64,000 bases of DNA from Candidatus Thiodiazotropha sp. CDECU1. GTDB lineage: Bacteria > Pseudomonadota > Gammaproteobacteria > Chromatiales > Chromatiaceae. The first letter of the stretch is position 1, and every line of letters begins with the position of its first letter. The stretch covers positions 1,178,001 to 1,242,000 of the forward strand of contig NZ_OY734020.1 in the NCBI RefSeq assembly GCF_963455295.1. The letters run 5' to 3'. Both the position numbers and the translations under genes were made by a program. This document shows positions 1 to 64,000 of the stretch, one piece after another. Under the pieces are notes generated by a model. The model saw nothing but the letters and a program-made list of their open reading frames with translations, had not been told where the DNA came from and ran no database searches.

Positions 1-30
1 GCTAAAGATCGATCTACTAGAGTAGTAAGT

Positions 31-354
31 ATGGGTATTACGATTACAGAAGCGGCAGCCACCAGAGTTCAGGCCTTTCTCGCCAATCGGGGTAAAGGGC
101 TGGGCATTCGACTGAGTGTGCGTACCTCGGGCTGTTCCGGCATGGCCTATGAGATGGAGTTCGTGGATGAAGTTAAGGATGACGATCAGGTTTTTGAAGA
201 CCGGGGTGTTCAGGTTGTGATCGACCCCAAGAGCCTCGTCTATCTGGACGGTACGGAAGTCGACTATGCCCGCGAAGGTCTCAACGAGGGATTTAAGTTC
301 AGTAACCCAAACGCCAAGAGCGAGTGCGGGTGTGGCGAAAGTTTTAACGTCTGA
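31..354 (+). CDS. iscA: Iron-sulfur cluster assembly protein IscA
   Basis: A-type carrier that accepts or delivers Fe-S clusters or iron in the cytoplasmic Isc pathway. The 107-residue product matches the usual family length and has the three conserved cysteines: Cys35 in SGCSGMAY and Cys99/Cys101 in the C-terminal SECGCGESF motif. It is followed by hscB, hscA, fdx and iscX in the standard isc order, so iscU probably lies just left of the window. The 30 bases before it are too few to assign to that gene. The ATG has only a weak purine stretch upstream. A strong intrinsic terminator follows the stop codon, so iscA is likely the end of the main upstream transcript. Assignment is firm from the motif set and the neighbourhood; ErpA is less likely because of the operon. 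Confidence 0.97.
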
Positions 355-379
355 TGATGAATTGCAAAGGGGTGTAAAG

Positions 380-406
380 CGGCTGCCTTAAGGCAGCCGT
401 TTTTTT
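380..406 (+). terminator. Intrinsic terminator between iscA and hscB
   Basis: A perfect 8-bp GC-rich stem (CGGCTGCC / GGCAGCCG) with a TTAA loop is followed directly by seven T. It sits 25 bases after the iscA stop, and its T-tract ends four bases before the hscB ATG. It should separate iscA transcripts from hscBA-fdx-iscX, or act as a partial terminator. Confidence 0.85.
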
Positions 407-410
407 CGAT

Positions 411-959
411 ATGCTGGATTATTCGAAAAACTACTTTGATCTTTTTGGTTTGCCAATGAGCTATATAGTCGATGGCAACGCTCTTTCTGAACGCTATCGG
501 GAGTTACAAAGGGTGGTCCATCCTGACCGCTTTGCCAACGCAACCGAACAGGAGCGCAGGATCTCAGTACAGAGTGCCGCACTCGTCAATGAGGCGTTTG
601 AAACACTTAAGGATCCGATAGCCCGGGCCAGTTATCTGCTATTGCTACACGGTATCGAGATGGATACTCTGAATGAATCCACTCAGGATATGACCTTCCT
701 GATGCAGCAGATGGAGTTGAGGGAGGAACTGGAGGATATCCGAGGTCAGGCCGATCCCTACCAGGCAATTGCCAATCTGCGTGGGCGGATCAACAAACAG
801 ATCAACGGTCTGGTGGCTCAGTTGGCTGTCTACTTTGAGACGCCAACTGAAGACCAGCTGCAAGGCGCTCGTGAGATCCTACGAAAAATGCGTTTTTTAC
901 AGAAGCTGCACACCGAGGCTGAGAGTGTTGAAGCCGATTTGGAAGATGAGTTGAATTGA
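411..959 (+). CDS. hscB: Fe-S cluster co-chaperone HscB
   Basis: J-type co-chaperone that brings IscU to HscA and stimulates its ATPase during cluster transfer. The N-terminal J domain carries the diagnostic His37-Pro38-Asp39 (VVHPDRFA), and the C-terminal half has the HscB oligomerisation/IscU-binding helical region. The length of 182 residues is close to the 170-175 usual in the family. The start is the only in-frame ATG after an upstream stop at 375, yet no Shine-Dalgarno sequence is visible: the preceding bases are the U-tract of a terminator. It lies 23 bases before hscA, so the two are cotranscribed. How translation begins here is unclear; an internal promoter placing the ATG near the 5' end is one possibility. 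Confidence 0.95.
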   Translation: MLDYSKNYFDLFGLPMSYIVDGNALSERYRELQRVVHPDRFANATEQERRISVQSAALVNEAFETLKDPIARASYLLLLHGIEMDTLNESTQDMTFLMQQMELREELEDIRGQADPYQAIANLRGRINKQINGLVAQLAVYFETPTEDQLQGAREILRKMRFLQKLHTEAESVEADLEDELN

Positions 960-982
960 CTTGTCAGATGGATAAAAGATAG

Positions 983-2854
983 ATGGCACTGTTACAGATA
1001 ACAGAACCGGGCCAAGCACAGGCACCCCATCAACATCGATTGGCGGCAGGAATCGACCTGGGCACCACCAATTCCCTGGTGGCCACTGTTCGCAGTGGCG
1101 ATGCCAATACCTTGCCGGATAATGAGGGGCGGCATCTGTTGCCATCCGTGGTGAGGTATCAAAAGGACTCCATACAGGTGGGCTATGCTGCGAAACAGGC
1201 CGAGACGGACGACCCGCTGAATACGATCTCGTCTGCCAAAAGGCTGATCGGACGCGGGGTGGATGAGATCAAGACCCTGGGGAGCAGGCTTCCCTATCGT
1301 TTCATACAGGAGCATACGAGCGTACCACGTATCGAAACTGTGGCGGGGCAGGTCAGCCCGGTTGAGGTGTCGGCGGAGATACTCAAGGTGTTGGCGAAAC
1401 GGGCTGAAGCTACCCTTGGTGGCGAACTGAGTGGGGTGGTGATCACCGTACCTGCTTATTTCGATGAGGCCCAGCGCCAGGCGACTAAAGATGCCGCAAA
1501 AATAGCTGGAATACATGTATTGCGTCTGCTGAATGAGCCCACGGCGGCTGCAGTGGCCTATGGCCTGGACAAAGGTGCGGAAGGTGTTCATGCCATCTAT
1601 GACCTGGGTGGTGGTACCTTTGATATCTCCATCCTGAGATTGAACAAGGGCGTCTTCGAAGTTATGGCAACCGGTGGTGATTCAGCACTTGGCGGCGACG
1701 ATTTCGATCGGGTTATTGCCGAGTGGATCATGCAGCAGGCGGGGATTGATCATGATGCCGATCATGCCCAGATGAAGCGCCTGATGTTGGCCGGCTGCAC
1801 AGCCAAGGAGGTGCTCACTGATGCCGAAGAGGCCCAGGTAACTGTTGAACTGGACAGTGGCGAGCATTGGCAGGGAAAACTTCATAGATCGAAGTTCAAT
1901 GAACTGATCGATCCACTGATCAAAAAGACCCTGATGGCTTGTCGCAGGGCGATGCGGGATGCTGGGATTGACGCGGCTGAGGTGCAAGAGGTGGTGATGG
2001 TAGGTGGATCGACCCGGGTGCCCAGGGTGCGTGAAAGTGTAGGTGAGCTATTCGCTACTCAACCCCTGGTGGAGATCGATCCCGACCGGGTGGTCGCTGT
2101 TGGTGCCGCGATTCAGGCCGATATTCTGGCCGGCAACAAGCCGGATGATGAGATGCTGCTGCTGGATGTCATCCCGCTCTCTCTCGGTATAGAGACCATG
2201 GGTGGTTTGACTGAGAAGTTGATCGGCCGAAATACCACCATACCGGTGGCAAGGGCCCAGGAGTTCACCACCTTCAAGGATGGCCAGACCGCGATGGCGA
2301 TCCATGTTGTGCAGGGGGAGCGGGAGTTGGTCACCGATTGCCGTTCACTGGCTCGCTTTGAATTGCGCGGTATACCGCCAATGGTGGCTGGCGCGGCACG
2401 GATTCGTGTTACATTTGCTGTCGATGCGGATGGCCTGTTGAACGTCAGCGCAGTGGAACAGAGCAGTGCAGTGCAGGCCAGTATAGAGGTCAAGCCATCA
2501 TACGGATTGACCGACAGTGAGATCGAAACCATGCTGCGTGACTCGATCGAACATGCTGGTGAAGATAAGCAGCTGCGAAGTCTTCGTGAGCAGCAGGTTG
2601 AGGCGGATAGGACGATTGAGGCATTGGAGGCGGCCTTGGCCGAGGATGGCGACCGGCTACTCAACTCTGATGAACGCCAACAGGTGGAACAGGCACTTGG
2701 GGCATTGAAATCGGTGGCACGAGCGGATCAACAAAAGGTTATCAAAGAGGCCATGGAGCAGCTCGAAAGTGCCTGTGGATTTTATGTAGAACGACGCATG
2801 AATCAGAGTATTCAACAGGCCATGTCAGGGCACAAGGTCGATGAATTCGAATAG
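983..2854 (+). CDS. hscA: Hsp70-family Fe-S chaperone HscA
   Basis: ATP-dependent Hsp70 homologue that binds the LPPVK loop of IscU and promotes release of the cluster to apo-targets. The 623-residue product has the Hsp70 phosphate-1 motif GIDLGTTNS near residue 24, the phosphate-2 motif [12 protein letters not shown] near residue 207, and the [10 protein letters not shown] motif, followed by the beta substrate domain and a helical lid. The length matches HscA (about 616-620) rather than DnaK (about 640), and the long acidic DnaK tail is missing. It follows hscB and is followed eight bases later by fdx. The function is secure from context plus motifs. Confidence 0.97.
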
Positions 2855-2862
2855 GTGGTAGT

Positions 2863-3201
2863 ATGACGCGTATTATATTTTTACCCCATGAAGAGATCTG
2901 CCCGGAAGGCATGGTCATAGACGCGGAACCGGGTACCACCATTTGCGATGCAGCACTGCAGAACGGCATCGAGATAGAGCATGCCTGTGAGAAGTCCTGC
3001 GCCTGTACCACTTGCCATGTGATCATTCGCGAGGGATTCGATTCCCTGGATGAGGCGGAAGAGACGGAGGAAGATATGCTGGATAAGGCCTGGGGACTCG
3101 AACCGGAATCCCGTCTCAGTTGTCAGGCGGTGGTCGGTGATGAAGATATGGTGATCGAGATACCCAAATACACCATCAATATGGTGGCGGAAAATCATTG
3201 A
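2863..3201 (+). CDS. fdx: ISC-system [2Fe-2S] ferredoxin
   Basis: Adrenodoxin-type [2Fe-2S] ferredoxin supplying electrons to the Isc machinery. The cluster ligands are visible as the CX5CX2C pattern in HACEKSCACTTCH, plus the fourth cysteine in RLSCQAVV. There is an additional non-ligand cysteine inside the loop. The length of 112 residues is normal. The start has a good GGTGG ribosome site. It is packed between hscA and iscX, as in other gammaproteobacterial isc operons. Confidence 0.97.
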   Translation: MTRIIFLPHEEICPEGMVIDAEPGTTICDAALQNGIEIEHACEKSCACTTCHVIIREGFDSLDEAEETEEDMLDKAWGLEPESRLSCQAVVGDEDMVIEIPKYTINMVAENH

Positions 3202-3216
3202 GCAGAGGAGGGAGTC

Positions 3217-3417
3217 ATGGGTTTGAAGTGGACCGATAGTCTGGATATCGCCATAGAGCTGGATGAGAAGCACCCTGATATTGATCCGAGCTATCTGAAT
3301 TTCGTCGATCTACGCGACTGGGTTATCGCCCTGGATGATTTTGATGACGATCCTCACCATTCGGGTGAAAAGATACTTGAAGCCATTCAGGCAGCATGGA
3401 TCGAAGAGCGTGAATGA
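3217..3417 (+). CDS. iscX: Fe-S assembly protein IscX
   Basis: Small acidic partner of IscS that binds iron and modulates cysteine desulfurase activity. It is 66 residues long with the family features GLKWTDSLDIAIEL at the start, YLNFVDLRDWV in the middle and a terminal AIQAAWIEER helix. A strong AGGAGGGAG ribosome site lies seven bases upstream. It is the last gene of the isc cluster; no convincing hairpin terminator is visible in the 100 bases to the next, convergent gene. Confidence 0.97.
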   Translation: MGLKWTDSLDIAIELDEKHPDIDPSYLNFVDLRDWVIALDDFDDDPHHSGEKILEAIQAAWIEERE

Positions 3418-3517
3418 GTGCGAATCCCTTCGGCAGCGCGCTTATGTGGGACCTGCAGTCAACGCCCGTCTGATTCAAGCTTAGAGCGCTGTTCCTGTCG
3501 TTTGAGTTTGAAGAGTC

Positions 3518-4729
3518 TTAAACCCTGTTACGCTTGATGAGCCCCATTCCGGTGACCCCTATCATTAAGAGCAGCAGGGTTCCAGGTTCCGGGACGTTGA
3601 AGTTTTCCCGGTTGATGAGATTCAATGTACCCTGTGGTGCAAATTCGTTGTAAGCCAGCGTTACAGATGTCTCAATCCAACTGCCATCTAAAAGATACCC
3701 CGTCAGAAGGTCGTTGTTGAGTTCCAGATCCCAGCCGTAGACATCAACAACTGCATTATTAAATATGCCAAAGCCGTTGCCGCTGTTGTTGTATCCAAAC
3801 AGCCCGCCGGTTATATCGAAATGACCAAAACCGGTGAGATGCAATAACCATCCATCATCAATCAGTCCGGCGCCTGCATCGAAGTAACCCCCTGATATGG
3901 TCGAATTGGTATTGCCGCTGTCATGGCTATAGCGAGTGGTTATTGCATTACCACCATACATGCCCCCGTCACCACCAAGAAGGCCGCCGCCTGATATATC
4001 GAGATTTAGCCCCTGTTGAGAAGTGACAGCGTCCCCTCCTGTTACGCCGCTTCCTCCAATGATTGTGCCGCCTGATATAGTGCCGGAAATAGTGCCGAAA
4101 GTTGTAACGCCATGACCACCAAGATTGATGCCGTTCCCTCCTTGGATGGTACCACCGGATATATCCAAACCAACGACTTCGATCCAACCGTCGATCCCGT
4201 TGCCACCAGATTGTCCACCCTCTCCACCAATAACCTCGCCGCCCTGTATAGAGGCGATTTGTGCGCCGGATGATGTGTTATCTATGCCATTGCCACCATT
4301 CGTAGCGTTGTCTGCGCCGATGAGTCGGGCATTGTCAGCAACCTCTACCCGTCTCGCACCGGAAACGGCACCTTGGCCATGACCGCTTGCCCTTTCACCC
4401 TGGCCAAGGATCTGTGTATTGTCATTGGCTATGACAGCATCTTCCTCGTTACTCCATGCCTGATAGTCGATACCTCCAATTACAGAGGCATTCCCGGTTA
4501 GCGTGATTGTCGATGCGCCCCCGGAACTGCTGTAGATTGCAGTTTGGGTTGCTGGGGTGATAATGGCACCCCCTTGGGTGATATGAAGATCGGAACCATT
4601 CTCTAAACGTACGTCTTCAAAAATTGAACTGTTGATTAGGTGGGTATTGCTATCGCTAAAAATAACTGTTGCGTGGGTTTGGGCTGATAGTGATCCAAGA
4701 AATGCAATAGCAAGCCATTTGAGTTTCAT
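3518..4729 (-). CDS. PEP-CTERM sorting-signal protein
   Basis: Exported protein of 403 residues with a signal peptide (MKLKWLAIAFLGSLSAQTHA) and a classical C-terminal PEP-CTERM sorting signal: VPEPGT, then a hydrophobic helix, then the basic end KRNRV. Such tails are cut by exosortase/EpsH-type enzymes and usually belong to surface or biofilm-matrix proteins. The mature part is rich in Gly, Asn, Ser and Thr, with repeated GG-x-G-x-x-GG segments that suggest a parallel beta-helix or solenoid. No exosortase gene is in the window. It lies downstream of, and in the same orientation as, the Pds kinase gene but is separated by 240 bases with its own candidate promoter. The specific function is unknown. 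Confidence 0.85.
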   Translation of the reverse strand: MKLKWLAIAFLGSLSAQTHATVIFSDSNTHLINSSIFEDVRLENGSDLHITQGGAIITPATQTAIYSSSGGASTITLTGNASVIGGIDYQAWSNEEDAVIANDNTQILGQGERASGHGQGAVSGARRVEVADNARLIGADNATNGGNGIDNTSSGAQIASIQGGEVIGGEGGQSGGNGIDGWIEVVGLDISGGTIQGGNGINLGGHGVTTFGTISGTISGGTIIGGSGVTGGDAVTSQQGLNLDISGGGLLGGDGGMYGGNAITTRYSHDSGNTNSTISGGYFDAGAGLIDDGWLLHLTGFGHFDITGGLFGYNNSGNGFGIFNNAVVDVYGWDLELNNDLLTGYLLDGSWIETSVTLAYNEFAPQGTLNLINRENFNVPEPGTLLLLMIGVTGMGLIKRNRV

Positions 4730-4751
4730 CCGAACTGCTCCTTAAATACGT

Positions 4752-4767
4752 TCAGACTGGAGTCTGA
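4752..4767. repeat. 16-bp dyad in the leader of the PEP-CTERM gene
   Basis: The arms TCAGACT and AGTCTGA flank a GG centre, giving a seven-base-pair inverted repeat 23 bases upstream of the PEP-CTERM start. It lies between that start and the candidate promoter. It could be an operator or a small RNA hairpin; no function is assigned. Confidence 0.5.
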
Positions 4768-4815
4768 TCCGTTCAATACCATTGTAATGTTTTTGTGGAA
4801 AAATCATTTAATTCA

Positions 4816-4831
4816 TACAATATTTATGCCA
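4816..4831 (-). promoter_or_regulatory. Candidate sigma-54 promoter for the PEP-CTERM gene
   Basis: Read on the minus strand the sequence TGGCATAAATATTGTA has the -24 GG and a -12 GT separated by exactly ten bases, against the consensus TGGCAC-N5-TTGC. The one key departure is GT instead of GC at -12. It lies about 85 bases upstream of the start. RpoN with PrsK/PrsR is known to drive PEP-CTERM genes in other bacteria, which makes the match plausible but unproven. Confidence 0.4.
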
Positions 4832-4971
4832 CAGCTCAGTAACAATTTAATATCAGTGGTTTAGAATAATTGATGAAATCAGTTGGTTTTTTTTGTGTAA
4901 GATTATCCGACAGTTTCTCACCTGATCTCTCGTTTTACAGACCGCGGCCGGTAACTAGTCACTGGTGAAGG

Positions 4972-7038
4972 CTAGGTTGTATACGGAAGGACAAGGGTAA
5001 AACAAACACCATTAGATTCATTTCTAATCCGCACCTCTCCAAGATGGAATTCGGCTATCAGACGAACCAAATAGAGTCCAATACCGAGGTGTATTTGGTT
5101 GTCGTCGTCTTTCCTTCTCGATTTCATGCTGTGAAATAGCATTGGAATATCATTTTCAGGTATCTGTGGGCCTTGATTCCTGACCCCGATCTTGAGCAGC
5201 TTGCTGTGCTTCGCATCCATTGAAATTGTTATCGGGGTGTTCGGTTGGTGAAAGTCGACAGCATTACTGATCAGTTTGTCCAGGGCTTGGTTGATGAGGT
5301 CGGGAGAGATATGGATCCAAACCGATTTGGCCTCCAGGCGACATTCGAAATCGACATGCGGATAGGTAATGGCGTAACCGTCACACAAGGACTTGCAAAA
5401 TGCAGCGGCATCGACATTTTCTTTCTCACTGTTCTGTAGTGATTGTTCAAGCCGAGTGGCCTCGCGAATGCGCGTGAGAATTAAATTGAGTCTTCTTGTG
5501 CCATCGAGTGCTCTTCTGATATAGGTTGATTGCTGCTTGGAATCGCTATCTACCAGGATGTTCTCCAATGAGGTCTGTACCATTGTCAATGGTGTACGGA
5601 ATTCATGCGTGAGTCTCGAGGCCATGGACTCAAGATAACCGGTATATTCGATAGAACGTTTCAGTACCGCACCGAAGCTCCGATCAAGTTCTCCCAATTC
5701 GTCTTTATCCTTCCCCGCCTGCACCTCTTCGATGATTCTGCCGTCAGGGCTGACCACCCGGTTATATTTAATACTGAGCTGAGTGATGCGACGGGTCAGT
5801 GACGAGGCGAACAGGAGTAGTGTGCCTCCTGTAATGATGAACAGCATCAGACTTATGAGGAAAAGTCGTTCAAGGGCACTTTGTTGTAACAGTAGTATCT
5901 CTTGTGTACTCTGCTCAACAACCACTGAACCTACTATGTTATCTTCAATCTTAATCGGCTGAGCTGCTGATATAATCATTCTCTTGGAATCGGTTATTCT
6001 ATATCGATAGATCGCTCCTTTGCCCGAGAGTGATCGACGAACTTCAGGCCCGTCCAATTGTCCCATGTCATTCCTGGCGTCTCTCCCTGCCTCCTCTGGT
6101 GAAGGTGTTAATAGTGATATGAAACGACTTAGCAGGGTGTGGTTCGGTTTAACGAAGGGTTGGATCGACCCGTGCCGCCCTATAACCTGACGCTGCCTGT
6201 TTAGAATCGTATATCGATGTCTTTGCTCATCGAGACCATATAAAAGTCTGTCAACCTGCATATTGGGCATGACGAGTCGAGATAGAGTGCGATTACTGTT
6301 CCAGCCTGAAGTTGAGGCAATTCCTACCGGTTTCGCTTGCAACATGTCGATATCGACTGCTGCCAGGGAGAGTTGTCCGGCAGTCAGTGAGCGGGGTATT
6401 TGCAGTTCTACCCGGTAACCATGCGCAGTCTCTTGCCACTCCCCCTGAATAGCTGTCTGTTGACGATTGCTTTCATGCTCGACCACATTTATCCAACCTG
6501 GTGCAGGGGTGCCGAGTCGATATTTTCTGCTTTTACCGGATGGGCCAGGGAGAGCCAATATTAAATGATCTCCATCACTCAAGATGCGTTCAGATTGTGG
6601 ATAGACCAGGATCTGATCCTCGACCTCGATCAATAGATAGATAGAGTCCCCGTGAAATCCTGCAAGCCAATCGAGTGTGATTGCATCGGGATCTGTTGCA
6701 TTGGCCTTGAATTGGCGGGATTGAGGTTTCAGTTTGAGCCACTCTTCAGCATAGCCATCGATATCTGGGGGGCTGGTAAGTGGGTGGACATACAGGGTTG
6801 GGTTTTGAGTTGTCTCATCAGCAGTCGGAACATCCAATGAGCTGATGTTCGTGGCAAGCATATTGGCTACTATATCAGCCCTATTAAGCAGTAGGGTCTC
6901 CTGCGCCTGACGCAGCGATGCCTCCATCTCTGATAGATATTGATAGCCTGCCCAAGGAATCAGAATCAGGCTGAATGACGCAAGTAACAGTTTAAAACGC
7001 AGTGTCTGGGTGAAATGCAGTTTCGTCTTATCAGGCAT
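4972..7038 (-). CDS. pdsS: Dedicated sortase system histidine kinase PdsS
   Basis: Membrane sensor kinase of the proteobacterial dedicated sortase system. The 688-residue product has a transmembrane helix at about residues 14-34 and a long periplasmic sensor region with carbohydrate-binding-like beta content (VHPLTSPPDIDGYAEEW, resembling CBM9-type folds). A second helix follows at about 390-415, then a HAMP-like linker, a HisKA domain with the phospho-acceptor in LTHEFRTPLTM and a HATPase with an N box (LDKLISNAVD) and G box (LGIGLYLV). It follows pdsR with a 90-base gap. The signal sensed is unknown. The family call rests on overall architecture and on the full set of Pds neighbours within 10 kb. 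Confidence 0.88.
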   Translation of the reverse strand: MPDKTKLHFTQTLRFKLLLASFSLILIPWAGYQYLSEMEASLRQAQETLLLNRADIVANMLATNISSLDVPTADETTQNPTLYVHPLTSPPDIDGYAEEWLKLKPQSRQFKANATDPDAITLDWLAGFHGDSIYLLIEVEDQILVYPQSERILSDGDHLILALPGPSGKSRKYRLGTPAPGWINVVEHESNRQQTAIQGEWQETAHGYRVELQIPRSLTAGQLSLAAVDIDMLQAKPVGIASTSGWNSNRTLSRLVMPNMQVDRLLYGLDEQRHRYTILNRQRQVIGRHGSIQPFVKPNHTLLSRFISLLTPSPEEAGRDARNDMGQLDGPEVRRSLSGKGAIYRYRITDSKRMIISAAQPIKIEDNIVGSVVVEQSTQEILLLQQSALERLFLISLMLFIITGGTLLLFASSLTRRITQLSIKYNRVVSPDGRIIEEVQAGKDKDELGELDRSFGAVLKRSIEYTGYLESMASRLTHEFRTPLTMVQTSLENILVDSDSKQQSTYIRRALDGTRRLNLILTRIREATRLEQSLQNSEKENVDAAAFCKSLCDGYAITYPHVDFECRLEAKSVWIHISPDLINQALDKLISNAVDFHQPNTPITISMDAKHSKLLKIGVRNQGPQIPENDIPMLFHSMKSRRKDDDNQIHLGIGLYLVRLIAEFHLGEVRIRNESNGVCFTLVLPYTT

Positions 7039-7128
7039 TAGGCTACTGTTTTCATGTCACGATTGGCCAGGCTATATTTCTTTTACGGTGGTTTCCAATT
7101 CGTTATTGGCAATGATCGGGTGCTGGTG

Positions 7129-7830
7129 TTAAAGCGTCCAGCGGTAACCAGCGCCATAGACCGATTCAATATGGCTGAATTCGCCGTCTAGTTGTAGGAA
7201 TTTCTTCCGCATACGTTTGATGTGGGTAGTGATACTGGCGCTATCCACATAGATATGTGCCTCCTCCATTAGTTGGTCCCGGCTTCTAACATGACCTGGG
7301 TGACGGACCAGGGCATACAGCATCCAGAACTCGGTGACAGTGAGGTTGACCGGGCTCTGTTTCCAGTGGGTCGTGAGCCGGTCAAGGTCAAGCTGAAGAT
7401 CCCCCCTAATCAGTTGCGATTCATTCGGTTGGTCCTGTTGCATGGCATCGACACGGCGAAACAGTGCGCCTATTCGTGCTATCAGGTGGGGCAGGCTGAT
7501 CTCTTTTGTGAGATAGTCATCGGCACCTAGTCGCAAGCCCGAGACGCTGTCAAAGTCACTGTCCCTGGCGGTCAGAAATATGATTGGCAGGGTGTTGGAA
7601 CGATTACGTAGTTCACGGCATAGCTCGAAGCCGCCATCAATATCATCGACCAGGCCGATATCGAGAATTACCAAGTCTGGCAGGCGTTTGTTGAAGGCTG
7701 TAAGTGCTTGCTGCCGTGTGGCATAGCCAGTTGCCGAATAACCCTGCCGGTTCAGGTAGTCGATATAGTTGTCCCGAATCACCCTTTCATCTTCAATGAT
7801 GGCAATCTGTTTTCTGGCCACGTTGATCAA
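7129..7830 (-). CDS. pdsR: Dedicated sortase system response regulator PdsR
   Basis: OmpR/PhoB-type DNA-binding response regulator paired with PdsS. The receiver domain occupies residues 8-125, with acidic pocket Glu13/Asp14, phospho-acceptor Asp57 in LVILDIGL and the conserved Lys in the KEISLPHL segment. The C-terminal winged helix (about 140-233) ends in the typical ESVYGAGYRW motif. The 233-residue length is normal. The start is a TTG preceded by AGAGGTT; a GTG nine bases further in is an alternative. It lies 44 bases after the GGDEF/EAL gene, so it may be cotranscribed with it. It is expected to control the divergent pdsO-substrate-sortase genes. Confidence 0.88.
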   Translation of the reverse strand: MINVARKQIAIIEDERVIRDNYIDYLNRQGYSATGYATRQQALTAFNKRLPDLVILDIGLVDDIDGGFELCRELRNRSNTLPIIFLTARDSDFDSVSGLRLGADDYLTKEISLPHLIARIGALFRRVDAMQQDQPNESQLIRGDLQLDLDRLTTHWKQSPVNLTVTEFWMLYALVRHPGHVRSRDQLMEEAHIYVDSASITTHIKRMRKKFLQLDGEFSHIESVYGAGYRWTL

Positions 7831-7874
7831 TCAACCTCTAGATTAAGTTCTCGATAAGGGAATTACCAACGTTA

Positions 7875-10793
7875 CTAGATTATAACGGATGAGGGTAGTG
7901 TGCTGGCGATCGGAATATCCGGGGATGGCCTGCCGACGTAGTATCCCTGTGCATAGGCAACTCCCAGCGTTGGGAGCAGATTGAGTGTGGATTCATCCTC
8001 AACGAATTCAGCGACTGTGGTTTTACCCAGTGCGGTTGCCATTTCAGTCAAGGCCTTGACGAAGACCCGGTCTTTGGTGTTGGTGGTCAGATTCTTTATG
8101 AAAGAGCCGTCAATCTTGACGATATCCAGTGGGAGCTCCCTGAGATAGTAAAAGGATGAGAAACCGACGCCAAAGTCATCCAGGGCAAACTGGCAGCCCA
8201 GGGCCTTAAGTTCGGTCATCAGGTCGATCGCTGCATTGACGTCCGCCAGGGCTGCGGTCTCTGTCAGTTCGAACACCAATCGCTCCGGATTGATGCCGCT
8301 TGTATTAAGGAGGTGTTTAAGTTGCGAGAGCAGGTCCGGGTCATCGATTACACGCCCTGAGAGATTGATCGAAAGTGTAAGGTCATGATTATCCTTATTC
8401 AAGCTGGAAAGACGATGAATCGCTGTGCGCAATACAAAGTGGTTGATCTTGTGTATCAACCCTGTACGCTCAGCGACGGGTATAAATTCACCCGGCAGGG
8501 CCAGAGTGCCGTCGCGTTCGATCATCCTGATCAATACTTCATAATGCGAGATAGTGCCAGTGGTTATCTCCATGATGGGTTGGAAGAATAGTACAAAGTT
8601 ATTATCCGCCAAGGCTTGTTCGATCTTGTCTTTCCAGGTCACTCGGGCATTCATCTCTTCACGGGCAAGTTCCTGGCTGGAGAAAATATGCCATTGATCT
8701 CTACCGGACTCTTTTGCCTGGTACATTGCCAGGTCGGCGTTTGACAGCAATTGCTCGGAATTGGTGCCGTGATCAGGATAGATAACAATACCGATACTTG
8801 CCGATATACGATGACTATGACCTTTCAAAGGTATTGTGATCTGTTTGAGTTCGGATGCCAGCTTGTCAGCGAATGTTGTTGCGTCCGAAATATCCGTTTC
8901 CGGGATTACAATGGCAAATTCATCTCCACCCAAGCGCGCGAGCAGGTCGGTGGAGCTGGTGACTTCCCGCAGTTTCTTGGCAACGATTTGCAATAGGGCA
9001 TCACCGGCCTGGTGGCTACTTGTATCATTTATGTATTTAAATTGGTCGAGATCGAAAAAGAGTAAAGCCGTTTGGTGGTGATAGCGCTCTGAAAGGGTTA
9101 ATATTTTATCAAATTCGACTTGGAAATTGCGGCGATTGTAGAGTTCTGTTAGTGGATCATGGTTGGCCATCCAGGCAAGACGCTGCTCGGCGACTTCCCG
9201 GTCGGTGATGTCGAGGCCCACTGAGAGCACAACAGGTTCATCAGAGTCATGTATGCCCGCCAGTGGAGAGTGGACCCAGGAGATGGTTTTCTTTTGCCCG
9301 TCCGCAGACAGGGAGTTAGCGTCGTGTTGATATGAGTTGATCATGCCATCACGCAGGCGTAACATCACATGCTTCATCTCTTTAATATCTTCAACGTTCA
9401 TAAAAAGATCACAGAAATGACGGGTGCCTCGCTCGTAATTTCTAATGCCAATAAACTCTCCGCCTTCGGTATTGATGGTGAGTATGGCGCCGTTGCAATC
9501 CTGGGTAAGGATGATTGCCTGTGCGCTGTCCATGATGGTATTGAGAAAATCACGTTCGATGGCTAACTCTTCACCACGCTTGACCAGGCTATCTGTGTTA
9601 GTTTTGATTTCGGTATGGAGTCTTTCCAAGGTGTATGTCAGGTGAATGGCAGATTCACTGGCTACGTCAATTTCATCCCGGTACCAATCAAAATGATTTG
9701 TGGATAGTTTGTGTCTTACTTCATGGAATGCATTCTTTGCCAGTAATGGCAGGCTGTGAGAGATCATTATCAGCCGTTTCATAGGCTGCCAAAGAAATAG
9801 TGCCAATAGCAGTTCGGAAACCAAAAAGCCAATTATGCCGATAATGACAGACTGCATAGTAGCTTGTTGGATCTGGTGGACAACCGGGGTTACATTGCTG
9901 GCTATAATAAAATCCGCTGAGAATACTGATATGTCACTATTCACAGGGATTAAACTTAAAGCATAATGTGATCCGTCTTTAACAGTTGTGTATCTACCTT
10001 TTCGCAGTCTGTTGATTTTGATTTCGCTGGATAGAGACTGTAACAGTGGTATTAGTCGATCTAAATTACTCGAGGCTGCAATGTAGCGTTGCCACTCTGT
10101 CAGATAACGATTTCTGCCTGCGAGAGCCTCAGAATTTTTAGGATGGTTTATAATTGCGACGTCAGCTTTTGCAAGTTCATTGAATTCAATAATTACATCT
10201 GCTAGTGATTGGCCAACCAATAAGACTCCTGCATGTCTGCCCTCGTCCAATAAGGGTACCGCGACATATTGGCTGCATCGAATATTGCAATGCAGGGTGT
10301 TGAAAGGTATTTCAAGGCGATTGACTGATTTAACCAATTCCAAGAAAGAGCCATCAAGCGTGCCTGTGTGCCAGTTGAATAATAATTTGTTGTCACTACT
10401 GAAAAAGGCTGCCTCTTCAAGGCCCCAGTCTATTTCGAGCGTTGCTTGGCTGTGTTGGAAAAACCTTTGCAGTTTTTCTGTCAAGGTTGAATTTTCAGAG
10501 GTTGTTACAGCTTCTGACAGTGCAGGAATCATGAGCGCTATCTGCTCCAATCGGTAGAAGCTGGTTTCAAGAAGGGATTTGACCTGTCTGTGATGTTGGC
10601 CGAGTATCTGTCCTTGATAGGTATCGAATAGTTTGCGTTGTTGAAGATATCCCATGCCTGTAAAGCCGGCATTGATAATAAACAAAACCAGGCTGAGCAG
10701 GAGTACAACCTTCCATTTGAGACTAAGGAAGTGTCGCTTGTTTGACTGGCGATTTCCGTCATCCTGTTGAAGTTTGTCGTTGCTCGAGTTCAT
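7875..10793 (-). CDS. Membrane sensor GGDEF/EAL c-di-GMP protein
   Basis: Bifunctional-type c-di-GMP enzyme of 972 residues. It has an N-terminal helix (about 26-46), a periplasmic sensory region of roughly 260 residues, a second helix (about 310-332), a HAMP/coiled linker, a PAS domain (about 420-535), a GGDEF domain with intact GGDEF in LARLGGDEFAIVI, and an EAL domain. The EAL signature reads EVLIR, with ELTETAAL, DDFGVGFSS and VKIDGSF motifs retained, so phosphodiesterase activity is plausible but uses an EVL variant. The gene starts nine bases after the beta-barrel gene and ends 44 bases before pdsR. That places c-di-GMP turnover in the same transcription unit direction as the Pds regulators. 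The ligand of the periplasmic domain is unknown. Confidence 0.9.
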   Translation of the reverse strand: MNSSNDKLQQDDGNRQSNKRHFLSLKWKVVLLLSLVLFIINAGFTGMGYLQQRKLFDTYQGQILGQHHRQVKSLLETSFYRLEQIALMIPALSEAVTTSENSTLTEKLQRFFQHSQATLEIDWGLEEAAFFSSDNKLLFNWHTGTLDGSFLELVKSVNRLEIPFNTLHCNIRCSQYVAVPLLDEGRHAGVLLVGQSLADVIIEFNELAKADVAIINHPKNSEALAGRNRYLTEWQRYIAASSNLDRLIPLLQSLSSEIKINRLRKGRYTTVKDGSHYALSLIPVNSDISVFSADFIIASNVTPVVHQIQQATMQSVIIGIIGFLVSELLLALFLWQPMKRLIMISHSLPLLAKNAFHEVRHKLSTNHFDWYRDEIDVASESAIHLTYTLERLHTEIKTNTDSLVKRGEELAIERDFLNTIMDSAQAIILTQDCNGAILTINTEGGEFIGIRNYERGTRHFCDLFMNVEDIKEMKHVMLRLRDGMINSYQHDANSLSADGQKKTISWVHSPLAGIHDSDEPVVLSVGLDITDREVAEQRLAWMANHDPLTELYNRRNFQVEFDKILTLSERYHHQTALLFFDLDQFKYINDTSSHQAGDALLQIVAKKLREVTSSTDLLARLGGDEFAIVIPETDISDATTFADKLASELKQITIPLKGHSHRISASIGIVIYPDHGTNSEQLLSNADLAMYQAKESGRDQWHIFSSQELAREEMNARVTWKDKIEQALADNNFVLFFQPIMEITTGTISHYEVLIRMIERDGTLALPGEFIPVAERTGLIHKINHFVLRTAIHRLSSLNKDNHDLTLSINLSGRVIDDPDLLSQLKHLLNTSGINPERLVFELTETAALADVNAAIDLMTELKALGCQFALDDFGVGFSSFYYLRELPLDIVKIDGSFIKNLTTNTKDRVFVKALTEMATALGKTTVAEFVEDESTLNLLPTLGVAYAQGYYVGRPSPDIPIASTLPSSVII

Positions 10794-10802
10794 TATGACT
10801 GG

Positions 10803-12011
10803 TTAGAAGCTGTAGGAGACAAGCAGGGAAAATAAGTTCCAATTCCGTTCTGTGCTATTAGGGTTGTTGTTTTCAAGATTGGATAGGAAGATAGTGCCCT
10901 CAACTTGGCTGAATTCTGCGCGCAGCATCAGCTGTTCGGTAGGTTCCCAGAGCACACCCAGCGTCCAAAGTTCACTGAAGAAGGTATGTGCGGGTAGGCC
11001 AAGGTTAGTGCTGGATTTTTCACCATTTTTATCATCCTTGTCATAGTGGCTCTCTTCATAGCGGGTGAATAGTTCCCAATCCGCATCAAGCCGATAGTTT
11101 CCTTGAATATAATAACCATCCACGGTTGTATCTGCCACATCCATCAGGCCGCTGAAACCCTCATAATCAATTGGCTGATACATATATTCCAGGGTTAGGC
11201 TCCAAGGGCCTGTATTATATTGTGATGATAACACCCAATAGTCGATCTCAATATCTCCAGGTGTGAACAGGTCTGTTTTTGCGTCCAGAGTCAGTGCGGC
11301 ATTGCTCAAGGCCAGTCTAAAACGACCTCCATCCCACTCATACAACAGTCTGCCTCCAAGGGTGATGCCGTCATTATCCATTTTAGAATTCAGGGCGGGG
11401 TTTAGATAGGAGTTCTCTACATTTTCATCGATGGGGGTTTTGCCGGCGATCAATCGTAGCTCAAACAGGTGATCCTCGAACTGAGTTTCTCCGTACAATT
11501 GTCCCCCGTCACTGGCGAGGACCATGTTTCGTACCCGGTCCCAGTAGATGGCCTGGGGCATAAAAATGCCTGGACGGGTTGCTGCCACGTCACGGGTGTC
11601 GTTATAGAATCCAAAGGTGTTTTTACTCCGACCGAGTATGAAGCCAAAACGGTTGTCTTCATCAGTTTGTAGGGTGTAATCGATATGTGCGTAATCCAGA
11701 TCGAGGGAACCGTCATACATTTCGCCGGCACGACGGGAGAGTACCTGTGCAGCGACCATAAACTGGGGTGTTAAACGATAGGATGCATTGATGCCCAATT
11801 CGCGGAAATCGAAGCTGCCGTCCTCACTGTCACCGAAAAACTGATTTTCTGTGGTCTTGACATAGGCTTGGGTCAAGAATCCATGTACTTGAAACATACT
11901 GTCAAAACCTACCTGATCGGCGGCCGACAATCCTCTGGACAACATGCAGAGTAGTGCGAACAGGCAAACAACCAGGCTAGTTCTCAATACTGATGGTTCG
12001 TACATACTCAT
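10803..12011 (-). CDS. Outer-membrane beta-barrel (porin-like) protein
   Basis: About 402 residues, exported (signal peptide with core VVCLFALLCMLSRGLSA) and predicted as an outer-membrane beta-barrel. It has many alternating Tyr/Trp/Phe strands, such as GFLTQAYVKT and GPWSLTLEYMYQP, and ends in SLLVSYSF with a terminal Phe typical of Bam substrates. An upstream in-frame start exists at 12038, but the ATG at 12011 has the better AGAAGGG ribosome site. The gene start lies inside the end of the preceding PBP-like gene (35-base overlap), and its stop is nine bases before the GGDEF/EAL gene. I cannot assign a substrate; it resembles FrpC/porin-like proteins of unknown role. Confidence 0.75.
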   Translation of the reverse strand: MSMYEPSVLRTSLVVCLFALLCMLSRGLSAADQVGFDSMFQVHGFLTQAYVKTTENQFFGDSEDGSFDFRELGINASYRLTPQFMVAAQVLSRRAGEMYDGSLDLDYAHIDYTLQTDEDNRFGFILGRSKNTFGFYNDTRDVAATRPGIFMPQAIYWDRVRNMVLASDGGQLYGETQFEDHLFELRLIAGKTPIDENVENSYLNPALNSKMDNDGITLGGRLLYEWDGGRFRLALSNAALTLDAKTDLFTPGDIEIDYWVLSSQYNTGPWSLTLEYMYQPIDYEGFSGLMDVADTTVDGYYIQGNYRLDADWELFTRYEESHYDKDDKNGEKSSTNLGLPAHTFFSELWTLGVLWEPTEQLMLRAEFSQVEGTIFLSNLENNNPNSTERNWNLFSLLVSYSF

Positions 12012-12399
12012 TAAAACGCCCTTCTGATAGATAACCAATCGCGCCAGGAGTGTTTGCTACCCGTTCCTGCATCTCATGCTCGGACTCCACTCTGATCGGT
12101 GCCTGACCCATACCGGAATAGATCTGCCGGTTCCAGGCGCGCCTCAGTTGATGTGGAAACAGGCCGAGTAGCTGTTTGGTGAAGCGTCTGTGTAGGTCAC
12201 TCTTGTCACCCAGAACAAAGACATGGATCGGTTTCCCGTCCGGCCACTGTGTCTTCCGCATACTGAATATGGAACGCAAGGTATGGCGTGAGAGTTTTTC
12301 TTGGGTGACATCTGGATTGATGACGAGGTCAACTGACTGTGCCGCTTCGCAGAAACACAACAAAAATCCGAATATAAATGCGAAGTAGGCAGTTTTCAT
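11977..12399 (-). CDS. Short PstS-like periplasmic binding protein
   Basis: Exported 140-residue protein with a signal peptide (core FAFIFGFLLCFCEAAQS) and a single PBP-like lobe resembling the phosphate-binding (PstS) superfamily: VDLVINPDV, LRSIFSMRKTQWPDGKPI and TPGAIGYLSEGRF are typical of these short standalone domains. It is about half the length of PstS, and no transporter genes are near. It is first in a tight run with the outer-membrane barrel and the GGDEF/EAL protein, so a sensory or accessory role is more likely than transport. The ligand is unknown. Confidence 0.75.
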   Translation of the reverse strand: MKTAYFAFIFGFLLCFCEAAQSVDLVINPDVTQEKLSRHTLRSIFSMRKTQWPDGKPIHVFVLGDKSDLHRRFTKQLLGLFPHQLRRAWNRQIYSGMGQAPIRVESEHEMQERVANTPGAIGYLSEGRFNEYVRTISIEN

Positions 12400-12691
12400 T
12401 CTTGATTACTGGTGATTCCTTGCCTTATACCTACGGCTTGGCGGCATCCATAAATAATAACTTTAGTCCAAATTACAATTGTCTATCAGCAATTTTGTAC
12501 CGCGAATCATAATACTACTTCCAGGTTGACAGAATGTCGCCACTTTTTGCCCCTCTACTGCCCCAATTTGGTGAGCAAAATGCCATCTCCATTGGCTGAA
12601 ATTGGTGTCGGTAATACCAACACCGGCGCAGCACAGGAGTGGACTGATATGCCATGGAAGGCACGCTGGGCCAACATCAATAGGTGAAAAA
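12400..12691. promoter_or_regulatory. Divergent intergenic region between the PBP-like gene and pdsO
   Basis: The 292 bases separate the minus-strand sensory/regulatory run from the plus-strand pdsO-substrate-sortase run and must carry promoters for both. The region is AT-rich around 12450-12520. A TTGACA at 12526-12531 has no good -10 partner at 16-18 bases. This is the most likely place for PdsR binding, but no convincing operator could be read by eye. Confidence 0.45.
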
Positions 12692-13384
12692 ATGAAGACA
12701 ACATTCGTAGCATTGGTAATTTCATGTCTCCTGTTTCAATCTGCGCTGGCAGCGGATGAGGGGGATAAAAGGGTGGAAAAGAGTGTTATCACCGGATCCA
12801 TGGTCGGGGTGCTGGTGGGTACTCTCCTAGGCGGGGCGCCTGGGGTTGTTCTGGGTCTTACCGGTGGCGCCATGATCGGCGATCTGGAAGCCCGTAAACA
12901 GGAGGTTGCTGATTTGGGTGATGAGCTGAAAGTGGTTCAGGGTATGCAGCAGAGAGAACAGCTTGCGGCCGCTGAACACCAGGCCCTGTTCCAACGTCAA
13001 CGCGACTTGGAATATGCCAGGGTAGAGGCCCTCCAGGAGGGGTATACCTTTTGTCTTGGATTTCGCAGTGACAGCGCTGAGATCGAAGCAGGTATCAGTG
13101 ACCAACTCAAAGCCATGGTAGTCATGTTGCAGGCCTTTCCCGAATTGAAGCTGCAGATTCTGGCCGCTGCGGATGTGAGGGGAAGCGACGATTATAACAA
13201 CACCCTCAGCAAACGCCGTGCGGATGCAGTCGCCGATCTGTTGAAGGCCTCCGGGTTGGCGGAAGATCGGATGGAAATCCACTCCATCGGCAATGCGCAA
13301 GCACGTTATCCCGCTCATGATCCTGAGGGCCTGGCCTATGACAGAACGGTCCGACTCTCCCTGATCAAGGGGGAAGAGTCATGA
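12692..13384 (+). CDS. pdsO: Dedicated sortase system OmpA-family protein PdsO
   Basis: Exported 230-residue OmpA-family protein of the Pds locus. It has a signal peptide (MKTTFVALVISCLLFQSALA), then a glycine-zipper hydrophobic segment with GVLVGTLLGG and LGLTGGAMIGDL at about residues 33-67, a coiled-coil stretch and a C-terminal OmpA-like peptidoglycan-binding domain with LSKRRADAVADLLKASG. The chosen ATG has an AGGTGA ribosome site; a longer in-frame extension to 12602 lacks one and would hide the signal peptide. The stop overlaps the start of a 53-residue frame in an ATGA. It probably links the outer envelope or inner membrane to the cell wall. Confidence 0.87.
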   Translation: MKTTFVALVISCLLFQSALAADEGDKRVEKSVITGSMVGVLVGTLLGGAPGVVLGLTGGAMIGDLEARKQEVADLGDELKVVQGMQQREQLAAAEHQALFQRQRDLEYARVEALQEGYTFCLGFRSDSAEIEAGISDQLKAMVVMLQAFPELKLQILAAADVRGSDDYNNTLSKRRADAVADLLKASGLAEDRMEIHSIGNAQARYPAHDPEGLAYDRTVRLSLIKGEES

Positions 13385-13542
13385 AGTTCTATCGACAACC
13401 CCTGAGGGAGGAGTTTTTCTACAGCTCCCCAGAGAAACCCATCGGCAATAGTTTCCGGTGGGTGGCTGTCGGATCGGAAGCAGATTCCCGCCAGACCCAG
13501 ATCAGAGGGGAGGTGCGGTGTGCTGCAAAAAAGCGTAATTAA
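13381..13542 (+). CDS. Possible 53-residue protein bridging pdsO and the sortase substrate gene
   Basis: A short frame beginning MKFYRQPLREEFFYSS starts in the ATGA that ends pdsO and stops 23 bases inside the GTG-started substrate gene. The start has a strong GGGGGAAGAG purine tract upstream, and the double overlap is typical of translational coupling. The product is basic and hydrophilic, without a signal peptide or membrane segment. I do not recognise it. It may be a real small protein or only a coupling device that carries ribosomes to the GTG start at 13520. Confidence 0.45.
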   Translation: MKFYRQPLREEFFYSSPEKPIGNSFRWVAVGSEADSRQTQIRGEVRCAAKKRN

Positions 13543-15682
13543 ATCCTCAGAAAGGGAAGGGAGGCCGGTCTCCTTCAGCAATGGGCTCTTCATTCGTGAC
13601 CTGGTGTTGACCCTGCTGGCAGCAGTGATGACCGGTGTGTCTGGCAGCATTTTATTGATTTTGCTGGTATTTGGCTGGAGTAGTGTTGAGGCTGATGGCC
13701 TAGAGCAGGAGGGTGTTGAGCTGCAGTTGCGATCATTGGATGGTCAGCTGCTGCAGTCGGCGCCAATGCTAAAAAGCGATGTTCAGGTAGATGTCACCGG
13801 GATGCTGGCCAAGGTGCGTGTGGAGCACCTGTTCATCAATCCAAGTCAATCCTGGATGGAGGGTGTCTATCAGTTTCCTCTGCCTGAATCGTCGGCTGTG
13901 GAACGTCTCAATATGCAGATCGGTGAACGGGTGATCGAGGGGCGGATCGAAGCGAAAAAAAAGGCGCAGCAGATCTATCGCAAGGCCCGGGAGCAGGGTC
14001 AGAGAGCCAGTCTGATGAGTCAACAGCGAGCCAATATCTTTTCACTTTCCCTGAGCAATATCGGTCCTGGGGAGGAGATTCGTGTGGTTATCGAATTTCA
14101 ACAACAGGCCCGCTACACGGAGGGTCGTTTTGAACTGCGGCTGCCGCTGGTGATCGGGCCGCGGTATATACCTGGGAATCCGCTATCCACCGCTAGATCC
14201 GTGGATCACACCCATTATGGGTGGGCCCCGGATAGTGATCAGGTGGAAGATGCGAGTCAAATCACTCCACCGGTACTGGATCCCGGTGATGGGGTGATCA
14301 ATCCCGTTTCGCTCCAAGTCAGGTTAGATGCGGGTATGCCGCTGCAGACAGTTACAAGTCACTACCATCCGATGCAGGAGCGCGTGGATGGGCAGGGTGT
14401 GGTTCATCTGCGATTGACCGAAGGAGAGGTGCCGGCAGACAGGGATTTCCTATTGAGTTGGCAACCACAAGCGGGTTCAATGCCAAGGAGTGTGCTCTTC
14501 ACCGATCATTGGCAGGATGAGGATTATGCGCTGTTGATGTTACTGCCTCCCGCTCCAGAGCACTATGAATCGGGATTGAATCGGGATCTGATCTTTGTGG
14601 TCGATCATTCAGGATCGATGCACGGGGCATCCATGGATCAGGCGAAAGCGGCCCTGCGACTCTCGATTGCCCGTTTGCAGCCAACAGACCGTTTCAATCT
14701 CATCGGTTTCAATAATCGGAGCCAAATGCTGTTCCTGACACCCCAGCCGGCCAACAGGAGCAATCTGAGTCGGGCAATCCGCTTTATCGATCGGATGCAG
14801 GCAGAGGGTGGTACTGAGATGCTTTCCGCCCTGGAAAAGGCCCTGCTCAATCAGAACCATGAGACTCGACTGCGTCAGGTAGTGTTTCTCACCGATGGTA
14901 GTGTTGGCAATGAACAGGCGCTGTTTGATCTGATCCGTCGACGTTTGGGTGCCAGCCGCCTGTTTACGGTCGGTATCGGATCGGCACCAAACACGCTCTT
15001 CATGCAGCGTGCCGCGCAATATGGACGTGGCAGTTTTACCTACATCGGTGATCTAACCGAAGTGGCCAGTCGAATGCAGGCCCTGTTGGAGAAACTCGAG
15101 TACCCGGCCTTGAGTCATTTAACCCTGGAATGGCAGGGTCCGGGGGATATTGATCTTGAACCGCAACGACTCCCGGATCTCTACCTGGGTGAGCCATTGA
15201 TGATAGCGCTTAAGGGGAAACGGCTTGAGGGCAGTCTGGCAATCCAAGCTAGAAGAGGTGACGATATCTGGCAGCAGAACGTCCAGGTTCAGTCGACCGA
15301 GCAGGTGACGGGAGTCCATGCGCTATGGGCCAGGCGGCGAATTGCGAGCCTGCTGGCACTGCCGAAGGATGAATTGGCACAGGATAGCAAGCGCCAGAGT
15401 GTGGTCGATTTGGCTTTGAAGCATCAGCTCGTCTCCCCCTATACGAGCCTGGTGGCGGTGGAGAAAAGGGTTGTTCGACCCCATGGCGAGGGCCTGGAGG
15501 GTGGCATGATGCCGGTCAATCTTCCCGCGGGATGGCATGCCGAGTCTGTCTTCGGCCGGTTACCGCAAACGGCAACGCCAGCCCCGCTGATGTTGCTCCT
15601 GGGAAGTCTCTTGCTGCTACTCTGGATAGTGTTTACTCGATGCATGCGCGCAGGGCAGGCCTCTGTCCCTGGATGCAAATGA
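13520..15682 (+). CDS. Marine proteobacterial sortase target protein (VIT/vWA)
   Basis: Dedicated substrate of the adjacent sortase, 720 residues. It has an N-terminal membrane/signal segment (about 30-57), a VIT domain (about 70-190), a vWA domain whose MIDAS motif DHSGSM starts at Asp362, and a C-terminal sorting signal: LPQTATPAP at residue 681, a Leu-rich helix, then Arg-containing residues. This resembles inter-alpha-trypsin-inhibitor-type architecture and suggests metal-dependent adhesion at the surface. The GTG start has GGAGG six bases upstream. The stop overlaps the sortase ATG (ATGA), so enzyme and substrate are translationally coupled. Assignment is firm from the sorting signal plus neighbours. 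Confidence 0.92.
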   Translation: MLQKSVIKSSEREGRPVSFSNGLFIRDLVLTLLAAVMTGVSGSILLILLVFGWSSVEADGLEQEGVELQLRSLDGQLLQSAPMLKSDVQVDVTGMLAKVRVEHLFINPSQSWMEGVYQFPLPESSAVERLNMQIGERVIEGRIEAKKKAQQIYRKAREQGQRASLMSQQRANIFSLSLSNIGPGEEIRVVIEFQQQARYTEGRFELRLPLVIGPRYIPGNPLSTARSVDHTHYGWAPDSDQVEDASQITPPVLDPGDGVINPVSLQVRLDAGMPLQTVTSHYHPMQERVDGQGVVHLRLTEGEVPADRDFLLSWQPQAGSMPRSVLFTDHWQDEDYALLMLLPPAPEHYESGLNRDLIFVVDHSGSMHGASMDQAKAALRLSIARLQPTDRFNLIGFNNRSQMLFLTPQPANRSNLSRAIRFIDRMQAEGGTEMLSALEKALLNQNHETRLRQVVFLTDGSVGNEQALFDLIRRRLGASRLFTVGIGSAPNTLFMQRAAQYGRGSFTYIGDLTEVASRMQALLEKLEYPALSHLTLEWQGPGDIDLEPQRLPDLYLGEPLMIALKGKRLEGSLAIQARRGDDIWQQNVQVQSTEQVTGVHALWARRRIASLLALPKDELAQDSKRQSVVDLALKHQLVSPYTSLVAVEKRVVRPHGEGLEGGMMPVNLPAGWHAESVFGRLPQTATPAPLMLLLGSLLLLLWIVFTRCMRAGQASVPGCK

Positions 15683-16377
15683 AAACCCTGTTCAGCAACA
15701 TCCTGAGATCGTGCCATATATCACCGCTCCTGTTCTTGGTTGCCTGCTGTTTTCTCGTCCAGGGGGCTTGGATCGAAGCGAAGGCCTGGTTGGCCCAGGC
15801 ATTGATTGCAACCGCTTGGAATGTAACGGCTTCACAGGCAGATAACATCCAACCCTGGCCCTGGGCCGATACCTGGCCGGTTGCACGCTTAGAGGTGCCC
15901 AGGTTGGGTGTAAGACGCTATATACTGGCGGGTGTCAGCGGTAGAACCCTGGCATTCGGCCCGGGATGGGCAATGCAGACGGCCCTGCCCGGCACCGAGG
16001 GAGCGAGTCTCATAGCCGGCCACAGAGATACTCACTTCCGCTTTCTCAAGGGGCTTCGCCAGGGAGACCGGTTGCTGCTGGATACCCCTGAGAAATCCAG
16101 GGTTATGTATCGCGTGACTGCCACCGCTGTTGTCGATCAACGGCAGAGTCGGCTGATATCGGATCAGGGGGAGCGGGAATTGATACTGGTGACCTGTTAT
16201 CCATTTGAGGCCCTTCGACCAGGGGGGGAGTTGCGATATGTGGTGTGGGCAGAAGCTGAATCTAGACAGACATTCGGGTTAGAATCGACGTTGAACCAAA
16301 CCATAATTACAAACCTGAATGAAGCCGATCCGAATATTTCGCCATCTCGTCTGTCAGCATCCCGGTTATCTGGGTGA
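15679..16377 (+). CDS. Class GN sortase
   Basis: Membrane-anchored transpeptidase expected to cut the LPQTA motif of the neighbouring VIT/vWA protein and attach it to an envelope acceptor. The 232-residue product has an N-terminal helix (about 13-30) and the sortase triad: His115 (LIAGHRDTHF), Cys173 (LILVTCYPF) and Arg180 (EALRPGGELRY). The ATG at 15679 overlaps the substrate stop; longer in-frame extensions back to 15532 run inside the substrate gene and are not needed. The C-terminal 40 residues after YVVWAEAE are a tail, and its end overlaps the next gene by 59 bases, an unusually long overlap. Confidence 0.92.
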   Translation: MKTLFSNILRSCHISPLLFLVACCFLVQGAWIEAKAWLAQALIATAWNVTASQADNIQPWPWADTWPVARLEVPRLGVRRYILAGVSGRTLAFGPGWAMQTALPGTEGASLIAGHRDTHFRFLKGLRQGDRLLLDTPEKSRVMYRVTATAVVDQRQSRLISDQGERELILVTCYPFEALRPGGELRYVVWAEAESRQTFGLESTLNQTIITNLNEADPNISPSRLSASRLSG

Positions 16378-17038
16378 TTATCTGCAGTCTCACGCCATCC
16401 CCTGGGAGATGGTCTGCATAGATGATGATCATCCCATCCCGTTACAGACCCACGATGTCTCAGGATTGGTTTTTATGGGGGCCGGGGTCAGTGTCAATGA
16501 TCAGCTGCCTTGGATGGAGGGGGAACTGCAGCTGATCCGAAAGGCAATCGATCAGGATCTGCCCGTCATGGGGATCTGTTTCGGAGCGCAACTGATGAGC
16601 CGGGCACTGGGAGGCGAGATCACCCGGGGCAAGGGGATGGAGATAGGCTGGCATCCGGTACAAACCCTGGCGGAGCATGATCATGATGGTTGGCTGGAGG
16701 ATATTCCAGAGCAATTCACAGCCTTTCACTGGCACGCGGATACCTACACACTGCCGCCACATAGTCAGCATCTGCTGCGAAGCAACTGCTTCGATCAGCA
16801 AGGATTTGTCATGGGTGACCACATCGGTATGCAGTTTCATCTAGAGATGACTCGGGAGATGGTGGAAAACTGGATTGAACGCTATGGTAGCGATCTGTTG
16901 CTCGATTCAGACTGTAGTCAATCGGCGCAAGTAATTTTAAGCGCTATCGATCAGCAGATCGAAGCCTTGCATAGGATCTCCGATCTTATTTATGGCAGAT
17001 GGGTTGAGCGTGTGATCGCCAAGCAGGGAGGGTTATGA
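16319..17038 (+). CDS. Class I glutamine amidotransferase-like protein
   Basis: GATase1-fold protein of 239 residues resembling the standalone GMP-synthase-like amidotransferases. The nucleophile elbow is GICFGAQ (Cys87) and the His-x-Glu pair is in MQFHLEM (His174/Glu176), so the catalytic triad is complete. The ATG at 16319 lies within the sortase gene, and the stop overlaps the next gene in an ATGA, so it sits in a coupled run. The acceptor is unknown. Some relatives hydrolyse gamma-glutamyl amides, and others are annotated as GMP synthase-like without evidence. Its place between a sortase and an L,D-transpeptidase suggests an envelope or amino-acid-amide role, but this is inference. Confidence 0.85.
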   Translation: MKPIRIFRHLVCQHPGYLGDYLQSHAIPWEMVCIDDDHPIPLQTHDVSGLVFMGAGVSVNDQLPWMEGELQLIRKAIDQDLPVMGICFGAQLMSRALGGEITRGKGMEIGWHPVQTLAEHDHDGWLEDIPEQFTAFHWHADTYTLPPHSQHLLRSNCFDQQGFVMGDHIGMQFHLEMTREMVENWIERYGSDLLLDSDCSQSAQVILSAIDQQIEALHRISDLIYGRWVERVIAKQGGL

Positions 17039-17766
17039 GACGACTCCTGTTACTGCTCACTCTGATGGTGAACGGGGCATGGGCAGCACAGAATGCCGAG
17101 CTCGATGCGGTGCTGGATAATTTGGGCATCCGAGTTGAACAGCGCCTGCAAGCCCGTTTTGAGCGTGTCGGCGTCGACTATCCACCACAACGGATACAGC
17201 TGATTGCGTTCAAGGAGAGTCGGCGACTCGAGTTGTGGGCATATCAGCATAATCGATGGCGGTTTATCCACGACTATGCCATTTTTGCAGCCAGTGGAAA
17301 GGTGGGACCCAAACTGCGCGAAGGGGACAAACAGGTTCCGGAGGGGTTCTACCGTATCGTGGATCTCAATCCCAATAGTCATTTTCATCTCTCCATGAAA
17401 CTCAATTATCCAAACGGATTTGATTGGTTGAATGCAACCAGAGAGGGTCGGGCAACACCTGGCTCAAATATTTTTATTCATGGCAGTGCATGGTCAGCGG
17501 GTTGTCTGGCAATCGGTAATCACTATATCGAAGAGCTCTTCTATCTGGCTGCTAAGGTGGGTCTGCAACGCGCTGCGGTTATGATTGTCCCTTACGACTT
17601 CCGTTATAGGGAGATTGCACCAACCCACAACGGGCCTTCCTGGTTGGGAGAGTTATATGCCTATTTGAAACTGCGTCTGGATCAATTCCCATTGGCGGAC
17701 AAGGCATTCAAGTGCGCCTATGATTGCAGGGAAGCTTCAACCACAAAGCAAAGGGCGCTGCCTTAA
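17035..17766 (+). CDS. YafK-type L,D-transpeptidase family protein
   Basis: Exported YkuD-domain protein of 243 residues, starting with a short signal peptide (MRRLLLLLTLMVNGAWA). The catalytic motif is intact: FIHGSAWSAGCLAIG with His149 and Cys157. Such enzymes make 3-3 peptidoglycan cross-links, attach lipoproteins to peptidoglycan, or (DpaA/YafK) release them. The KxxRxLELWAY and GPKLREGDKQVPEGFY stretches fit the YafK subgroup. It follows the amidotransferase with an ATGA overlap, so it is probably the last gene of the plus-strand sortase run. A link to anchoring of the sortase substrate is plausible but unproven. Confidence 0.88.
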   Translation: MRRLLLLLTLMVNGAWAAQNAELDAVLDNLGIRVEQRLQARFERVGVDYPPQRIQLIAFKESRRLELWAYQHNRWRFIHDYAIFAASGKVGPKLREGDKQVPEGFYRIVDLNPNSHFHLSMKLNYPNGFDWLNATREGRATPGSNIFIHGSAWSAGCLAIGNHYIEELFYLAAKVGLQRAAVMIVPYDFRYREIAPTHNGPSWLGELYAYLKLRLDQFPLADKAFKCAYDCREASTTKQRALP

Positions 17767-17864
17767 AAAGATGCTGTAAAAATAGAGCCCCAGCCTTGTT
17801 CCAACCCATATAAATGATTGGCCGGCATGGCATGCTTGAAACATGCATAACCAATGAGGTGGAT

Positions 17865-18548
17865 TTATTTTAGGTTTGCCAGATAGGTTGCCACAGCATC
17901 CATGTCCTGATCGCTGAGACGTATGGCGACTCCCGACATCCAGACGTTGGTGCGCTTGCCGGTACGGTCGCGAAACTCTTTCAACATCTTAACCACATAA
18001 TCGTGGCGTTGACCGGCAAGGCGGGCATAGCCTTCCTGGCCACGCCCATTGTCACCATGACATTTGACGCAGTTCTGTTTGTAGATCTTCTCACCATCGG
18101 CAAGTAGCGAGAGATTGCCGCCGCCTGAGGGTTTCATCTCCATATCCGCATAGTAGAGAGCAATTTTAATTTTGTCTTCGAAGCTGAAGGTCTTGGCCAG
18201 ATTACTCATTAGATACTCATTGCGTCGGCCGTCGCCGAAACGTTGGAACTGATCGACAATATAAGCTGGATTCTGTCCGGCCAGATTGGGTGCGAGTGGC
18301 TGCACTGCGATGCCGTCTTTACCATGACAGGTATTGCAGAGGATCGTCCGCTCACGTCCCTCGTCGATCATTTGCTTATGTAATTTACGGTTTTTTGCTA
18401 TCGCCTGGATACGGTTTTCCAGGTTTTTACGCAGGTTGAGATCCTCGTTCAATTCATCGGCCATAGCATTCTGGCCCATCAGCATTGAGGCAATCGCTAT
18501 AAGTGTGATTGTCAACAGCCAATTTATAATCGGAACTCTGGATCGCAT
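17865..18548 (-). CDS. Dihaem cytochrome c (c4-like)
   Basis: Periplasmic electron carrier of 227 residues. It has a signal peptide (to about residue 30) and two c-type haem sites: CNTCH at 71-75 and CVKCH at 159-163, each followed by a Met-containing region that could supply axial ligands. The two-domain arrangement and NLAGQ / RLAGQ motifs are typical of cytochrome c4-type proteins feeding terminal oxidases. It is monocistronic and convergent with the L,D-transpeptidase gene. The hairpin region around 17817-17854 between them has no T-tract. It fits the sulfur-oxidising, respiratory lifestyle of the window. Confidence 0.9.
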   Translation of the reverse strand: MRSRVPIINWLLTITLIAIASMLMGQNAMADELNEDLNLRKNLENRIQAIAKNRKLHKQMIDEGRERTILCNTCHGKDGIAVQPLAPNLAGQNPAYIVDQFQRFGDGRRNEYLMSNLAKTFSFEDKIKIALYYADMEMKPSGGGNLSLLADGEKIYKQNCVKCHGDNGRGQEGYARLAGQRHDYVVKMLKEFRDRTGKRTNVWMSGVAIRLSDQDMDAVATYLANLK

Positions 18549-18700
18549 CTGGTTCTACCCCTGCTATGATGTGCATCTCAAATGAACATAGCGGCCAAGG
18601 TTTTTGAGACTTGATTCACATAATGTTTTTTTAGGAATCTAATGTATAGAGAGCCGGGTCGTCAATAAATAACGCTATCAGTTCACATGATTTGCAGGTG

Positions 18701-18711
18701 TTTTTTTTTTT
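18701..18711 (+). repeat. T11 homopolymer upstream of mrcB
   Basis: Eleven consecutive T lie 39 bases before the mrcB start. No stem precedes them, so this is not an intrinsic terminator. Such tracts can vary in length and alter promoter spacing, but nothing here shows that it does. Confidence 0.6.
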
Positions 18712-18750
18712 ACATATTTCCGTCGACAGGAGACTGCACAGCAGCCGAAT

Positions 18751-21075
18751 ATGACGAAAAAGCGAGCAAAGCGGGGTAGACGCAGATCCAATCGTAGTGG
18801 AACCCAGAGATGGAAGCGCTGGCTGTTTCTTGGCCTGGTCACCATGCTGTTGGCGTCGATTCTATATGTCCTTTATCTCGATCAGGTGGTACAAAGCCGT
18901 TTTCAAGGCCGTCGCTGGGATGTGCCGGCCAAGGTATATAGCCGGACCCTTGATCTCTACCCAGGTGCCAGGGTCTCCTCTAACCATCTTCAACAGACCC
19001 TCGATGGGCTTGGTTATCGTCGGGTTGAGCACCCGGATAGTCCTGGGCAGTACTCCGCCTTCCGCGGTCGTTATCTTGTACGCACCCGCCCATTTCATTT
19101 TCCCGACATTGATCGTTCCAGCGACTATCTGGAAATCGTCATGGATTCCCTGGGCGTAAGTTCGTTAAAACGGGCGGGGAACGGAGATCCGATCGGTCAC
19201 TATCGTATTGAACCGAGGCTGATAGGCAGTCTTGCGTCAACCCAAGGTGAAGACCGTATTCTGCTTACCCGCGAGGAGCTTCCGGAATTGTTGATAACGG
19301 GTTTGATCGCAGTGGAGGATCGTAATTTCTATCATCACGCCGGTATCGATCTGATGGCAATCGGGCGGGCAATCTGGGCCAATCTGGTTGCAAAACGTGT
19401 GGTACAAGGTGGCAGTACCCTGACCCAGCAGCTGGTGAAGAACTATTTCCTGAGTGCGGAACGCACCCTGTGGCGCAAAATAAATGAAATCGCCATGGCA
19501 CTGATATTGGATTTGCGATACCACAAGGATGATATCCTCGAGGCCTACGCGAATGAGATCTACCTGGGTCAGCAGGGGGGCAAGGCGATTCACGGCTTTG
19601 CCCTGGCCAGCCGTTTCTACTTCAATCGTCCCCTGCATGAGCTTGACCTTCCTCGCTTGGCCCTGCTCGTCACCCTGGTTCGAGGGCCATCTGCCTATGA
19701 TCCGAGACGTCATCCCGAGCCAGCGAAAAAGAGACGCGGCCTGATCTTACAGTTGATGGCGGATCAGGGTGTGATTACCCAGCAGCAGGCAGCAGCAGCA
19801 CAGCAGCAGCCGCTCGGTGTGGAGCAGGGTGACCTGCAAAGCTCGGGTAGTCCGGCGTTTATGGACCTGGTGAAGCGCCAGTTACGCAGAGATTATAAAG
19901 AGGAAGATTTAAGTGCTGGCGATTTAAGAATTTTCTCCACCCTAGACCCCTGGTTTCAAAGTCGCGCTGAACAGGCGCTTTCCCAGCAGTTGAATGAGTT
20001 AGAGGAGAAACAGGGTATAGATGCTGGCACATTGCAGGGTGCTATTACCCTGGCAGATAGCGAGACTGGAGAGGTGTTGGCTGTCGTGGGGGATAGAAAT
20101 CCACGTTATGCGGGATTTAATCGGGCCCTGGATGCGGTACGCCCGGTGGGATCATTAATCAAACCCGCTGTCTACCTGGCTGCGCTGTCTCAACCTGGAG
20201 ACTTTCATCTGCTTTCTCCCCTTGAGGATGGACCGATCCAGATCAAGGGGATGAATGGTGAGATCTGGACCCCAAGCAATTATGACAATCAGAGTCATGA
20301 CGGGGTGACCCTGGAGCAGGCGCTTACTGAATCGTTCAATCAGGCAACGGTCCGTCTCGGCCTCTCCGTTGGGCTTGAATCGGTGATCGATACTCTATAC
20401 AAGCTGGGGATACGCCGCCCTCTCCCGGCCTATCCGTCACTGCTCCTGGGTGCTGTCTCTCTATCGCCACTCGAGATGACCCAGATGTACCAGACCCTGG
20501 CCAATGGCGGATATGGCGCCACATTGAAATCGATTCGAGATGTGACCGATGCCCAAGGAACGCCCCTCTCTCGCTATCCTCTGGCGATTGAATCAAGGGC
20601 GGATAGCCGTGCAGTCTACTTGTTGCGACATGCGTTAAACGAAGTGACCCACAGTGGTACCGGCAAGGCACTTCGCTGGTTGTTGCCGGGAGAGGTGGAA
20701 GTGGCTGGAAAGACAGGGACTACGGATAAACTACGGGATAGCTGGTTTGCCGGGTTCGATCGGAAGCATATCGCCGTGGTTTGGGTAGGACGGGATGACA
20801 ACGGTCCTACCGGCTTGACGGGATCCTCCGGGGCGATGCGGGTTTGGGCCAGATTGATGACTGCTATCGGGGTCTCGACACTGCAGCAGAATCGGCCGGT
20901 AGGGGTGGAAATGCAGACTATCGATCCCGCAACCGGTCTCCTGGGCGAGGGTTGTCCCGCTGCCCTTGAGTATCCCTTCATCAGTGGCAGCGGTCCCACA
21001 TCCCGGGCACCCTGCGCCCGTTCAGGTTCACTGGTCGAAGACGGAGTTCTCTGGTTTCAACGCTTCTTCAACTAA
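18751..21075 (+). CDS. mrcB: Penicillin-binding protein 1B (bifunctional)
   Basis: Inner-membrane peptidoglycan glycosyltransferase/transpeptidase of 774 residues. It has a very basic cytoplasmic start (KKRAKRGRRR), a transmembrane helix (about 26-45) and a UvrB-like regulatory domain. A GT51 domain follows with AVEDRNFYHHAGID and GGSTLTQQLVKN, then a transpeptidase domain with SLIK (active Ser), SFN and the KTGTT box. The length and order match class A PBP1b. A Gln/Ala-rich linker lies between the domains near residue 350. The gene appears to be a single unit; the next plus-strand gene begins 260 bases later. Confidence 0.96.
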   Translation: MTKKRAKRGRRRSNRSGTQRWKRWLFLGLVTMLLASILYVLYLDQVVQSRFQGRRWDVPAKVYSRTLDLYPGARVSSNHLQQTLDGLGYRRVEHPDSPGQYSAFRGRYLVRTRPFHFPDIDRSSDYLEIVMDSLGVSSLKRAGNGDPIGHYRIEPRLIGSLASTQGEDRILLTREELPELLITGLIAVEDRNFYHHAGIDLMAIGRAIWANLVAKRVVQGGSTLTQQLVKNYFLSAERTLWRKINEIAMALILDLRYHKDDILEAYANEIYLGQQGGKAIHGFALASRFYFNRPLHELDLPRLALLVTLVRGPSAYDPRRHPEPAKKRRGLILQLMADQGVITQQQAAAAQQQPLGVEQGDLQSSGSPAFMDLVKRQLRRDYKEEDLSAGDLRIFSTLDPWFQSRAEQALSQQLNELEEKQGIDAGTLQGAITLADSETGEVLAVVGDRNPRYAGFNRALDAVRPVGSLIKPAVYLAALSQPGDFHLLSPLEDGPIQIKGMNGEIWTPSNYDNQSHDGVTLEQALTESFNQATVRLGLSVGLESVIDTLYKLGIRRPLPAYPSLLLGAVSLSPLEMTQMYQTLANGGYGATLKSIRDVTDAQGTPLSRYPLAIESRADSRAVYLLRHALNEVTHSGTGKALRWLLPGEVEVAGKTGTTDKLRDSWFAGFDRKHIAVVWVGRDDNGPTGLTGSSGAMRVWARLMTAIGVSTLQQNRPVGVEMQTIDPATGLLGEGCPAALEYPFISGSGPTSRAPCARSGSLVEDGVLWFQRFFN

Positions 21076-21334
21076 ATCGCTACGCAGAATCGAGCGCTTG
21101 CGGTCGATATCTTCCCGCCCCGATTCTACTCATCCCGGGCGGTTGGTCGGGAGTGCGGGAAGGTCTGGGTGGCAGGAAATTAGAACATCTTTCATAAAAT
21201 GTTACCAAAATAAGCGTCAAGCTCTTCGATTTGGTGCCGATAACGGGATAATCTGGAGGTATATTCGGTAATTATTGAGATATTTATTTAGCGGACAGCA
21301 TCTGGCTAGGAGTGCCCCTTGCAACGGACTACCA

Positions 21335-24300
21335 ATGAATAATCGCAGAAGACACCAACGGCTGGAGATCGATCTACAGGCAAGTCTGTCTATTCAGGAG
21401 CAGCGCTTCGATGATTGCCGGATTTGTAACTTTTCCCAAGGTGGGGTCTATCTGCACTGTGGTGATGACAGGCTGAATGAGCTACTGACCGATGGCTATA
21501 TCGCCGAATCCGATCGTCAGGAGGCTCTGCTCAGGGTTGCCTCCAACCAGGTGCGGATTGTCATTGTCTACAAACATCAACATGGTATCGGTGGCAGTAT
21601 AAGTGATCCTGAGGAAGGCGAGGCGCTGTATACCTATCTTCAGGCGCAACGGGAAACCAAGAATATCGAGATGCGTTTACCCGATAGCGCGGTGGTAACA
21701 CCAGTGATAGGGGAGCTGCAGCAGCGGTTGCTCGATTATCTCAACCCCAAGCTTGCAGCCTTTTTCCTGCAGGCCAGAGATGCCTTGCTGGCCAGCGCGA
21801 ACGAGCCCCAGTTCAGTCAACAGGAATCCACGCTGATTTTGATGATGACCGCCCTGGAAAGGGAGGAAGCAGATATCAGCGCGGCATTTTTCCGCCAGGT
21901 AGAAAAGGCGTTTGATGAACTGGCCGGCCTGGCCGGCATCAACTCCACAGCATCGACAGAGGATGATCACGAGCTGGAGTTGGTGGAGAAGGTGGATATA
22001 GACCACTGGGTTGTGATTAACGATATTGCCAGGCAGATCGAGACAGATCTGGCGCGTAACCTCTATCATCTGGAAACCTCACTCACTTATCTCACAGAAC
22101 ATACCATCAAGGATGAGAACAATCCGCTCTCCCCGATCAGTCTGCTTAATGCCTTGAAACATGCATTGGACAGGTTCGATTTGGAAATCAACTGTTTTCA
22201 CTTGATTCTGAGTGTGTTTCAAGGGACGGTGCTGGATGGAATCGATAGTCTCTATGAATCGATATTGGAACTGTTCAAGCAGAAGGGAATCGACTTTACT
22301 TCTCAATACAGGGATAGCGCCAGCCACAGTCATCCCACAAAAAAGATTTTCCATCCGAATGTTGGCAAGGTTCTGCAACATCTGTCCACGTTGTTTGATG
22401 TCAAGCATCATACCAATCAGGATGATTTGGGACCGGAAGTAGCCAGGATTGACAAGACCCAGGTTATAGAATCACTCAACAACCTGCCCTTGAGGTTTGG
22501 CTCATCAGTCCTCAAGCAGCTCGAGCATGAGCTGGAAAACCAATCAGACGTCGAGCAAAAAATCGATCCAGTGGTGAGTGCAGCGATCAGTACCGGTGAA
22601 GAACTGGTTTCTGCGCTACGTGATGATCCGCTGGTGCCGTCAGAGCTGAAAGACCTGCTTAATCGGATGGAGATTCAGATTATTCAGGAGGTGGTGAATG
22701 ACCCCTCGCTATTGGAGAACAGTAAACATCCTGTCAGGCGTCTGCTTGCTACCATAGAATCCCTGGCGCCTTATATCACAATAGGGAAGCAGTTGTCACA
22801 ACTACGTGATATGGCAAAGATTTCTCAACTGCTGGATGCCATCGACAGCAACAAGCTGAGTGCTGTATCTGAAGTGACACGTGCACTAGAGGCTTTAAAA
22901 CATACCCAGTTGGAGAATTTCCACCGCAATCGTCAGCTTGCCATAGACCACTGTGAAAAGGATGAGCAACACATTGCAGCGGAGCGTGCAGTCTCAAGCC
23001 ATATACGCAGTCAACTGTCGGGTAAATCTGTATCCAATGCGGTTGCAAGATTGTTTCAATTTGGCTGGGTCAATCTGCTGGTGCAGACTTATGCGATCGA
23101 GGGTGAAGAGAGTACGGCCTGGAAGGCCTATTCCCGTGTCATCGACATAATGGGTAAGCTGTTTCTAAACTCATCAACCCCGCACGAAATGAGCGAAAAT
23201 CGAATCCGTGATCTGATCTCGCTGATCAGAAAGGGATTTCGTGACTATCCCGTCTATCCCGAAGGAAGTCGAAGTTTCGCTCTCGAACTACAGACGGCAC
23301 TCGTAAGAGGAGGCGATGCAGCGCAACCCTTTTATGAGCAGAGGATTGAGGTTGATGAGGACTATCTGGCTCAATTTTTCACCAGCAACGTTATAACTAC
23401 CGATCCTGCTGCCGAGTCAGCAATAGATGAGGCGTCCTTGGAAAGAGTCAAGGGCCTCGATATCGATACCTGGATGGTTGTGGACTCAGGTGAGCGGATG
23501 CTTTATCTGGCTTGGAAAAACAATGACTCCAACCGTTTCCTGTTTGTGGATGGTAATGGCTTGAAGGCTTTGGATATCCCTGCCGGGGAATTGGCGGAGT
23601 TTGTTGCAAGCGGTGACTACAGCGTAATGCAGGACCGGGTGCAGCCGATCGTAGACAGGGCCATCGATCGCATACTCTTGACGAGCTATAACCAGATTAA
23701 GGATGAGTCTTCCATCGATGAGCTGACCGGGCTTTTTAATCGCCGCAGATTTGAACGCTATTTGCGTGAACTGACGGTAGCAGCGGAGAACAACACTACC
23801 CAACACGTATTGATACTTCTCGATCTGGACAAGTTTAATGTGGTCAATGACCTGTGCGGTTTGGAAGGGGGTGACCAGCTGTTGCAGACAGTATCATCGA
23901 TTCTTTCCAGTTACCTTACCAAAGATGGCATGGTGGCACGTATCGGAGACGATGAATTCGCACTGCTGATCAGAAATGCGGACCTGGAGAAGGGGTTCCA
24001 GAATGCCGAATCGCTGCGGCGTACGATCGAGGAGTATCGCTTCAGCTGGAATGATCGTCTGATACCTGTCTCCGCGAGTCTCGGAGTTGTGCTGGTGGAT
24101 GACCGGGTTCAGGGCAATACCAGTGAACTTTTACAGGCTGCAAAATCGGCCTGTCATATGGCAAAAGAGGGTGGTAGAAACTGCACCCGTCTCTATTCGG
24201 AGTCTGATTCGGCTTATCAGAAGCACATGCGCAATATCCAGACGATCCCAACCATTCAGGAAGCATTGGCAAACGATCGAATGGTACTTTTCGCCCAACC

Positions 24301-25024
24301 CATCGTTCCATTAAAGCAGGATGCGGGATTGAATCCACATTATGAAATCCTACTGCGTATCATCGATGACAAGGGTCAGCCACAATCTCCTCAGAGCTTC
24401 ATCAAAATCGCAGAACAGTACGACTTGATGCGGGCCGTGGATCACTGGGTGGTAGATCACTTTTTTGATGCAATCAAGCCATTTGGCGATGGATCGTTGG
24501 GAGATGTTAGTTTTTCTGTCAATCTGTCCACCAAATCTGTTGTCGATAGCGAATTCAAGCGCTATTTGAAGCAACGTATAAACGAATCACCCATACCGAC
24601 TCAACAACTTGGGTTCGAGGTCACTGAAACCGCCCTTGCCAGGGATATCAAGGATACGGTGGCATTCATGAATGATGTCAGATCGATGGGATGCTCCTGT
24701 TATCTGGACGATTTTGGATCCGGTTTTGCCTCCTTCTCATATCTCAAGGATTTTCCAGTCAATTATGTAAAAATTGACGGCATATTCGTACGCGAAATGA
24801 TTCAGAATACGGCGGATTTGGCGATGGTTATTTCAATCATGGAACTGGCGCATTTCATGGACAAGGTAGTGATTGCCGAACATGTAAGCGATGCTTCTAT
24901 CGGCAAGGCACTGAAGGAGATGGGGGTGGATTATGCTCAAGGCTTCCATTTCGGGCGTCCCCGGACCTTCGTTGATGTTTTACAAGATATTGTCGGTGAT
25001 CGAAAACAGATCTCCAATGCCTGA
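21335..25024 (+). CDS. PilZ / DUF1631 / GGDEF / EAL protein
   Basis: Large cytoplasmic c-di-GMP-related protein of about 1229 residues. The N-terminal segment NRRRHQRLEI with the following NFSQGG matches a PilZ c-di-GMP-binding domain. The middle 600 residues resemble DUF1631 (NPLSPISLLNALKHAL, FQGTVLDGIDSLYE). A GGDEF domain with the altered signature GDDEF and an EAL domain (YEILLRI, EVTETALA, DDFGSGFASF) follow. The degenerate GGDEF suggests loss or change of cyclase activity, with the EAL part possibly active. The ATG at 21335 is preferred because it begins just before the PilZ motif; a TTG at 21275 adds 20 unrelated residues but has a GGAGGT 14 bases upstream. It stands alone. Confidence 0.87.
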   Translation: MNNRRRHQRLEIDLQASLSIQEQRFDDCRICNFSQGGVYLHCGDDRLNELLTDGYIAESDRQEALLRVASNQVRIVIVYKHQHGIGGSISDPEEGEALYTYLQAQRETKNIEMRLPDSAVVTPVIGELQQRLLDYLNPKLAAFFLQARDALLASANEPQFSQQESTLILMMTALEREEADISAAFFRQVEKAFDELAGLAGINSTASTEDDHELELVEKVDIDHWVVINDIARQIETDLARNLYHLETSLTYLTEHTIKDENNPLSPISLLNALKHALDRFDLEINCFHLILSVFQGTVLDGIDSLYESILELFKQKGIDFTSQYRDSASHSHPTKKIFHPNVGKVLQHLSTLFDVKHHTNQDDLGPEVARIDKTQVIESLNNLPLRFGSSVLKQLEHELENQSDVEQKIDPVVSAAISTGEELVSALRDDPLVPSELKDLLNRMEIQIIQEVVNDPSLLENSKHPVRRLLATIESLAPYITIGKQLSQLRDMAKISQLLDAIDSNKLSAVSEVTRALEALKHTQLENFHRNRQLAIDHCEKDEQHIAAERAVSSHIRSQLSGKSVSNAVARLFQFGWVNLLVQTYAIEGEESTAWKAYSRVIDIMGKLFLNSSTPHEMSENRIRDLISLIRKGFRDYPVYPEGSRSFALELQTALVRGGDAAQPFYEQRIEVDEDYLAQFFTSNVITTDPAAESAIDEASLERVKGLDIDTWMVVDSGERMLYLAWKNNDSNRFLFVDGNGLKALDIPAGELAEFVASGDYSVMQDRVQPIVDRAIDRILLTSYNQIKDESSIDELTGLFNRRRFERYLRELTVAAENNTTQHVLILLDLDKFNVVNDLCGLEGGDQLLQTVSSILSSYLTKDGMVARIGDDEFALLIRNADLEKGFQNAESLRRTIEEYRFSWNDRLIPVSASLGVVLVDDRVQGNTSELLQAAKSACHMAKEGGRNCTRLYSESDSAYQKHMRNIQTIPTIQEALANDRMVLFAQPIVPLKQDAGLNPHYEILLRIIDDKGQPQSPQSFIKIAEQYDLMRAVDHWVVDHFFDAIKPFGDGSLGDVSFSVNLSTKSVVDSEFKRYLKQRINESPIPTQQLGFEVTETALARDIKDTVAFMNDVRSMGCSCYLDDFGSGFASFSYLKDFPVNYVKIDGIFVREMIQNTADLAMVISIMELAHFMDKVVIAEHVSDASIGKALKEMGVDYAQGFHFGRPRTFVDVLQDIVGDRKQISNA

Positions 25025-25271
25025 TCAATCCATCCACGCTCAGGTCACTGCCATTTCCCACCGGGATATTCATCAGGGTCCTTTAAACAAGTGAGATCGG
25101 ATCTCCCATACAAATAGCCTGTATGCAGAAATTGTGACCCTGTACAGGGTGTACTGACTGCCGGATAGTGGGTATGTTCGCCTGCAACAGTCACTAAGCG
25201 TTTATTGAAAGGCATCAGATAGGCTACAATCCGAGCAGAATTCCATTCCTGAACCCTGAAGGAGCCGAGGC

Positions 25272-25769
25272 TTGACCCTGTATGCCGCCGACAAATTGAT
25301 TGCCCAGGCCCGGGTATTGGCAGCTGAGTATCGTCGTACTATGGGGAAGCCCCTGCCTGGCATCAGTAATGAAATAGCTGAATATGATGCAATGAAGCTA
25401 CTTCAACTGGAACCCAAACCCCAGGGTGAGGGTGGCTACGATGCTGTCGATCCTGGTCGCGGCGGCAAGCAGGTTCAGATCAAATCAAGAACCATCTTCG
25501 ATGAAAGCAAGTCGGGTCAAAGGATTGGTCAGCTAAAGCTCGATAAGGATTGGGATAGCGTAGTCCTGGTACTCATGGATGAGGATTATGAACCCTATGA
25601 GATCTATGAAGCGGAACGGGACGAGATTCTCGAATATGTGGGCAAGAGCAGCAGTAACCGGGCAAAACGCGGTGCCATGTCTGTGGCGCGATTTAAGATC
25701 ATTGGTCGTCTGGCCTGGACCCGCGACAGCGGCCTTGAACCCGAAGTCTGGGATAATCAGGCTGACTAG
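25272..25769 (+). CDS. Conserved hypothetical protein (DUF6998-like)
   Basis: A 165-residue soluble protein. It contains EYRRTMGKPLPGISNEIAEYDAMKLL followed by VQIKSRTIF, a pattern that looks like the small nuclease-like or DUF6998-type domain; I am not certain of the family name. The QIKSR segment next to a conserved GYDAVDP is reminiscent of a PD-(D/E)XK-like core, but the acidic residues are not clear enough to claim a nuclease. The start is a TTG with AAGGAG eight bases upstream. It ends 17 bases before yoaA, so the two are probably cotranscribed, which would fit a DNA-related role. Confidence 0.7.
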   Translation: MTLYAADKLIAQARVLAAEYRRTMGKPLPGISNEIAEYDAMKLLQLEPKPQGEGGYDAVDPGRGGKQVQIKSRTIFDESKSGQRIGQLKLDKDWDSVVLVLMDEDYEPYEIYEAERDEILEYVGKSSSNRAKRGAMSVARFKIIGRLAWTRDSGLEPEVWDNQAD

Positions 25770-25786
25770 CCCCGCGTAATTGGTCG

Positions 25787-27703
25787 ATGACAGACATAGC
25801 TGAGATCTTCGGGCCAGAAGGCTGGTTGGCAAAACGCATCGAGGGTTTTTCCTATCGACCGCAACAGCAGGAGATGGCTCAGGCTGTTGGCCGGGTTATG
25901 GATCAGGGTGGTGTATTGATCTGTGAGGCGGGGACAGGTACGGGCAAGACATTTGCCTATCTGGTGCCTGCCCTGATGTCCGGGCTCAAGACAATCATCT
26001 CCACAGGTACCAAAAATCTACAGGATCAGCTGTTCCACCGGGATCTGCCCATGGTGCGGCAAAGCCTGTCGAGTCCGGTCGCAACGGCATTGTTGAAGGG
26101 GCGCGCCAACTATCTCTGCATTCATCGCCTGGAAAATACCCTGCACGAAGAGTTGCATCTCACCAAGGAGCAGGTTGGACAGTTGCAAATGATCCGCGAA
26201 TGGTCGACCGGAACCAAGAGTGGCGATATCGCTGAGATGAAGCAGGTACCGGAGGAGGCTGGCATCTGGCCCTTTGTCACTTCGACCACCGACAACTGCC
26301 TGGGCCAGGAGTGTTCTGCCTATAGTACCTGCCACCTGATGGAGGCGAGGAAACGCGCCCAGGAGGCGGACCTGGTGGTTATCAACCACCATCTGCTGTG
26401 TGCGGATATGGCATTGAAAGGGGAGGGATTTGGCGAGCTTCTACCCAGTGCTGACTGTTATATCCTTGATGAAGCGCATCAGTTACCCGATATAGCGGGA
26501 AATTTCTTCGGTGACAGTATCAGTGGCCGCCAGTTACTTGAATTGGCGCGGGATACCGTCACGGAGTATCACCGTGAGGCAAATGATCTCCCGGAGATTC
26601 CCGAACGTGCCGAGCGTCTGCAACAGGCGACCCGCGATATGCGTCTCGCCTTTGGCCTTGAACAGAGGCGTGGAGCCTGGTCTGAGGTTGCCGCAAATCC
26701 TTCGGTGACCACCCATCTTGACAGGATGCTGGAGGCCATCGACCAACTGGCGCAAACACTGCATTCCGTAGAAGGGCGGGGAAAGGGCCTGGATAGCTGC
26801 CGTGAACGGTGTGAAAGCGCGCTGCAACGGCTGCATAGTATCCAAGAGAACGACGATAGCGAATCCATTCGTTGGTTTGAAACCCACCGCCAGAGCTTTC
26901 GTTTGAATGTCACCCCATTGGAGATAGCCGGTATCTTTCAGGCAGTCATGCAGGAGCATCGTGCCTCCTGGATATTTACCTCAGCTACCCTGGCGGTGGG
27001 CGGTAGTTTCGAACATTTTTCCAAACAGCTTGGCTTATCTGAAGCAGAAACCCATTGCTGGGACAGCCCTTTTGATTATCCGCAGCAAGCGGTTTGGTAT
27101 GTACCAAAGGATCTTCCGGAACCCAACAGCCCCGCGTTCAATCGGGCTGTATCCGATCTTTCGATCCCCATATTGCAGGCAAGCGGTGGTCGCGCATTTC
27201 TGCTGTATACAAGTCATAAGGCGCTGCAGGAGGCCGCTGATTATCTAAAAGAGAAGCTGAGCTATCCGATGCTGGTCCAGGGTACGGCGCCACGCACCGA
27301 ATTGGTTGAACAGTTCCGCAAACTCGGGAATGCGGTGTTACTCGGTACATCCAGTTTCTGGGAGGGTATCGATGTGCGTGGAGAGGCCTTATCCTGTGTC
27401 ATCATCGATAAGCTGCCATTTGCATCACCGGGGGATCCAGTGCTTCAGGCTCGAATCGATGCCCTGCGTAAGCAGGGTGGGAATCCCTTCATGGCCTATC
27501 AATTACCCCAGGCTGCTATTGCCTTGAAACAGGGCGCGGGACGTTTGATCAGAGATGAAAGGGATCGGGGGGTATTGGCTTTGTGTGATCCCAGGTTGCT
27601 AAGCAAGCCCTATGGCAAGATATTTATTCGCAGCTTGCCACCGATGACTAAAACACAGGATTTTAATGTCTTAGAGCGATTTTTCTCCCTGTCTGGCGGA
27701 TGA
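25787..27703 (+). CDS. yoaA: ATP-dependent helicase YoaA (DinG/XPD family)
   Basis: Superfamily 2 Fe-S helicase of 638 residues, the usual YoaA length. Walker A is GTGTGKT and Walker B is ILDEAHQLPD. Four cysteines (YLC, DNC, QEC, STC) form the expected [4Fe-4S] cluster domain. Helicase motifs continue with FTSATL, FLLYTSHKAL and GAGRLIRDERDRG. In Escherichia coli YoaA works with HolC in repair of stalled forks. The stop codon overlaps the A-tract that serves as the T-tract of the hemerythrin terminator on the other strand. DinG is the main alternative, but the length and motif spacing favour YoaA. Confidence 0.9.
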   Translation: MTDIAEIFGPEGWLAKRIEGFSYRPQQQEMAQAVGRVMDQGGVLICEAGTGTGKTFAYLVPALMSGLKTIISTGTKNLQDQLFHRDLPMVRQSLSSPVATALLKGRANYLCIHRLENTLHEELHLTKEQVGQLQMIREWSTGTKSGDIAEMKQVPEEAGIWPFVTSTTDNCLGQECSAYSTCHLMEARKRAQEADLVVINHHLLCADMALKGEGFGELLPSADCYILDEAHQLPDIAGNFFGDSISGRQLLELARDTVTEYHREANDLPEIPERAERLQQATRDMRLAFGLEQRRGAWSEVAANPSVTTHLDRMLEAIDQLAQTLHSVEGRGKGLDSCRERCESALQRLHSIQENDDSESIRWFETHRQSFRLNVTPLEIAGIFQAVMQEHRASWIFTSATLAVGGSFEHFSKQLGLSEAETHCWDSPFDYPQQAVWYVPKDLPEPNSPAFNRAVSDLSIPILQASGGRAFLLYTSHKALQEAADYLKEKLSYPMLVQGTAPRTELVEQFRKLGNAVLLGTSSFWEGIDVRGEALSCVIIDKLPFASPGDPVLQARIDALRKQGGNPFMAYQLPQAAIALKQGAGRLIRDERDRGVLALCDPRLLSKPYGKIFIRSLPPMTKTQDFNVLERFFSLSGG

Positions 27704-27748
27704 AAAAAAAAGCGGGATCAACGCGTCGGGGGCACTCGTAGATCCCGC
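27703..27748 (-). terminator. Intrinsic terminator of the hemerythrin gene
   Basis: On the minus strand an eight-base stem (GCGGGATC / GATCCCGC) with a 21-base loop is followed by nine T. It lies 44 bases beyond the hemerythrin stop. On the plus strand the same hairpin follows the yoaA stop but has no T-tract after it. Confidence 0.7.
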
Positions 27749-27791
27749 GAGGATGAAGCCAAATGTGGCTTGACATCAAAACTTGTGGTTT

Positions 27792-28187
27792 TCAGTTGCC
27801 CAAGGCCGGTCCGTATGGTTTATCAATGATCGGGATATGGTGATCGAGCCAGTTCTTGATATAAGTCATGGTCGCCTCCTCGATATCCATTTCGCCGGCA
27901 TGAAACTTATCCTGGATGTCGGTGCATGTCTTCACCAGCAGATCGTGTTCTTGACGATGACGCTCCAGTCCGCTGTAACCTCGCTCCTCCATCAAGCGTT
28001 CTTCGGTTTCAAAATGTTTTACAACGAAATCAACCAGGTTATCTAAGCGATTGCCTATATCGACGCGGTCCCTGTTGACCACAGCATCATTCAGTGCATT
28101 GACACGGTCAAACAGCTCTTTGTGTTGATTGTCACAGAGGTCGACGTTGGTGCTGTATTTTTCCTCTACCCATTGCATTAGCGACAT
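27792..28187 (-). CDS. Bacteriohemerythrin
   Basis: Single-domain oxygen-binding hemerythrin of 131 residues. The diiron ligands are visible in order: DNQHKELF, HFETEERLM, HRQEHDLL and WLDHHIPIID, giving the His/Glu/Asp set of the four-helix bundle. Such proteins store or deliver O2 or sense oxygen in microaerobic, often sulfur- or methane-oxidising bacteria. The ATG has an excellent AAAAGGAG ribosome site. It is monocistronic, with its own terminator downstream. Confidence 0.93.
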   Translation of the reverse strand: MSLMQWVEEKYSTNVDLCDNQHKELFDRVNALNDAVVNRDRVDIGNRLDNLVDFVVKHFETEERLMEERGYSGLERHRQEHDLLVKTCTDIQDKFHAGEMDIEEATMTYIKNWLDHHIPIIDKPYGPALGN

Positions 28188-28562
28188 TTATGAACTCCTT
28201 TTCGGTTTGGATGTGTCCCTGCTAATTATTTTCATATGCCGTCAGGCTTGTAAATCTGTGAACCTTCACCGCTCTCCATGAAGGCGTGCTCCCACGGTCA
28301 TTGACGATTGAAATCATTGGAATTGTGATAGCTGGTAGCGTGCTTCATCGGACGCGGCACCTGGCGTGCCACAACAGCTGATGATGCTGTTTCAGGATTG
28401 GATTCTCTAGACTACCCATCTGTCACTCCTCCATGTGTACGGTGTTGCTGGTGTGCATCACCTGCATCCTTTCAACATTCAGTCGGGGTAATAATCCCTA
28501 ATGTTGGTGGGCGAATTAAATTCTTATACAAATATCTCAATTTGTAAAGTCTTTGTGTCGGT
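28188..28562. other. 375-base intergenic region with a possible 24-residue frame
   Basis: No ordinary gene is visible. On the minus strand a frame of 24 codons (28419-28345, MGSLENPILKQHHQLLW...) has a strong GGAGG eight bases before its ATG, which makes it a possible leader peptide or remnant. An AT-rich inverted repeat (TACAAAT / ATTTGTA, 28527-28546) lies just after the glutamate dehydrogenase stop but lacks a clean T-tract. The promoter of the hemerythrin gene must be here. Confidence 0.35.
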
Positions 28563-29981
28563 TTAAACACCGATATCGATATAGGAACGTGCCAGTTTTT
28601 GCAAGGCAATGACATAGGCGGCGGTTCGGTAATCTTCGAGTTCGGGTTTACGGCTGCGTATATCGATTATCTCTTGCAACGCCTGACGCATGCTGTCATC
28701 GAGCCCGGAACGTACCAGGTCGAGTTCATCCGCACCCCGCGACAGGTTTGATTTGATCCATTCGGGTACCTGTTTACCCGTGGTCTGCTCCAACGCATTG
28801 ATCACGTGTCGGCCGCGGGACTCATCCAAGCGACGCTCGATGCGGCCGAACCGCATATGGCTGAGGTTGCGAATCCACTCGAAATAGGAGACCACCACCC
28901 CGCCTGCGTTGACATAGGCGTCAGGTAGGATGGTGATGCCCCGGTTACGCAGGATGCGGTCGGCCTCAAATGTGATGGGGCCATTGGCGGCCTCGACGAT
29001 CAATTTGGCACTGATATTCGGTGCGTTTTGTTCGTGGATCGCCCCTTCTATGGCGGCGGGTATCAGGATATCGCAATCCGCTTCCAGAAGTTTTTGACCC
29101 TCTGTGATGAACTCACCACCAGCGAATCCCTTCAATCCCCCATGGGAGCAGCGGTGGAAGTAGGCCTCTTCCACATGGATGCCATCGGGATTGAAGATTG
29201 CCCCGTCCCGTTCGATGATGCCGACTATGTTGGCGCCATCCTCCTCGGATAGGAACTTGGCGGCGTGATAACCCACATTGCCCAGTCCCTGGATGATAAC
29301 GTGTTTACCCTCCAAGCCACCATCCAGGCCCGTGGCATTCAACTCCTCCTTGTGCCGGAAAAACTCCTGTAGGGCATATTTCACCCCACGTCCGGTGGCC
29401 TCGGTGCGTCCATTGACACCACCATGCGCCACCGGTTTTCCGGTGACACAGGCGAGGGCGTTGATCTCCTCGGGATAGAGATGCTTGTAGGTGTCGGCTA
29501 TCCAGGCCATTTCCCGTTGACCTGTACCCATATCGGGAGCGGGTACATTGGTTGCCGGATTGAGAAATCCAGGCGCCGCCAGTTCCCGCGCAAAGCGACG
29601 GGTGATCTGTTTCAACTCATCCCGCGTGTAGTTGTCCGGGTTGATATAGAGCCCACCCTTGGAGCCGCCAAAGGGGACGTCGACAATGGCGCACTTATAG
29701 GTCATCAGTGCGGCCAGGGCTTCTACCTCCTGTTGATCGACACTCTCCGAGTAGCGCAAACCGCCTTTGGCCGGCAGGCGGTGGATGCTGTGGACTGCAC
29801 GCCAGCCAGTGAAAAGCTCAATCTTGCCCCTTATTTCCACGGGGAAACTGACCTGTAGTACCGAAGTGCAGGATTTGATGGCATTGGAAATGCCGGGGTC
29901 CAGGTCCATTAAAGCCAGGGCACGATCGACCATGTGGTCAACACTTTGTCTAAATGTCAGGCCGGATGTTACTTCTGTCAT
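28563..29981 (-). CDS. Glu/Leu/Phe/Val dehydrogenase (glutamate dehydrogenase)
   Basis: Oxidative deaminating dehydrogenase of 472 residues, most likely glutamate dehydrogenase interconverting glutamate and 2-oxoglutarate. The substrate domain has PAKGGLRYS and the catalytic-Lys motif YKCAIVDVPFGGSKGG. The cofactor domain has the Rossmann motif IQGLGNVGYHAAKF. The acidic residue after the second strand (IIERDG) gives a mixed NAD/NADP picture, so cofactor preference is uncertain. A longer than usual C-terminal helix region (after residue 410) follows. It is a single gene, transcribed away from the pteridine reductase gene in the same direction with a 53-base gap. Confidence 0.9.
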   Translation of the reverse strand: MTEVTSGLTFRQSVDHMVDRALALMDLDPGISNAIKSCTSVLQVSFPVEIRGKIELFTGWRAVHSIHRLPAKGGLRYSESVDQQEVEALAALMTYKCAIVDVPFGGSKGGLYINPDNYTRDELKQITRRFARELAAPGFLNPATNVPAPDMGTGQREMAWIADTYKHLYPEEINALACVTGKPVAHGGVNGRTEATGRGVKYALQEFFRHKEELNATGLDGGLEGKHVIIQGLGNVGYHAAKFLSEEDGANIVGIIERDGAIFNPDGIHVEEAYFHRCSHGGLKGFAGGEFITEGQKLLEADCDILIPAAIEGAIHEQNAPNISAKLIVEAANGPITFEADRILRNRGITILPDAYVNAGGVVVSYFEWIRNLSHMRFGRIERRLDESRGRHVINALEQTTGKQVPEWIKSNLSRGADELDLVRSGLDDSMRQALQEIIDIRSRKPELEDYRTAAYVIALQKLARSYIDIGV

Positions 29982-30034
29982 AGTCTATGGCTCGCAATCA
30001 GATGGGATTACAGAAATATACTTCATGCATAGAT

Positions 30035-30790
30035 TCACTGCTGCAACGTTCTGCCACCATCGACTGCGATAATCTGGCCGGTAATGTAAGGGGCATCACG
30101 ATAGAGGAACAGCAGAGTATTGGCTATGTCCTCCGGTGTGCCCGCCCTTTTCAATGCGGTTCGCTCCACTATTTCCGCTTGTACCTGCTCGGCCAGGCCC
30201 TGTTCCGGCCAGAGTATGGCCCCTGGTGCAACGCCATTGACGCGGATTTCAGGCCCCAACTCACGCGCCAGGGATTTTACCAGCATGGCGTTGCCCGCTT
30301 TGGCGACAGAGTAGATGGGATGACCCTTGAGCGGTCGCCGGGCATGGATGTCCACCAGGTTGATGATACAGCCTTTACTCCGGTAGAGCAGCGGTGCTGC
30401 TGCCTGGGAGAGAAAAAAGGGCGCTTTGAGGTTGCTGCCGATGAGGTCCTCCCAATCTTCTGGTGTCGCTTGATCGAGCGGGGTCGGGTAAAAACTCGAG
30501 GCATTGTTCACCAACAGGTCGAGACGCTGATATAGGGTTTCGGCTTGGCTGATCAGGTAAGCATAGCTTTCCGCTTGATGCAGATCCGCCTGCAACAACC
30601 ACACAGACTGAGCACGCTTCTTCTCCAGTTCACGCTTTACCTGCTCAGCCGCCTCCTTGGAGTGGCGATAGTGGAGTAGAATGTTCATCCCTTCAGCGTG
30701 CAACTGTCGGGCAATAGCGGCACCGATTCTATGTGCGGCACCGGTGATCAGTACACACTTACCAGTTAGATCGTTCCGGTTTTGCGTCAT
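30035..30790 (-). CDS. folM: Pteridine reductase / dihydromonapterin reductase (SDR)
   Basis: Short-chain dehydrogenase of 251 residues resembling FolM/PTR1, which reduces dihydrofolate or dihydromonapterin. The cofactor motif is ITGAAHRIG (instead of TGxxxGIG), typical for the PTR1 branch, with LHYRHS giving the NADPH-binding basic patch, NNASSFYPTP as the NNAS motif, and YSVAKAG as the catalytic Tyr-x-x-x-Lys. C-terminal GAILWPEQG is also characteristic of this branch. It sits head-to-head with the MidA-type methyltransferase gene, 64 bases apart. The exact pterin substrate is inferred. Confidence 0.85.
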   Translation of the reverse strand: MTQNRNDLTGKCVLITGAAHRIGAAIARQLHAEGMNILLHYRHSKEAAEQVKRELEKKRAQSVWLLQADLHQAESYAYLISQAETLYQRLDLLVNNASSFYPTPLDQATPEDWEDLIGSNLKAPFFLSQAAAPLLYRSKGCIINLVDIHARRPLKGHPIYSVAKAGNAMLVKSLARELGPEIRVNGVAPGAILWPEQGLAEQVQAEIVERTALKRAGTPEDIANTLLFLYRDAPYITGQIIAVDGGRTLQQ

Positions 30791-30854
30791 ATAGGAACTC
30801 CATGGTTGAATGTCGCGTCTACTCTAACGGATTCATCAAGGTTTCAAAATATAT

Positions 30855-32060
30855 ATGCCCGACTGTCTCAGCGAAAAATCAGTGCCGCCAGGCAGGCCCC
30901 TGCCACTGCCGGATGCCACCTCCCAGGCCATCAGTGAAAGACTGATGCGGCAGATAAGACGCACCATCGAGAAGGCAAACGGTGCCATTCCCTTCGATCG
31001 CTTTATGCAGATGGCGCTCTACGCACCGGGGCTTGGTTACTATGTGGCAGGTAGCCGTAAATTCGGTGAACAGGGTGATTTTATCACCGCCCCGGAGGTC
31101 TCCCCGCTATTTGCTCAATGCCTTGCCCATCAGATAGCACCCATATTGACGCAAGTTACAGCCGGTGACCTATTGGAGTTTGGTGCCGGCTCCGGACTGC
31201 TTGCAGCTGACCTGCTGGTGGAGTTGGAAAGGCTGGACAGACTACCCCGATGCTACCAGATATTAGAGGTCAGCCCCGAACTCAGGGCGCGCCAGCTGGA
31301 GACCCTGGAAAGCCGTGCACCGCATCTGCTCACTCGGGTGAAATGGCTGGATACGATGCCAAGTGGCTTTCGCGGTGTGGTAATCGCCAACGAACTATTG
31401 GATGCGATGCCGGTGAGTCGGTTCCGCATCACTGAGGGAGGCATCGAAGAGAGCTTCGTTATCTGTGATGGTGATGGATTGAAGGAGCGTTTTGACACGC
31501 CTGTCACCCAAGGTCTCGAGTCTACGGTTGAGGAGATTTGTCAAGAGAGTGTCGAACTCTCTACGGGTTATGTTTCTGAAATCAATCTGCGTCAGACCGC
31601 CTGGATATCGGCCCTGGCCTCGGCAATGGATCAAGGCGCCGCGATCCTGATCGATTACGGTTACAGCCATGCTGAGTACTATCATCCTCAGCGTAACCGG
31701 GGCACATTGATGTGCCACTATCACCATCGCGCGCATAGTGATCCATTTAGTCGGGTCGGGTTACAGGACATTACCAGCCATGTGGATTTCACCGCCCTCG
31801 CCCGGGCTGCGGTGGAGTCGGGATTCAGGTTGGGTGGTTATACCACCCAGGCCCATTTTCTCATTGCGAATGGCCTGGATAGTCGCTTGGCCGAATCGGA
31901 CCCCAATGATCTGAGTCGACACATGTCTCTGGTTCAGGGGGTCAAACGTCTGACGCTACCATCAGAGATGGGAGAGCGCTTTAAGGTCCTGGGGCTACTC
32001 AAGGAGCTCGACATCAATCTGCAGGGTTTCAGTCTACGGGACTTTTGCGAGCGTCTGTAA
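30855..32060 (+). CDS. MidA/NDUFAF7-type SAM-dependent methyltransferase
   Basis: Class I methyltransferase of 401 residues of the MidA family (mitochondrial NDUFAF7 methylates an arginine of complex I). The N-terminal part has FDRFMQMALYAPGLGYY and GDFITAPEVSPLF, and the SAM loop is LLEFGAGSGLLA. YGYSHAEYYHPQRNRGTL with CHYHHRAHSDPF is the family hallmark. The bacterial target is not settled. It is divergent from folM and followed by two minus-strand thioredoxin-fold genes. Confidence 0.9.
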   Translation: MPDCLSEKSVPPGRPLPLPDATSQAISERLMRQIRRTIEKANGAIPFDRFMQMALYAPGLGYYVAGSRKFGEQGDFITAPEVSPLFAQCLAHQIAPILTQVTAGDLLEFGAGSGLLAADLLVELERLDRLPRCYQILEVSPELRARQLETLESRAPHLLTRVKWLDTMPSGFRGVVIANELLDAMPVSRFRITEGGIEESFVICDGDGLKERFDTPVTQGLESTVEEICQESVELSTGYVSEINLRQTAWISALASAMDQGAAILIDYGYSHAEYYHPQRNRGTLMCHYHHRAHSDPFSRVGLQDITSHVDFTALARAAVESGFRLGGYTTQAHFLIANGLDSRLAESDPNDLSRHMSLVQGVKRLTLPSEMGERFKVLGLLKELDINLQGFSLRDFCERL

Positions 32061-32132
32061 AGATCCAGGATCAGGTTGGGGGTATCGTCTGCTGAATATC
32101 TGGCAATGTATAGTTATCGGTTGGAAAGCGGT

Positions 32133-32639
32133 TCAATCTGCCGATTGCATCCTGGTTGTGGCTTGTTTGATTGCATCATCAATGTAGAGAATCAGAAAGT
32201 CCACGGTGTTGATACCGATAATGCGCTCAGCTGCCTCTCTGCCTTCGGCATCCAGAAACAGCAGTGTGGGCGTCACCGAGACATTGTATTGGCTGGCGAA
32301 ATCCACCGCCTCCTCCCGTTTCCCTTGTAAGGTGGTGACTGTTTCCCCAGGATCGATGGAAAGCTCCCTGATCAGTACCCGTTGCTGATACTCCAGGTCC
32401 AACTGCATGGGCTCTAGAATCTCCTCTTTCATCCGATCGCAATAGCTGCAATGGTATTGGGAGACCATTAACAGGATTGGTATCTGGTTCTGTTTGGATT
32501 GTCTGCTCAGTTGCTGAATATCTTCGAGCGGGACCAGTTTGCCCATATCGGCATGGGCCAAAGTGCCGAAGAAGAGGCAGAGGGTTAGGATTTTGACAAG
32601 TTGTTTCAGGTGCGCAGCCCGATGTTGAGGCGATAGCAT
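32133..32639 (-). CDS. Secreted thioredoxin-fold protein (CSYC)
   Basis: Periplasmic thioredoxin-like protein of 168 residues from the ATG at 32639, which gives a clear signal peptide ending FFGTLAHA and has GGGAG upstream; the longer frame from 32759 hides it. The active site is CSYC (Cys64/Cys67), with the cis-Pro in SVTPTLLF. It is of the SoxW/DsbE-like group that reduces or protects protein thiols in the periplasm. Its partner gene with the same CSYC motif lies 40 bases upstream, so the two form an operon. Confidence 0.8.
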   Translation of the reverse strand: MLSPQHRAAHLKQLVKILTLCLFFGTLAHADMGKLVPLEDIQQLSRQSKQNQIPILLMVSQYHCSYCDRMKEEILEPMQLDLEYQQRVLIRELSIDPGETVTTLQGKREEAVDFASQYNVSVTPTLLFLDAEGREAAERIIGINTVDFLILYIDDAIKQATTRMQSAD

Positions 32640-32679
32640 GGGTCTGGCTCCCGGAATTGGAGCAAATCCATTGGCTCGC

Positions 32680-33138
32680 TTATTCAAGGGCCTGGAATGA
32701 GGCGACCAAGGATGTTCGCAGCAACTCCAGGTATTCATCCTGAGAATTATACCCCACAATAGGATCTGTCAGGGGCTTTCCATCCGGATCGAGAATCATC
32801 AGGGTAGGAACGGCATAGATATTGTAACGTTTCTTAAACTGCCGGCTACGGATGGAGTCGCCGTTGAAATCGATGATCTTGCCACTCGAATGGATATCAA
32901 ATTCACGGATCAGGGGCTGGGTTTTATCGCTATTTTGGGCAAGTGGTTCAATCACTTCTTGTTTCAGCCGTTGACAGTAGCTGCAGGTATCAGCATTAAA
33001 TACTACCAGGATTGGCGAGTGTCTCTCACGAGCCATGTCAGAGAGATCGGCCCAGTCATGGGTTGTCAATGAGGGATCGGCTGAACTTATGCCGATAAAG
33101 AGAAAAAGTGCTACAAAAAGGTACTGCTTAATCATCAA
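32680..33138 (-). CDS. SoxW-like secreted thioredoxin
   Basis: Periplasmic thioredoxin-fold protein of 152 residues with a signal peptide (MMIKQYLFVALFLFIGISSA) and active site CSYC (Cys52/Cys55) in VVFNADTCSYC. It has AVPTLMILDPDG as the cis-Pro segment. Similar proteins in sulfur oxidisers are named SoxW and act on SoxYZ thiols. It is first in a two-gene operon with another CSYC protein, and soxB itself is 28 kb away. The sox link is therefore inference; a general c-type cytochrome maturation role remains possible. Confidence 0.8.
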   Translation of the reverse strand: MMIKQYLFVALFLFIGISSADPSLTTHDWADLSDMARERHSPILVVFNADTCSYCQRLKQEVIEPLAQNSDKTQPLIREFDIHSSGKIIDFNGDSIRSRQFKKRYNIYAVPTLMILDPDGKPLTDPIVGYNSQDEYLELLRTSLVASFQALE

Positions 33139-33487
33139 TTGTTACTGCTTGTCAGATGATGCGTAGTAGTATATCAAATATTTCTAATATAGCAATGGAT
33201 TCTCAGCACCGATTGGCTTGCTTTAACTCAGCGCAATGCAGTTTTTGTGAGCCTGATCTCAGATATGTTCAACCTCTCAGCGGGCAGCCCCATGAAACCC
33301 AGGGGTGACCTCTTCCTGCGGAATAATTTTCAATTAATACATATACTTGCCTATCCAAAAAGAGATGTATGCAGGCATGCTCAGGGTCAATGTAGCGAAC
33401 AAAAGTCCCGGTTTTCGGACAAGTTTGGATGCAAATCCCTCTCCTGGTGTACACTCCCAGATCTGAAGTAATGCCTTTTTCTACCCC
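33139..33487. other. Intergenic region without an assignable gene
   Basis: The 349 bases between the thioredoxin and TauE/SafE genes hold only short frames on both strands (a 74-codon plus frame at 33247 and a 61-codon minus frame at 33269), neither with a ribosome site or recognisable motif. They may be a degraded remnant. Promoters for both divergent genes must be here. Confidence 0.35.
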
Positions 33488-34303
33488 ATGAATTCTCTGT
33501 TTTTAGCGATCACGCCTGAATCATTGTTACTGTTTTTGTTACTGGGCTCCCTGGTTGGCCTGGTGGCCGGTCTGTTTGGCGTCGGTGGAGGGTTGGTGAT
33601 TGTGCCTGCCCTGATTTGGGGATTGCCATTGATTGATGTCTCACCAGCCCATGTCGCCCACATTGCAGTGGGGTCATCTTTGGCCACAATCGTGATTACC
33701 TCTATCTCTTCGACGCGCGCGCACCATAAGCGGGGCGCCGTGGACTGGCGCGATTTCTGGAAACTGACGCCAGGCCTGCTCATCGGTGCCTGGCTAGGCA
33801 GTATCGTTGCCGGGATGTTGAGTGGCGATCTACTCCAAACCCTGTTTGGGATGTTCGCCATTATCGTCGGTCTGCGTATGTTTCGCAGGGGGAAGGCTCG
33901 AGGCAGCAGGTTGCATGTGACCACTTGGATTATGCTATCGGTTGCCACGCTGATTGGCGGCATATCCGCCATTGTGGGAATCGGTGGTGGCTCCATGACC
34001 GTGCCTTTCCTGCATGCCACTGGTGTCGAAATGAAACGGGCGGTCGCAACATCCTGCGCATGCGGTCTTCCGATTGCCTTATCGGGGGCAATCAGCTTTG
34101 TTGTGGTTGGCTGGGGAGTCGAGGGTTTACCCCCCTTCAGCAGTGGCTATGTCTATTGGCCGGTGGTACTCATTATAATCATCACCAGCAGCCTGTTCGC
34201 ACCTGCCGGTGCGGCATTGGCGCATCGACTTCCCGAGCGGGAATTGAAGGTTGTATTTGCGTTGTTTTTGATCTTGGTTGGTACGAAATTGCTACTTGGG
34301 TGA
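33488..34303 (+). CDS. TauE/SafE family sulfite/sulfonate permease
   Basis: Inner-membrane permease of 271 residues with about eight hydrophobic helices. The repeat motif GLFGVGGGLVIVPAL at residues 29-43 and its second copy GIGGGSMTVPFL near residue 160 are hallmarks of TauE/SafE. Family members export sulfite, sulfoacetate or related organosulfur anions, and in sulfur oxidisers they are often linked to handling sulfite. The substrate cannot be read from sequence. The 3' end overlaps the convergent Pro/Gly/Tyr-rich gene by 12 bases. Confidence 0.88.
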   Translation: MNSLFLAITPESLLLFLLLGSLVGLVAGLFGVGGGLVIVPALIWGLPLIDVSPAHVAHIAVGSSLATIVITSISSTRAHHKRGAVDWRDFWKLTPGLLIGAWLGSIVAGMLSGDLLQTLFGMFAIIVGLRMFRRGKARGSRLHVTTWIMLSVATLIGGISAIVGIGGGSMTVPFLHATGVEMKRAVATSCACGLPIALSGAISFVVVGWGVEGLPPFSSGYVYWPVVLIIIITSSLFAPAGAALAHRLPERELKVVFALFLILVGTKLLLG

Positions 34304-34966
34304 GTTTATGCCGCGGATCAGGGTGTAGGGGGGTATCGGTATCGGCAGTTGTTTGAAATATAGGTAGGCCCCTGATTCACTGCGCATTATCATTTTGCCA
34401 TTGTCGAGTAGATAGTCATACTCCTGGACCAACTCTGTTTCCGGGTCGAACATGAGTAGCTTGTTGCCCTGGATATGGTAGCGGCCATCACGATAGACTT
34501 CCGCATTGGCATAGATCCGGAAATGGCCATACATGACCAAGACGATTTCACCGCCCCGGCCGATCCAAATGCCGTCTACGACAGATTTATAGCTATTTGG
34601 ATTTGGGGGTCCTGGAGGAGGGCCTTGCATTGGCGGACCGTCATATCCAGGCGGGTAGTAGGTATAGGGGGAGTAGAGCCCCTGTTGCGGTGGCATATAT
34701 CCCGGATATCCTCTGCCTGGTGCGCTCCGGGGTGAACCGTACCAGCGGCTGGATGGGGATGAGTTTATTTCAAAATCCCAATCCGTATCGCCTTTGAATC
34801 GATGTGCAAGTTCGCCCATGGTGTCCATCATGGCAATCATGGCCTTACTCATGATATTGGATGGAGATGTTAAAGCGTGAACCTCCAGTTGCATAATACA
34901 AAACAGTGGAATCAGCCAAATCCATGGACTGAAGGTGCTGCGTCTAATTCGATGCATGATAGGCAA
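34292..34966 (-). CDS. Pro/Gly/Tyr-rich exported protein of unknown function
   Basis: Hypothetical 224-residue protein. It has an N-terminal signal segment (about residues 15-31), a Pro/Gly/Tyr-rich middle (GYPGYMPPQQGLYSPYTYY, PPGYDGPPMQGPPPGPPNP) and a C-terminal domain starting at YKSVVDGIWIG with alternating strands typical of a small beta-sandwich (IYANAEVYRDGRYHI). I recognise no family. The composition suggests a surface or periplasmic linker. The gene overlaps the permease gene by 12 bases tail to tail. Confidence 0.7.
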   Translation of the reverse strand: MPIMHRIRRSTFSPWIWLIPLFCIMQLEVHALTSPSNIMSKAMIAMMDTMGELAHRFKGDTDWDFEINSSPSSRWYGSPRSAPGRGYPGYMPPQQGLYSPYTYYPPGYDGPPMQGPPPGPPNPNSYKSVVDGIWIGRGGEIVLVMYGHFRIYANAEVYRDGRYHIQGNKLLMFDPETELVQEYDYLLDNGKMIMRSESGAYLYFKQLPIPIPPYTLIRGINSPK

Positions 34967-35160
34967 GTTCCAATATGCGCCAGTTAATTGGGGGCGTGGT
35001 GATTGCTAATAATAGCCGAATAAGGGTGTATTTTCCGACTCTTCTCGATTTAATCCGGTGTTAAATGACATTTGCTTCGTGGAGCTATAGAATTTGTCAG
35101 GTAAAGTCCCGATCGTCATATCGATCGATAATTAGAAGTAAGGTTTGCAGGAGGGTCCTG

Positions 35161-35610
35161 ATGAGTTCTCAAGGTGGGAGCGGCGAGGAGCGTAGAACAG
35201 TCACACGAGATCTGATTGATAAGCTGATGACTGAAAGGCAAGAGATGCTGGTTCTGTTCTGTGAGGTTGCGGGGCTCGAGCCCTATCACCGTTCTACATC
35301 ACTGGACGAGCAGCTTCAATCATTCTGTCAAGTACTGGTGGATTACACGGCTTTTGGTCATTTCGAGGTTTTCGGGCGAATCAGCAATGGCAGTGAGCGT
35401 CGTAGCGGTGTCATCAAGGTAGCGGAAAAAATCTACCCTGAATTTGTCAAAGCGAGCGAAGTGGCGGTGAATTTCAATGATAAATATGATCTTTCCGATC
35501 ATCAGCTGGTGTTAGATCATTTGGCGGAAGATCTCTCCCAACTTGGTGAGGAGTTGGCAGTACGTATCGAACTGGAAGATCAACTGCTATCCGCCATGTT
35601 GGACAGGTAG
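35161..35610 (+). CDS. rsd: Sigma D regulator Rsd/AlgQ family
   Basis: Anti-sigma-70 type protein of 149 residues that binds RpoD and favours alternative sigma factors. It has the Rsd/AlgQ core VTRDLIDKLMTERQEMLVLFCEVAGL and LQSFCQVLVDYTAFGHFEVF, followed by GEERRSGVIKVAEKIYP and the C-terminal coiled coil. The ATG at 35161 has an excellent AGGAGG site; upstream codons to 35065 are non-conserved. In Escherichia coli Rsd also binds HPr to affect ppGpp metabolism. It is monocistronic. Confidence 0.9.
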   Translation: MSSQGGSGEERRTVTRDLIDKLMTERQEMLVLFCEVAGLEPYHRSTSLDEQLQSFCQVLVDYTAFGHFEVFGRISNGSERRSGVIKVAEKIYPEFVKASEVAVNFNDKYDLSDHQLVLDHLAEDLSQLGEELAVRIELEDQLLSAMLDR

Positions 35611-35649
35611 GCGGGTTATTTCTCAATTCTGTCCTAATTTCTTTTAATT

Positions 35650-35677
35650 CGATCACAAATCTTGATCTTTGTGATCG
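35650..35677. repeat. CRP-like inverted repeat
   Basis: Ten-base arms CGATCACAAA / TTTGTGATCG flank an eight-base centre. It lies 40 bases after the rsd stop and 173 bases before the cyclase-like gene. There is no T-tract on either side, so it is more likely a regulator site or hairpin than a terminator. A 12-base direct repeat AAATAGTKTAAC at 35689 and 35725 follows within 60 bases. Confidence 0.5.
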
Positions 35678-35849
35678 GGGATTACCCTAAATAGTTTAAC
35701 TGTGTCAGATCATCATCTAGACTCAAATAGTGTAACATCCTGAGTTACAAACGACTTTTTGCAAATCAATCAGTAGTTTAAACCGGAACCTTATTACAGT
35801 TTGGAGAAGGTGACGACGCTGATGGTCACTATGTTGATGGTCACTTTAT

Positions 35850-38288
35850 ATGGTTACAAAGGTCAGCAGACTATTGCATATTCAACCAGATGTTGGAGAG
35901 TTCCTGGCGCCGCTACGAAACGGCGCCGCGCCAGATTGTCAGCTGGATCTTTTCCAGATAGGTATAGATAACCATCACATCGATGTCGCATTAAGTCATC
36001 AGTTTCGCTCCACCCTGTCCAATTTCGTCAAAAAGATCGTCTATGAAGAGTTAACCAAGCATGGTTGGGTACAAATTGATGCCCCGCCTTCGGGAAGCGA
36101 TGTGGAGAACTTCAAGTCGATCTATCGGAGCATGATGCAAGGTGCCCTGGAGCAAGTTCACCAAGATGCAGCGGTTAAGGATCTTTTGCAATTGCTTCAC
36201 TTGGTGATCCTGAAACTGTTGCTGGAATCACCAGTTGCAGTGGTTGCAGAGTTACGCAATAAACTCGACCAGGATGGTAATCTGCCGATCGGCTCAAGCA
36301 GTGGACGTGCCTTGGAACTGCATGAGCGGATCGTAACCTTGGCGCGACTGGAGCCGGGTATTCGCTATCTCACCCTGCGCAGACTCTTCAAGATAGTGCA
36401 GCGCCTAGAGTCGAAGGAGTTGCGTAAGCTGAGAAAATCTGTGGTGGGAAGTTCCTGGTCCCTCTCCAAGCAGCTTCTGTTCAACCCCTTGCTGCATCTG
36501 CCCAACCTTTCCAGTGAAGAGTACATCATGAATCACTATCCCCTGTTGTGTGTGGATCGAGATCATGACGACCACTTCGATATCACCAATAGGATTGTTA
36601 CCAGTACCTATGGTGACTATCTTCCTAGTTGGGCACAGGTACCGGTTAGACATGATATGCATGGCGATGGTGTGGCAGATGGTCATGGTTTCCAGATACG
36701 TAACCGTGAACTGCATAGTGGATTTTCAGAATTTCTTGATGGACAGCGAATATTGGAGAGGAGTCTATCAGAATCGGAATTCAAACAGATCAAAGTCTGC
36801 TGGATGGATGTACCCAGAAATATTGACCTCTTATTGCAGCGTCCTTCTGAAGAGAGTGGTGGTTGGTTTTCACGTTCCAAGAATGTCGATCATAAGTCAT
36901 CTTGGAAAAATCCTGATTGCGATAATTACCGCAGAGAGCTTCAGTCGCAGCTATTGAAAAGGCTTGATAGAGCCGGCTTGGTGTCACGTGCCATTGCCGC
37001 CTATCGCACACCAAGGCTCTATCGACAGCTGAATGAACAGGTGTCGATCAAAGATATCTATCGTTTTCTTTGCGGTGATCTACCCCGTCGGGCTCTGGTA
37101 AAACGTCTGGCGTCCATGCCCGATAAGGGGAATGAGGCGCTCAAGGCATTGGATGTTGTGCTAAGTTACATCCGTCGCATGCCGGCGAATAAACTGCAGG
37201 ACTATGCGATTCGCTACGTGAAGGATTTCCTTATATTTCGACGTGACCTCAAGTTGGCCTATTACACCTACCAGCAGATGAGCCGGTTACGGGTTTTACA
37301 GGATGCTGAGAGTGTCAAACTTTCCCGTGACAATGGCAGTCTTTACGAATTCCGCCTTGGTCGTGACCCTGACAGCCAGGAGCAGGTCAAGGCACATGTC
37401 ATATTGAAGGCTGATATCAGAGGATCCACTGAGATTACCCGTCAATTGATGGAGAAAAAGCTCAATCCTGCAACCCATTTCAGCATGAACTTTTTCGGAC
37501 CGATCACAAAATTATTGGAACGTTTTGGTGCACAAAAGGTGTTTGTGGAAGGTGATGCACTGATCCTGACAGTCATGGAGACAGGCGGTGCCATGACTCA
37601 GGCATTGACGGTAGCTAACGCCTGTGGCCTGGCACGTAAAATCCTTTCGGTCATGGAGGCACAAAATAGTCAAAATAGAGCACATAACCTACCAAAGTTG
37701 GAGCTTGGGCTAGGCATCGCCTTCACAAATGATACGCCTGCATATCTCTATGATGAGCAACAGAAGATCATGATCTCTCCTGCTATCAACGAGGCAGACA
37801 GGCTCTCTTCTTGCTCTGCGGAATTGCGTCATGACACGAGTTGGCGAAGAAGTAAGCGTCATCGCGTAGAGGTCTTGCAGGAATCTAACCAGAATAGCAA
37901 CGTAAAGACTCCCAATCGTCTTCGGTTCAACATCAATGGTATCGAGTTGACCGAGGCCGCATTCTTAAAACTTAAGACCGAAATGGTGTTGCACAAGTTG
38001 AAGATTCATAGCCGTTCCGGGGAGTCACACTACTATCATGCCGGACGATTTGTCGACCGGCGGGGAAGTTCTCATTGGTTGGTTGTGCGCCAGGGTGCAA
38101 TAAAGATTTGGAATGCAGGTAGGGTTGTGGAAAACAAAGATAATTTAGAAGACTACTTCTATGAGATCATCACTGATACGAATCTGATCGGACGGGTTAA
38201 GGATAAACTGCATTCCCGGGGTTCGCGTAAAAAGCAAACCGATGATGTAGAGGGGGAATCACCCCTGTCTCTTGAATCAGACGTCTGA
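35850..38288 (+). CDS. Large protein with class III nucleotidyl-cyclase-like domain
   Basis: An 812-residue cytoplasmic protein. Residues about 510-655 match the class III cyclase pattern: LKADIRGSTEI (first metal Asp), FVEGDALILTV (second metal Asp), LELGLGIAFTND and INEADRLSS. The long N-terminal 500 residues and the C-terminal 150 residues are not recognised and have no membrane segments. The base-selecting and transition-state residues cannot be read with confidence, so it may be an adenylate or guanylate cyclase or an inactive relative. The only in-frame start is the ATG at 35850, with no clear ribosome site. A palindromic CRP-like site lies upstream. The 3' end overlaps slt by 12 bases. 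Confidence 0.65.
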   Translation: MVTKVSRLLHIQPDVGEFLAPLRNGAAPDCQLDLFQIGIDNHHIDVALSHQFRSTLSNFVKKIVYEELTKHGWVQIDAPPSGSDVENFKSIYRSMMQGALEQVHQDAAVKDLLQLLHLVILKLLLESPVAVVAELRNKLDQDGNLPIGSSSGRALELHERIVTLARLEPGIRYLTLRRLFKIVQRLESKELRKLRKSVVGSSWSLSKQLLFNPLLHLPNLSSEEYIMNHYPLLCVDRDHDDHFDITNRIVTSTYGDYLPSWAQVPVRHDMHGDGVADGHGFQIRNRELHSGFSEFLDGQRILERSLSESEFKQIKVCWMDVPRNIDLLLQRPSEESGGWFSRSKNVDHKSSWKNPDCDNYRRELQSQLLKRLDRAGLVSRAIAAYRTPRLYRQLNEQVSIKDIYRFLCGDLPRRALVKRLASMPDKGNEALKALDVVLSYIRRMPANKLQDYAIRYVKDFLIFRRDLKLAYYTYQQMSRLRVLQDAESVKLSRDNGSLYEFRLGRDPDSQEQVKAHVILKADIRGSTEITRQLMEKKLNPATHFSMNFFGPITKLLERFGAQKVFVEGDALILTVMETGGAMTQALTVANACGLARKILSVMEAQNSQNRAHNLPKLELGLGIAFTNDTPAYLYDEQQKIMISPAINEADRLSSCSAELRHDTSWRRSKRHRVEVLQESNQNSNVKTPNRLRFNINGIELTEAAFLKLKTEMVLHKLKIHSRSGESHYYHAGRFVDRRGSSHWLVVRQGAIKIWNAGRVVENKDNLEDYFYEIITDTNLIGRVKDKLHSRGSRKKQTDDVEGESPLSLESDV

Positions 38289-40256
38289 TGCAGATCCTTT
38301 ATTATTAAGTACTGGTTTAGGCGCCTTGATGGGCCTCAACCACTCGACTGGAAGGGTTATCGGCAAATCGCCTAAACGGTAGCTGTAGATCACGGTATAG
38401 GCAAGCACACGTTTGAGATACTCTCTGGTCTCTCTGAAGGGTATGGTCTCTATCCAGATATCGCTCGCTTGAGACTGCTCGGGTAGCCAGCTGCGTACTC
38501 TATGCGGACCTGCATTATAGGCTGCTGTGGCAAGCACAGGACTCTCTTGCAGTTGGCGGTAGACCTTATTCAGATAGCCTGCGCCCAGTTTGATATTCAC
38601 CTCTGGTTGATAGAGATCATCGAGCTTGACGGGTGACTGTTTCAGTTCTTTCGCAACCTGTTTTGCTGTTTTCGGCATCAATTGCATCAGCCCACGAGCA
38701 CCCGCAGATGACTTGGCATCGCTCATGAAGGCGCTCTCCTGGCGTAGGATGGCGTATATCCAGGCAATATCGATACCGTGATCCTTGGCCTGATCGGTGA
38801 TTGCTTGTTTGTGGGCCAGCGGGAATCTCAATTCCAGGTCATTCCATTGCCGCAAGCGGGCGAGGGTCAAGATACTTTGAGATGGCCATTCCCATTGTTG
38901 GGCAAGACGTGCGGCCGCTTTAAGTTCCTCCTGCCCGGCGCCTACAAGTGCGAGATTCCACTCCTGGCGAGCCAGCAGGGGGCGATCCAGCTTTATCAGT
39001 TCAAGGGCACGTTTGAGTCCGGGGCGCTTTGCCAATGTTTCCACAAGCTGTTGATCAGCCTGCAACGCCATATGAGCCAGGTTTGGTTTATCGCCAAGAC
39101 GCTGCGCAGCCAGGAAACCATAATAGCTGCGCTCCTTTGCGAGAGTCTGTAACAGTTTCCTACCCTCCAGCTTTCGACCCAGTTCAATGAGTGCCCGGGA
39201 GTGCCAGTAACGCCACTGCTCCTGTTTTTGCTCCTCCGGGGATAGGGCTTCAATAGTCTGTAATGCCCACTGCCAGTCGTTTTCCTGGAGAGCCGCCTGG
39301 AGCCGCTTTTCCGATAGTTTCGTATCCAGATGTAGGTGGCTGGGGAGCAGTGTAATGAGCCGTTGGTTTATCTTTTTATCCGGGTCTCGCGCCAGCCGGC
39401 TTGCCAAGGCATAGACTATTTTGCGTTGTTGGTAGTCGGAAAAAATGGCCTGATTATGGAATTTCTCCCATGCGATGAAGGCGGCGTCAAGGTCTCTCCA
39501 GGCTAGCCTGCGGATCGCTTGGGTGACCATCTCGTCGCGCATCGAATGGTTATTTTTGAGCAGTGTCACCACCTGCGCCGGGTGGTGATAGAGTTTCAAC
39601 CAGCGATCAACCATGTCTGCATCTGACGCTGCGAGATGGCGTTTGAGATAGCGGGCAAGGCGTGTTTGACCTGCGGACATGGCCAGATTGATTCGTTTCC
39701 AAACCAGCGCTGTAGTGAGATTCCCGGCGGCTTTCCAGGCCTTGAAGACAGGGTCGCAAGCCCTTGGTTGCGAACGACCAGTCAGCCAGATTGGCTCAAC
39801 GGCTCTAAATGCCTCATTCTCGTTACCTGTCTCTATCATTGCCTGCAGGCGGTTGCATTGCTGTTCTGTATTGCCCCCCTCGCGGGAAAATTCGAGATAA
39901 CTGGCCCATAGTTCCTCTTTCGCCAACAGTGCCAGCCAGTGTCTCCTCAACTTGTGCGTGAGTGGTGTACCCTGCAGCCATTTGAGTCTATTGGTAATGC
40001 TTTGAATAGATTGCTCTTCGAGTGTCGCCAGGGTTTCCTGATAGTCAAGATAGGGGAGTAGCGGATAGTCGAGAAGTTTCTCCCTAAGCTGTAAATAGGT
40101 TGGCATCTCCTGTTTTTTCAGTGCCTCTTCAGCAGCGATAAAAAGAGTTCTTTGTTGTCGTAGCTGGGATTCATCCTGTTGAATAGCGGTAGCACCTGCC
40201 AGGGAGATGCCGCTATACCAGAATATGATCAAGAGGCTATAGGACCGTAAACACAT
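38277..40256 (-). CDS. slt: Soluble lytic murein transglycosylase
   Basis: Periplasmic Slt70-type enzyme of 659 residues that cuts MurNAc-GlcNAc bonds to give 1,6-anhydro products. The signal peptide is followed by the alpha-superhelical ring of the U and L domains. The catalytic C-terminal domain has ILRQESAF with catalytic Glu, SSAGARGLMQLMP, GAGYL and AAYNAGPHRV, all standard. The length is near the E. coli enzyme (645). The 3' end overlaps the cyclase-like gene. It starts about 110 bases after the glcF stop on the same strand, so read-through is possible. Confidence 0.94.
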   Translation of the reverse strand: MCLRSYSLLIIFWYSGISLAGATAIQQDESQLRQQRTLFIAAEEALKKQEMPTYLQLREKLLDYPLLPYLDYQETLATLEEQSIQSITNRLKWLQGTPLTHKLRRHWLALLAKEELWASYLEFSREGGNTEQQCNRLQAMIETGNENEAFRAVEPIWLTGRSQPRACDPVFKAWKAAGNLTTALVWKRINLAMSAGQTRLARYLKRHLAASDADMVDRWLKLYHHPAQVVTLLKNNHSMRDEMVTQAIRRLAWRDLDAAFIAWEKFHNQAIFSDYQQRKIVYALASRLARDPDKKINQRLITLLPSHLHLDTKLSEKRLQAALQENDWQWALQTIEALSPEEQKQEQWRYWHSRALIELGRKLEGRKLLQTLAKERSYYGFLAAQRLGDKPNLAHMALQADQQLVETLAKRPGLKRALELIKLDRPLLARQEWNLALVGAGQEELKAAARLAQQWEWPSQSILTLARLRQWNDLELRFPLAHKQAITDQAKDHGIDIAWIYAILRQESAFMSDAKSSAGARGLMQLMPKTAKQVAKELKQSPVKLDDLYQPEVNIKLGAGYLNKVYRQLQESPVLATAAYNAGPHRVRSWLPEQSQASDIWIETIPFRETREYLKRVLAYTVIYSYRLGDLPITLPVEWLRPIKAPKPVLNNKGSASDV

Positions 40257-40367
40257 ATTATTGAGATAACTGATTATGTCTAACTTGTTATTGGGGCTGT
40301 CTGTTAATGGACTCTAGCAAAATAGTAGCAGTTACTCGGCATTTATGGGATGGATTTCAGCATCATC

Positions 40368-41600
40368 TTAAGGTGTAAAATTGTCGCTGTTTAAAAGTTC
40401 AATCCAATGGATAACAGGAAGGGTCGAGTGTTTTTGTAGATGGGTTAGACAGCCGATGTTGGCTGTGGCAATGATATCGGGTCGATCCGCCGTTAGTGAC
40501 TGACTCTTACGCCGGCCTAATTCATCAGCAAGCCCGGGTTGCAACAGGGAGTAAGTGCCTGCCGATCCACAGCAGAGATGGGGGTCCTGCACCAGGGTTA
40601 GCTGATAACCCAGGCGATCCAGGATGCCTTCGACGCAGCCTGCCAGGCCTTGGCCGTGTTGCAGGGTACAGGAGGAGTGAAAGGCGATTCTGGTTTGCTT
40701 GTTAACGGATCTTTTCAGCGGTTCCAGCTCCTCTCTATCGATAACTTCAGCGATATCAAGAGTATGTGCCGCCAGCTGTTGTGCCGCTTCAGCATATTCT
40801 GGATCGTCTGCCAGCAAGTGGCCATAATCTTTGATCATCTGAGCACACCCGCTAGCGGTGACGATTAGGGCCTCGGCACCCGCCTGAAGATGAGGCCACC
40901 AATGGTCGATATTGCGCCGGGCGGTATTTTTAGCTGCAGCCGCATCATCGAGGTGGTGCTCAACAGCGCCACAGCAACCCGCCGATGGAGTGCGAATGAG
41001 GCTGATACCCACACGATCCAATACCTGCGCTGTCGCGAGATTGATTGATGGCGCCAGAGATGGTTGTACACACCCATCCAGGATCAACATTTTTCGTGGG
41101 TGGTCCCCTGTTGGCCAGGCAGCAGCAGGCATCTTGTTTCTGGATGGGATGTTATGGCCAAGTTTTAGCGGAAGCAGGGGTTTCAGCGCCTGGCCAACCC
41201 GCAACAAAGCAGCGAAATAGGTTTTGTTCGGTATCAGCTTGCGTAACAGCCAGCGCTTTAATCTCTCCCCCAATGGTCTGTGATAGTGATCCACCAGATG
41301 GCTGCGCCCGATCTCCAATAGGCGGCCATACTCAACACCTGATGGACAAGTGGTTTCACAACTACGGCAAAGCAGGCAGCGGTCGAGGTGTTGTTGTACA
41401 CTGGAGGAGGCTTGTGCACCCTCAAGCAGTTGTTTTATCTGGTAGATTCGGCCCCGTGGGCTGTCTAATTCGTCACTCAGTATCTGGTAGGTCGGGCAGG
41501 TGGCAGTGCAGAATCCGCAATGTACACAGTTGCGCAGAATTGATTCCGCTTCGCGTCCCGATTCCGTGGACAGTATCTGATGGCTGATCTGGGTCTGCAT
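40368..41600 (-). CDS. glcF: Glycolate oxidase iron-sulfur subunit GlcF
   Basis: Fe-S subunit of glycolate oxidase, 410 residues. Two [4Fe-4S] motifs are visible at CVHCGFCTATCP and CLLCRSCETTCP. Two CCG-type domains follow (AGCCGAVEHHL and HSSCTLQHGQGL... LCCGSAGTY). GlcF normally works with GlcD and GlcE. No such genes are next to it here: upstream on the same strand is the opposite-direction Sel1 gene, so it appears orphaned within the window. In an autotroph this would detoxify 2-phosphoglycolate-derived glycolate, compatible with the CbbY-type gene later. Confidence 0.92.
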   Translation of the reverse strand: MQTQISHQILSTESGREAESILRNCVHCGFCTATCPTYQILSDELDSPRGRIYQIKQLLEGAQASSSVQQHLDRCLLCRSCETTCPSGVEYGRLLEIGRSHLVDHYHRPLGERLKRWLLRKLIPNKTYFAALLRVGQALKPLLPLKLGHNIPSRNKMPAAAWPTGDHPRKMLILDGCVQPSLAPSINLATAQVLDRVGISLIRTPSAGCCGAVEHHLDDAAAAKNTARRNIDHWWPHLQAGAEALIVTASGCAQMIKDYGHLLADDPEYAEAAQQLAAHTLDIAEVIDREELEPLKRSVNKQTRIAFHSSCTLQHGQGLAGCVEGILDRLGYQLTLVQDPHLCCGSAGTYSLLQPGLADELGRRKSQSLTADRPDIIATANIGCLTHLQKHSTLPVIHWIELLNSDNFTP

Positions 41601-41804
41601 GGCACACTACATTAATTTGGGATTTTGTGTATTGTGATGAGGTTCTGCAGGAAATCCAACATATCCCATGAGATCCTAAAGGGAGTTAATTGTTCTGTGA
41701 ATGATATAAAATTTTAATTCGATTGAGTATCAAAGTGTGATAATCCAAGGTTTTCTCATCCAAATAGTGATGATTTCCAGGGTAACCAAGACGAGACAAA
41801 GCCA

Positions 41805-42239
41805 ATGAGTGATTCTATGAACGAGATGGAGTTTGATCTGAGTAGCGGTATAGCCGCATTTGAAGGAAAAAACTTCTCCCGAGCCGCCACGCTTCTATCC
41901 CCGTTGGCTGAGGAAGGCCATGCTGAGGCACAATATCGGATGGCGATCATGGCCCAAGGCGGTCTTGGCATGGTTGTGAATGAGTTAATGGCTTATAAAT
42001 TCATGAAAGCGGCGGCTGAAGCGGGTCATCCGATGGCTCAGCACGGCCTCGGCTTTATGTATCTCGAAGGGGAGTGCATTGAGCAGAACCCGAGTAAGGC
42101 TTTCGATTGGTTCAAAAAAGCGGCAGAGCAGGGATTGGCCGGCTCTCAAACTACCCTAGCCATGATGTATGAAGAGGGTCGTGGCGTGGAGAAGGATCTG
42201 GATCAAGCAAAACATTGGTATCAGAAAGCCGGTTTTTAA
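41805..42239 (+). CDS. Sel1-like repeat protein
   Basis: Small protein of 144 residues made of about three Sel1/TPR-like 36-residue repeats: EEGHAEAQYRMAIMAQGGLG, AEAGHPMAQHGLGFMYLEG and AEQGLAGSQTTLAMMYEEGRG. Such repeats mediate protein-protein contacts. There is no signal peptide or catalytic motif. It is convergent with the 610-residue gene, and the 38-base gap contains no terminator-like hairpin. Function unknown. Confidence 0.85.
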   Translation: MSDSMNEMEFDLSSGIAAFEGKNFSRAATLLSPLAEEGHAEAQYRMAIMAQGGLGMVVNELMAYKFMKAAAEAGHPMAQHGLGFMYLEGECIEQNPSKAFDWFKKAAEQGLAGSQTTLAMMYEEGRGVEKDLDQAKHWYQKAGF

Positions 42240-42277
42240 AAAAGTCTTTGCACTGAACTCTTTCTCAACAATAAAAC

Positions 42278-44110
42278 TTATGTCAGGGTTGACCACAAAC
42301 TCTCAAAGTCTGAGTCGTTGTCGTCCTCATTTTCGTTTTCGTCCTCAGTTGAACTATCATCCAGGTAGATGAATTGATACTGGGATATCGAGCCACTTGA
42401 TTCCAATAATCTGGTTAGCTTGATCTCTTGACTGTTTTCGCCGTCGTTTATCAACAGTACCTTGCCCAACTCGAAGGTTTGTGCTGAACAGATAAAGCTG
42501 GTTGGTTGACCAGATGTACCTACCTCAGGGAGTAGCAGGCACTCTTCTTTGTTGTGGGCTTTCTGTTCATCGCCCGCTGCGATAATAGCGAGTGCATTGG
42601 GGGCAATCATCTGGATACCGACTTTCATGGAATCGTTATCGGAACTGCGCATCCATCTTACTATCCCGACACCGAACTGAGAGGCTGACATGGCGGATTG
42701 TACACCGATCAGCTCACCCACCTGTATCTTTGGTATCTTTTTGCCTCGCCAATCCAGACAGTATCCGCCAGCACTTTCGTTGATGGTGTGAAATAGGTTC
42801 GTAGCGCTGTCCAACTGGCTTTTATCCTGATCTTCCCAAATCTTGATACCACTTTCGGGAGGTGTTTCAAAGCTGCTGAAATCGGTTGAATTGGGTCCGA
42901 ACTCCTCGAAATCTCCACGTCGAGGATTGTAGGACGCTACGTCCATAGGCATCAGAGAGAAATGCTCAGAGACCTTAAGTTCATTGCCGTGAGCAAATTG
43001 GGTTTCGATCCATGTGCCATCATCTTTTGCTTGATCATCAGTCGATTCCTGCTCATCTCCCAGGGTGATCAATTTGTAGACGGAGCGTAGTCCGACGGCG
43101 ATGCGTAGTTCAAAATTAAGTTTGGTTCTGACAAAGGCCCTTTTCTGAGCCTTGGACCAGAGCATAATAAGTTGACGTATCAAGCTCTTGTTAAAATCAT
43201 CGGCGCCTGACAGGGAAATAGAGCTATCGGAAGTATCGATAAACAAATCCCGCAAACCTGTCAGCAGCGGGGATACGTCCATTATCAGCAGATATTTGCT
43301 ATCGATATTCTCAATCCTGGACTCATGGCTGGGAGCCAGGTCGGTATCCTGACGAATTGTGATGGTATTGTCTTCGGGCGCGTCGTCATAGGTGTAGATC
43401 AGTGTATAGCGACTCCATTCGAGCAGTGCATCGAAAATCTGAATATTCTCCTTTTGACGCATCTTATAGGGGGACGATAGGGAAAACAGCAGACAGCGGC
43501 GATACACTTCATCGATGCTTGATCGGGTGGCGATGGGTTCAAGATCGTCTTCAATGGTGTATGACCCGAGAGCATAGCGACTGGCTAAGCGATGCAGTAT
43601 GTGGAGATCATGCCAGGTTCGCTTCGGGTATGCATCATAGACCACTACAGAGAGCAGGATCACCCGCGACAGATAGCTGATGCAGCGATGGATCGCCAGG
43701 GTCATTTGATCCTGGTTGGGTGAGCCGTTACTCTCCATCAACAGATCGATGATGGCGGCTTTATATGCGGTCGCCATGCCACTGTGCAGTTCCCGGTTGA
43801 GGTTGGCGATCTTGTGTGCCTTGTCACTCAAGGGAAAGCGTACCCCCAGATAGTGCTTGTTCAGGTTTGCGCTGACATAGCTCAAAGACTCTCTTAGCTG
43901 CTCGGTACTGCGGATTCGCTGATTGCTCTCTACCTGGGATCTGTTGAACTCCCGCAGGGTCTGAAATAGTTTGCGTGCCGTTTCACCAACATTGGCTACC
44001 GGCAATTCACTGGCCCATTTGGCAAGCTTCTTGTCATCGAGAAAAATGGGATTCCCAGATGGTCTCTTCTGCTCGGGGACCCTCAAACCTGTTGGATTGG
44101 TTGTTGCCAT
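42278..44110 (-). CDS. Hypothetical protein with possible PilZ-like tail
   Basis: A 610-residue cytoplasmic protein. Most is alpha-helical and unrecognised; the segment after about residue 470 reads ESAGGYCLDWRGKKIPKIQVGELIG, then FGVGIVRWMRSS and VGIQMIAP. This resembles the beta-barrel of PilZ-like c-di-GMP receptors and the large FimW-type proteins of Pseudomonas. The C-terminal tail is acidic (DENENEDDNDSDFESL). A c-di-GMP link is therefore suggested but not proven. It stands alone, convergent with the Sel1 gene. Confidence 0.6.
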   Translation of the reverse strand: MATTNPTGLRVPEQKRPSGNPIFLDDKKLAKWASELPVANVGETARKLFQTLREFNRSQVESNQRIRSTEQLRESLSYVSANLNKHYLGVRFPLSDKAHKIANLNRELHSGMATAYKAAIIDLLMESNGSPNQDQMTLAIHRCISYLSRVILLSVVVYDAYPKRTWHDLHILHRLASRYALGSYTIEDDLEPIATRSSIDEVYRRCLLFSLSSPYKMRQKENIQIFDALLEWSRYTLIYTYDDAPEDNTITIRQDTDLAPSHESRIENIDSKYLLIMDVSPLLTGLRDLFIDTSDSSISLSGADDFNKSLIRQLIMLWSKAQKRAFVRTKLNFELRIAVGLRSVYKLITLGDEQESTDDQAKDDGTWIETQFAHGNELKVSEHFSLMPMDVASYNPRRGDFEEFGPNSTDFSSFETPPESGIKIWEDQDKSQLDSATNLFHTINESAGGYCLDWRGKKIPKIQVGELIGVQSAMSASQFGVGIVRWMRSSDNDSMKVGIQMIAPNALAIIAAGDEQKAHNKEECLLLPEVGTSGQPTSFICSAQTFELGKVLLINDGENSQEIKLTRLLESSGSISQYQFIYLDDSSTEDENENEDDNDSDFESLWSTLT

Positions 44111-44529
44111 ATTGATAGTACTACCGTGGCTTTATCTATTACTCATAAGGGTAGAGGATAGTCACTTTTCTCATCTGATCTACTAATAGAGAGGTTTATC
44201 CATCTGCATATCGATATAATCGGCACTAGGGGCGTCAACTCAATTGCCACAGATCAATCCAGTTGGAAGTCCTTTAACCCTATCCTCTATCCAAGGATAG
44301 TAACGAGCGCATGTTTCTCGGGGTGGTGCTTCACATCCAGTGATGCTGCATCTTTATGAACATCCATAAACTACGTAGACGGCTGATTTGACAACAAAAT
44401 ACAGAATTTGTACCAGATTGTAAAATACCTTAAGTACTTTAGGTGTTAGCGACTGGGGATTTTAGATTTGTTCTGATAATAATTTATTTAACTTATTGTA
44501 ATATAAAAAAAAGTGAGATTAACAGCCAA
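44111..44529. promoter_or_regulatory. 419-base gene-free region upstream of the GST-fold gene
   Basis: AT-rich sequence with no coding signal. A TTGACA at 44389-44394 has a poor -10 (TACCAG) 17 bases later. An 18-base near-palindrome ACCTTAAGTACTTTAGGT (44427-44444, two mismatches) lies about 85 bases before the downstream start. Two related segments GGGTAGAGGATAG (44143) and CCTATCCTCTATCC (44281) form a distant inverted pair. Confidence 0.4.
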
Positions 44530-45189
44530 GTGATAATCAAACTGGTCAGCTTTCTATTGTGCCCCTACGTACAGCGATCCGTAATACTGCTCGAGAAGAA
44601 GCAGATTCAGTATCAGATCGAGTATATCGATCTGGAACAACCACCAGCCTGGTTTCACCAGCTTTCACCTATGGGGAAGGTGCCGCTGATGTTGGTGGAT
44701 GGTGAGGTATTGTTTGAATCGGCCGTCATTCTGGAATTTCTTGACGAGAGCTTTTTACCCAGCTTGCAGCCACAAGATAACCTGAAACGGGCGCAACATA
44801 AGGCCTGGATTGAGTTAGGTTCCAGTCTGCTGGTAGCGCAACATGGGATGGCGATGGCGCCTGACGTGGAGACGATGGATGAGAGAAAGAGGCACCTGGA
44901 GGCCGGTCTGCTGCACTTGCTACCCCCCCTGGAACAGGGGTTATTTGGCGGACCAGCCCACTTTTCCCTGGTTGATGCGGCCTTTGCCCCACTCTTCATG
45001 CGACTCGACCTGCTAGCTGGAATGAATCCATTGGTGAGAATTGACTATCCGGGGCCTGTGGCCGAATGGGCAGAGAGGCTCTCCTCTCTGCCTTGTGTGA
45101 ATGGCTCGGTAGTCGAAGACTTTAACGAACAATTCAGGCGCTACTTGGAGAAAAAGGGCGCCTGGCTGGTTAGTGCCAATGCCCTCTAA
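44530..45189 (+). CDS. Glutathione S-transferase / SspA-fold protein
   Basis: Cytoplasmic thioredoxin/GST-fold protein of 219 residues. The N-terminal domain begins VIIKLVSFLLCPYVQRSVILLEKK and continues with PMGKVPLMLVDGE (cis-Pro) and ESAVILEFLDE, typical of GSTs and related SspA proteins. The C-terminal domain is helical. The CPYVQR motif has a Cys at the active position, as in omega/beta-type GSTs. The frame is open from 44443, but the GTG at 44530 begins exactly at the conserved domain. The 3' end overlaps dsbA by 4 bases. Confidence 0.8.
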   Translation: MIIKLVSFLLCPYVQRSVILLEKKQIQYQIEYIDLEQPPAWFHQLSPMGKVPLMLVDGEVLFESAVILEFLDESFLPSLQPQDNLKRAQHKAWIELGSSLLVAQHGMAMAPDVETMDERKRHLEAGLLHLLPPLEQGLFGGPAHFSLVDAAFAPLFMRLDLLAGMNPLVRIDYPGPVAEWAERLSSLPCVNGSVVEDFNEQFRRYLEKKGAWLVSANAL

Positions 45190-45809
45190 GGGGTGACTTT
45201 GGACTCTTCCGCAACCAACCGGGAAACAATCTCAAACATTTTGTTATAACTGCCGGCAAGGCTGCCACTGGTTTTATATTTGCCGTTGATACCCATTGCC
45301 GGGACGCCGTCCAATTGATAGCGCTGGCCCAGTTTTCTCGCATTTTGCACCTTCACATAGACCCCGAATGAGTTTAAGGCATCGACAAATTTCTGTTTAT
45401 CTACCCCCTGTTCCACTGCGAAGTCGATAAGCGAATCTTTGTCGTAGAGCTTACGTTTCTTGACATGCATTGCCTCGAATAGAGGCTCGTGAAGCTTTTC
45501 AGTGAGTCCCAGGATTTCAGCAGCGTAGTAGAATTGGGCGTGGACTGTCCATTTATTGTTCAATGGTGCAGGTACCCGGACAAAGGATACATTTTCCGGC
45601 TTGTTCTCCAGCCAAGCCTCGAGCTGAGGCTCCATCTGATAGCAATGGGGGCATCCGTACCAGAAGAATTCGATCACCTCTATCTTGCCATCAGGTGCGG
45701 TTGTGGCTACGGGGGGGTCTATGGGGTCCCAGCCTTCCCCCCATTCGGCATGAGCTGTATGAAATATCAATAGGGGCAGAAGTACTAAAATTCGATAGTT
45801 CCAGGGCAT
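45186..45809 (-). CDS. dsbA: Thiol:disulfide interchange protein DsbA
   Basis: Periplasmic disulfide-bond-forming oxidase, 207 residues. It has a signal peptide (to about residue 21), the thioredoxin fold with active site CPHC (Cys53/Cys56) in WYGCPHCYQ, the inserted helical domain, and the cis-Pro motif DGVPAMGIN. The CPHC dipeptide marks it as DsbA rather than a reductase. The ATG lies 157 bases from the next divergent gene. It is probably needed for correct folding of the many exported proteins in the window. Confidence 0.94.
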   Translation of the reverse strand: MPWNYRILVLLPLLIFHTAHAEWGEGWDPIDPPVATTAPDGKIEVIEFFWYGCPHCYQMEPQLEAWLENKPENVSFVRVPAPLNNKWTVHAQFYYAAEILGLTEKLHEPLFEAMHVKKRKLYDKDSLIDFAVEQGVDKQKFVDALNSFGVYVKVQNARKLGQRYQLDGVPAMGINGKYKTSGSLAGSYNKMFEIVSRLVAEESKVTP

Positions 45810-45966
45810 ATTATGTCCTTCAGTCAGTAAACAAAAAGTTCAGGATTGAATCCTATTGGAACCTATTAGAAATTTGAATAGCAGTATGGTTCCCGGTACG
45901 GTATATAAAGCCTGTCAGGGCATATACTAACTCAGATTTGAAGCAAGTCTATGTGAGCTGGGGTTC

Positions 45967-46230
45967 ATGGGAAGCAGATTGATAGAGCCGTACATCGAAG
46001 CCATTTGCGAAAAGGGCTGTAAATCGGTACGGGAGGATATGCGATTGTTAAGCCAGGGGGTGGTTCTGCCTGAGTTGAAGGATCTGGATGAGATAGCCCG
46101 CCAGATGGTGCTCAAGGAGTTACGATCCATCATGGCTGTGTATGGTGATGGATGCCCTGTCGTACAACCCCAATCGAGTAATAAAAACGATATAAAGCAT
46201 GAGCATAGAAAGAAAAATACGTCTAGGTAA
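45967..46230 (+). CDS. Small hypothetical protein
   Basis: An 87-residue helical protein, no signal peptide: MGSRLIEPYIEAICEKGCKSV, then a segment rich in Leu and Glu, and a polar tail (KNDIKHEHRKKN). It overlaps the SET gene by 32 bases in another frame and is presumably cotranscribed with it. I recognise no family. The GGGG before the ATG gives some support for translation. Confidence 0.6.
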   Translation: MGSRLIEPYIEAICEKGCKSVREDMRLLSQGVVLPELKDLDEIARQMVLKELRSIMAVYGDGCPVVQPQSSNKNDIKHEHRKKNTSR

Positions 46231-46534
46231 TATAGTTTATCGCGCACCGTCCTCGATCCATGGTAACGGCCTATTTGCAAAAATAGCTATCAACAAAGGG
46301 GATTTTATTGGAACCTATCAAGGCCCTGTCGTGAAGCGGGACGGTACCTATGTGCTTTGGGTGTTCGAGGATGGCAAGGAACCGGAGGGGCGTAGCGGCC
46401 GGAATCTGTTGCGCTATCTCAACCATCAGGATGAAGGCAATGCCGAGTTCGACGGCTTTGATCTCTACGCCGTGCAGGATATCCAGCCCCATGATGAGAT
46501 CACCTTCGATTATGGTGGCTGGGACGAGGATTAG
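46199..46534 (+). CDS. Small SET-domain protein
   Basis: A 111-residue protein that is nearly all SET domain. The N-terminal motif IHGNGLFAKIAINKGDFIG, the central RNLLRYLNHQDEGNAEF (matching the NHS-type knot) and the C-terminal DEITFDYGG (YDY-like) are characteristic of SET lysine methyltransferases. No pre-SET or post-SET cysteines are visible. It overlaps an upstream 87-residue frame. The bacterial substrate is unknown; relatives may act on ribosomal, DNA-binding or host proteins. Confidence 0.87.
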   Translation: MSIERKIRLGNIVYRAPSSIHGNGLFAKIAINKGDFIGTYQGPVVKRDGTYVLWVFEDGKEPEGRSGRNLLRYLNHQDEGNAEFDGFDLYAVQDIQPHDEITFDYGGWDED

Positions 46535-46574
46535 GCACTCCGTTCTCACTCAAGTACCCGATGGATATTAAACC

Positions 46575-48374
46575 CTAGGGATTCAACGGAACCAGTCCAT
46601 CAGATTGCTTGTGGGAAGGCCTTTCCTGTTGCATCTGTTCAACCAACTCGCGTATCGCATACTCCGTCCATCCGCTTTCATCCATGGGGCTGTAGAGGGC
46701 GCGTTCCAGGCTGTGAACCGCCTCGGAAACCGCTTCATCACAACGGCTGGCCAAGCGGGTCAAATTGTGCGGCGGAGTTTCCGGCCACTGCAGTTGTGCC
46801 CATGCCAGCCAGGCGGATCTTGCGGATACGGCGTCTTTCTCGGCATAGGCCTGCTCCAGTTCCAGCAGTGCCTCTGCGATAGCCTGCCTGCTGGGATCGA
46901 CCTTTTCCTGTTCCGCAGTGGGGATGGGTCGTGGCTGCTGCGCAGGTCTGTTACGCCGTGTGTGCCACCAGGCGAACAGGGTCAGGATCCAGGCGATGCC
47001 AAACAGCCAAACCAGCCAATGCACCTCTTGGCTGACAGGGGCCGTAGCGGATTGATTGTCGGTTGCGAGCGTCGTATTGGTTTCGTCCTGACCCACCTGT
47101 TGGGTGGATAACTGGGGCAATTGTGGTTGTTGCTGTTGCAATCCGGGAGTGGCGCCGGGATTAGGCATGACATCTATGCTGACCGCGTCTAGACGGGCTG
47201 TCTCCTGGCGCCCGGTTTCGGTATTCCACCATGGGATTTCAACCGCCGGCAGATCGTATTGACCTGGTTCGGTTGCGATCAGTGTCATGCTGTTTTGGCG
47301 GCTGCTGCTGATACCGGTTCTGGTCGGCGTCTCTTTCAACTCAGGTCGCTCCTGGTAGCTTTTGATACCCTCCGGCAGGGTCTGCTCAATGGTCGGTAGC
47401 TGGGCCGAAGACAAGCCGTCTGCTAACACCATGATACGCCTGACCAGGGGCTTACCAGCGAGGATTGGGCTCTGTTGTATGAGTCCGCTCTCCACAATCT
47501 GAAGGTTTTTCGCCGGCAACCAACGATCACCGCTATAGGATTCGGGTATCGGTATAATCTCAAGCACAACCTGGTTCGATTTGCTGGTGAAGATGCGCAC
47601 CTCTTGCTGTGGTGTGCTAAAGGGGTCGTTTAGGAACGAAAAGAGTCTGTTGCCACCACTGCGACCGCGATATTTAACCCCGCCGATCTCAAGCCGGCCG
47701 CTCTGGTAGGCAAATACTGCATATTTGCGCTCAATCACATTGAACTGTATCCCATCCCGCTCGCTGGAATAACGCTCCTCATGGAGCAGCTTCAACTGGG
47801 TGTCGGGCATCGAGGCCTGGGGCATATCCAGGGATTCACCGTGTATGCCTGGGGCCTGATAGAGCTTGAGTGTGAGGATGACCTCCTCCTCGATATAGGC
47901 CCGGGATTTGTTCAGGCTCAGTTCCACAAGCACCTGCTCTTTTTCCGCCTCTATTTGGTGTTGGGGTTGCTCCGCAACTTCCAGTACAAGTGCCTGGGTC
48001 GACTCGTTACCGATGCGGATGGGTGGAATCTCGATGGTACCTGTCTGCTTGGGCAACAAGGTCAGAGTCAGTGAGCGTTTGGCTGACATCTTGCCATTGA
48101 TGATTGAAATACTCTGTTGAGTTGAGCGACCGATGATCTCGAACAGCTGCTCCAATTGGCCCAGGTCCGGCGTCATCTCTTGATCACCCTCCATCTGCAG
48201 GGTCAGCCGAACCGGCTGATCCACACCGGTGCTATTGCTTGAGAGTATGGCGGCCACCTCGGCATCGACGGGGGACGAGAGCAGCAGAAGAATGATCAAC
48301 AGACCATTCAACGATGACTTGATTGATGGTTTTATCAGCAACATCTTTTTCAACAGCATCTGACTATGCTTCAT
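46575..48374 (-). CDS. batD: BatD family protein
   Basis: Membrane protein of 599 residues. It has a signal peptide (about 20-38), several beta-sandwich repeats in the periplasm (GVDQPVRLTLQMEGD, FNVIERKYAVFAYQSGRLEI), a transmembrane helix (about 448-468, VHWLVWLFGIAWILTLFAWWH) and a cytoplasmic helical tail. This is the BatD (oxygen-tolerance) architecture. batD normally sits with moxR, batA, batB and batC. Here it is alone, and the plus-strand recJ gene starts 83 bases beyond its ATG. Its activity is unknown; it may chaperone or sense with MoxR partners encoded elsewhere. Confidence 0.88.
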   Translation of the reverse strand: MKHSQMLLKKMLLIKPSIKSSLNGLLIILLLLSSPVDAEVAAILSSNSTGVDQPVRLTLQMEGDQEMTPDLGQLEQLFEIIGRSTQQSISIINGKMSAKRSLTLTLLPKQTGTIEIPPIRIGNESTQALVLEVAEQPQHQIEAEKEQVLVELSLNKSRAYIEEEVILTLKLYQAPGIHGESLDMPQASMPDTQLKLLHEERYSSERDGIQFNVIERKYAVFAYQSGRLEIGGVKYRGRSGGNRLFSFLNDPFSTPQQEVRIFTSKSNQVVLEIIPIPESYSGDRWLPAKNLQIVESGLIQQSPILAGKPLVRRIMVLADGLSSAQLPTIEQTLPEGIKSYQERPELKETPTRTGISSSRQNSMTLIATEPGQYDLPAVEIPWWNTETGRQETARLDAVSIDVMPNPGATPGLQQQQPQLPQLSTQQVGQDETNTTLATDNQSATAPVSQEVHWLVWLFGIAWILTLFAWWHTRRNRPAQQPRPIPTAEQEKVDPSRQAIAEALLELEQAYAEKDAVSARSAWLAWAQLQWPETPPHNLTRLASRCDEAVSEAVHSLERALYSPMDESGWTEYAIRELVEQMQQERPSHKQSDGLVPLNP

Positions 48375-48456
48375 TTTTTAGACTACTTGGGCTGTATAAT
48401 GAGCCATCCCATTAGATGGGGGCAACAAGCATAAGTTTCCAGGGGAAATTGATATT

Positions 48457-50178
48457 GTGAAGATCCTGCAGCGTCCGCTTCCGGCTGAACCAAGTCTGTT
48501 GTCGGCGTCCACCCATCCGCTCATGAAGCGGATTTACAGCGCCAGGGGGTTGTTAAGGGATAGGGAACTCGAGCTCGAGCTTGCCCACATGGCACCAGTG
48601 AGCCGGATGAAAGGGATCACCCATGCAGCAGATTTGCTGCATGATGCCCTTAGACTTGAGAAATCGATCCTGATCGTTGGGGATTACGACGCAGATGGGG
48701 CTACGAGTACTGCCCTGGCGATGTTGGCCCTGGACGCCTTTGGTGCAAAAGAGTTCTCTTATCTGGTGCCGAACCGATTCGATTTCGGTTATGGACTGAC
48801 CCCGGAACTGGTTGATATGGCGGCCAGCAGAGAACCGGGGCTGATTATCACCGTGGATAACGGAATCTCCAGCCTGTCGGGTGTGGCGAGGGCGAATGAG
48901 CTGGGGATTCCCGTAATTATCACCGACCACCATCTGCCTCCTGAGCAACTGCCTGCCGCAGCTGCCATCGTCAACCCGAATCAGCCCGATGATCAATTTC
49001 CCAGCAAGCATCTTGCGGGGGTCGGAGTGATCTTCTATCTGATGGCGGCCCTGGCCCGAAAGCTGAAGGGTGTCGGCTGGTTTGAACAGCAGGGACTGAA
49101 AGAGCCCAATCCAGCACAATGGCTCGACCTGGTTGCACTCGGCACCATCTGTGATCTGGTGCCCCTCGACTACAACAACCGGGTGCTGGTGGCCCAGGGT
49201 TTGAGACGCATCCGGGCCGGGGCTTGTCGCCCCGGTATACGCGCGCTGGCGGAAGTCGCCAAACGATCCTTGTCCAATATCATAGCCTCGGATATCGGTT
49301 TCGCATTAGGCCCCCGTCTGAATGCTGCAGGACGCCTGGATGATATGGGACTCGGTATCGAATGCCTGCTTAGCGACTCGTCGAGTGCGGCCCGGCAGAT
49401 GGCAATGGAGCTTGATCGGCTCAACCAGGAACGGCGGGGGATTGAGCAGAGCATGAAAATCCAGGCAGATGATCTGCTGCAGCAGTTACAGCTGAGTGCC
49501 GATGGTGGGCTGCCGGCAGGGCTCTGTCTCTATGATGAGGCTTGGCACCAGGGAGTGGTGGGTATCCTGGCATCCCGTATCAAGGCCCAGTACCATCGCC
49601 CGGTGATCGCTTTTGCAAGAGGGGATGCGGGGGTAATCAAGGGTTCAGCGCGCTCCATCACCGGGTTGCATATGCGTGACTTGCTGGCAGATATCGCCAC
49701 CCGCAATCCCGCTATGATCACCCGTTTTGGCGGGCATGCGATGGCTGCCGGGCTGACCCTTGCTGAGGCGGACTATCCCCGATTCAAACAGCTATTTGAG
49801 CAGCAGATAGCAGATCAGTTGAGCCCGGAGATGCTGCAAGGGGTAGTGTTCACCGATGGGGAGCTGTCTCCGGACGAGATGAACCTGGAGATGGCGGAAA
49901 TCCTGCGCAACGGTGGGCCCTGGGGACAGGGATTCCCAGAGCCGCTGTTCGAGGGCTGCTTTTCTCTCCAGCAGCAACGTGTGGTGGGCGAGCATCATCT
50001 CAAATTGGAGTTGTCATCCGCCAATTGTGCCTGGACAATCGATGCCATCGCCTTCAATCAGCCACCCTTGGCCGATCCCGAGCTTCGGGTACAGATGACC
50101 TACCGGCTGGATGTAAATGAGTTTCGCGGCAAGCGAACGCCGCAATTGATTGTGGAGACTATCCAATCGATAAACTAG
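48457..50178 (+). CDS. recJ: Single-stranded-DNA exonuclease RecJ
   Basis: 5'-3' ssDNA exonuclease of the DHH phosphoesterase family, 573 residues. It has the five family motifs: DYDADGAT (motif I), DNGIS, DHHLPP (the DHH motif), LDLVALGTICDLVPL, and the C-terminal DHHA1 motif with RFGGHAMAAG. It acts in RecF-pathway recombination and mismatch repair. It is followed directly by darP; the recJ stop lies inside the probable extended start of that gene. Confidence 0.96.
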   Translation: MKILQRPLPAEPSLLSASTHPLMKRIYSARGLLRDRELELELAHMAPVSRMKGITHAADLLHDALRLEKSILIVGDYDADGATSTALAMLALDAFGAKEFSYLVPNRFDFGYGLTPELVDMAASREPGLIITVDNGISSLSGVARANELGIPVIITDHHLPPEQLPAAAAIVNPNQPDDQFPSKHLAGVGVIFYLMAALARKLKGVGWFEQQGLKEPNPAQWLDLVALGTICDLVPLDYNNRVLVAQGLRRIRAGACRPGIRALAEVAKRSLSNIIASDIGFALGPRLNAAGRLDDMGLGIECLLSDSSSAARQMAMELDRLNQERRGIEQSMKIQADDLLQQLQLSADGGLPAGLCLYDEAWHQGVVGILASRIKAQYHRPVIAFARGDAGVIKGSARSITGLHMRDLLADIATRNPAMITRFGGHAMAAGLTLAEADYPRFKQLFEQQIADQLSPEMLQGVVFTDGELSPDEMNLEMAEILRNGGPWGQGFPEPLFEGCFSLQQQRVVGEHHLKLELSSANCAWTIDAIAFNQPPLADPELRVQMTYRLDVNEFRGKRTPQLIVETIQSIN

Positions 50179-50675
50179 ACGAGCAGGAAGAGGGGTTCGA
50201 GGGACCCAGTAAGAGTGAGATTAAACGCGAGATGCTTGCCCTGCAGGATCTCGGCGAGCGTCTCACGACTCTCTCACCCGCGCTGTTGACGCGGATGCAA
50301 CTGAGTAGTGTCCTGCAAGAGGCGCTGCAGGAGAGCAAACGGATCAAGTCACTGAATGCCCTGCGTCGGCACTACCGGCGCTTGGGAAAGCTGCTGCGCA
50401 ATGAGGATCTTGATTCGATCAGGCAGGTGATAGGTGATTTGGATAATCAGCACCAGGCCGATGTCAACCGGTTCCATGCCCTGGAGCGGTGGCGGGAGAG
50501 GTTGCTGGATGAGGAGAGTGAGGCGTTCGGGGAGTTTATGCAACGTTATCCTGCTGCGGATCGTCAAAGGCTGCGACAGTTGCTTCAGGCCGCACGACGG
50601 GAGCGCGAAACGGAGCGTCCTCCAGTGGCTTATCGTAAGTTGTTCAAATTCCTGCGCGAGGTGGCCGGAATCTGA
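50166..50675 (+). CDS. darP: Ribosome biogenesis factor DarP (YjgA), probable non-AUG start
   Basis: Dual-action ribosomal-maturation protein associated with the 50S subunit. The first ATG (50232) gives 147 residues, but the open frame upstream continues DEQEEGFEGPSKSEIKRE, which matches the conserved acidic and SKSEIKR start of the family. The frame has no ATG, GTG or TTG before the stop at 50118. The best start is an ATC at 50166 with GGAG eight bases before it, giving 169 residues, but ATT at 50145 is possible. The core LGKLLRNEDLDSIRQVI and RQLLQAARRERETERPP is typical. The 3' end overlaps gluQ by 46 bases. Confidence 0.85.
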   Translation: MDKLDEQEEGFEGPSKSEIKREMLALQDLGERLTTLSPALLTRMQLSSVLQEALQESKRIKSLNALRRHYRRLGKLLRNEDLDSIRQVIGDLDNQHQADVNRFHALERWRERLLDEESEAFGEFMQRYPAADRQRLRQLLQAARRERETERPPVAYRKLFKFLREVAGI

Positions 50676-51574
50676 AGTTGTGCGGGAATTTGGCTCAAAG
50701 ACCAGTGCGAGATTGCCCATTCCCAGAACCCCTCAAGGCTCTCGGGGCGCTGTGGCGGCAACGCTTGATTGAGAAAAGCGTAGGCGTGTAAGAGGGCATC
50801 TATGGGCTGTTTGGGATTTACCGGGGCATCCTTGAACTGCTTACTCAGTTTTCGACCCTGCTCATCCACCGCCACTGGGAGGTGGGCGTAAATGGGACTG
50901 GGGAGCCGCAGCAGCTGTTGCAGATAGTGCTGTCTTGGGGTGGAGCTGAGCAGGTCGGCGCCCCGAATGACAGCTGTAATACCCTGCCAGGCGTCATCGA
51001 TCACCACAGCGAGTTGATAGGCATGAAAGCCATCGGCACGCCGAATCACGAAATCGCCTATCTCCCGGTTGATCTGCTGGCTGATGCTGCCCTGGACACT
51101 ATCCTCGATAGCGATCTTCTCATCGGTGGTAAAGACCCGTACGCTTCTTCCTGTTCTCCCTTTTGGTACACCATTTCGGCAGATACCGGGGTAGATTGCA
51201 CCCTCCTCGCCATACTTGGCTTGCTTTTCGATCATCTTGCGGGAACAACCGCAAGGATAGGCGTGTTGCGCCTGAATCAGCCAGTCGACCGCTTCCGCAT
51301 AGGCCTCGGTACGCTGGCTCTGATAGACGATCTCACCGTCCCAGCAGAAGCCCATGCTCTCCAGCGATAACAGGATCGATTTGGCGGAACCTTTTACCTC
51401 CCGGGTTCGATCCAGGTCTTCCATGCGCACATACCACTCCCCGTTTTGACTGCGGGCATCCAGGTAGCTACCCAGTGCCGCGACCAGGGAGCCGAAATGG
51501 AGTTCGCCAGTGGGAGAGGGGGCAAAACGACCCCGATAGCCGCTATTTTCTGCTAGATCGGGCATCTTTGCCAC
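50630..51574 (-). CDS. gluQ: Glutamyl-Q tRNA(Asp) synthetase
   Basis: Modifies queuosine at position 34 of tRNA(Asp) with glutamate. It is the catalytic fold of GluRS without the anticodon-binding half, 314 residues. The HIGH-like motif is PSPTGELHFGSL, the KMSKS-like motif is RKLSKQ, and zinc ligands are in YPCGCSRK with IYPGIC. It follows dksA on the same strand, as in many gammaproteobacteria, but an intrinsic terminator lies between them. The 3' end overlaps the convergent darP gene. Confidence 0.95.
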   Translation of the reverse strand: MAKMPDLAENSGYRGRFAPSPTGELHFGSLVAALGSYLDARSQNGEWYVRMEDLDRTREVKGSAKSILLSLESMGFCWDGEIVYQSQRTEAYAEAVDWLIQAQHAYPCGCSRKMIEKQAKYGEEGAIYPGICRNGVPKGRTGRSVRVFTTDEKIAIEDSVQGSISQQINREIGDFVIRRADGFHAYQLAVVIDDAWQGITAVIRGADLLSSTPRQHYLQQLLRLPSPIYAHLPVAVDEQGRKLSKQFKDAPVNPKQPIDALLHAYAFLNQALPPQRPESLEGFWEWAISHWSLSQIPAQLQIPATSRRNLNNLR

Positions 51575-51620
51575 TATTTGATAAAGGTTTCACGCAGGTG
51601 GAGCAGTCATCAAAAACAGA

Positions 51621-51642
51621 AAAACCGGCTGTGGCCGGTTTT
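51621..51642. terminator. Terminator between dksA and gluQ
   Basis: A nine-base stem AAAACCGGC / GCCGGTTTT with a TGTG loop lies between the dksA stop and the gluQ start. On the minus strand the stem is followed by T, so it can end dksA transcripts. On the plus strand it also has a T end, so it may act in both directions. Confidence 0.75.
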
Positions 51643-51666
51643 TCGTGAGACACAATGAGGAGGCGG

Positions 51667-52107
51667 TTACCCCATCTGTTTTTCGCGAATCTCATCCAGG
51701 GTCTTACAATCGATACACTGGGTTGCCGTGGGACGGGCCTCCAGTCGCCTGATCCCGATCTCCACACCACAGGACTCACAAAAACCATAATCATGGTTGT
51801 CGAGCTTCTCCAGGGCCTCATCGATCTTTTTGATCAATTTGCGCTCTCGGTCACGGGTGCGCAGCTCCAGGCTGAATTCCGATTCCTGGGTCGCCCGATC
51901 GTTGGGATCGGGAAAATTGGCGGCCTCATCCTGCATATGGTGCACGGTACGGTCGACCTCTTGCATCAGGTTGGATTTCCATGCGTCCAGGATGGAGCGG
52001 AAATGAGCCTCCTGTGGATCACTCATATACTCTTCGCCCTTGGCGGACTTATAGGGCTCGATTCCGAAGGATTTCGCCCCCTGTGTATCGGCTTTCTTCT
52101 GGGCCAT
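51667..52107 (-). CDS. dksA: RNA polymerase-binding transcription factor DksA
   Basis: RNA polymerase secondary-channel factor that works with ppGpp in the stringent response, 146 residues. It has the long coiled coil whose tip [11 protein letters not shown] includes the Asp pair, and a C-terminal zinc finger with Cys110/Cys113 and Cys131/Cys134. All the features of the zinc-dependent DksA branch are present. It is followed by a terminator and gluQ. Confidence 0.97.
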
Positions 52108-52442
52108 TCATGGTACCTCTTCAGTGAAGGCGCATATCTATACCAGAAAGGAAAGAACGAAACAACAAATTGGGCTCCGCATTGTTAATCATCTTCCCAT
52201 CTATAAGATTGGTCCATATCGCCTGAAAATAAAGGTCAATATAGACATAATGCTTGCCTCAGGGCAGGAATTGCGTGGATTTTACCTTTTCAGACCACTT
52301 TGCACGCCATTCTCCTGTAGGTAAGCTTGTACGCCATCGCCGACAAATGGTTCAGAACGACCGTTTATTGTTTGACTGGCGCAGTTAGACTAGCGTCCCG
52401 GCTGGAGAATACCTTAGTTTTTTGGTTTTTTAGGGTGGAGTA
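52108..52442. promoter_or_regulatory. Divergent intergenic region dksA / CbbY-like gene
   Basis: The 335 bases hold no coding signal. A TTGACC-like -35 on the minus strand near 52237 has no good -10 at 17 bases, and a TTGACT on the plus strand near 52370 likewise lacks one. The promoters for both genes must be here but were not pinned. Confidence 0.35.
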
Positions 52443-53216
52443 ATGGCTGAATTAGAGGCATTGATATTTGATGTGGATGGTACCCTCGCCGATACCGAGC
52501 GTGACGGGCACCGGGTGGCCTTCAACAGGGCCTTTGAAGAGGCGGGATTGGACTGGCAGTGGTCGGTTGCGCTATATGGCAAACTGCTGGCCGTCACCGG
52601 TGGCAAAGAGCGAATCCGCCACTATCTGGATCACTACAATCAAGATTACCCAAGACAGGATGATCTCGATGGATTTATAGCTGCACTGCATGCCAGTAAG
52701 ACGCAGCACTACACCCGCATGTTGTCACAAGGCTTGATACCGATGCGCAGCGGTGTGAAGCGCCTGCTGCATGAAGCGCGGCAGGCGGGGCTGCGCCTGG
52801 CGATTGCCACCACCACCACACCGGCCAATGTCAGCGCCCTGCTGCAGCACAGTCTTGACCCCGACGCGGAGAGCTGGTTCGAGGTGATTGCGGCGGGGGA
52901 TATTGTGGCGGCAAAAAAACCGGCACCTGACATCTATCTCTGGGCGATGCAGCGCATGGGTCTGCAGGCGGGTGCCTGTCTCGCCCTCGAAGACTCCCAC
53001 AATGGGGTGCAATCCGCCAGCCATGCCGCCATCGACTCGATTCTGGTAACCACCAACGGTTATACCGCTGAGGATGATTTTAGCGGGGCTAGCCTGGTGG
53101 TGGATCAGTTCGGTGAGCCCGACCAGCCCTTTCTGGTGAGATCCGGTGAGGCGGATGGGCATAGATTTGTCGATCTTGGCTTGCTGCGGGCCCTGCATGG
53201 CAGATCTGACCCATGA
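52443..53216 (+). CDS. CbbY-like HAD phosphatase
   Basis: HAD-superfamily phosphatase of 257 residues. Motif I DVDGTLADTE gives Asp10/Asp12, motif II is IATTTTP, motif III is AAKKPAPDIY, and motif IV is LEDSHNG. The cap domain lies between motifs I and II. It resembles CbbY, which removes xylulose-1,5-bisphosphate and protects RuBisCO, so a Calvin-cycle role is likely in an autotroph; phosphoglycolate phosphatase is the alternative. Its stop overlaps the aminotransferase start (ATGA). Confidence 0.8.
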   Translation: MAELEALIFDVDGTLADTERDGHRVAFNRAFEEAGLDWQWSVALYGKLLAVTGGKERIRHYLDHYNQDYPRQDDLDGFIAALHASKTQHYTRMLSQGLIPMRSGVKRLLHEARQAGLRLAIATTTTPANVSALLQHSLDPDAESWFEVIAAGDIVAAKKPAPDIYLWAMQRMGLQAGACLALEDSHNGVQSASHAAIDSILVTTNGYTAEDDFSGASLVVDQFGEPDQPFLVRSGEADGHRFVDLGLLRALHGRSDP

Positions 53217-54373
53217 GCGCCATTGCCCGGCGCATGCAACGCATCGCCCCCTTCTACGTAATGGATCTGTTGGCCCAGGCCCGGCGCATGGAGGCAGACG
53301 GTCGCAGCATCATCCATATGGAGATCGGTGAGCCCGATTTCGATACACCGGCGCCGGTCGTCGCCGCGGGTCAGGCTGCACTGGCGACGGGGGATGTCCA
53401 CTATACCCCCGCAAGAGGCCTGCCGGCCCTGCGCCAGGCGATCGCCGATCACTACCGGGATCACTATGCCACCGATATCGATCCGCAGCGGGTGGTGGTC
53501 ACGCCCGGATCTTCCGGTGCCCTGCAACTGATCATGAGCGTGCTGATCAATCCGGGTGAGTCGGTATTGCTTGCCGATCCCGGCTATCCCTGCAACCGTC
53601 ACTTCGTGGAGTTGGTGGATGGGATACCTGTGGCCCTGAATGTGGGTCCGGAGACAGGTTACCAGTTGACAGCAGAGATGGTGGAGCAGGCCTGGCGTGA
53701 GGATACCAAGGCGGTGTTGGTGGCATCACCCTCCAATCCGACCGGTACCTTGATCGGCGATGAAGCGATGCGAAAGCTGCACGCCACGGTGGAACGTTTG
53801 GGGGGAGTATTGATCGTCGATGAGATCTACCAGGGATTGGTCTATGACGAAGTGGGGGGTACGGCGCTTCGGTTTGCCGACAACCTGTTCGTCATCAACA
53901 GCTTTTCAAAATTTTTCGGCATGACCGGTTGGCGACTCGGCTGGTTGGTTGCCCCCGACAGCTTCATCGATGCTATCGATCGCCTGGCCCAGAACATCTT
54001 CCTCTCGGCACCGACCCTCTCTCAACATGCCGCTTTGAGCGCCTTCTCGCCGGCAGTGATGGAGATTCTGGAGCAACGTCGCCAAGCCTTCCGGGCACGG
54101 CGTGACTTTCTGCTGCCGGCCTTGCGCCAGCTGGGATTCTCCATACCGGTAACGCCCCAGGGAGCCTTCTATCTCTATGCGGGTTGTGGTGATATGTGTG
54201 ACGACAGCCAGGCTTTTGCCCAGCGGCTGCTGCATGAGGCGGGTGTGGCGGTCACTCCCGGACTGGATTTCGGCTTCAATCAGCCAAAATCCCACCTGCG
54301 CTTCGCCTACACCACCGACCTGGAGCGCCTTCAGCAGGGGGTTGAACGCATCAGAGGCTTCCTCGCAAGCTGA
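53213..54373 (+). CDS. Class I/II PLP-dependent aminotransferase
   Basis: Fold-type I aminotransferase of 386 residues. The Schiff-base Lys is in NSFSKFFGMTGWRLGW, the PLP-contact motifs are VTPGSSGALQL and SPSNPTGT, and the substrate-carboxylate Arg is in LRFAYTT. It resembles the YbdL/aspartate-type branch; the actual amino acid pair cannot be read. It starts in the ATGA of the CbbY-like gene and is therefore translationally coupled to it. An inverted repeat follows the stop. Confidence 0.88.
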   Translation: MSAIARRMQRIAPFYVMDLLAQARRMEADGRSIIHMEIGEPDFDTPAPVVAAGQAALATGDVHYTPARGLPALRQAIADHYRDHYATDIDPQRVVVTPGSSGALQLIMSVLINPGESVLLADPGYPCNRHFVELVDGIPVALNVGPETGYQLTAEMVEQAWREDTKAVLVASPSNPTGTLIGDEAMRKLHATVERLGGVLIVDEIYQGLVYDEVGGTALRFADNLFVINSFSKFFGMTGWRLGWLVAPDSFIDAIDRLAQNIFLSAPTLSQHAALSAFSPAVMEILEQRRQAFRARRDFLLPALRQLGFSIPVTPQGAFYLYAGCGDMCDDSQAFAQRLLHEAGVAVTPGLDFGFNQPKSHLRFAYTTDLERLQQGVERIRGFLAS

Positions 54374-54384
54374 AAAATGAAATT

Positions 54385-54525
54385 AAGTCCGCAAATGAAA
54401 GCGAATATACGCAAATACGATTTAAGAGTGTAGGGTGCGGCTTGCCACACCGTTACCCTAACGATGCCAATAGCCTATACAAACAATTACATCGGCTATC
54501 GGTGCGGCAAGCCGCACCCTACACG
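54385..54525. repeat. REP-like inverted repeat pair with AAGTCCGCAAATGAA lead
   Basis: An AAGTCCGCAAATGAA stretch (54385) leads into a 25-base arm starting GTGTAGGGTGCGGCTTGCC (54429-54453), which is matched by its reverse complement at about 54501-54525 with one mismatch. The 47-base centre is itself partly complementary. The same core occurs at 57253 and 63110. Confidence 0.75.
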
Positions 54526-54528
54526 GAG

Positions 54529-55269
54529 TCAACTCTTGATATGCCGCAGGCGTTCGTGCCAGAAGAGGGTGGCGCCGGCGACGGCAGCCGGCATGGCAAC
54601 GAAGTTGAGGATGGGTATCATCATCATCAAGGTCAAGCCGCCACCGAAGGTGAGGGATGAGAAACGGGCCTGTTTCAAGCGGGTGTGCTGCTGTTTAAAG
54701 GCCAGCTTGTGATTGGCCATCGGGTAGTCGCCATACTCCACGGCGAGAAACCAGGCGCTGAAGGCCATCCAAAGAAAGGGTGCCAGGATATTGATGCCGG
54801 GTATCAGGAAAAGTATCAACAGGGGGATGGCACGCAGGAGAAAATAGAGCAGTTTGCGCAGTTCCGACAGCAGCGAAGGCACCACATCCTTGACCATCTG
54901 TTTCGCCCCGGTTGGCTGATGCGGAAGCTCGCCTCCCAGGTAGAGTTCCACCTTTTCCGCCAGAAGCCCATTGAAGGGAGAGGCGATGAGGTTGGCAATA
55001 ACGGTAAAGGTATAGAAGATAATCAATAGCAGGGTGATGGCAAACAGTGGCCACAACAACCAGCGCAGCCAGGCGAGCCAGCTCTCGTCATCGGGAAGGA
55101 AACGGTCCATCAGCTGTTCGAATTGATCGATACCAAGCCAGATCAGTAAGCTGAAGACGATGATATTGATGGTCAGCGGAATCAATACAAAAGGGCGCAG
55201 ACCGGGTTTGTTCAGCAAACCGAGTCCCCTGAGTAAATAGCTTGCACCTGCGAGTGGGTTTTTCACCAT
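54529..55269 (-). CDS. cysZ: Sulfate transporter CysZ (EI24 family)
   Basis: Inner-membrane sulfate permease of 246 residues, with helices at about 25-45, 70-92, 140-175 and 205-230. The conserved start VKNPLAGASYLLRGLGLLNKPGLR and the SPFNGLLAEKVE segment are family hallmarks. The ATG at 55269 has an AGGATTG site; the longer frame to 55362 is unsupported. In a sulfur oxidiser it could move sulfate for assimilation. It lies next to the inverted repeat and divergent from the glycerophosphodiesterase gene. Confidence 0.9.
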   Translation of the reverse strand: MVKNPLAGASYLLRGLGLLNKPGLRPFVLIPLTINIIVFSLLIWLGIDQFEQLMDRFLPDDESWLAWLRWLLWPLFAITLLLIIFYTFTVIANLIASPFNGLLAEKVELYLGGELPHQPTGAKQMVKDVVPSLLSELRKLLYFLLRAIPLLILFLIPGINILAPFLWMAFSAWFLAVEYGDYPMANHKLAFKQQHTRLKQARFSSLTFGGGLTLMMMIPILNFVAMPAAVAGATLFWHERLRHIKS

Positions 55270-55418
55270 GTTTGCAATCCTGAATTCCTCAATCCATTTA
55301 TAAACGATCAAATATAACCTAATGTCATAAAAGATGCGCACTGGTTGTGATGAGTTAACCAAATGTCACCTCAGCGCCCAGCACCTTTTTCACTACGAGC
55401 TGCAAAGAAACATTTTCA

Positions 55419-56576
55419 ATGAAGCGGTTAGCAACAGAAGAGGAACTTAGACCACTGGTCATCGGCCACCGTGGCGCATGCGGATATCTTCCGGAACATA
55501 CCCTGGCATCCTATCGGTTGGCGATCGGGATGGATGCTGATTTCATCGAGCCCGATCTGGTTTTGACCCGGGATGGTCGGCTTATTGCACGCCATGACAA
55601 TGAGTTGGGCTGCTCCACCGATATTGCGCAGCATCCTGAGTATGCCGATCGTTATACCACCAAGCTGGTTGACGGGATGCAGCGACAAGGGTGGTTTTGT
55701 GAAGACTTCGAACTTGCGGAGATAAAACGCCTGGCCTGTGTTTGTAATCAAGCCGATAGTTACCGGTTGGCAGATTCAGACCCAGGACCGTTGCCAATTC
55801 CCACCCTTGAAGAGATCCTCGCATTAGTCAGGGATGAGGAGAATAAGAGTGGCTTGAAGGTCGGTATCTATGTGGAGACAAAGTTACCGACCTACTATGC
55901 AATGGATGGGCACTATCTTGACGGAACGCCTATCCGGAAATCGATTGGCCGGATGTTGATTGAAGTGCTGCAGCAAGAGTCGTTTACATCACCCGAGCGT
56001 ATCTTTATTCAATCTTTTGAGGTTGCCAACCTGATAGAACTGCATGATCAGATCATGCCCGATTATGGGGTTGAGCTTCCGTTGATCCAACTGCTGGGAA
56101 ATATAGCAGGGGAGTTGATACTCCCTGAAGGTAATTTCTCCATACCCTATGATTTTATCTACCATCGCAATCGAAGAGACGATCTCGAGAAATATTATGC
56201 TGAACTCCCCGAGATTGTAGAGGGATTGACTCAGCGAGGTTATCAGGCACTCTCACTACCAGATGCAATCGATTGGATGGCTCAACACTATGCAACCGGG
56301 ATTGCCATGTGGATCGATAACCTGATATCAAATACTATGCTGGTAGATTCCTCTATTGTTGACTATGCGCGCAAGTGTGACATGCAGGTGCATGCCTATC
56401 CATTGTGTGAAACAGTCTCCTCTACCCAATCACGAAATAGCGCATGGCGGGAGAGGTTGAAAAGCCAGGCCATGCAACTTTTTGAGCGAGGTGTGGATGG
56501 GATATTTTTCAATCAGCCGGATATAGGGGTTGAGGCCAGGCGTCTGTATCTGCAAAGTGTCAAACCTTCATATTGA
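55419..56576 (+). CDS. glpQ: Glycerophosphodiester phosphodiesterase (GlpQ-type)
   Basis: GDPD-family enzyme of 385 residues that hydrolyses glycerophosphodiesters to glycerol-3-phosphate. It has IGHRGACGYLPEHTLASY with the catalytic His, IEPDLVLTRDG with metal ligands, RHDNEL, and KVGIYVETK. No signal peptide is visible, unlike E. coli GlpQ, so it may be cytoplasmic. It is followed four bases later by the LysE gene, suggesting an operon. Confidence 0.9.
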   Translation: MKRLATEEELRPLVIGHRGACGYLPEHTLASYRLAIGMDADFIEPDLVLTRDGRLIARHDNELGCSTDIAQHPEYADRYTTKLVDGMQRQGWFCEDFELAEIKRLACVCNQADSYRLADSDPGPLPIPTLEEILALVRDEENKSGLKVGIYVETKLPTYYAMDGHYLDGTPIRKSIGRMLIEVLQQESFTSPERIFIQSFEVANLIELHDQIMPDYGVELPLIQLLGNIAGELILPEGNFSIPYDFIYHRNRRDDLEKYYAELPEIVEGLTQRGYQALSLPDAIDWMAQHYATGIAMWIDNLISNTMLVDSSIVDYARKCDMQVHAYPLCETVSSTQSRNSAWRERLKSQAMQLFERGVDGIFFNQPDIGVEARRLYLQSVKPSY

Positions 56577-56579
56577 TCT

Positions 56580-57206
56580 ATGATGCTGCAAAACCTACTA
56601 GCATTGTTTGCCACGGCGGTTGTTCTGGCACTTGTTCCCGGGCCTGATAATCTGTTTGTTCTAACCCATTCAGCACTCCACGGAAGAGTGACGGGATGGT
56701 ATGCGACCCTGGGTTTTTGCACCGGACTGCTGGTACACACTGCTGCGGTTTCACTTGGTGTGGCTGCGCTGTTTCAGACATCCGAAATGGCGTTCAATCT
56801 GCTGAAAATAGTTGGTGCCGCATATCTGTTCTACTTGGCCTGGCGTTTCATTCAGCGATCCAACAGTCGATTACCGCTGCAGGATCAGGTAAAGCTTTCG
56901 CCCTGGTCGATCTATCGGCGGGGAATTATTATGAATGTAACCAATCCCAAGGTCTCACTCTTTTTTCTCGCCCTGCTACCTCAGTTCACGCTACCTGGCG
57001 CCGGTCCAATAGTGCTGCAAATGATAAGTTTTGGCTTTGTTTTTATTCTGGCTACACTGTTGGTTTTTGGCGCTATTGCCGAACTGGCGGGGATCATCAG
57101 TCCATGGATCAAGCGCTCCGATGTGGCGCAGCGCACCATGCATCGTGTCGCAGCAGTAATCTTTTGCATCCTCGCCATGAAGCTGCTGCTGGCAGAGCAG
57201 TTTTGA
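56580..57206 (+). CDS. LysE/RhtB family amino-acid exporter
   Basis: Inner-membrane exporter of 208 residues with about six helices. The N-terminal VLALVPGPDNLFVLTHSALHGR and NVTNPKVSLFFLALLPQF motifs are diagnostic of the LysE superfamily. The exported amino acid is unknown. It is probably translated with the upstream glycerophosphodiesterase gene. A REP-like inverted repeat follows its stop. Confidence 0.9.
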   Translation: MMLQNLLALFATAVVLALVPGPDNLFVLTHSALHGRVTGWYATLGFCTGLLVHTAAVSLGVAALFQTSEMAFNLLKIVGAAYLFYLAWRFIQRSNSRLPLQDQVKLSPWSIYRRGIIMNVTNPKVSLFFLALLPQFTLPGAGPIVLQMISFGFVFILATLLVFGAIAELAGIISPWIKRSDVAQRTMHRVAAVIFCILAMKLLLAEQF

Positions 57207-57218
57207 TCAGGTTATACG

Positions 57219-57274
57219 GTGCAGCAAGCCGCACCCCATAGGCAAGCGAGGCGTAGGGTGCGGCTTGCCGCACC
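57219..57274. repeat. REP-like inverted repeat
   Basis: The arm GGTGCAGCAAGCCGCACCCC (57219-57238) pairs with GTAGGGTGCGGCTTGCCGCA and two further bases (57253-57274), separated by 14 bases. It is the second copy of the repeat family and lies between the LysE and nfo genes. Confidence 0.75.
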
Positions 57275-57313
57275 ATGATCTGTCGTCCGTTTTAGTGAAA
57301 AAGGTATATCACA

Positions 57314-58150
57314 ATGAAATATATTGGTGCCCATGTCAGTGCTTCCGGTGGTGTGCAAAATGCACCGTTAAATGCGCAGGAGATCGGTGCCAAGGCATTT
57401 GCCCTGTTTACCAAGAATCAGCGCCAGTGGCATGCCAAACCCTTGACTGACAAATCAATCCTGGCCTTTAGGGAGAATCTCGATCGAGCGGCTATCGCTG
57501 CCGAGCATGTACTGCCCCATGACAGCTACCTTATCAACCTGGGACATCCCGAAGAGGAGGGTCTGGAAAAATCGAGAACGGCCTTCCTGGATGAGATGCA
57601 GCGTTGTGAACAGCTTGGCCTGTCACTGCTCAACTTTCATCCAGGCGCGACACTGAGGAAAATCAGTGAGGAGGAGAGCCTGCAACGGGTTGCCGAATCG
57701 ATTAACCTGGTACTGAGTCAGACCCAGGGTATAACTGCGGTGATCGAAAATACAGCAGGTCAGGGGAGTACCCTGGGGTATAGATTCGAACACCTGGCGG
57801 CGATCATCGATGCAGTCGAGGATAAGAGCCGGGTCGGTGTCTGTCTCGATACCTGTCATACCTTTGTAGCCGGATACGACCTAAGAACTGAATCGGCCTG
57901 TGATACGACATTCGCCGAATTCGAACGGGTTGTGGGTTTCCAATATTTACGCGCCATGCACCTCAACGACAGTAAGCCGGACCTGGGTGCCAGGGTCGAT
58001 CGTCACCATAGTTTGGGTCAGGGTAAGCTGGGTTGGGAGGTGTTTCGCTATATCATGCACGATCCAAGATTCGAAGATATACCAATGGTCTTGGAGACGA
58101 TCGACGATACGCTATGGAAAGAGGAGATAGCCGCTCTCTACGCCATCTGA
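57314..58150 (+). CDS. nfo: Endonuclease IV
   Basis: AP endonuclease of the Nfo family, 278 residues. It starts with [15 protein letters not shown], has FHPGATLRK, an ENTAGQG with the metal ligand Glu, [16 protein letters not shown] and [21 protein letters not shown]. All three zinc-binding regions are in place. An AAAGGT site lies upstream. It acts in base-excision repair of oxidised DNA. Confidence 0.96.
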
Positions 58151-58181
58151 CTTGCGCTAATAACTCTCCCTTGTCAGCAAT

Positions 58182-60368
58182 ATGGAATTCACATACCCTC
58201 ACTGCATGGCAACACTTCAGTTAAACCACAAATTATGGCTGTTTATTCTGGTTCTTCTGTCACTCTACATCGCGCCGCTGCAGGCCGAAGAGGAAGTGGT
58301 ACGAATCGGTGTGCTGAGTCATCGTGGTGATAAGGCCACATTGAGAATGTGGAGCCCCACCGCCCACTTTCTCAGCTACCACATACCCACCCACAAGTTT
58401 GTTATCCAGCCTTTGAAATTCGATGAGGTCAATCCGGCAGTGGAGAAAGGGGAGATCGATTTTGTGCTGGTCAATCCCGGTATCTATGTCAATCTTGAAG
58501 TCAGTTATCGTGTCTCCCGGATCGCCACACTCTATAATCGGCGCAATGATGTGCCGTACAAGATTTTTGGTGGTGTCATCTTCACCCGCAAGGATCATCC
58601 GGAGATCAATACCCTCGAGGATCTACGCGGCCACACTATGATGGCGGTCGATACCACCTCTTTGGGTGGCTTTCAGATGGCGATGCGGGAGATGGTGGAG
58701 AAAGGGATAGATCCCTACAGTGATCTGAAGGCACTACGGTTTGGTGGTATACACGACCGGGTGGTGATGGCGGTGCTCAATGGGGAGGTCGATTTCGGGA
58801 CTGTGCGTACCGACATCCTGGAGCGTATGGCAACCGCCGGCACCATCGATCTGGATGATTTTCGTATCGTCAATCCACAAACCGTGGCTGAGTTTCCGTT
58901 CGCCCTGAGTACCCGCCTCTATCCTGAGTGGCCATTCAGTAAAGTGGCCCACACCCCTGACAGCTTGGCGCAGAAGGTGGTGGTGGCGCTGTTGAATATG
59001 CACCATGACCATGCCGCTGCCCTTGCCGGTAACTATGCCGGTTGGACCATACCCCTCGATTACCAACCGGTACACGATCTTTTCATGACTCTCAAGCTGC
59101 CGCCCTACCAGTATCTTGGCAAGTTTACCTTTTCGGATGCGATCAGCCGCTATTGGTACTGGTTTCTGGTTGGATTGATGATGCTGCTGTTCATGATCGT
59201 CATGACCCTCTGGGTAATGCGTCTCAACCAGGCGATCAAGAAGGCAAAAGAGCGCCTCGAGATGCAGCACGAACTGATACTGGATTCGGTGGCGGATGGT
59301 ATATACGGTGTAGATCTGCACGGCCGATCCACGTTTTTCAATCGTGCGGCGGAACGCATCACTGGCTGGAAGGCATTCGATGTCATCGGCCGAAATCAGC
59401 ATGAGATTCTCCACCATACCCATGCGGACGGCTCACCGCACAAGGCTGATGAGTGTCCGGTCTACCAGACCTTCCGTGAGAACCAGGCACGCTATGTCTC
59501 CGACGATGTCTTCTGGCACAAGGATGGTACTAGTTTTCCGGTGGAGTACAGCAGTACCCCCATATGGGATGACAGCGGCAAAACAGTGGGGAGTGTGGTG
59601 GTATTTCGTGATATAACCCGCCGGAAACGGGCCGAGGAAGAGGCGCGTCAGCATCAAATAGAACTGGCCAGGGCGGGGCGCCTGAGTACCTTGGGTGAGA
59701 TGGCCTCGGGCATCGCGCATGAGCTCAACCAGCCGCTGACAGCGATCTCCACAAATGCCCAGGCGAGCATCCGACTCCTGGAAACGGATAGTTCAAATAT
59801 CGATGTCTGTGTCGACGTGATGGAGCGCATCACCTCTCAAGCGGATCGCGCCGGAGAGATCATTCGGCAACTGCGACGGCTTGTTCGCAAGGAGCCCTTG
59901 GAGCGTACCAAAGGTGATATAAACGATCTGGTGAATGCGGTTGCGGTATTGATCTGGCCAGACGTCAGAAGGGAAGAAGTAAAACTGGAGCTCGACCTGC
60001 ATGAACCCTTGCCCTCGATTCTACTGCAACCGATACAGATTGAGCAGGTGATTCTGAACCTGGCGCGGAACGCCATCGAGTCCCTCTCCGAAAAGCATAA
60101 CGGTGAGCGTAAGCTCTATATCGGTACCCAGAGCAAGGGCAACAAATCGATAGCAGTGATCGTGCGTGACAACGGACCCGGGGTGAAGCCGGAACTGGCC
60201 AATACCCTGTTTGATCCTTTCGTTACCGGAAAATCGCAAGGCATGGGCTTAGGCCTATCCATCAGTTACGGGATCATTGAGGCGCACGGTGGTAAACTCT
60301 CACTCAATCCGGCCTACGAGGAGGGCGCCGAGTTTAACTTCTATCTGCCATTTACGGAGGCGAGCTAG
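58182..60368 (+). CDS. TtrS-like PBP/PAS sensor histidine kinase
   Basis: Membrane kinase of 728 residues. A signal peptide (about 14-34) leads to a PhnD/PBP-type periplasmic sensor (about 38-295), a helix (about 325-345), a PAS domain (about 362-480), a HisKA with ASGIAHELNQPLTAI (phospho-His) and a HATPase with NLARNAIESL and GMGLGLSISYG. This is the architecture of TtrS and related thiosulfate/tetrathionate sensors. It forms a unit with the FixJ-type regulator, whose GTG overlaps its TAG by one base. The gene after the pair is soxB, so sulfur-anion sensing is a reasonable inference. The ATG at 58206 is an alternative start; neither has a good ribosome site. Confidence 0.85.
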   Translation: MEFTYPHCMATLQLNHKLWLFILVLLSLYIAPLQAEEEVVRIGVLSHRGDKATLRMWSPTAHFLSYHIPTHKFVIQPLKFDEVNPAVEKGEIDFVLVNPGIYVNLEVSYRVSRIATLYNRRNDVPYKIFGGVIFTRKDHPEINTLEDLRGHTMMAVDTTSLGGFQMAMREMVEKGIDPYSDLKALRFGGIHDRVVMAVLNGEVDFGTVRTDILERMATAGTIDLDDFRIVNPQTVAEFPFALSTRLYPEWPFSKVAHTPDSLAQKVVVALLNMHHDHAAALAGNYAGWTIPLDYQPVHDLFMTLKLPPYQYLGKFTFSDAISRYWYWFLVGLMMLLFMIVMTLWVMRLNQAIKKAKERLEMQHELILDSVADGIYGVDLHGRSTFFNRAAERITGWKAFDVIGRNQHEILHHTHADGSPHKADECPVYQTFRENQARYVSDDVFWHKDGTSFPVEYSSTPIWDDSGKTVGSVVVFRDITRRKRAEEEARQHQIELARAGRLSTLGEMASGIAHELNQPLTAISTNAQASIRLLETDSSNIDVCVDVMERITSQADRAGEIIRQLRRLVRKEPLERTKGDINDLVNAVAVLIWPDVRREEVKLELDLHEPLPSILLQPIQIEQVILNLARNAIESLSEKHNGERKLYIGTQSKGNKSIAVIVRDNGPGVKPELANTLFDPFVTGKSQGMGLGLSISYGIIEAHGGKLSLNPAYEEGAEFNFYLPFTEAS

Positions 60369-60982
60369 TGGAGCAGTCAAAACCGACAGTATTCGTCGTT
60401 GACGATGATGAAGAGGTGCGCGGTGCCCTGAAATTACTATTCGAATCGGTTGGCTTGCCTGTTGTCTGCTACGCTTCGGCTGGTGACTACCTGGAACAAT
60501 TTGATGATTCTCTGCCGGGTTGCCTGGTGGTGGATATACGTATGCCGGGTATGAGCGGACTCGATATGCAGGAGAAGCTTGCCGAGCAGCCGATTCATCC
60601 CCCTGTGATCATCATTACCGGGCATGGGGATGTGCCTATGGCGGTGCGTGCGGTACAGGCCGGGGCAGTGGATTTTATCGAAAAGCCCTTTCGTGATCAG
60701 ATCCTGCTCGACAGTGTGCATCGCGCCATCGAGATGGATGCGGAGCGGCGTGGAGAGGCCTCACGTCTGTCAGAGATTCGAGAGCACCTGAATCTGCTCA
60801 CGCCGCGGGAGAAGGAGGTCCTCGATCTGGTGATCAGCGGTATGCGCAACAAGAATATCTCCGAACAGTTGGGCATTACCCTCTCCACTGTCGAGGCCCA
60901 CCGCTCCAGGGTCATGGAGAAGATGCAGGCCGATTCCCTGTCCCATCTGATGCGTATGATGCTTACCCTGGAAAAGGATTAA
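60368..60982 (+). CDS. FixJ/TtrR-type response regulator
   Basis: LuxR/FixJ-family regulator of 204 residues. The receiver has Asp13-Asp14-Asp15 pocket and phospho-acceptor Asp in LVVDIRMPGMSG, with the Thr and Lys in IITGHGD and IEKPFRD. The C-terminal HTH is LTPREKEVLDLVISGMRNKNIS. It starts with a GTG that shares one base with the upstream TAG, so it is coupled to its kinase. An inverted repeat (CCAACA / TGTTGG at 60995-61014) follows the stop and may be a weak terminator. Confidence 0.92.
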   Translation: MEQSKPTVFVVDDDEEVRGALKLLFESVGLPVVCYASAGDYLEQFDDSLPGCLVVDIRMPGMSGLDMQEKLAEQPIHPPVIIITGHGDVPMAVRAVQAGAVDFIEKPFRDQILLDSVHRAIEMDAERRGEASRLSEIREHLNLLTPREKEVLDLVISGMRNKNISEQLGITLSTVEAHRSRVMEKMQADSLSHLMRMMLTLEKD

Positions 60983-61303
60983 GGAAAACCATAACCAACA
61001 CTCGCGTATGTTGGGATTTTAATGCTGCTACAAAGAGTTACATAATAGTACCTGCCCCATTTCATGTCCGGAGCAAGTTAATGGGGATCGACCGGCTGGA
61101 TGGCTGGGAGGTAGTGGATAACAGGCGCCTTCCGGCGATTCAGCTGGTTTTTTAGTTGTGCTTTCGGAGTCCCGGATTGCTGCTGTGATAACCTTGTCGG
61201 ATTCCACTTAACGATCGTGATATTACAAAAAAGTCTGAGAACCCTGCCGAGTGCTATGCGGTGGTCGATATGTTCCAGCATCCAATAACCGGAGGATCAG
61301 AGA
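60983..61303. promoter_or_regulatory. soxB upstream region
   Basis: The 321 bases hold no gene. They contain a terminator-like hairpin CCAACA-N8-TGTTGG then GATTTT at 60995-61020, and a stem CGCC-TTCC-GGCG at 61126-61137 followed at a distance by T6. A strong GGAGG ribosome site precedes soxB. The soxB promoter should lie here; no clear -35/-10 pair was read. Confidence 0.4.
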
Positions 61304-63079
61304 ATGACTATTTCGAGACGCGAATTTCTTCGCCTGATGGGCCTGGCTGGCGCAGCCGGTATGATGCCTTCTTCCGTCTTTGCAGCCGCCAAGCAGCCGG
61401 CCGACCTGTATGAGGTGCCGAAGTTCGGCAATCTGTCTCTGCTGCATATCACCGATACCCACGCCCAGTTGAATCCGATCTACTTCCGTGAGCCGAACGT
61501 CAACCTGGGTATCGGCTATGCCTTGAATAAGGCACCCCATCTGGTGGGAAAGCGACTGCTCGACCATTTCGGCATTACGCCAGGCAGCATTGAGGCCCAT
61601 GCCTTCAGTTATCTCGACTTCGATACCGCCGCGGGCAAGTTCGGCAGGGTCGGCGGTTTTGCCCACCTGAAGACCCTGGTGCAGCGGATTCGCGACGATA
61701 GAGGTCCGGGTAACAGCCTGTTGCTGGATGGTGGGGATACCTGGCAGGGTTCAGGCACTGCCTACTGGACCCGTGGTAAAGACATGGTCGGTGCCTGCAA
61801 CCGGCTCGGTGTCGATATCATGACCGGTCACTGGGAGTTCACCTACCTTGACGAAGAGGTGATCTCCAATATCACCGACTTCAAGGGTGATTTCGTGGCG
61901 CAGAATGTCATGGTCCGCGAAGAGGCGCTGTTCGACTACAAATTTCCCGATTTCGAGGGCTTCGACGAGGATGAGGGGAATGCCTTCAAGCCCTATACGA
62001 TGAAGCAGGTTGGCGGCGCCAGAGTGGCGGTGATCGGTCAGGCCTTTCCCTATACCCCGATTGCCAATCCGCAACGTTTCATTCCCGACTGGACCTTCGG
62101 CATCCAGGATGAATTGATGCAGGGCGTGGTGGATACGGTGCGTGAAAATGAGAAACCCGACCTGGTGGTGGTCCTCTCTCACAACGGTATGGACGTGGAT
62201 CTGAAGATGGCCTCCCGGATCTCAGGTATCGATGTCATCTTCGGCGGACATACCCATGACGGGATGCCCGCCCCCACAGTGGTGAAGAATGCCGGCGGCA
62301 AGACCCTGGTGACCAACGCCGGTTCCAACGGTAAGTTTCTCGGGGTCATGGACCTGGATGTGAAGGGCGGCAAGGTGCGGGATTTCCGCTATCGTCTGCT
62401 GCCGATCTTTTCCAACCTGCTGCCGGCGGACAAGGAGATGCAGGCCTATATCGATGAGGTGCGTGCACCCCACAAGGAGAAACTGGAGGAGAAGCTGGCG
62501 GTCACCGAGGAGACCCTCTATCGCCGCGGCAACTTCAACGGTACCTTCGATCAGGTCATCTGCGATGCCCTGACCACGGTCAACGATGCCCAGATCTCCC
62601 TCTCCCCGGGTTTCCGCTGGGGTACTACAGTAATGCCGGGGCAGACCATCACCATGGACAATGTCATGGACCAGACCTGTATCACCTATCCCGAGACCTA
62701 TCGCCGGGAGATGAAGGGCAGCGATATCAAGGCGATACTCGAGGATGTCTGCGACAACCTCTTCAATAAGGACCCCTATTACCAGCAGGGGGGCGACATG
62801 GTGCGGGTCGGCGGCCTCGACTACGTCTGCGAACCTGGCGCCGGCTTCGGCAAGCGTATCTCCAACATGACCCTGGACGACGGCACCAAGATCGAAGCGG
62901 ACAAGAACTACGTGGTCGCAGGTTGGGCAACCGTCGGCTCCAAGTCACCCGGTGAGCCGATCTGGGACACCGTGGCGAAATACCTGCGGGATCAGAAGAC
63001 GGTGAAGATCAAGAAAATCAATACACCGAAACTTGTGGGTGTGAAGGATAATCCGGGGCTGGCTGACTATCTTGGATAA
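61304..63079 (+). CDS. soxB: Thiosulfohydrolase SoxB
   Basis: Periplasmic dimanganese hydrolase of the Sox thiosulfate-oxidising system that cleaves sulfate from cysteine-S-sulfonate on SoxY, 591 residues. It has a Tat signal (SRREFLRLMG), metal motifs DTHAQLNP, LDGGDTWQGSG, HWEFTY, LSHNGMDVD and GGHTHDGMP, and a 5'-nucleotidase-type C-terminal domain. It stands apart from other sox genes in this window, as is common in sulfur-oxidising symbionts where sox genes are scattered. It follows a TtrS/TtrR-like pair and faces a sigma-54 activator. Confidence 0.97.
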   Translation: MTISRREFLRLMGLAGAAGMMPSSVFAAAKQPADLYEVPKFGNLSLLHITDTHAQLNPIYFREPNVNLGIGYALNKAPHLVGKRLLDHFGITPGSIEAHAFSYLDFDTAAGKFGRVGGFAHLKTLVQRIRDDRGPGNSLLLDGGDTWQGSGTAYWTRGKDMVGACNRLGVDIMTGHWEFTYLDEEVISNITDFKGDFVAQNVMVREEALFDYKFPDFEGFDEDEGNAFKPYTMKQVGGARVAVIGQAFPYTPIANPQRFIPDWTFGIQDELMQGVVDTVRENEKPDLVVVLSHNGMDVDLKMASRISGIDVIFGGHTHDGMPAPTVVKNAGGKTLVTNAGSNGKFLGVMDLDVKGGKVRDFRYRLLPIFSNLLPADKEMQAYIDEVRAPHKEKLEEKLAVTEETLYRRGNFNGTFDQVICDALTTVNDAQISLSPGFRWGTTVMPGQTITMDNVMDQTCITYPETYRREMKGSDIKAILEDVCDNLFNKDPYYQQGGDMVRVGGLDYVCEPGAGFGKRISNMTLDDGTKIEADKNYVVAGWATVGSKSPGEPIWDTVAKYLRDQKTVKIKKINTPKLVGVKDNPGLADYLG

Positions 63080-63082
63080 AAG

Positions 63083-63131
63083 AAGTCCGCAAATGAACGT
63101 AAATGATATGTAGGGTGCGGCTTGCCGCACC
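63083..63131. repeat. Repeat core with AAGTCCGCAAATGAA lead
   Basis: AAGTCCGCAAATGAACGT (63083) is followed by the 22-base arm starting GTAGGGTGCGGCTTGCC at 63110-63131. Third copy of the family; here only one arm is present. It lies between soxB and the convergent regulator. Confidence 0.75.
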
Positions 63132-63138
63132 ACTGTGC

Positions 63139-64000
63139 TCATTTCTCGATTCCATGGCGCTTCATCTTCTCCCAAAGGTTTTTGCGAGATATACCGAGCG
63201 CATCCGCTGCCTGGCTCATTTTCCCGTCATTTTCGGTTAATGCCATGATGATTGCTTTGCGTTCCGCTGTTTCAATTGAGTGCCTCAGGGTTGTCATGCT
63301 GATGTTTTTGTTATCGTCTTCCTGGGTCAGCAGGTCATTGATGCTGATCCAGGGTGCGTCACACAAGGTGACCGCTCTTTCGATAGCATTTTTAAGTTCA
63401 CGGACATTTCCCGGAAAGGGCATGGATTGCAGCTGTAACTCCACCTCTTTTGAAAGCCCTTTAATACTTTTCCCCGATTTTTTGACAAATTCAGAGGCGA
63501 ACAACCTGGCGAGGTAGACAATATCTTCCCTGCGTTCCCGCAGTGGAGGGATGTCTATGTGAATGACATTGAGGCGCCAGTAGAGATCGGATCTGAATTC
63601 ATTTCTCTTGATGGATTCAGCGAGAGCAACCTGGGTTGCGGCGATGATCCTGGCATCCAGTGTGACTGTTTCCGAGCCACCGACACGCTCGAATTCACGT
63701 TCCTGTAGAATGCGCAGTAGTTTGATCTGTATGTCGGGTGATACTTCGGCGATCTCATCGAGAAAGATTGTCCCACCTTGAGCCTGTTCAAAGCGACCGA
63801 TACGTTGTTGTGTTGCCCCGGTGAAGGCCCCCTTTTCATGACCGAAGAGTTCACTTTCAATCAGGCTGGATGACAGTGCAGCACAGTTGACCTTGATCAT
63901 AGGGCCATGTCGACGTTGACTATTGCGGTGTATCAGGGTGGCTATCACCTCTTTACCAACCCCGGATTCACCCGTGAGCAAGACTGAACTGTCACTCTCT
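63139..64000 (-). CDS. Sigma-54-dependent regulator, 3' part (cut by window end)
   Basis: The visible 287 residues hold most of an AAA+ sigma-54 activator domain and the DNA-binding end. GESGVGKE is the Walker A region, [15 protein letters not shown] is the GAFTGA loop, [12 protein letters not shown] is Walker B, and [10 protein letters not shown] follows. The Fis-type HTH is [24 protein letters not shown]. The N-terminal receiver or sensor domain is outside the window on the right, so its signal is unknown. It is convergent with soxB. Confidence 0.92.

Follow-up and report, generated by a model that had tools for sequence, protein, structure and literature searches.

Three genes lie closely packed on the minus strand of the window, the whole 64,000-nucleotide stretch of Candidatus Thiodiazotropha sp. 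CDECU1 DNA that was analysed. The first (11977..12399) encodes a periplasmic protein of 140 aa with a signal peptide-like N-terminus, a single-lobe, PstS-like member of the periplasmic binding protein (PBP) family PF12849 (PBP_like_2; 31.5 bits, cut-off 27). The second (10803..12011, with an ATG start at 12011) encodes a porin-like outer-membrane beta-barrel of 402 aa that matches Porin_4 (31.9, cut-off 27) and Porin_O_P (27.7, cut-off 20.9), and the third (7875..10793) encodes a membrane protein of 972 aa with the Pfam domains dCache_3, GGDEF and EAL. The PBP-like and barrel genes overlap by 35 bases, and 9 bases separate the barrel gene from the GGDEF/EAL gene. This anatomy had been proposed in a sequence-only reading of the locus, and both the open reading frame coordinates and the Pfam matches bear it out.

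The trio sits between the two halves of a pds sortase cluster. Beyond its GGDEF/EAL end, on the same strand, are pdsR (7129..7821), a sortase-associated response regulator with a conserved GTG start (TIGR03787, 363.9 bits against a cut-off of 335.7), and a pdsS-like histidine kinase (4972..7038) for which TIGR03785 is the best family by far, though under its cut-off (558.1 bits against 612.2). On the plus strand, divergent from the trio, lie a PdsO-like OmpA protein (12692..13384, beginning at the Met ahead of a signal-like segment), whose best match, TIGR03789, is also below cut-off (87.4 bits against 152.2); a VIT/VWA sortase target (13520..15682; TIGR03788, 740.6 against 551.65); and a class GN sortase (15532..16377; TIGR03784, 217 against 158.25), given here as the listed open reading frame, with the true start probably inside. 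These neighbours match the set that defines the proteobacterial dedicated sortase system (TIGR03784, 03785, 03787, 03788 and 03789).

The junction between the GGDEF/EAL stop and the pdsR GTG spans 53 bases (7822..7874, minus strand). A distance of 44 bases, as first read, follows if the first TTG (7830) is the start, but it is the GTG (7821) that is conserved throughout the 19 junctions compared within the genus. Neither a terminator nor a sigma-70-like match is present in the window junction, and the junctions of L048, L049, L050, L060 and L214 likewise contain no promoter-like match ahead of pdsR. Across the genus the gap varies from 47 to 473 bases, and in 11 of 19 junctions a promoter-like element precedes pdsR, conserved within two clades of related species. 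Shuffling the longer junctions yielded one promoter-like match in 95 of 300 shuffles (L044) and in 178 of 300 (L057); because shuffles match so often, the case for a promoter in these junctions rests on positional conservation in the two clades. A promoter and terminator at this point had been named as what would separate pdsR from the trio: promoter-like elements occur in 11 of the 19 genus junctions, and the window itself has neither signal. In many species of the genus, pdsR probably has a promoter of its own. In the window, the junction aligns with no more than the 3' half of the longer promoter-like region of its close relatives and has no terminator, so read-through from the trio across the 53 bases may be a source of pdsR transcripts in this organism.

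The trio does physically adjoin the sortase regulators, as the sequence-only reading also had it, and the genus, whose members are symbionts of lucinid clams, conserves this join: the GGDEF/EAL gene stands immediately ahead of pdsR in 19 of 21 genomes, and the remaining two could not show the junction. The order of flanking non-pds genes, among them those for cytochrome c, YkuD and an amidotransferase, is largely kept as well wherever a genus locus extends far enough, so passive retention can account for the linkage. Moreover, G384, a genus member with a 99% complete draft genome, retains all three trio genes, behind a somewhat degenerate copy of the upstream box, and yields no match to TIGR03787, TIGR03788 or TIGR03784 (pdsR, target and sortase) at the thresholds used. 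We therefore give a little under even odds to purely accidental synteny, in which the linkage has no regulatory consequence for either module; the short window junction, with its scope for read-through, tells against it, and the linkage kept in all 19 assessable genomes could reflect real co-regulation.

It seems quite improbable that the three genes share a single operon with pdsR and pdsS, one that would couple sensing in the envelope and c-di-GMP signalling to expression of the sortase, even if only in the window organism. The common strand, the short junction lacking terminator and sigma-70-like match, and the direct succession of GGDEF/EAL gene and pdsR in every assessable genus genome are what such an operon would show, but the variable gaps, the promoter-like footprints in relatives, the synteny of neighbouring non-pds genes, the trio of G384 and the lack of any trio-pds linkage at the non-genus loci that were examined have weakened it as a main reading. 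Of the original idea that surface sensing, c-di-GMP and sortase control make up a single unit, the join within the genus stands, while the 11 promoter-like junctions, G384 and the loci outside the genus count against the rest.

Outside the genus, 33 of 41 loci carry the complete trio in the same gene order, counting two (L062 and L191) in which a contig end cuts the GGDEF/EAL gene. Contig ends truncate four further trios, three loci carry a PBP-barrel pair with no c-di-GMP gene on the same strand (tail to tail in one), and one carries the barrel alone; at L206 and L210 the GGDEF/EAL frames are short or split. As far as mechanically chosen open reading frame starts can tell, the 33 trios are mostly joined by overlaps or by gaps of less than 60 bases, with the exceptions of L203 (411), L209 (91) and the frame-broken L062. 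The three proteins also diverge together (Mantel r 0.88-0.93 over 34 loci, with 0 of 2000 permutations as high; co-divergence values extend over r 0.79-0.93). With gene order and strand repeated at so many loci, the arrangement is not due to chance. Among 18 loci with weaker PBP homologues, a barrel match was found only at L108.

A survey of gene neighbourhoods, suggested as a check on the tie between trio and pds genes, placed the trio mostly elsewhere. No pds gene lies within the fetched stretch at any of the 41 non-genus trio loci, and no part of the trio occurs at 67 non-genus pdsR loci (0/56 from the class and 0/11 from the family), 55 of which include at least 3 kb upstream of pdsR and 12 less than 3 kb; the trio is therefore no part of the dedicated sortase set. 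A more general link between pds and c-di-GMP genes was also rejected, as a GGDEF/EAL gene is present in the fetched stretch at just 6 of these 67 loci. With 73 GGDEF matches in the window genome alone, no enrichment near pdsR is apparent. PEP-CTERM proteins were considered as usual neighbours of pdsRS as well, and a crude scan of C-termini gave one candidate in the 67 loci.

Ahead of the trio is a sigma-28-like box, TAAAGTT-N13-GCCG (12442..12465, minus strand), 43 to 66 bases from the PBP start codon and conserved in 17 aligned genus intergenic regions, or in 16 when the short row L047 is left out. The sigma-28 (FliA) promoter consensus is TAAAGTTT-N11-GCCGATAA, and the spacer of the trio box is one base longer. 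Genome-wide, the box pattern has 10 matches, one of them 129 bases ahead of a flagellin match, and a reversed control also has 10, so the pattern is not enriched. We had taken the box for the sole conserved stretch of the divergent intergenic region and withdrew this view when omission of L047, which had hidden conserved columns, revealed that GCGCCGG nearer PdsO is conserved too. Beyond the genus, the idea that trios generally have a sigma-28 promoter was rejected, since most upstream regions there score like shuffles; L062 (a score reached by 2 of 200 shuffles), L175 (by 1 of 200) and L180 (by 4 of 200) do better, at sites unlike the genus box, and a few such scores are expected by chance among about 40 regions. 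Within the genus, transcription of the trio probably starts at a promoter of its own, one that resembles the sigma-28 kind.

The AlphaFold model of the PBP-like protein (pLDDT 90) aligns with about half of PstS, and its best 10 structure matches have TMq of 0.66-0.70 and TMt of 0.36-0.40. The protein is thus predicted to be a single PstS-type lobe, with the same fold as PstS phosphate-binding proteins over about that lobe, but half their length and lacking the second of the two lobes of a ligand-binding PBP. An RxxxSG anion motif like that of PstS was suspected by eye and dropped after alignment with the PstS-like 1twy, in which GDKxxLH faces TREASSG, a stretch we take to be the anion loop; this poor match, in a weak alignment (E 0.018), makes canonical phosphate binding doubtful. 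The barrel has 15 columns invariant across 45 sequences. There is little likelihood that the PBP and barrel are mainly a transport pair, taking up a solute through a Porin_O_P-like channel while the GGDEF/EAL protein merely responds to the import: the PF12849 and Porin_O_P matches fit this, as do L177 and L188, where the pair has no adjacent c-di-GMP gene, but the window's three-gene unit contains no ABC permease or ATPase, the PBP is one-lobed with a poor anion loop match, and a c-di-GMP gene follows the pair on the same strand at 33 of 41 loci.

The sensor of the third protein (AlphaFold model of residues 1-350, pLDDT 85) has a dCache fold in which Cys169 and Cys173 are invariant (41/41 aligned sequences). 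This pair is not unique to the trio: among dCache_3 matches of seven genomes it occurs in all six trio members and in one of eight others (L230), and is absent from the other seven. The GGDEF motif is present in 41/41 sequences, as are E752, N810, E842, D872, D873 and K893 of the EAL domain, and E929 and Q949 in 40/41, with one gap each. These are catalytic residues, and by alignment the motifs of both domains are intact in the window copy and throughout; in the window copy the I-site Arg is Ser.

PMC5646818 describes NspS of Vibrio cholerae as norspermidine-binding and as a periplasmic binding protein believed to control the membrane GGDEF-EAL protein MbaA, and hence c-di-GMP. The trio resembles this pair in that a PBP-like gene is linked with the gene for a membrane GGDEF-EAL protein that has a periplasmic sensor, at the 33 of 41 non-genus loci and the genus loci alike. 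Compared by description, it differs in that its PBP is one PstS-type lobe accompanied by an outer-membrane barrel, and its sensor is a dCache_3 domain with an invariant cysteine pair. A PBP also partners a dCache-type periplasmic sensor in LuxP-LuxQ, and the trio sensor has the periplasmic domain of LuxQ (3c30) among its fold matches; however, LuxQ is a histidine kinase, LuxP is a full two-lobe PBP, and the system has no barrel. YfiBNR shares the three-compartment layout, with a single operon that encodes an outer-membrane part, a periplasmic part and a GGDEF protein of the inner membrane, but YfiB is an OmpA-like lipoprotein and YfiN lacks an EAL domain.

Our preferred reading, to which we assign a probability of about 65%, makes the trio a self-contained module that signals from the envelope to c-di-GMP and has been passed on as one block among Gammaproteobacteria; in this genus it lies within the pds locus but would not be one of the parts which that locus requires. 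It is apparently undescribed, since no title or abstract opening among those that literature searches turned up describes the trio or a trio-sortase link, and it may work like NspS-MbaA or LuxPQ. In such a module, the barrel would admit or report a solute or a condition of the envelope; the half-PBP would relay this signal by contact to the periplasmic dCache domain, much as NspS is believed to act on MbaA; the cysteine pair might set or lock the conformation of the sensor; and the output would be altered synthesis or breakdown of c-di-GMP.

The locus also shows that genes lying close against sortase regulators in a single genome do not, on that ground alone, point to a shared circuit. A more ambitious picture, which we regard as rather unlikely, is that of a so far undescribed envelope relay, widespread in Gammaproteobacteria, in which a barrel and a one-lobe, non-transport PBP signal through a cysteine-gated dCache domain to c-di-GMP, and which in symbionts of lucinid clams, under a flagellar promoter and beside sortase regulators, could allow a motile host-seeking stage to prime the anchoring of surface proteins. 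The trio is carried by many Gammaproteobacteria, including chemosymbionts of clams and tubeworms, and its recurring set of outer-membrane, periplasmic and inner-membrane genes, together with the invariant cysteine pair, offers a testable route from the envelope to c-di-GMP.

The three genes that precede pdsR in the window form a coherent module, and the sequence-only reading was right to single them out. They lie on the minus strand and encode a PBP-like protein (11977-12399; PBP_like_2 in Pfam), an outer-membrane barrel (10803-12011; Pfam porin families) and a protein with dCache_3, GGDEF and EAL domains (7875-10793; all Pfam). Their order and intergenic spacing are as first described, except at the start of pdsR: the junction itself stands, but the conserved GTG start at 7821 makes it 53 bases long rather than 44. 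Downstream are pdsR, above its family cut-off, and a pdsS-like kinase, below it; on the other side, transcribed divergently from the trio, come a PdsO-like protein, below its cut-off, and a sortase target and class GN sortase, both above theirs. Directly downstream of pdsS is a PEP-CTERM protein (3518-4729), which in close relatives (L044-L046) lies several kb off with another GGDEF/EAL gene in between, and which was not found in the remaining genus stretches examined. The genome is complete (4.46 Mb), and c-di-GMP genes are common in it, given 73 GGDEF matches (72 above the family cut-off). The PBP-like protein has a 100% identical counterpart in a metagenome-assembled symbiont of Ctena orbiculata, a lucinid clam, and the next relatives are mostly named Candidatus Thiodiazotropha or symbionts of lucinid clams.

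Searches detected the barrel in 25 of 57 family genomes and homologues of the PBP in 76 of 369 genomes of the class. Outside the genus, we examined 21 family loci (L061, L062, L174-L192; G394, G409 and G431, with barrel fragments only, were left out) and 20 class loci (L194-L213, being the 19 best non-genus PBP matches plus G139; G174 and weaker matches were left out). All three parts lay on the same strand and in order at 16 of the former and 17 of the latter. Contig ends interrupt the trio at two family and two class loci, the PBP-barrel pair lacks a same-strand c-di-GMP gene at two family loci and one class locus, and the barrel stands alone at 1 of the 41. At L195 a c-di-GMP gene lies tail to tail with the pair. 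In Endoriftia (L062) the barrel is in two frames and the GGDEF/EAL gene ends at a contig edge, as it does at L191; the EAL part has a frame of its own at L206, and the GGDEF gene of L210 has no EAL match. L213 (G139) carries two consecutive PBP-barrel pairs preceding a single GGDEF/EAL gene. No trios occurred at 18 loci with weaker PBP homologues (L103-L120), where the sole barrel match was weak (41 bits, L108) and six stretches held a GGDEF gene somewhere. At L114, L116, L117 and L118, a second and distant paralogue of PBP_like_2 type has a GGDEF gene close by on the opposite strand, a half-PBP/c-di-GMP pairing that recurs; L117 belongs to another family.

The three proteins also diverge together. 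Across 34 loci with all three aligned, pairwise distances correlated at 0.88 (PBP-barrel), 0.88 (PBP-GGDEF/EAL) and 0.93 (barrel-GGDEF/EAL), and across the 26 non-genus loci at 0.83, 0.79 and 0.88, respectively; none of 2000 permutations reached the observed values, which are partly owed to shared species history.

What ties the trio to sortase control is a shared neighbourhood at the level of the genus rather than a circuit of general occurrence. The proposal that surface sensing, c-di-GMP and sortase control form one unit holds to the extent that the GGDEF/EAL gene directly precedes pdsR in 19 of 21 genus genomes (the window, L043-L046, L048-L050, L053-L060, L214, L216 and L217), but a trio PBP, barrel or dCache match was found at none of 67 pdsR loci outside the genus. 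The pdsR profile TIGR03787 scored above cut-off in 58 of 369 class and 13 of 57 family genomes, with two genus genomes counted in both tallies; the 67 loci, one per genome, come from 56 non-genus class and 11 non-genus family genomes, and at 55 of them the stretch extends 3 kb or more upstream of pdsR, the rest being truncated by contig ends. Seven further non-genus loci below the cut-off likewise gave no such match, and no pds gene occurred in the 41 non-genus trio stretches (3.7 to 20 kb). In G426, from another genus of the family, a distance of about 41 kb separates trio and pds locus on the same chromosome (G426:C1); in G405 and G424 the two occupy separate contigs. Only 23 of the 67 pdsR loci (L063-L098, L123-L142, L161-L171) showed a recognisable sortase or target gene in single-sequence searches of the examined stretches, some of them short; thus, pdsRS may frequently function with no sortase nearby.

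One genus genome, G384, has apparently undergone natural deletion of the pds system with the trio kept. In this 99% complete assembly of about 160 contigs, profile searches gave no match to TIGR03787 (E 1e-60), TIGR03788 (sortase target; 1e-20) or TIGR03784 (class GN sortase; 1e-10). Its complete trio (L051) adjoins YkuD at the site where relatives carry sortase genes, and no pdsR was detected in the 573 bases between the GGDEF/EAL gene and the contig end. Draft assemblies call for caution here: among five other genomes searched alike, G379 gave no sortase match, G382 a partial target only, and G377 a target spread over two contigs.

Linkage inside the genus is weak evidence for function. The PBP is present in 19 of 21 genus genomes searched, and pdsR in the window genome and 19 of 20 others. 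G379 and G382 gave no PBP match, in G379 (L214) because the contig begins within the GGDEF/EAL gene, itself in two frames; in G382 pdsR is 144 bases from a contig end, where linkage is not assessable. Other genes of the region were mapped in these loci as a control: on one side, cytochrome c, YkuD, amidotransferase and further genes keep their order wherever the stretch extends, and two genes of the other flank are retained in many loci. Because flanking genes are also syntenic, linkage of trio and pdsR is expected from general synteny.

Read-through from the trio into pdsR is possible in the window organism. The window junction has no terminator-like site and, like those of L048, L049, L050, L060 and L214, no promoter-like match; its sequence corresponds to the 3' half of the close relatives' region, the -35 half missing. 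Genus gaps, counted to the conserved GTG, span 47-473 bases. Two clades of related species, accounting for 11 of the 19 junctions, conserve promoter-like elements: TTCACT-N17-CATAAT in L043-L046 and L216, and a TATAAT block in L053-L057 and L217 amid otherwise poorly alignable sequence. Weak matches in L058 and L059 are unrelated to either. Shuffled junctions also give single matches (49 to 178 of 300 shuffles at the eight junctions tested among these 11), so the case for a promoter rests on conservation in place; across the region, matches are not more frequent than in shuffles.

Upstream of the trio, control by a putative sigma-28 promoter is likely in the genus. PdsO-PBP intergenic alignments (17 rows, or 16 without the short L047) contain an invariant CTAAAGT, 13 bases, then an invariant TGCCG, 43 to 67 bases ahead of the PBP start codon, resembling the sigma-28 promoter consensus; a second conserved stretch, GCGCCGG, lies closer to PdsO. 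The box pattern occurs 10 times in the window genome, no excess over a reversed control; one of these sites precedes a flagellin domain match by 129 bases, its spacer being one base shorter than that of the trio box.

The PBP model (pLDDT 90) matches about half the length of PstS, with TM-scores among the ten best matches of 0.66-0.70 by query and 0.36-0.40 by target, in agreement with the sequence comparisons, which match one lobe. For the sensor (residues 1-350 of the GGDEF/EAL protein; pLDDT 85), the model resembles dCache chemoreceptor and kinase domains, LuxQ included, with modest TM-scores. Among 39 aligned sensor domains, the others 21-78% identical to the window copy, C169, C173, P180 and G189 are invariant besides Met1. 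The model places C169 at the end of one strand and C173 at the start of the next, which makes a disulphide bridging the turn plausible. The pair is no hallmark of dCache_3 proteins in general, being absent from seven of eight non-trio ones (seven genomes). The L230 protein (G249) has the same pair with no trio barrel or PBP alongside; no GGDEF motif was found in its GGDEF-like domain. Catalytic positions of the trio's GGDEF and EAL domains are invariant or almost so; 27 of 41 sequences carry the Arg of the I-site, a product-inhibition site, which is Ser in the window copy.

The trio deserves a name of its own. Judging from its anatomy and from NspS-MbaA (PMC5646818), the barrel and half-PBP would act on a Cys-gated dCache sensor, which would in turn set c-di-GMP.
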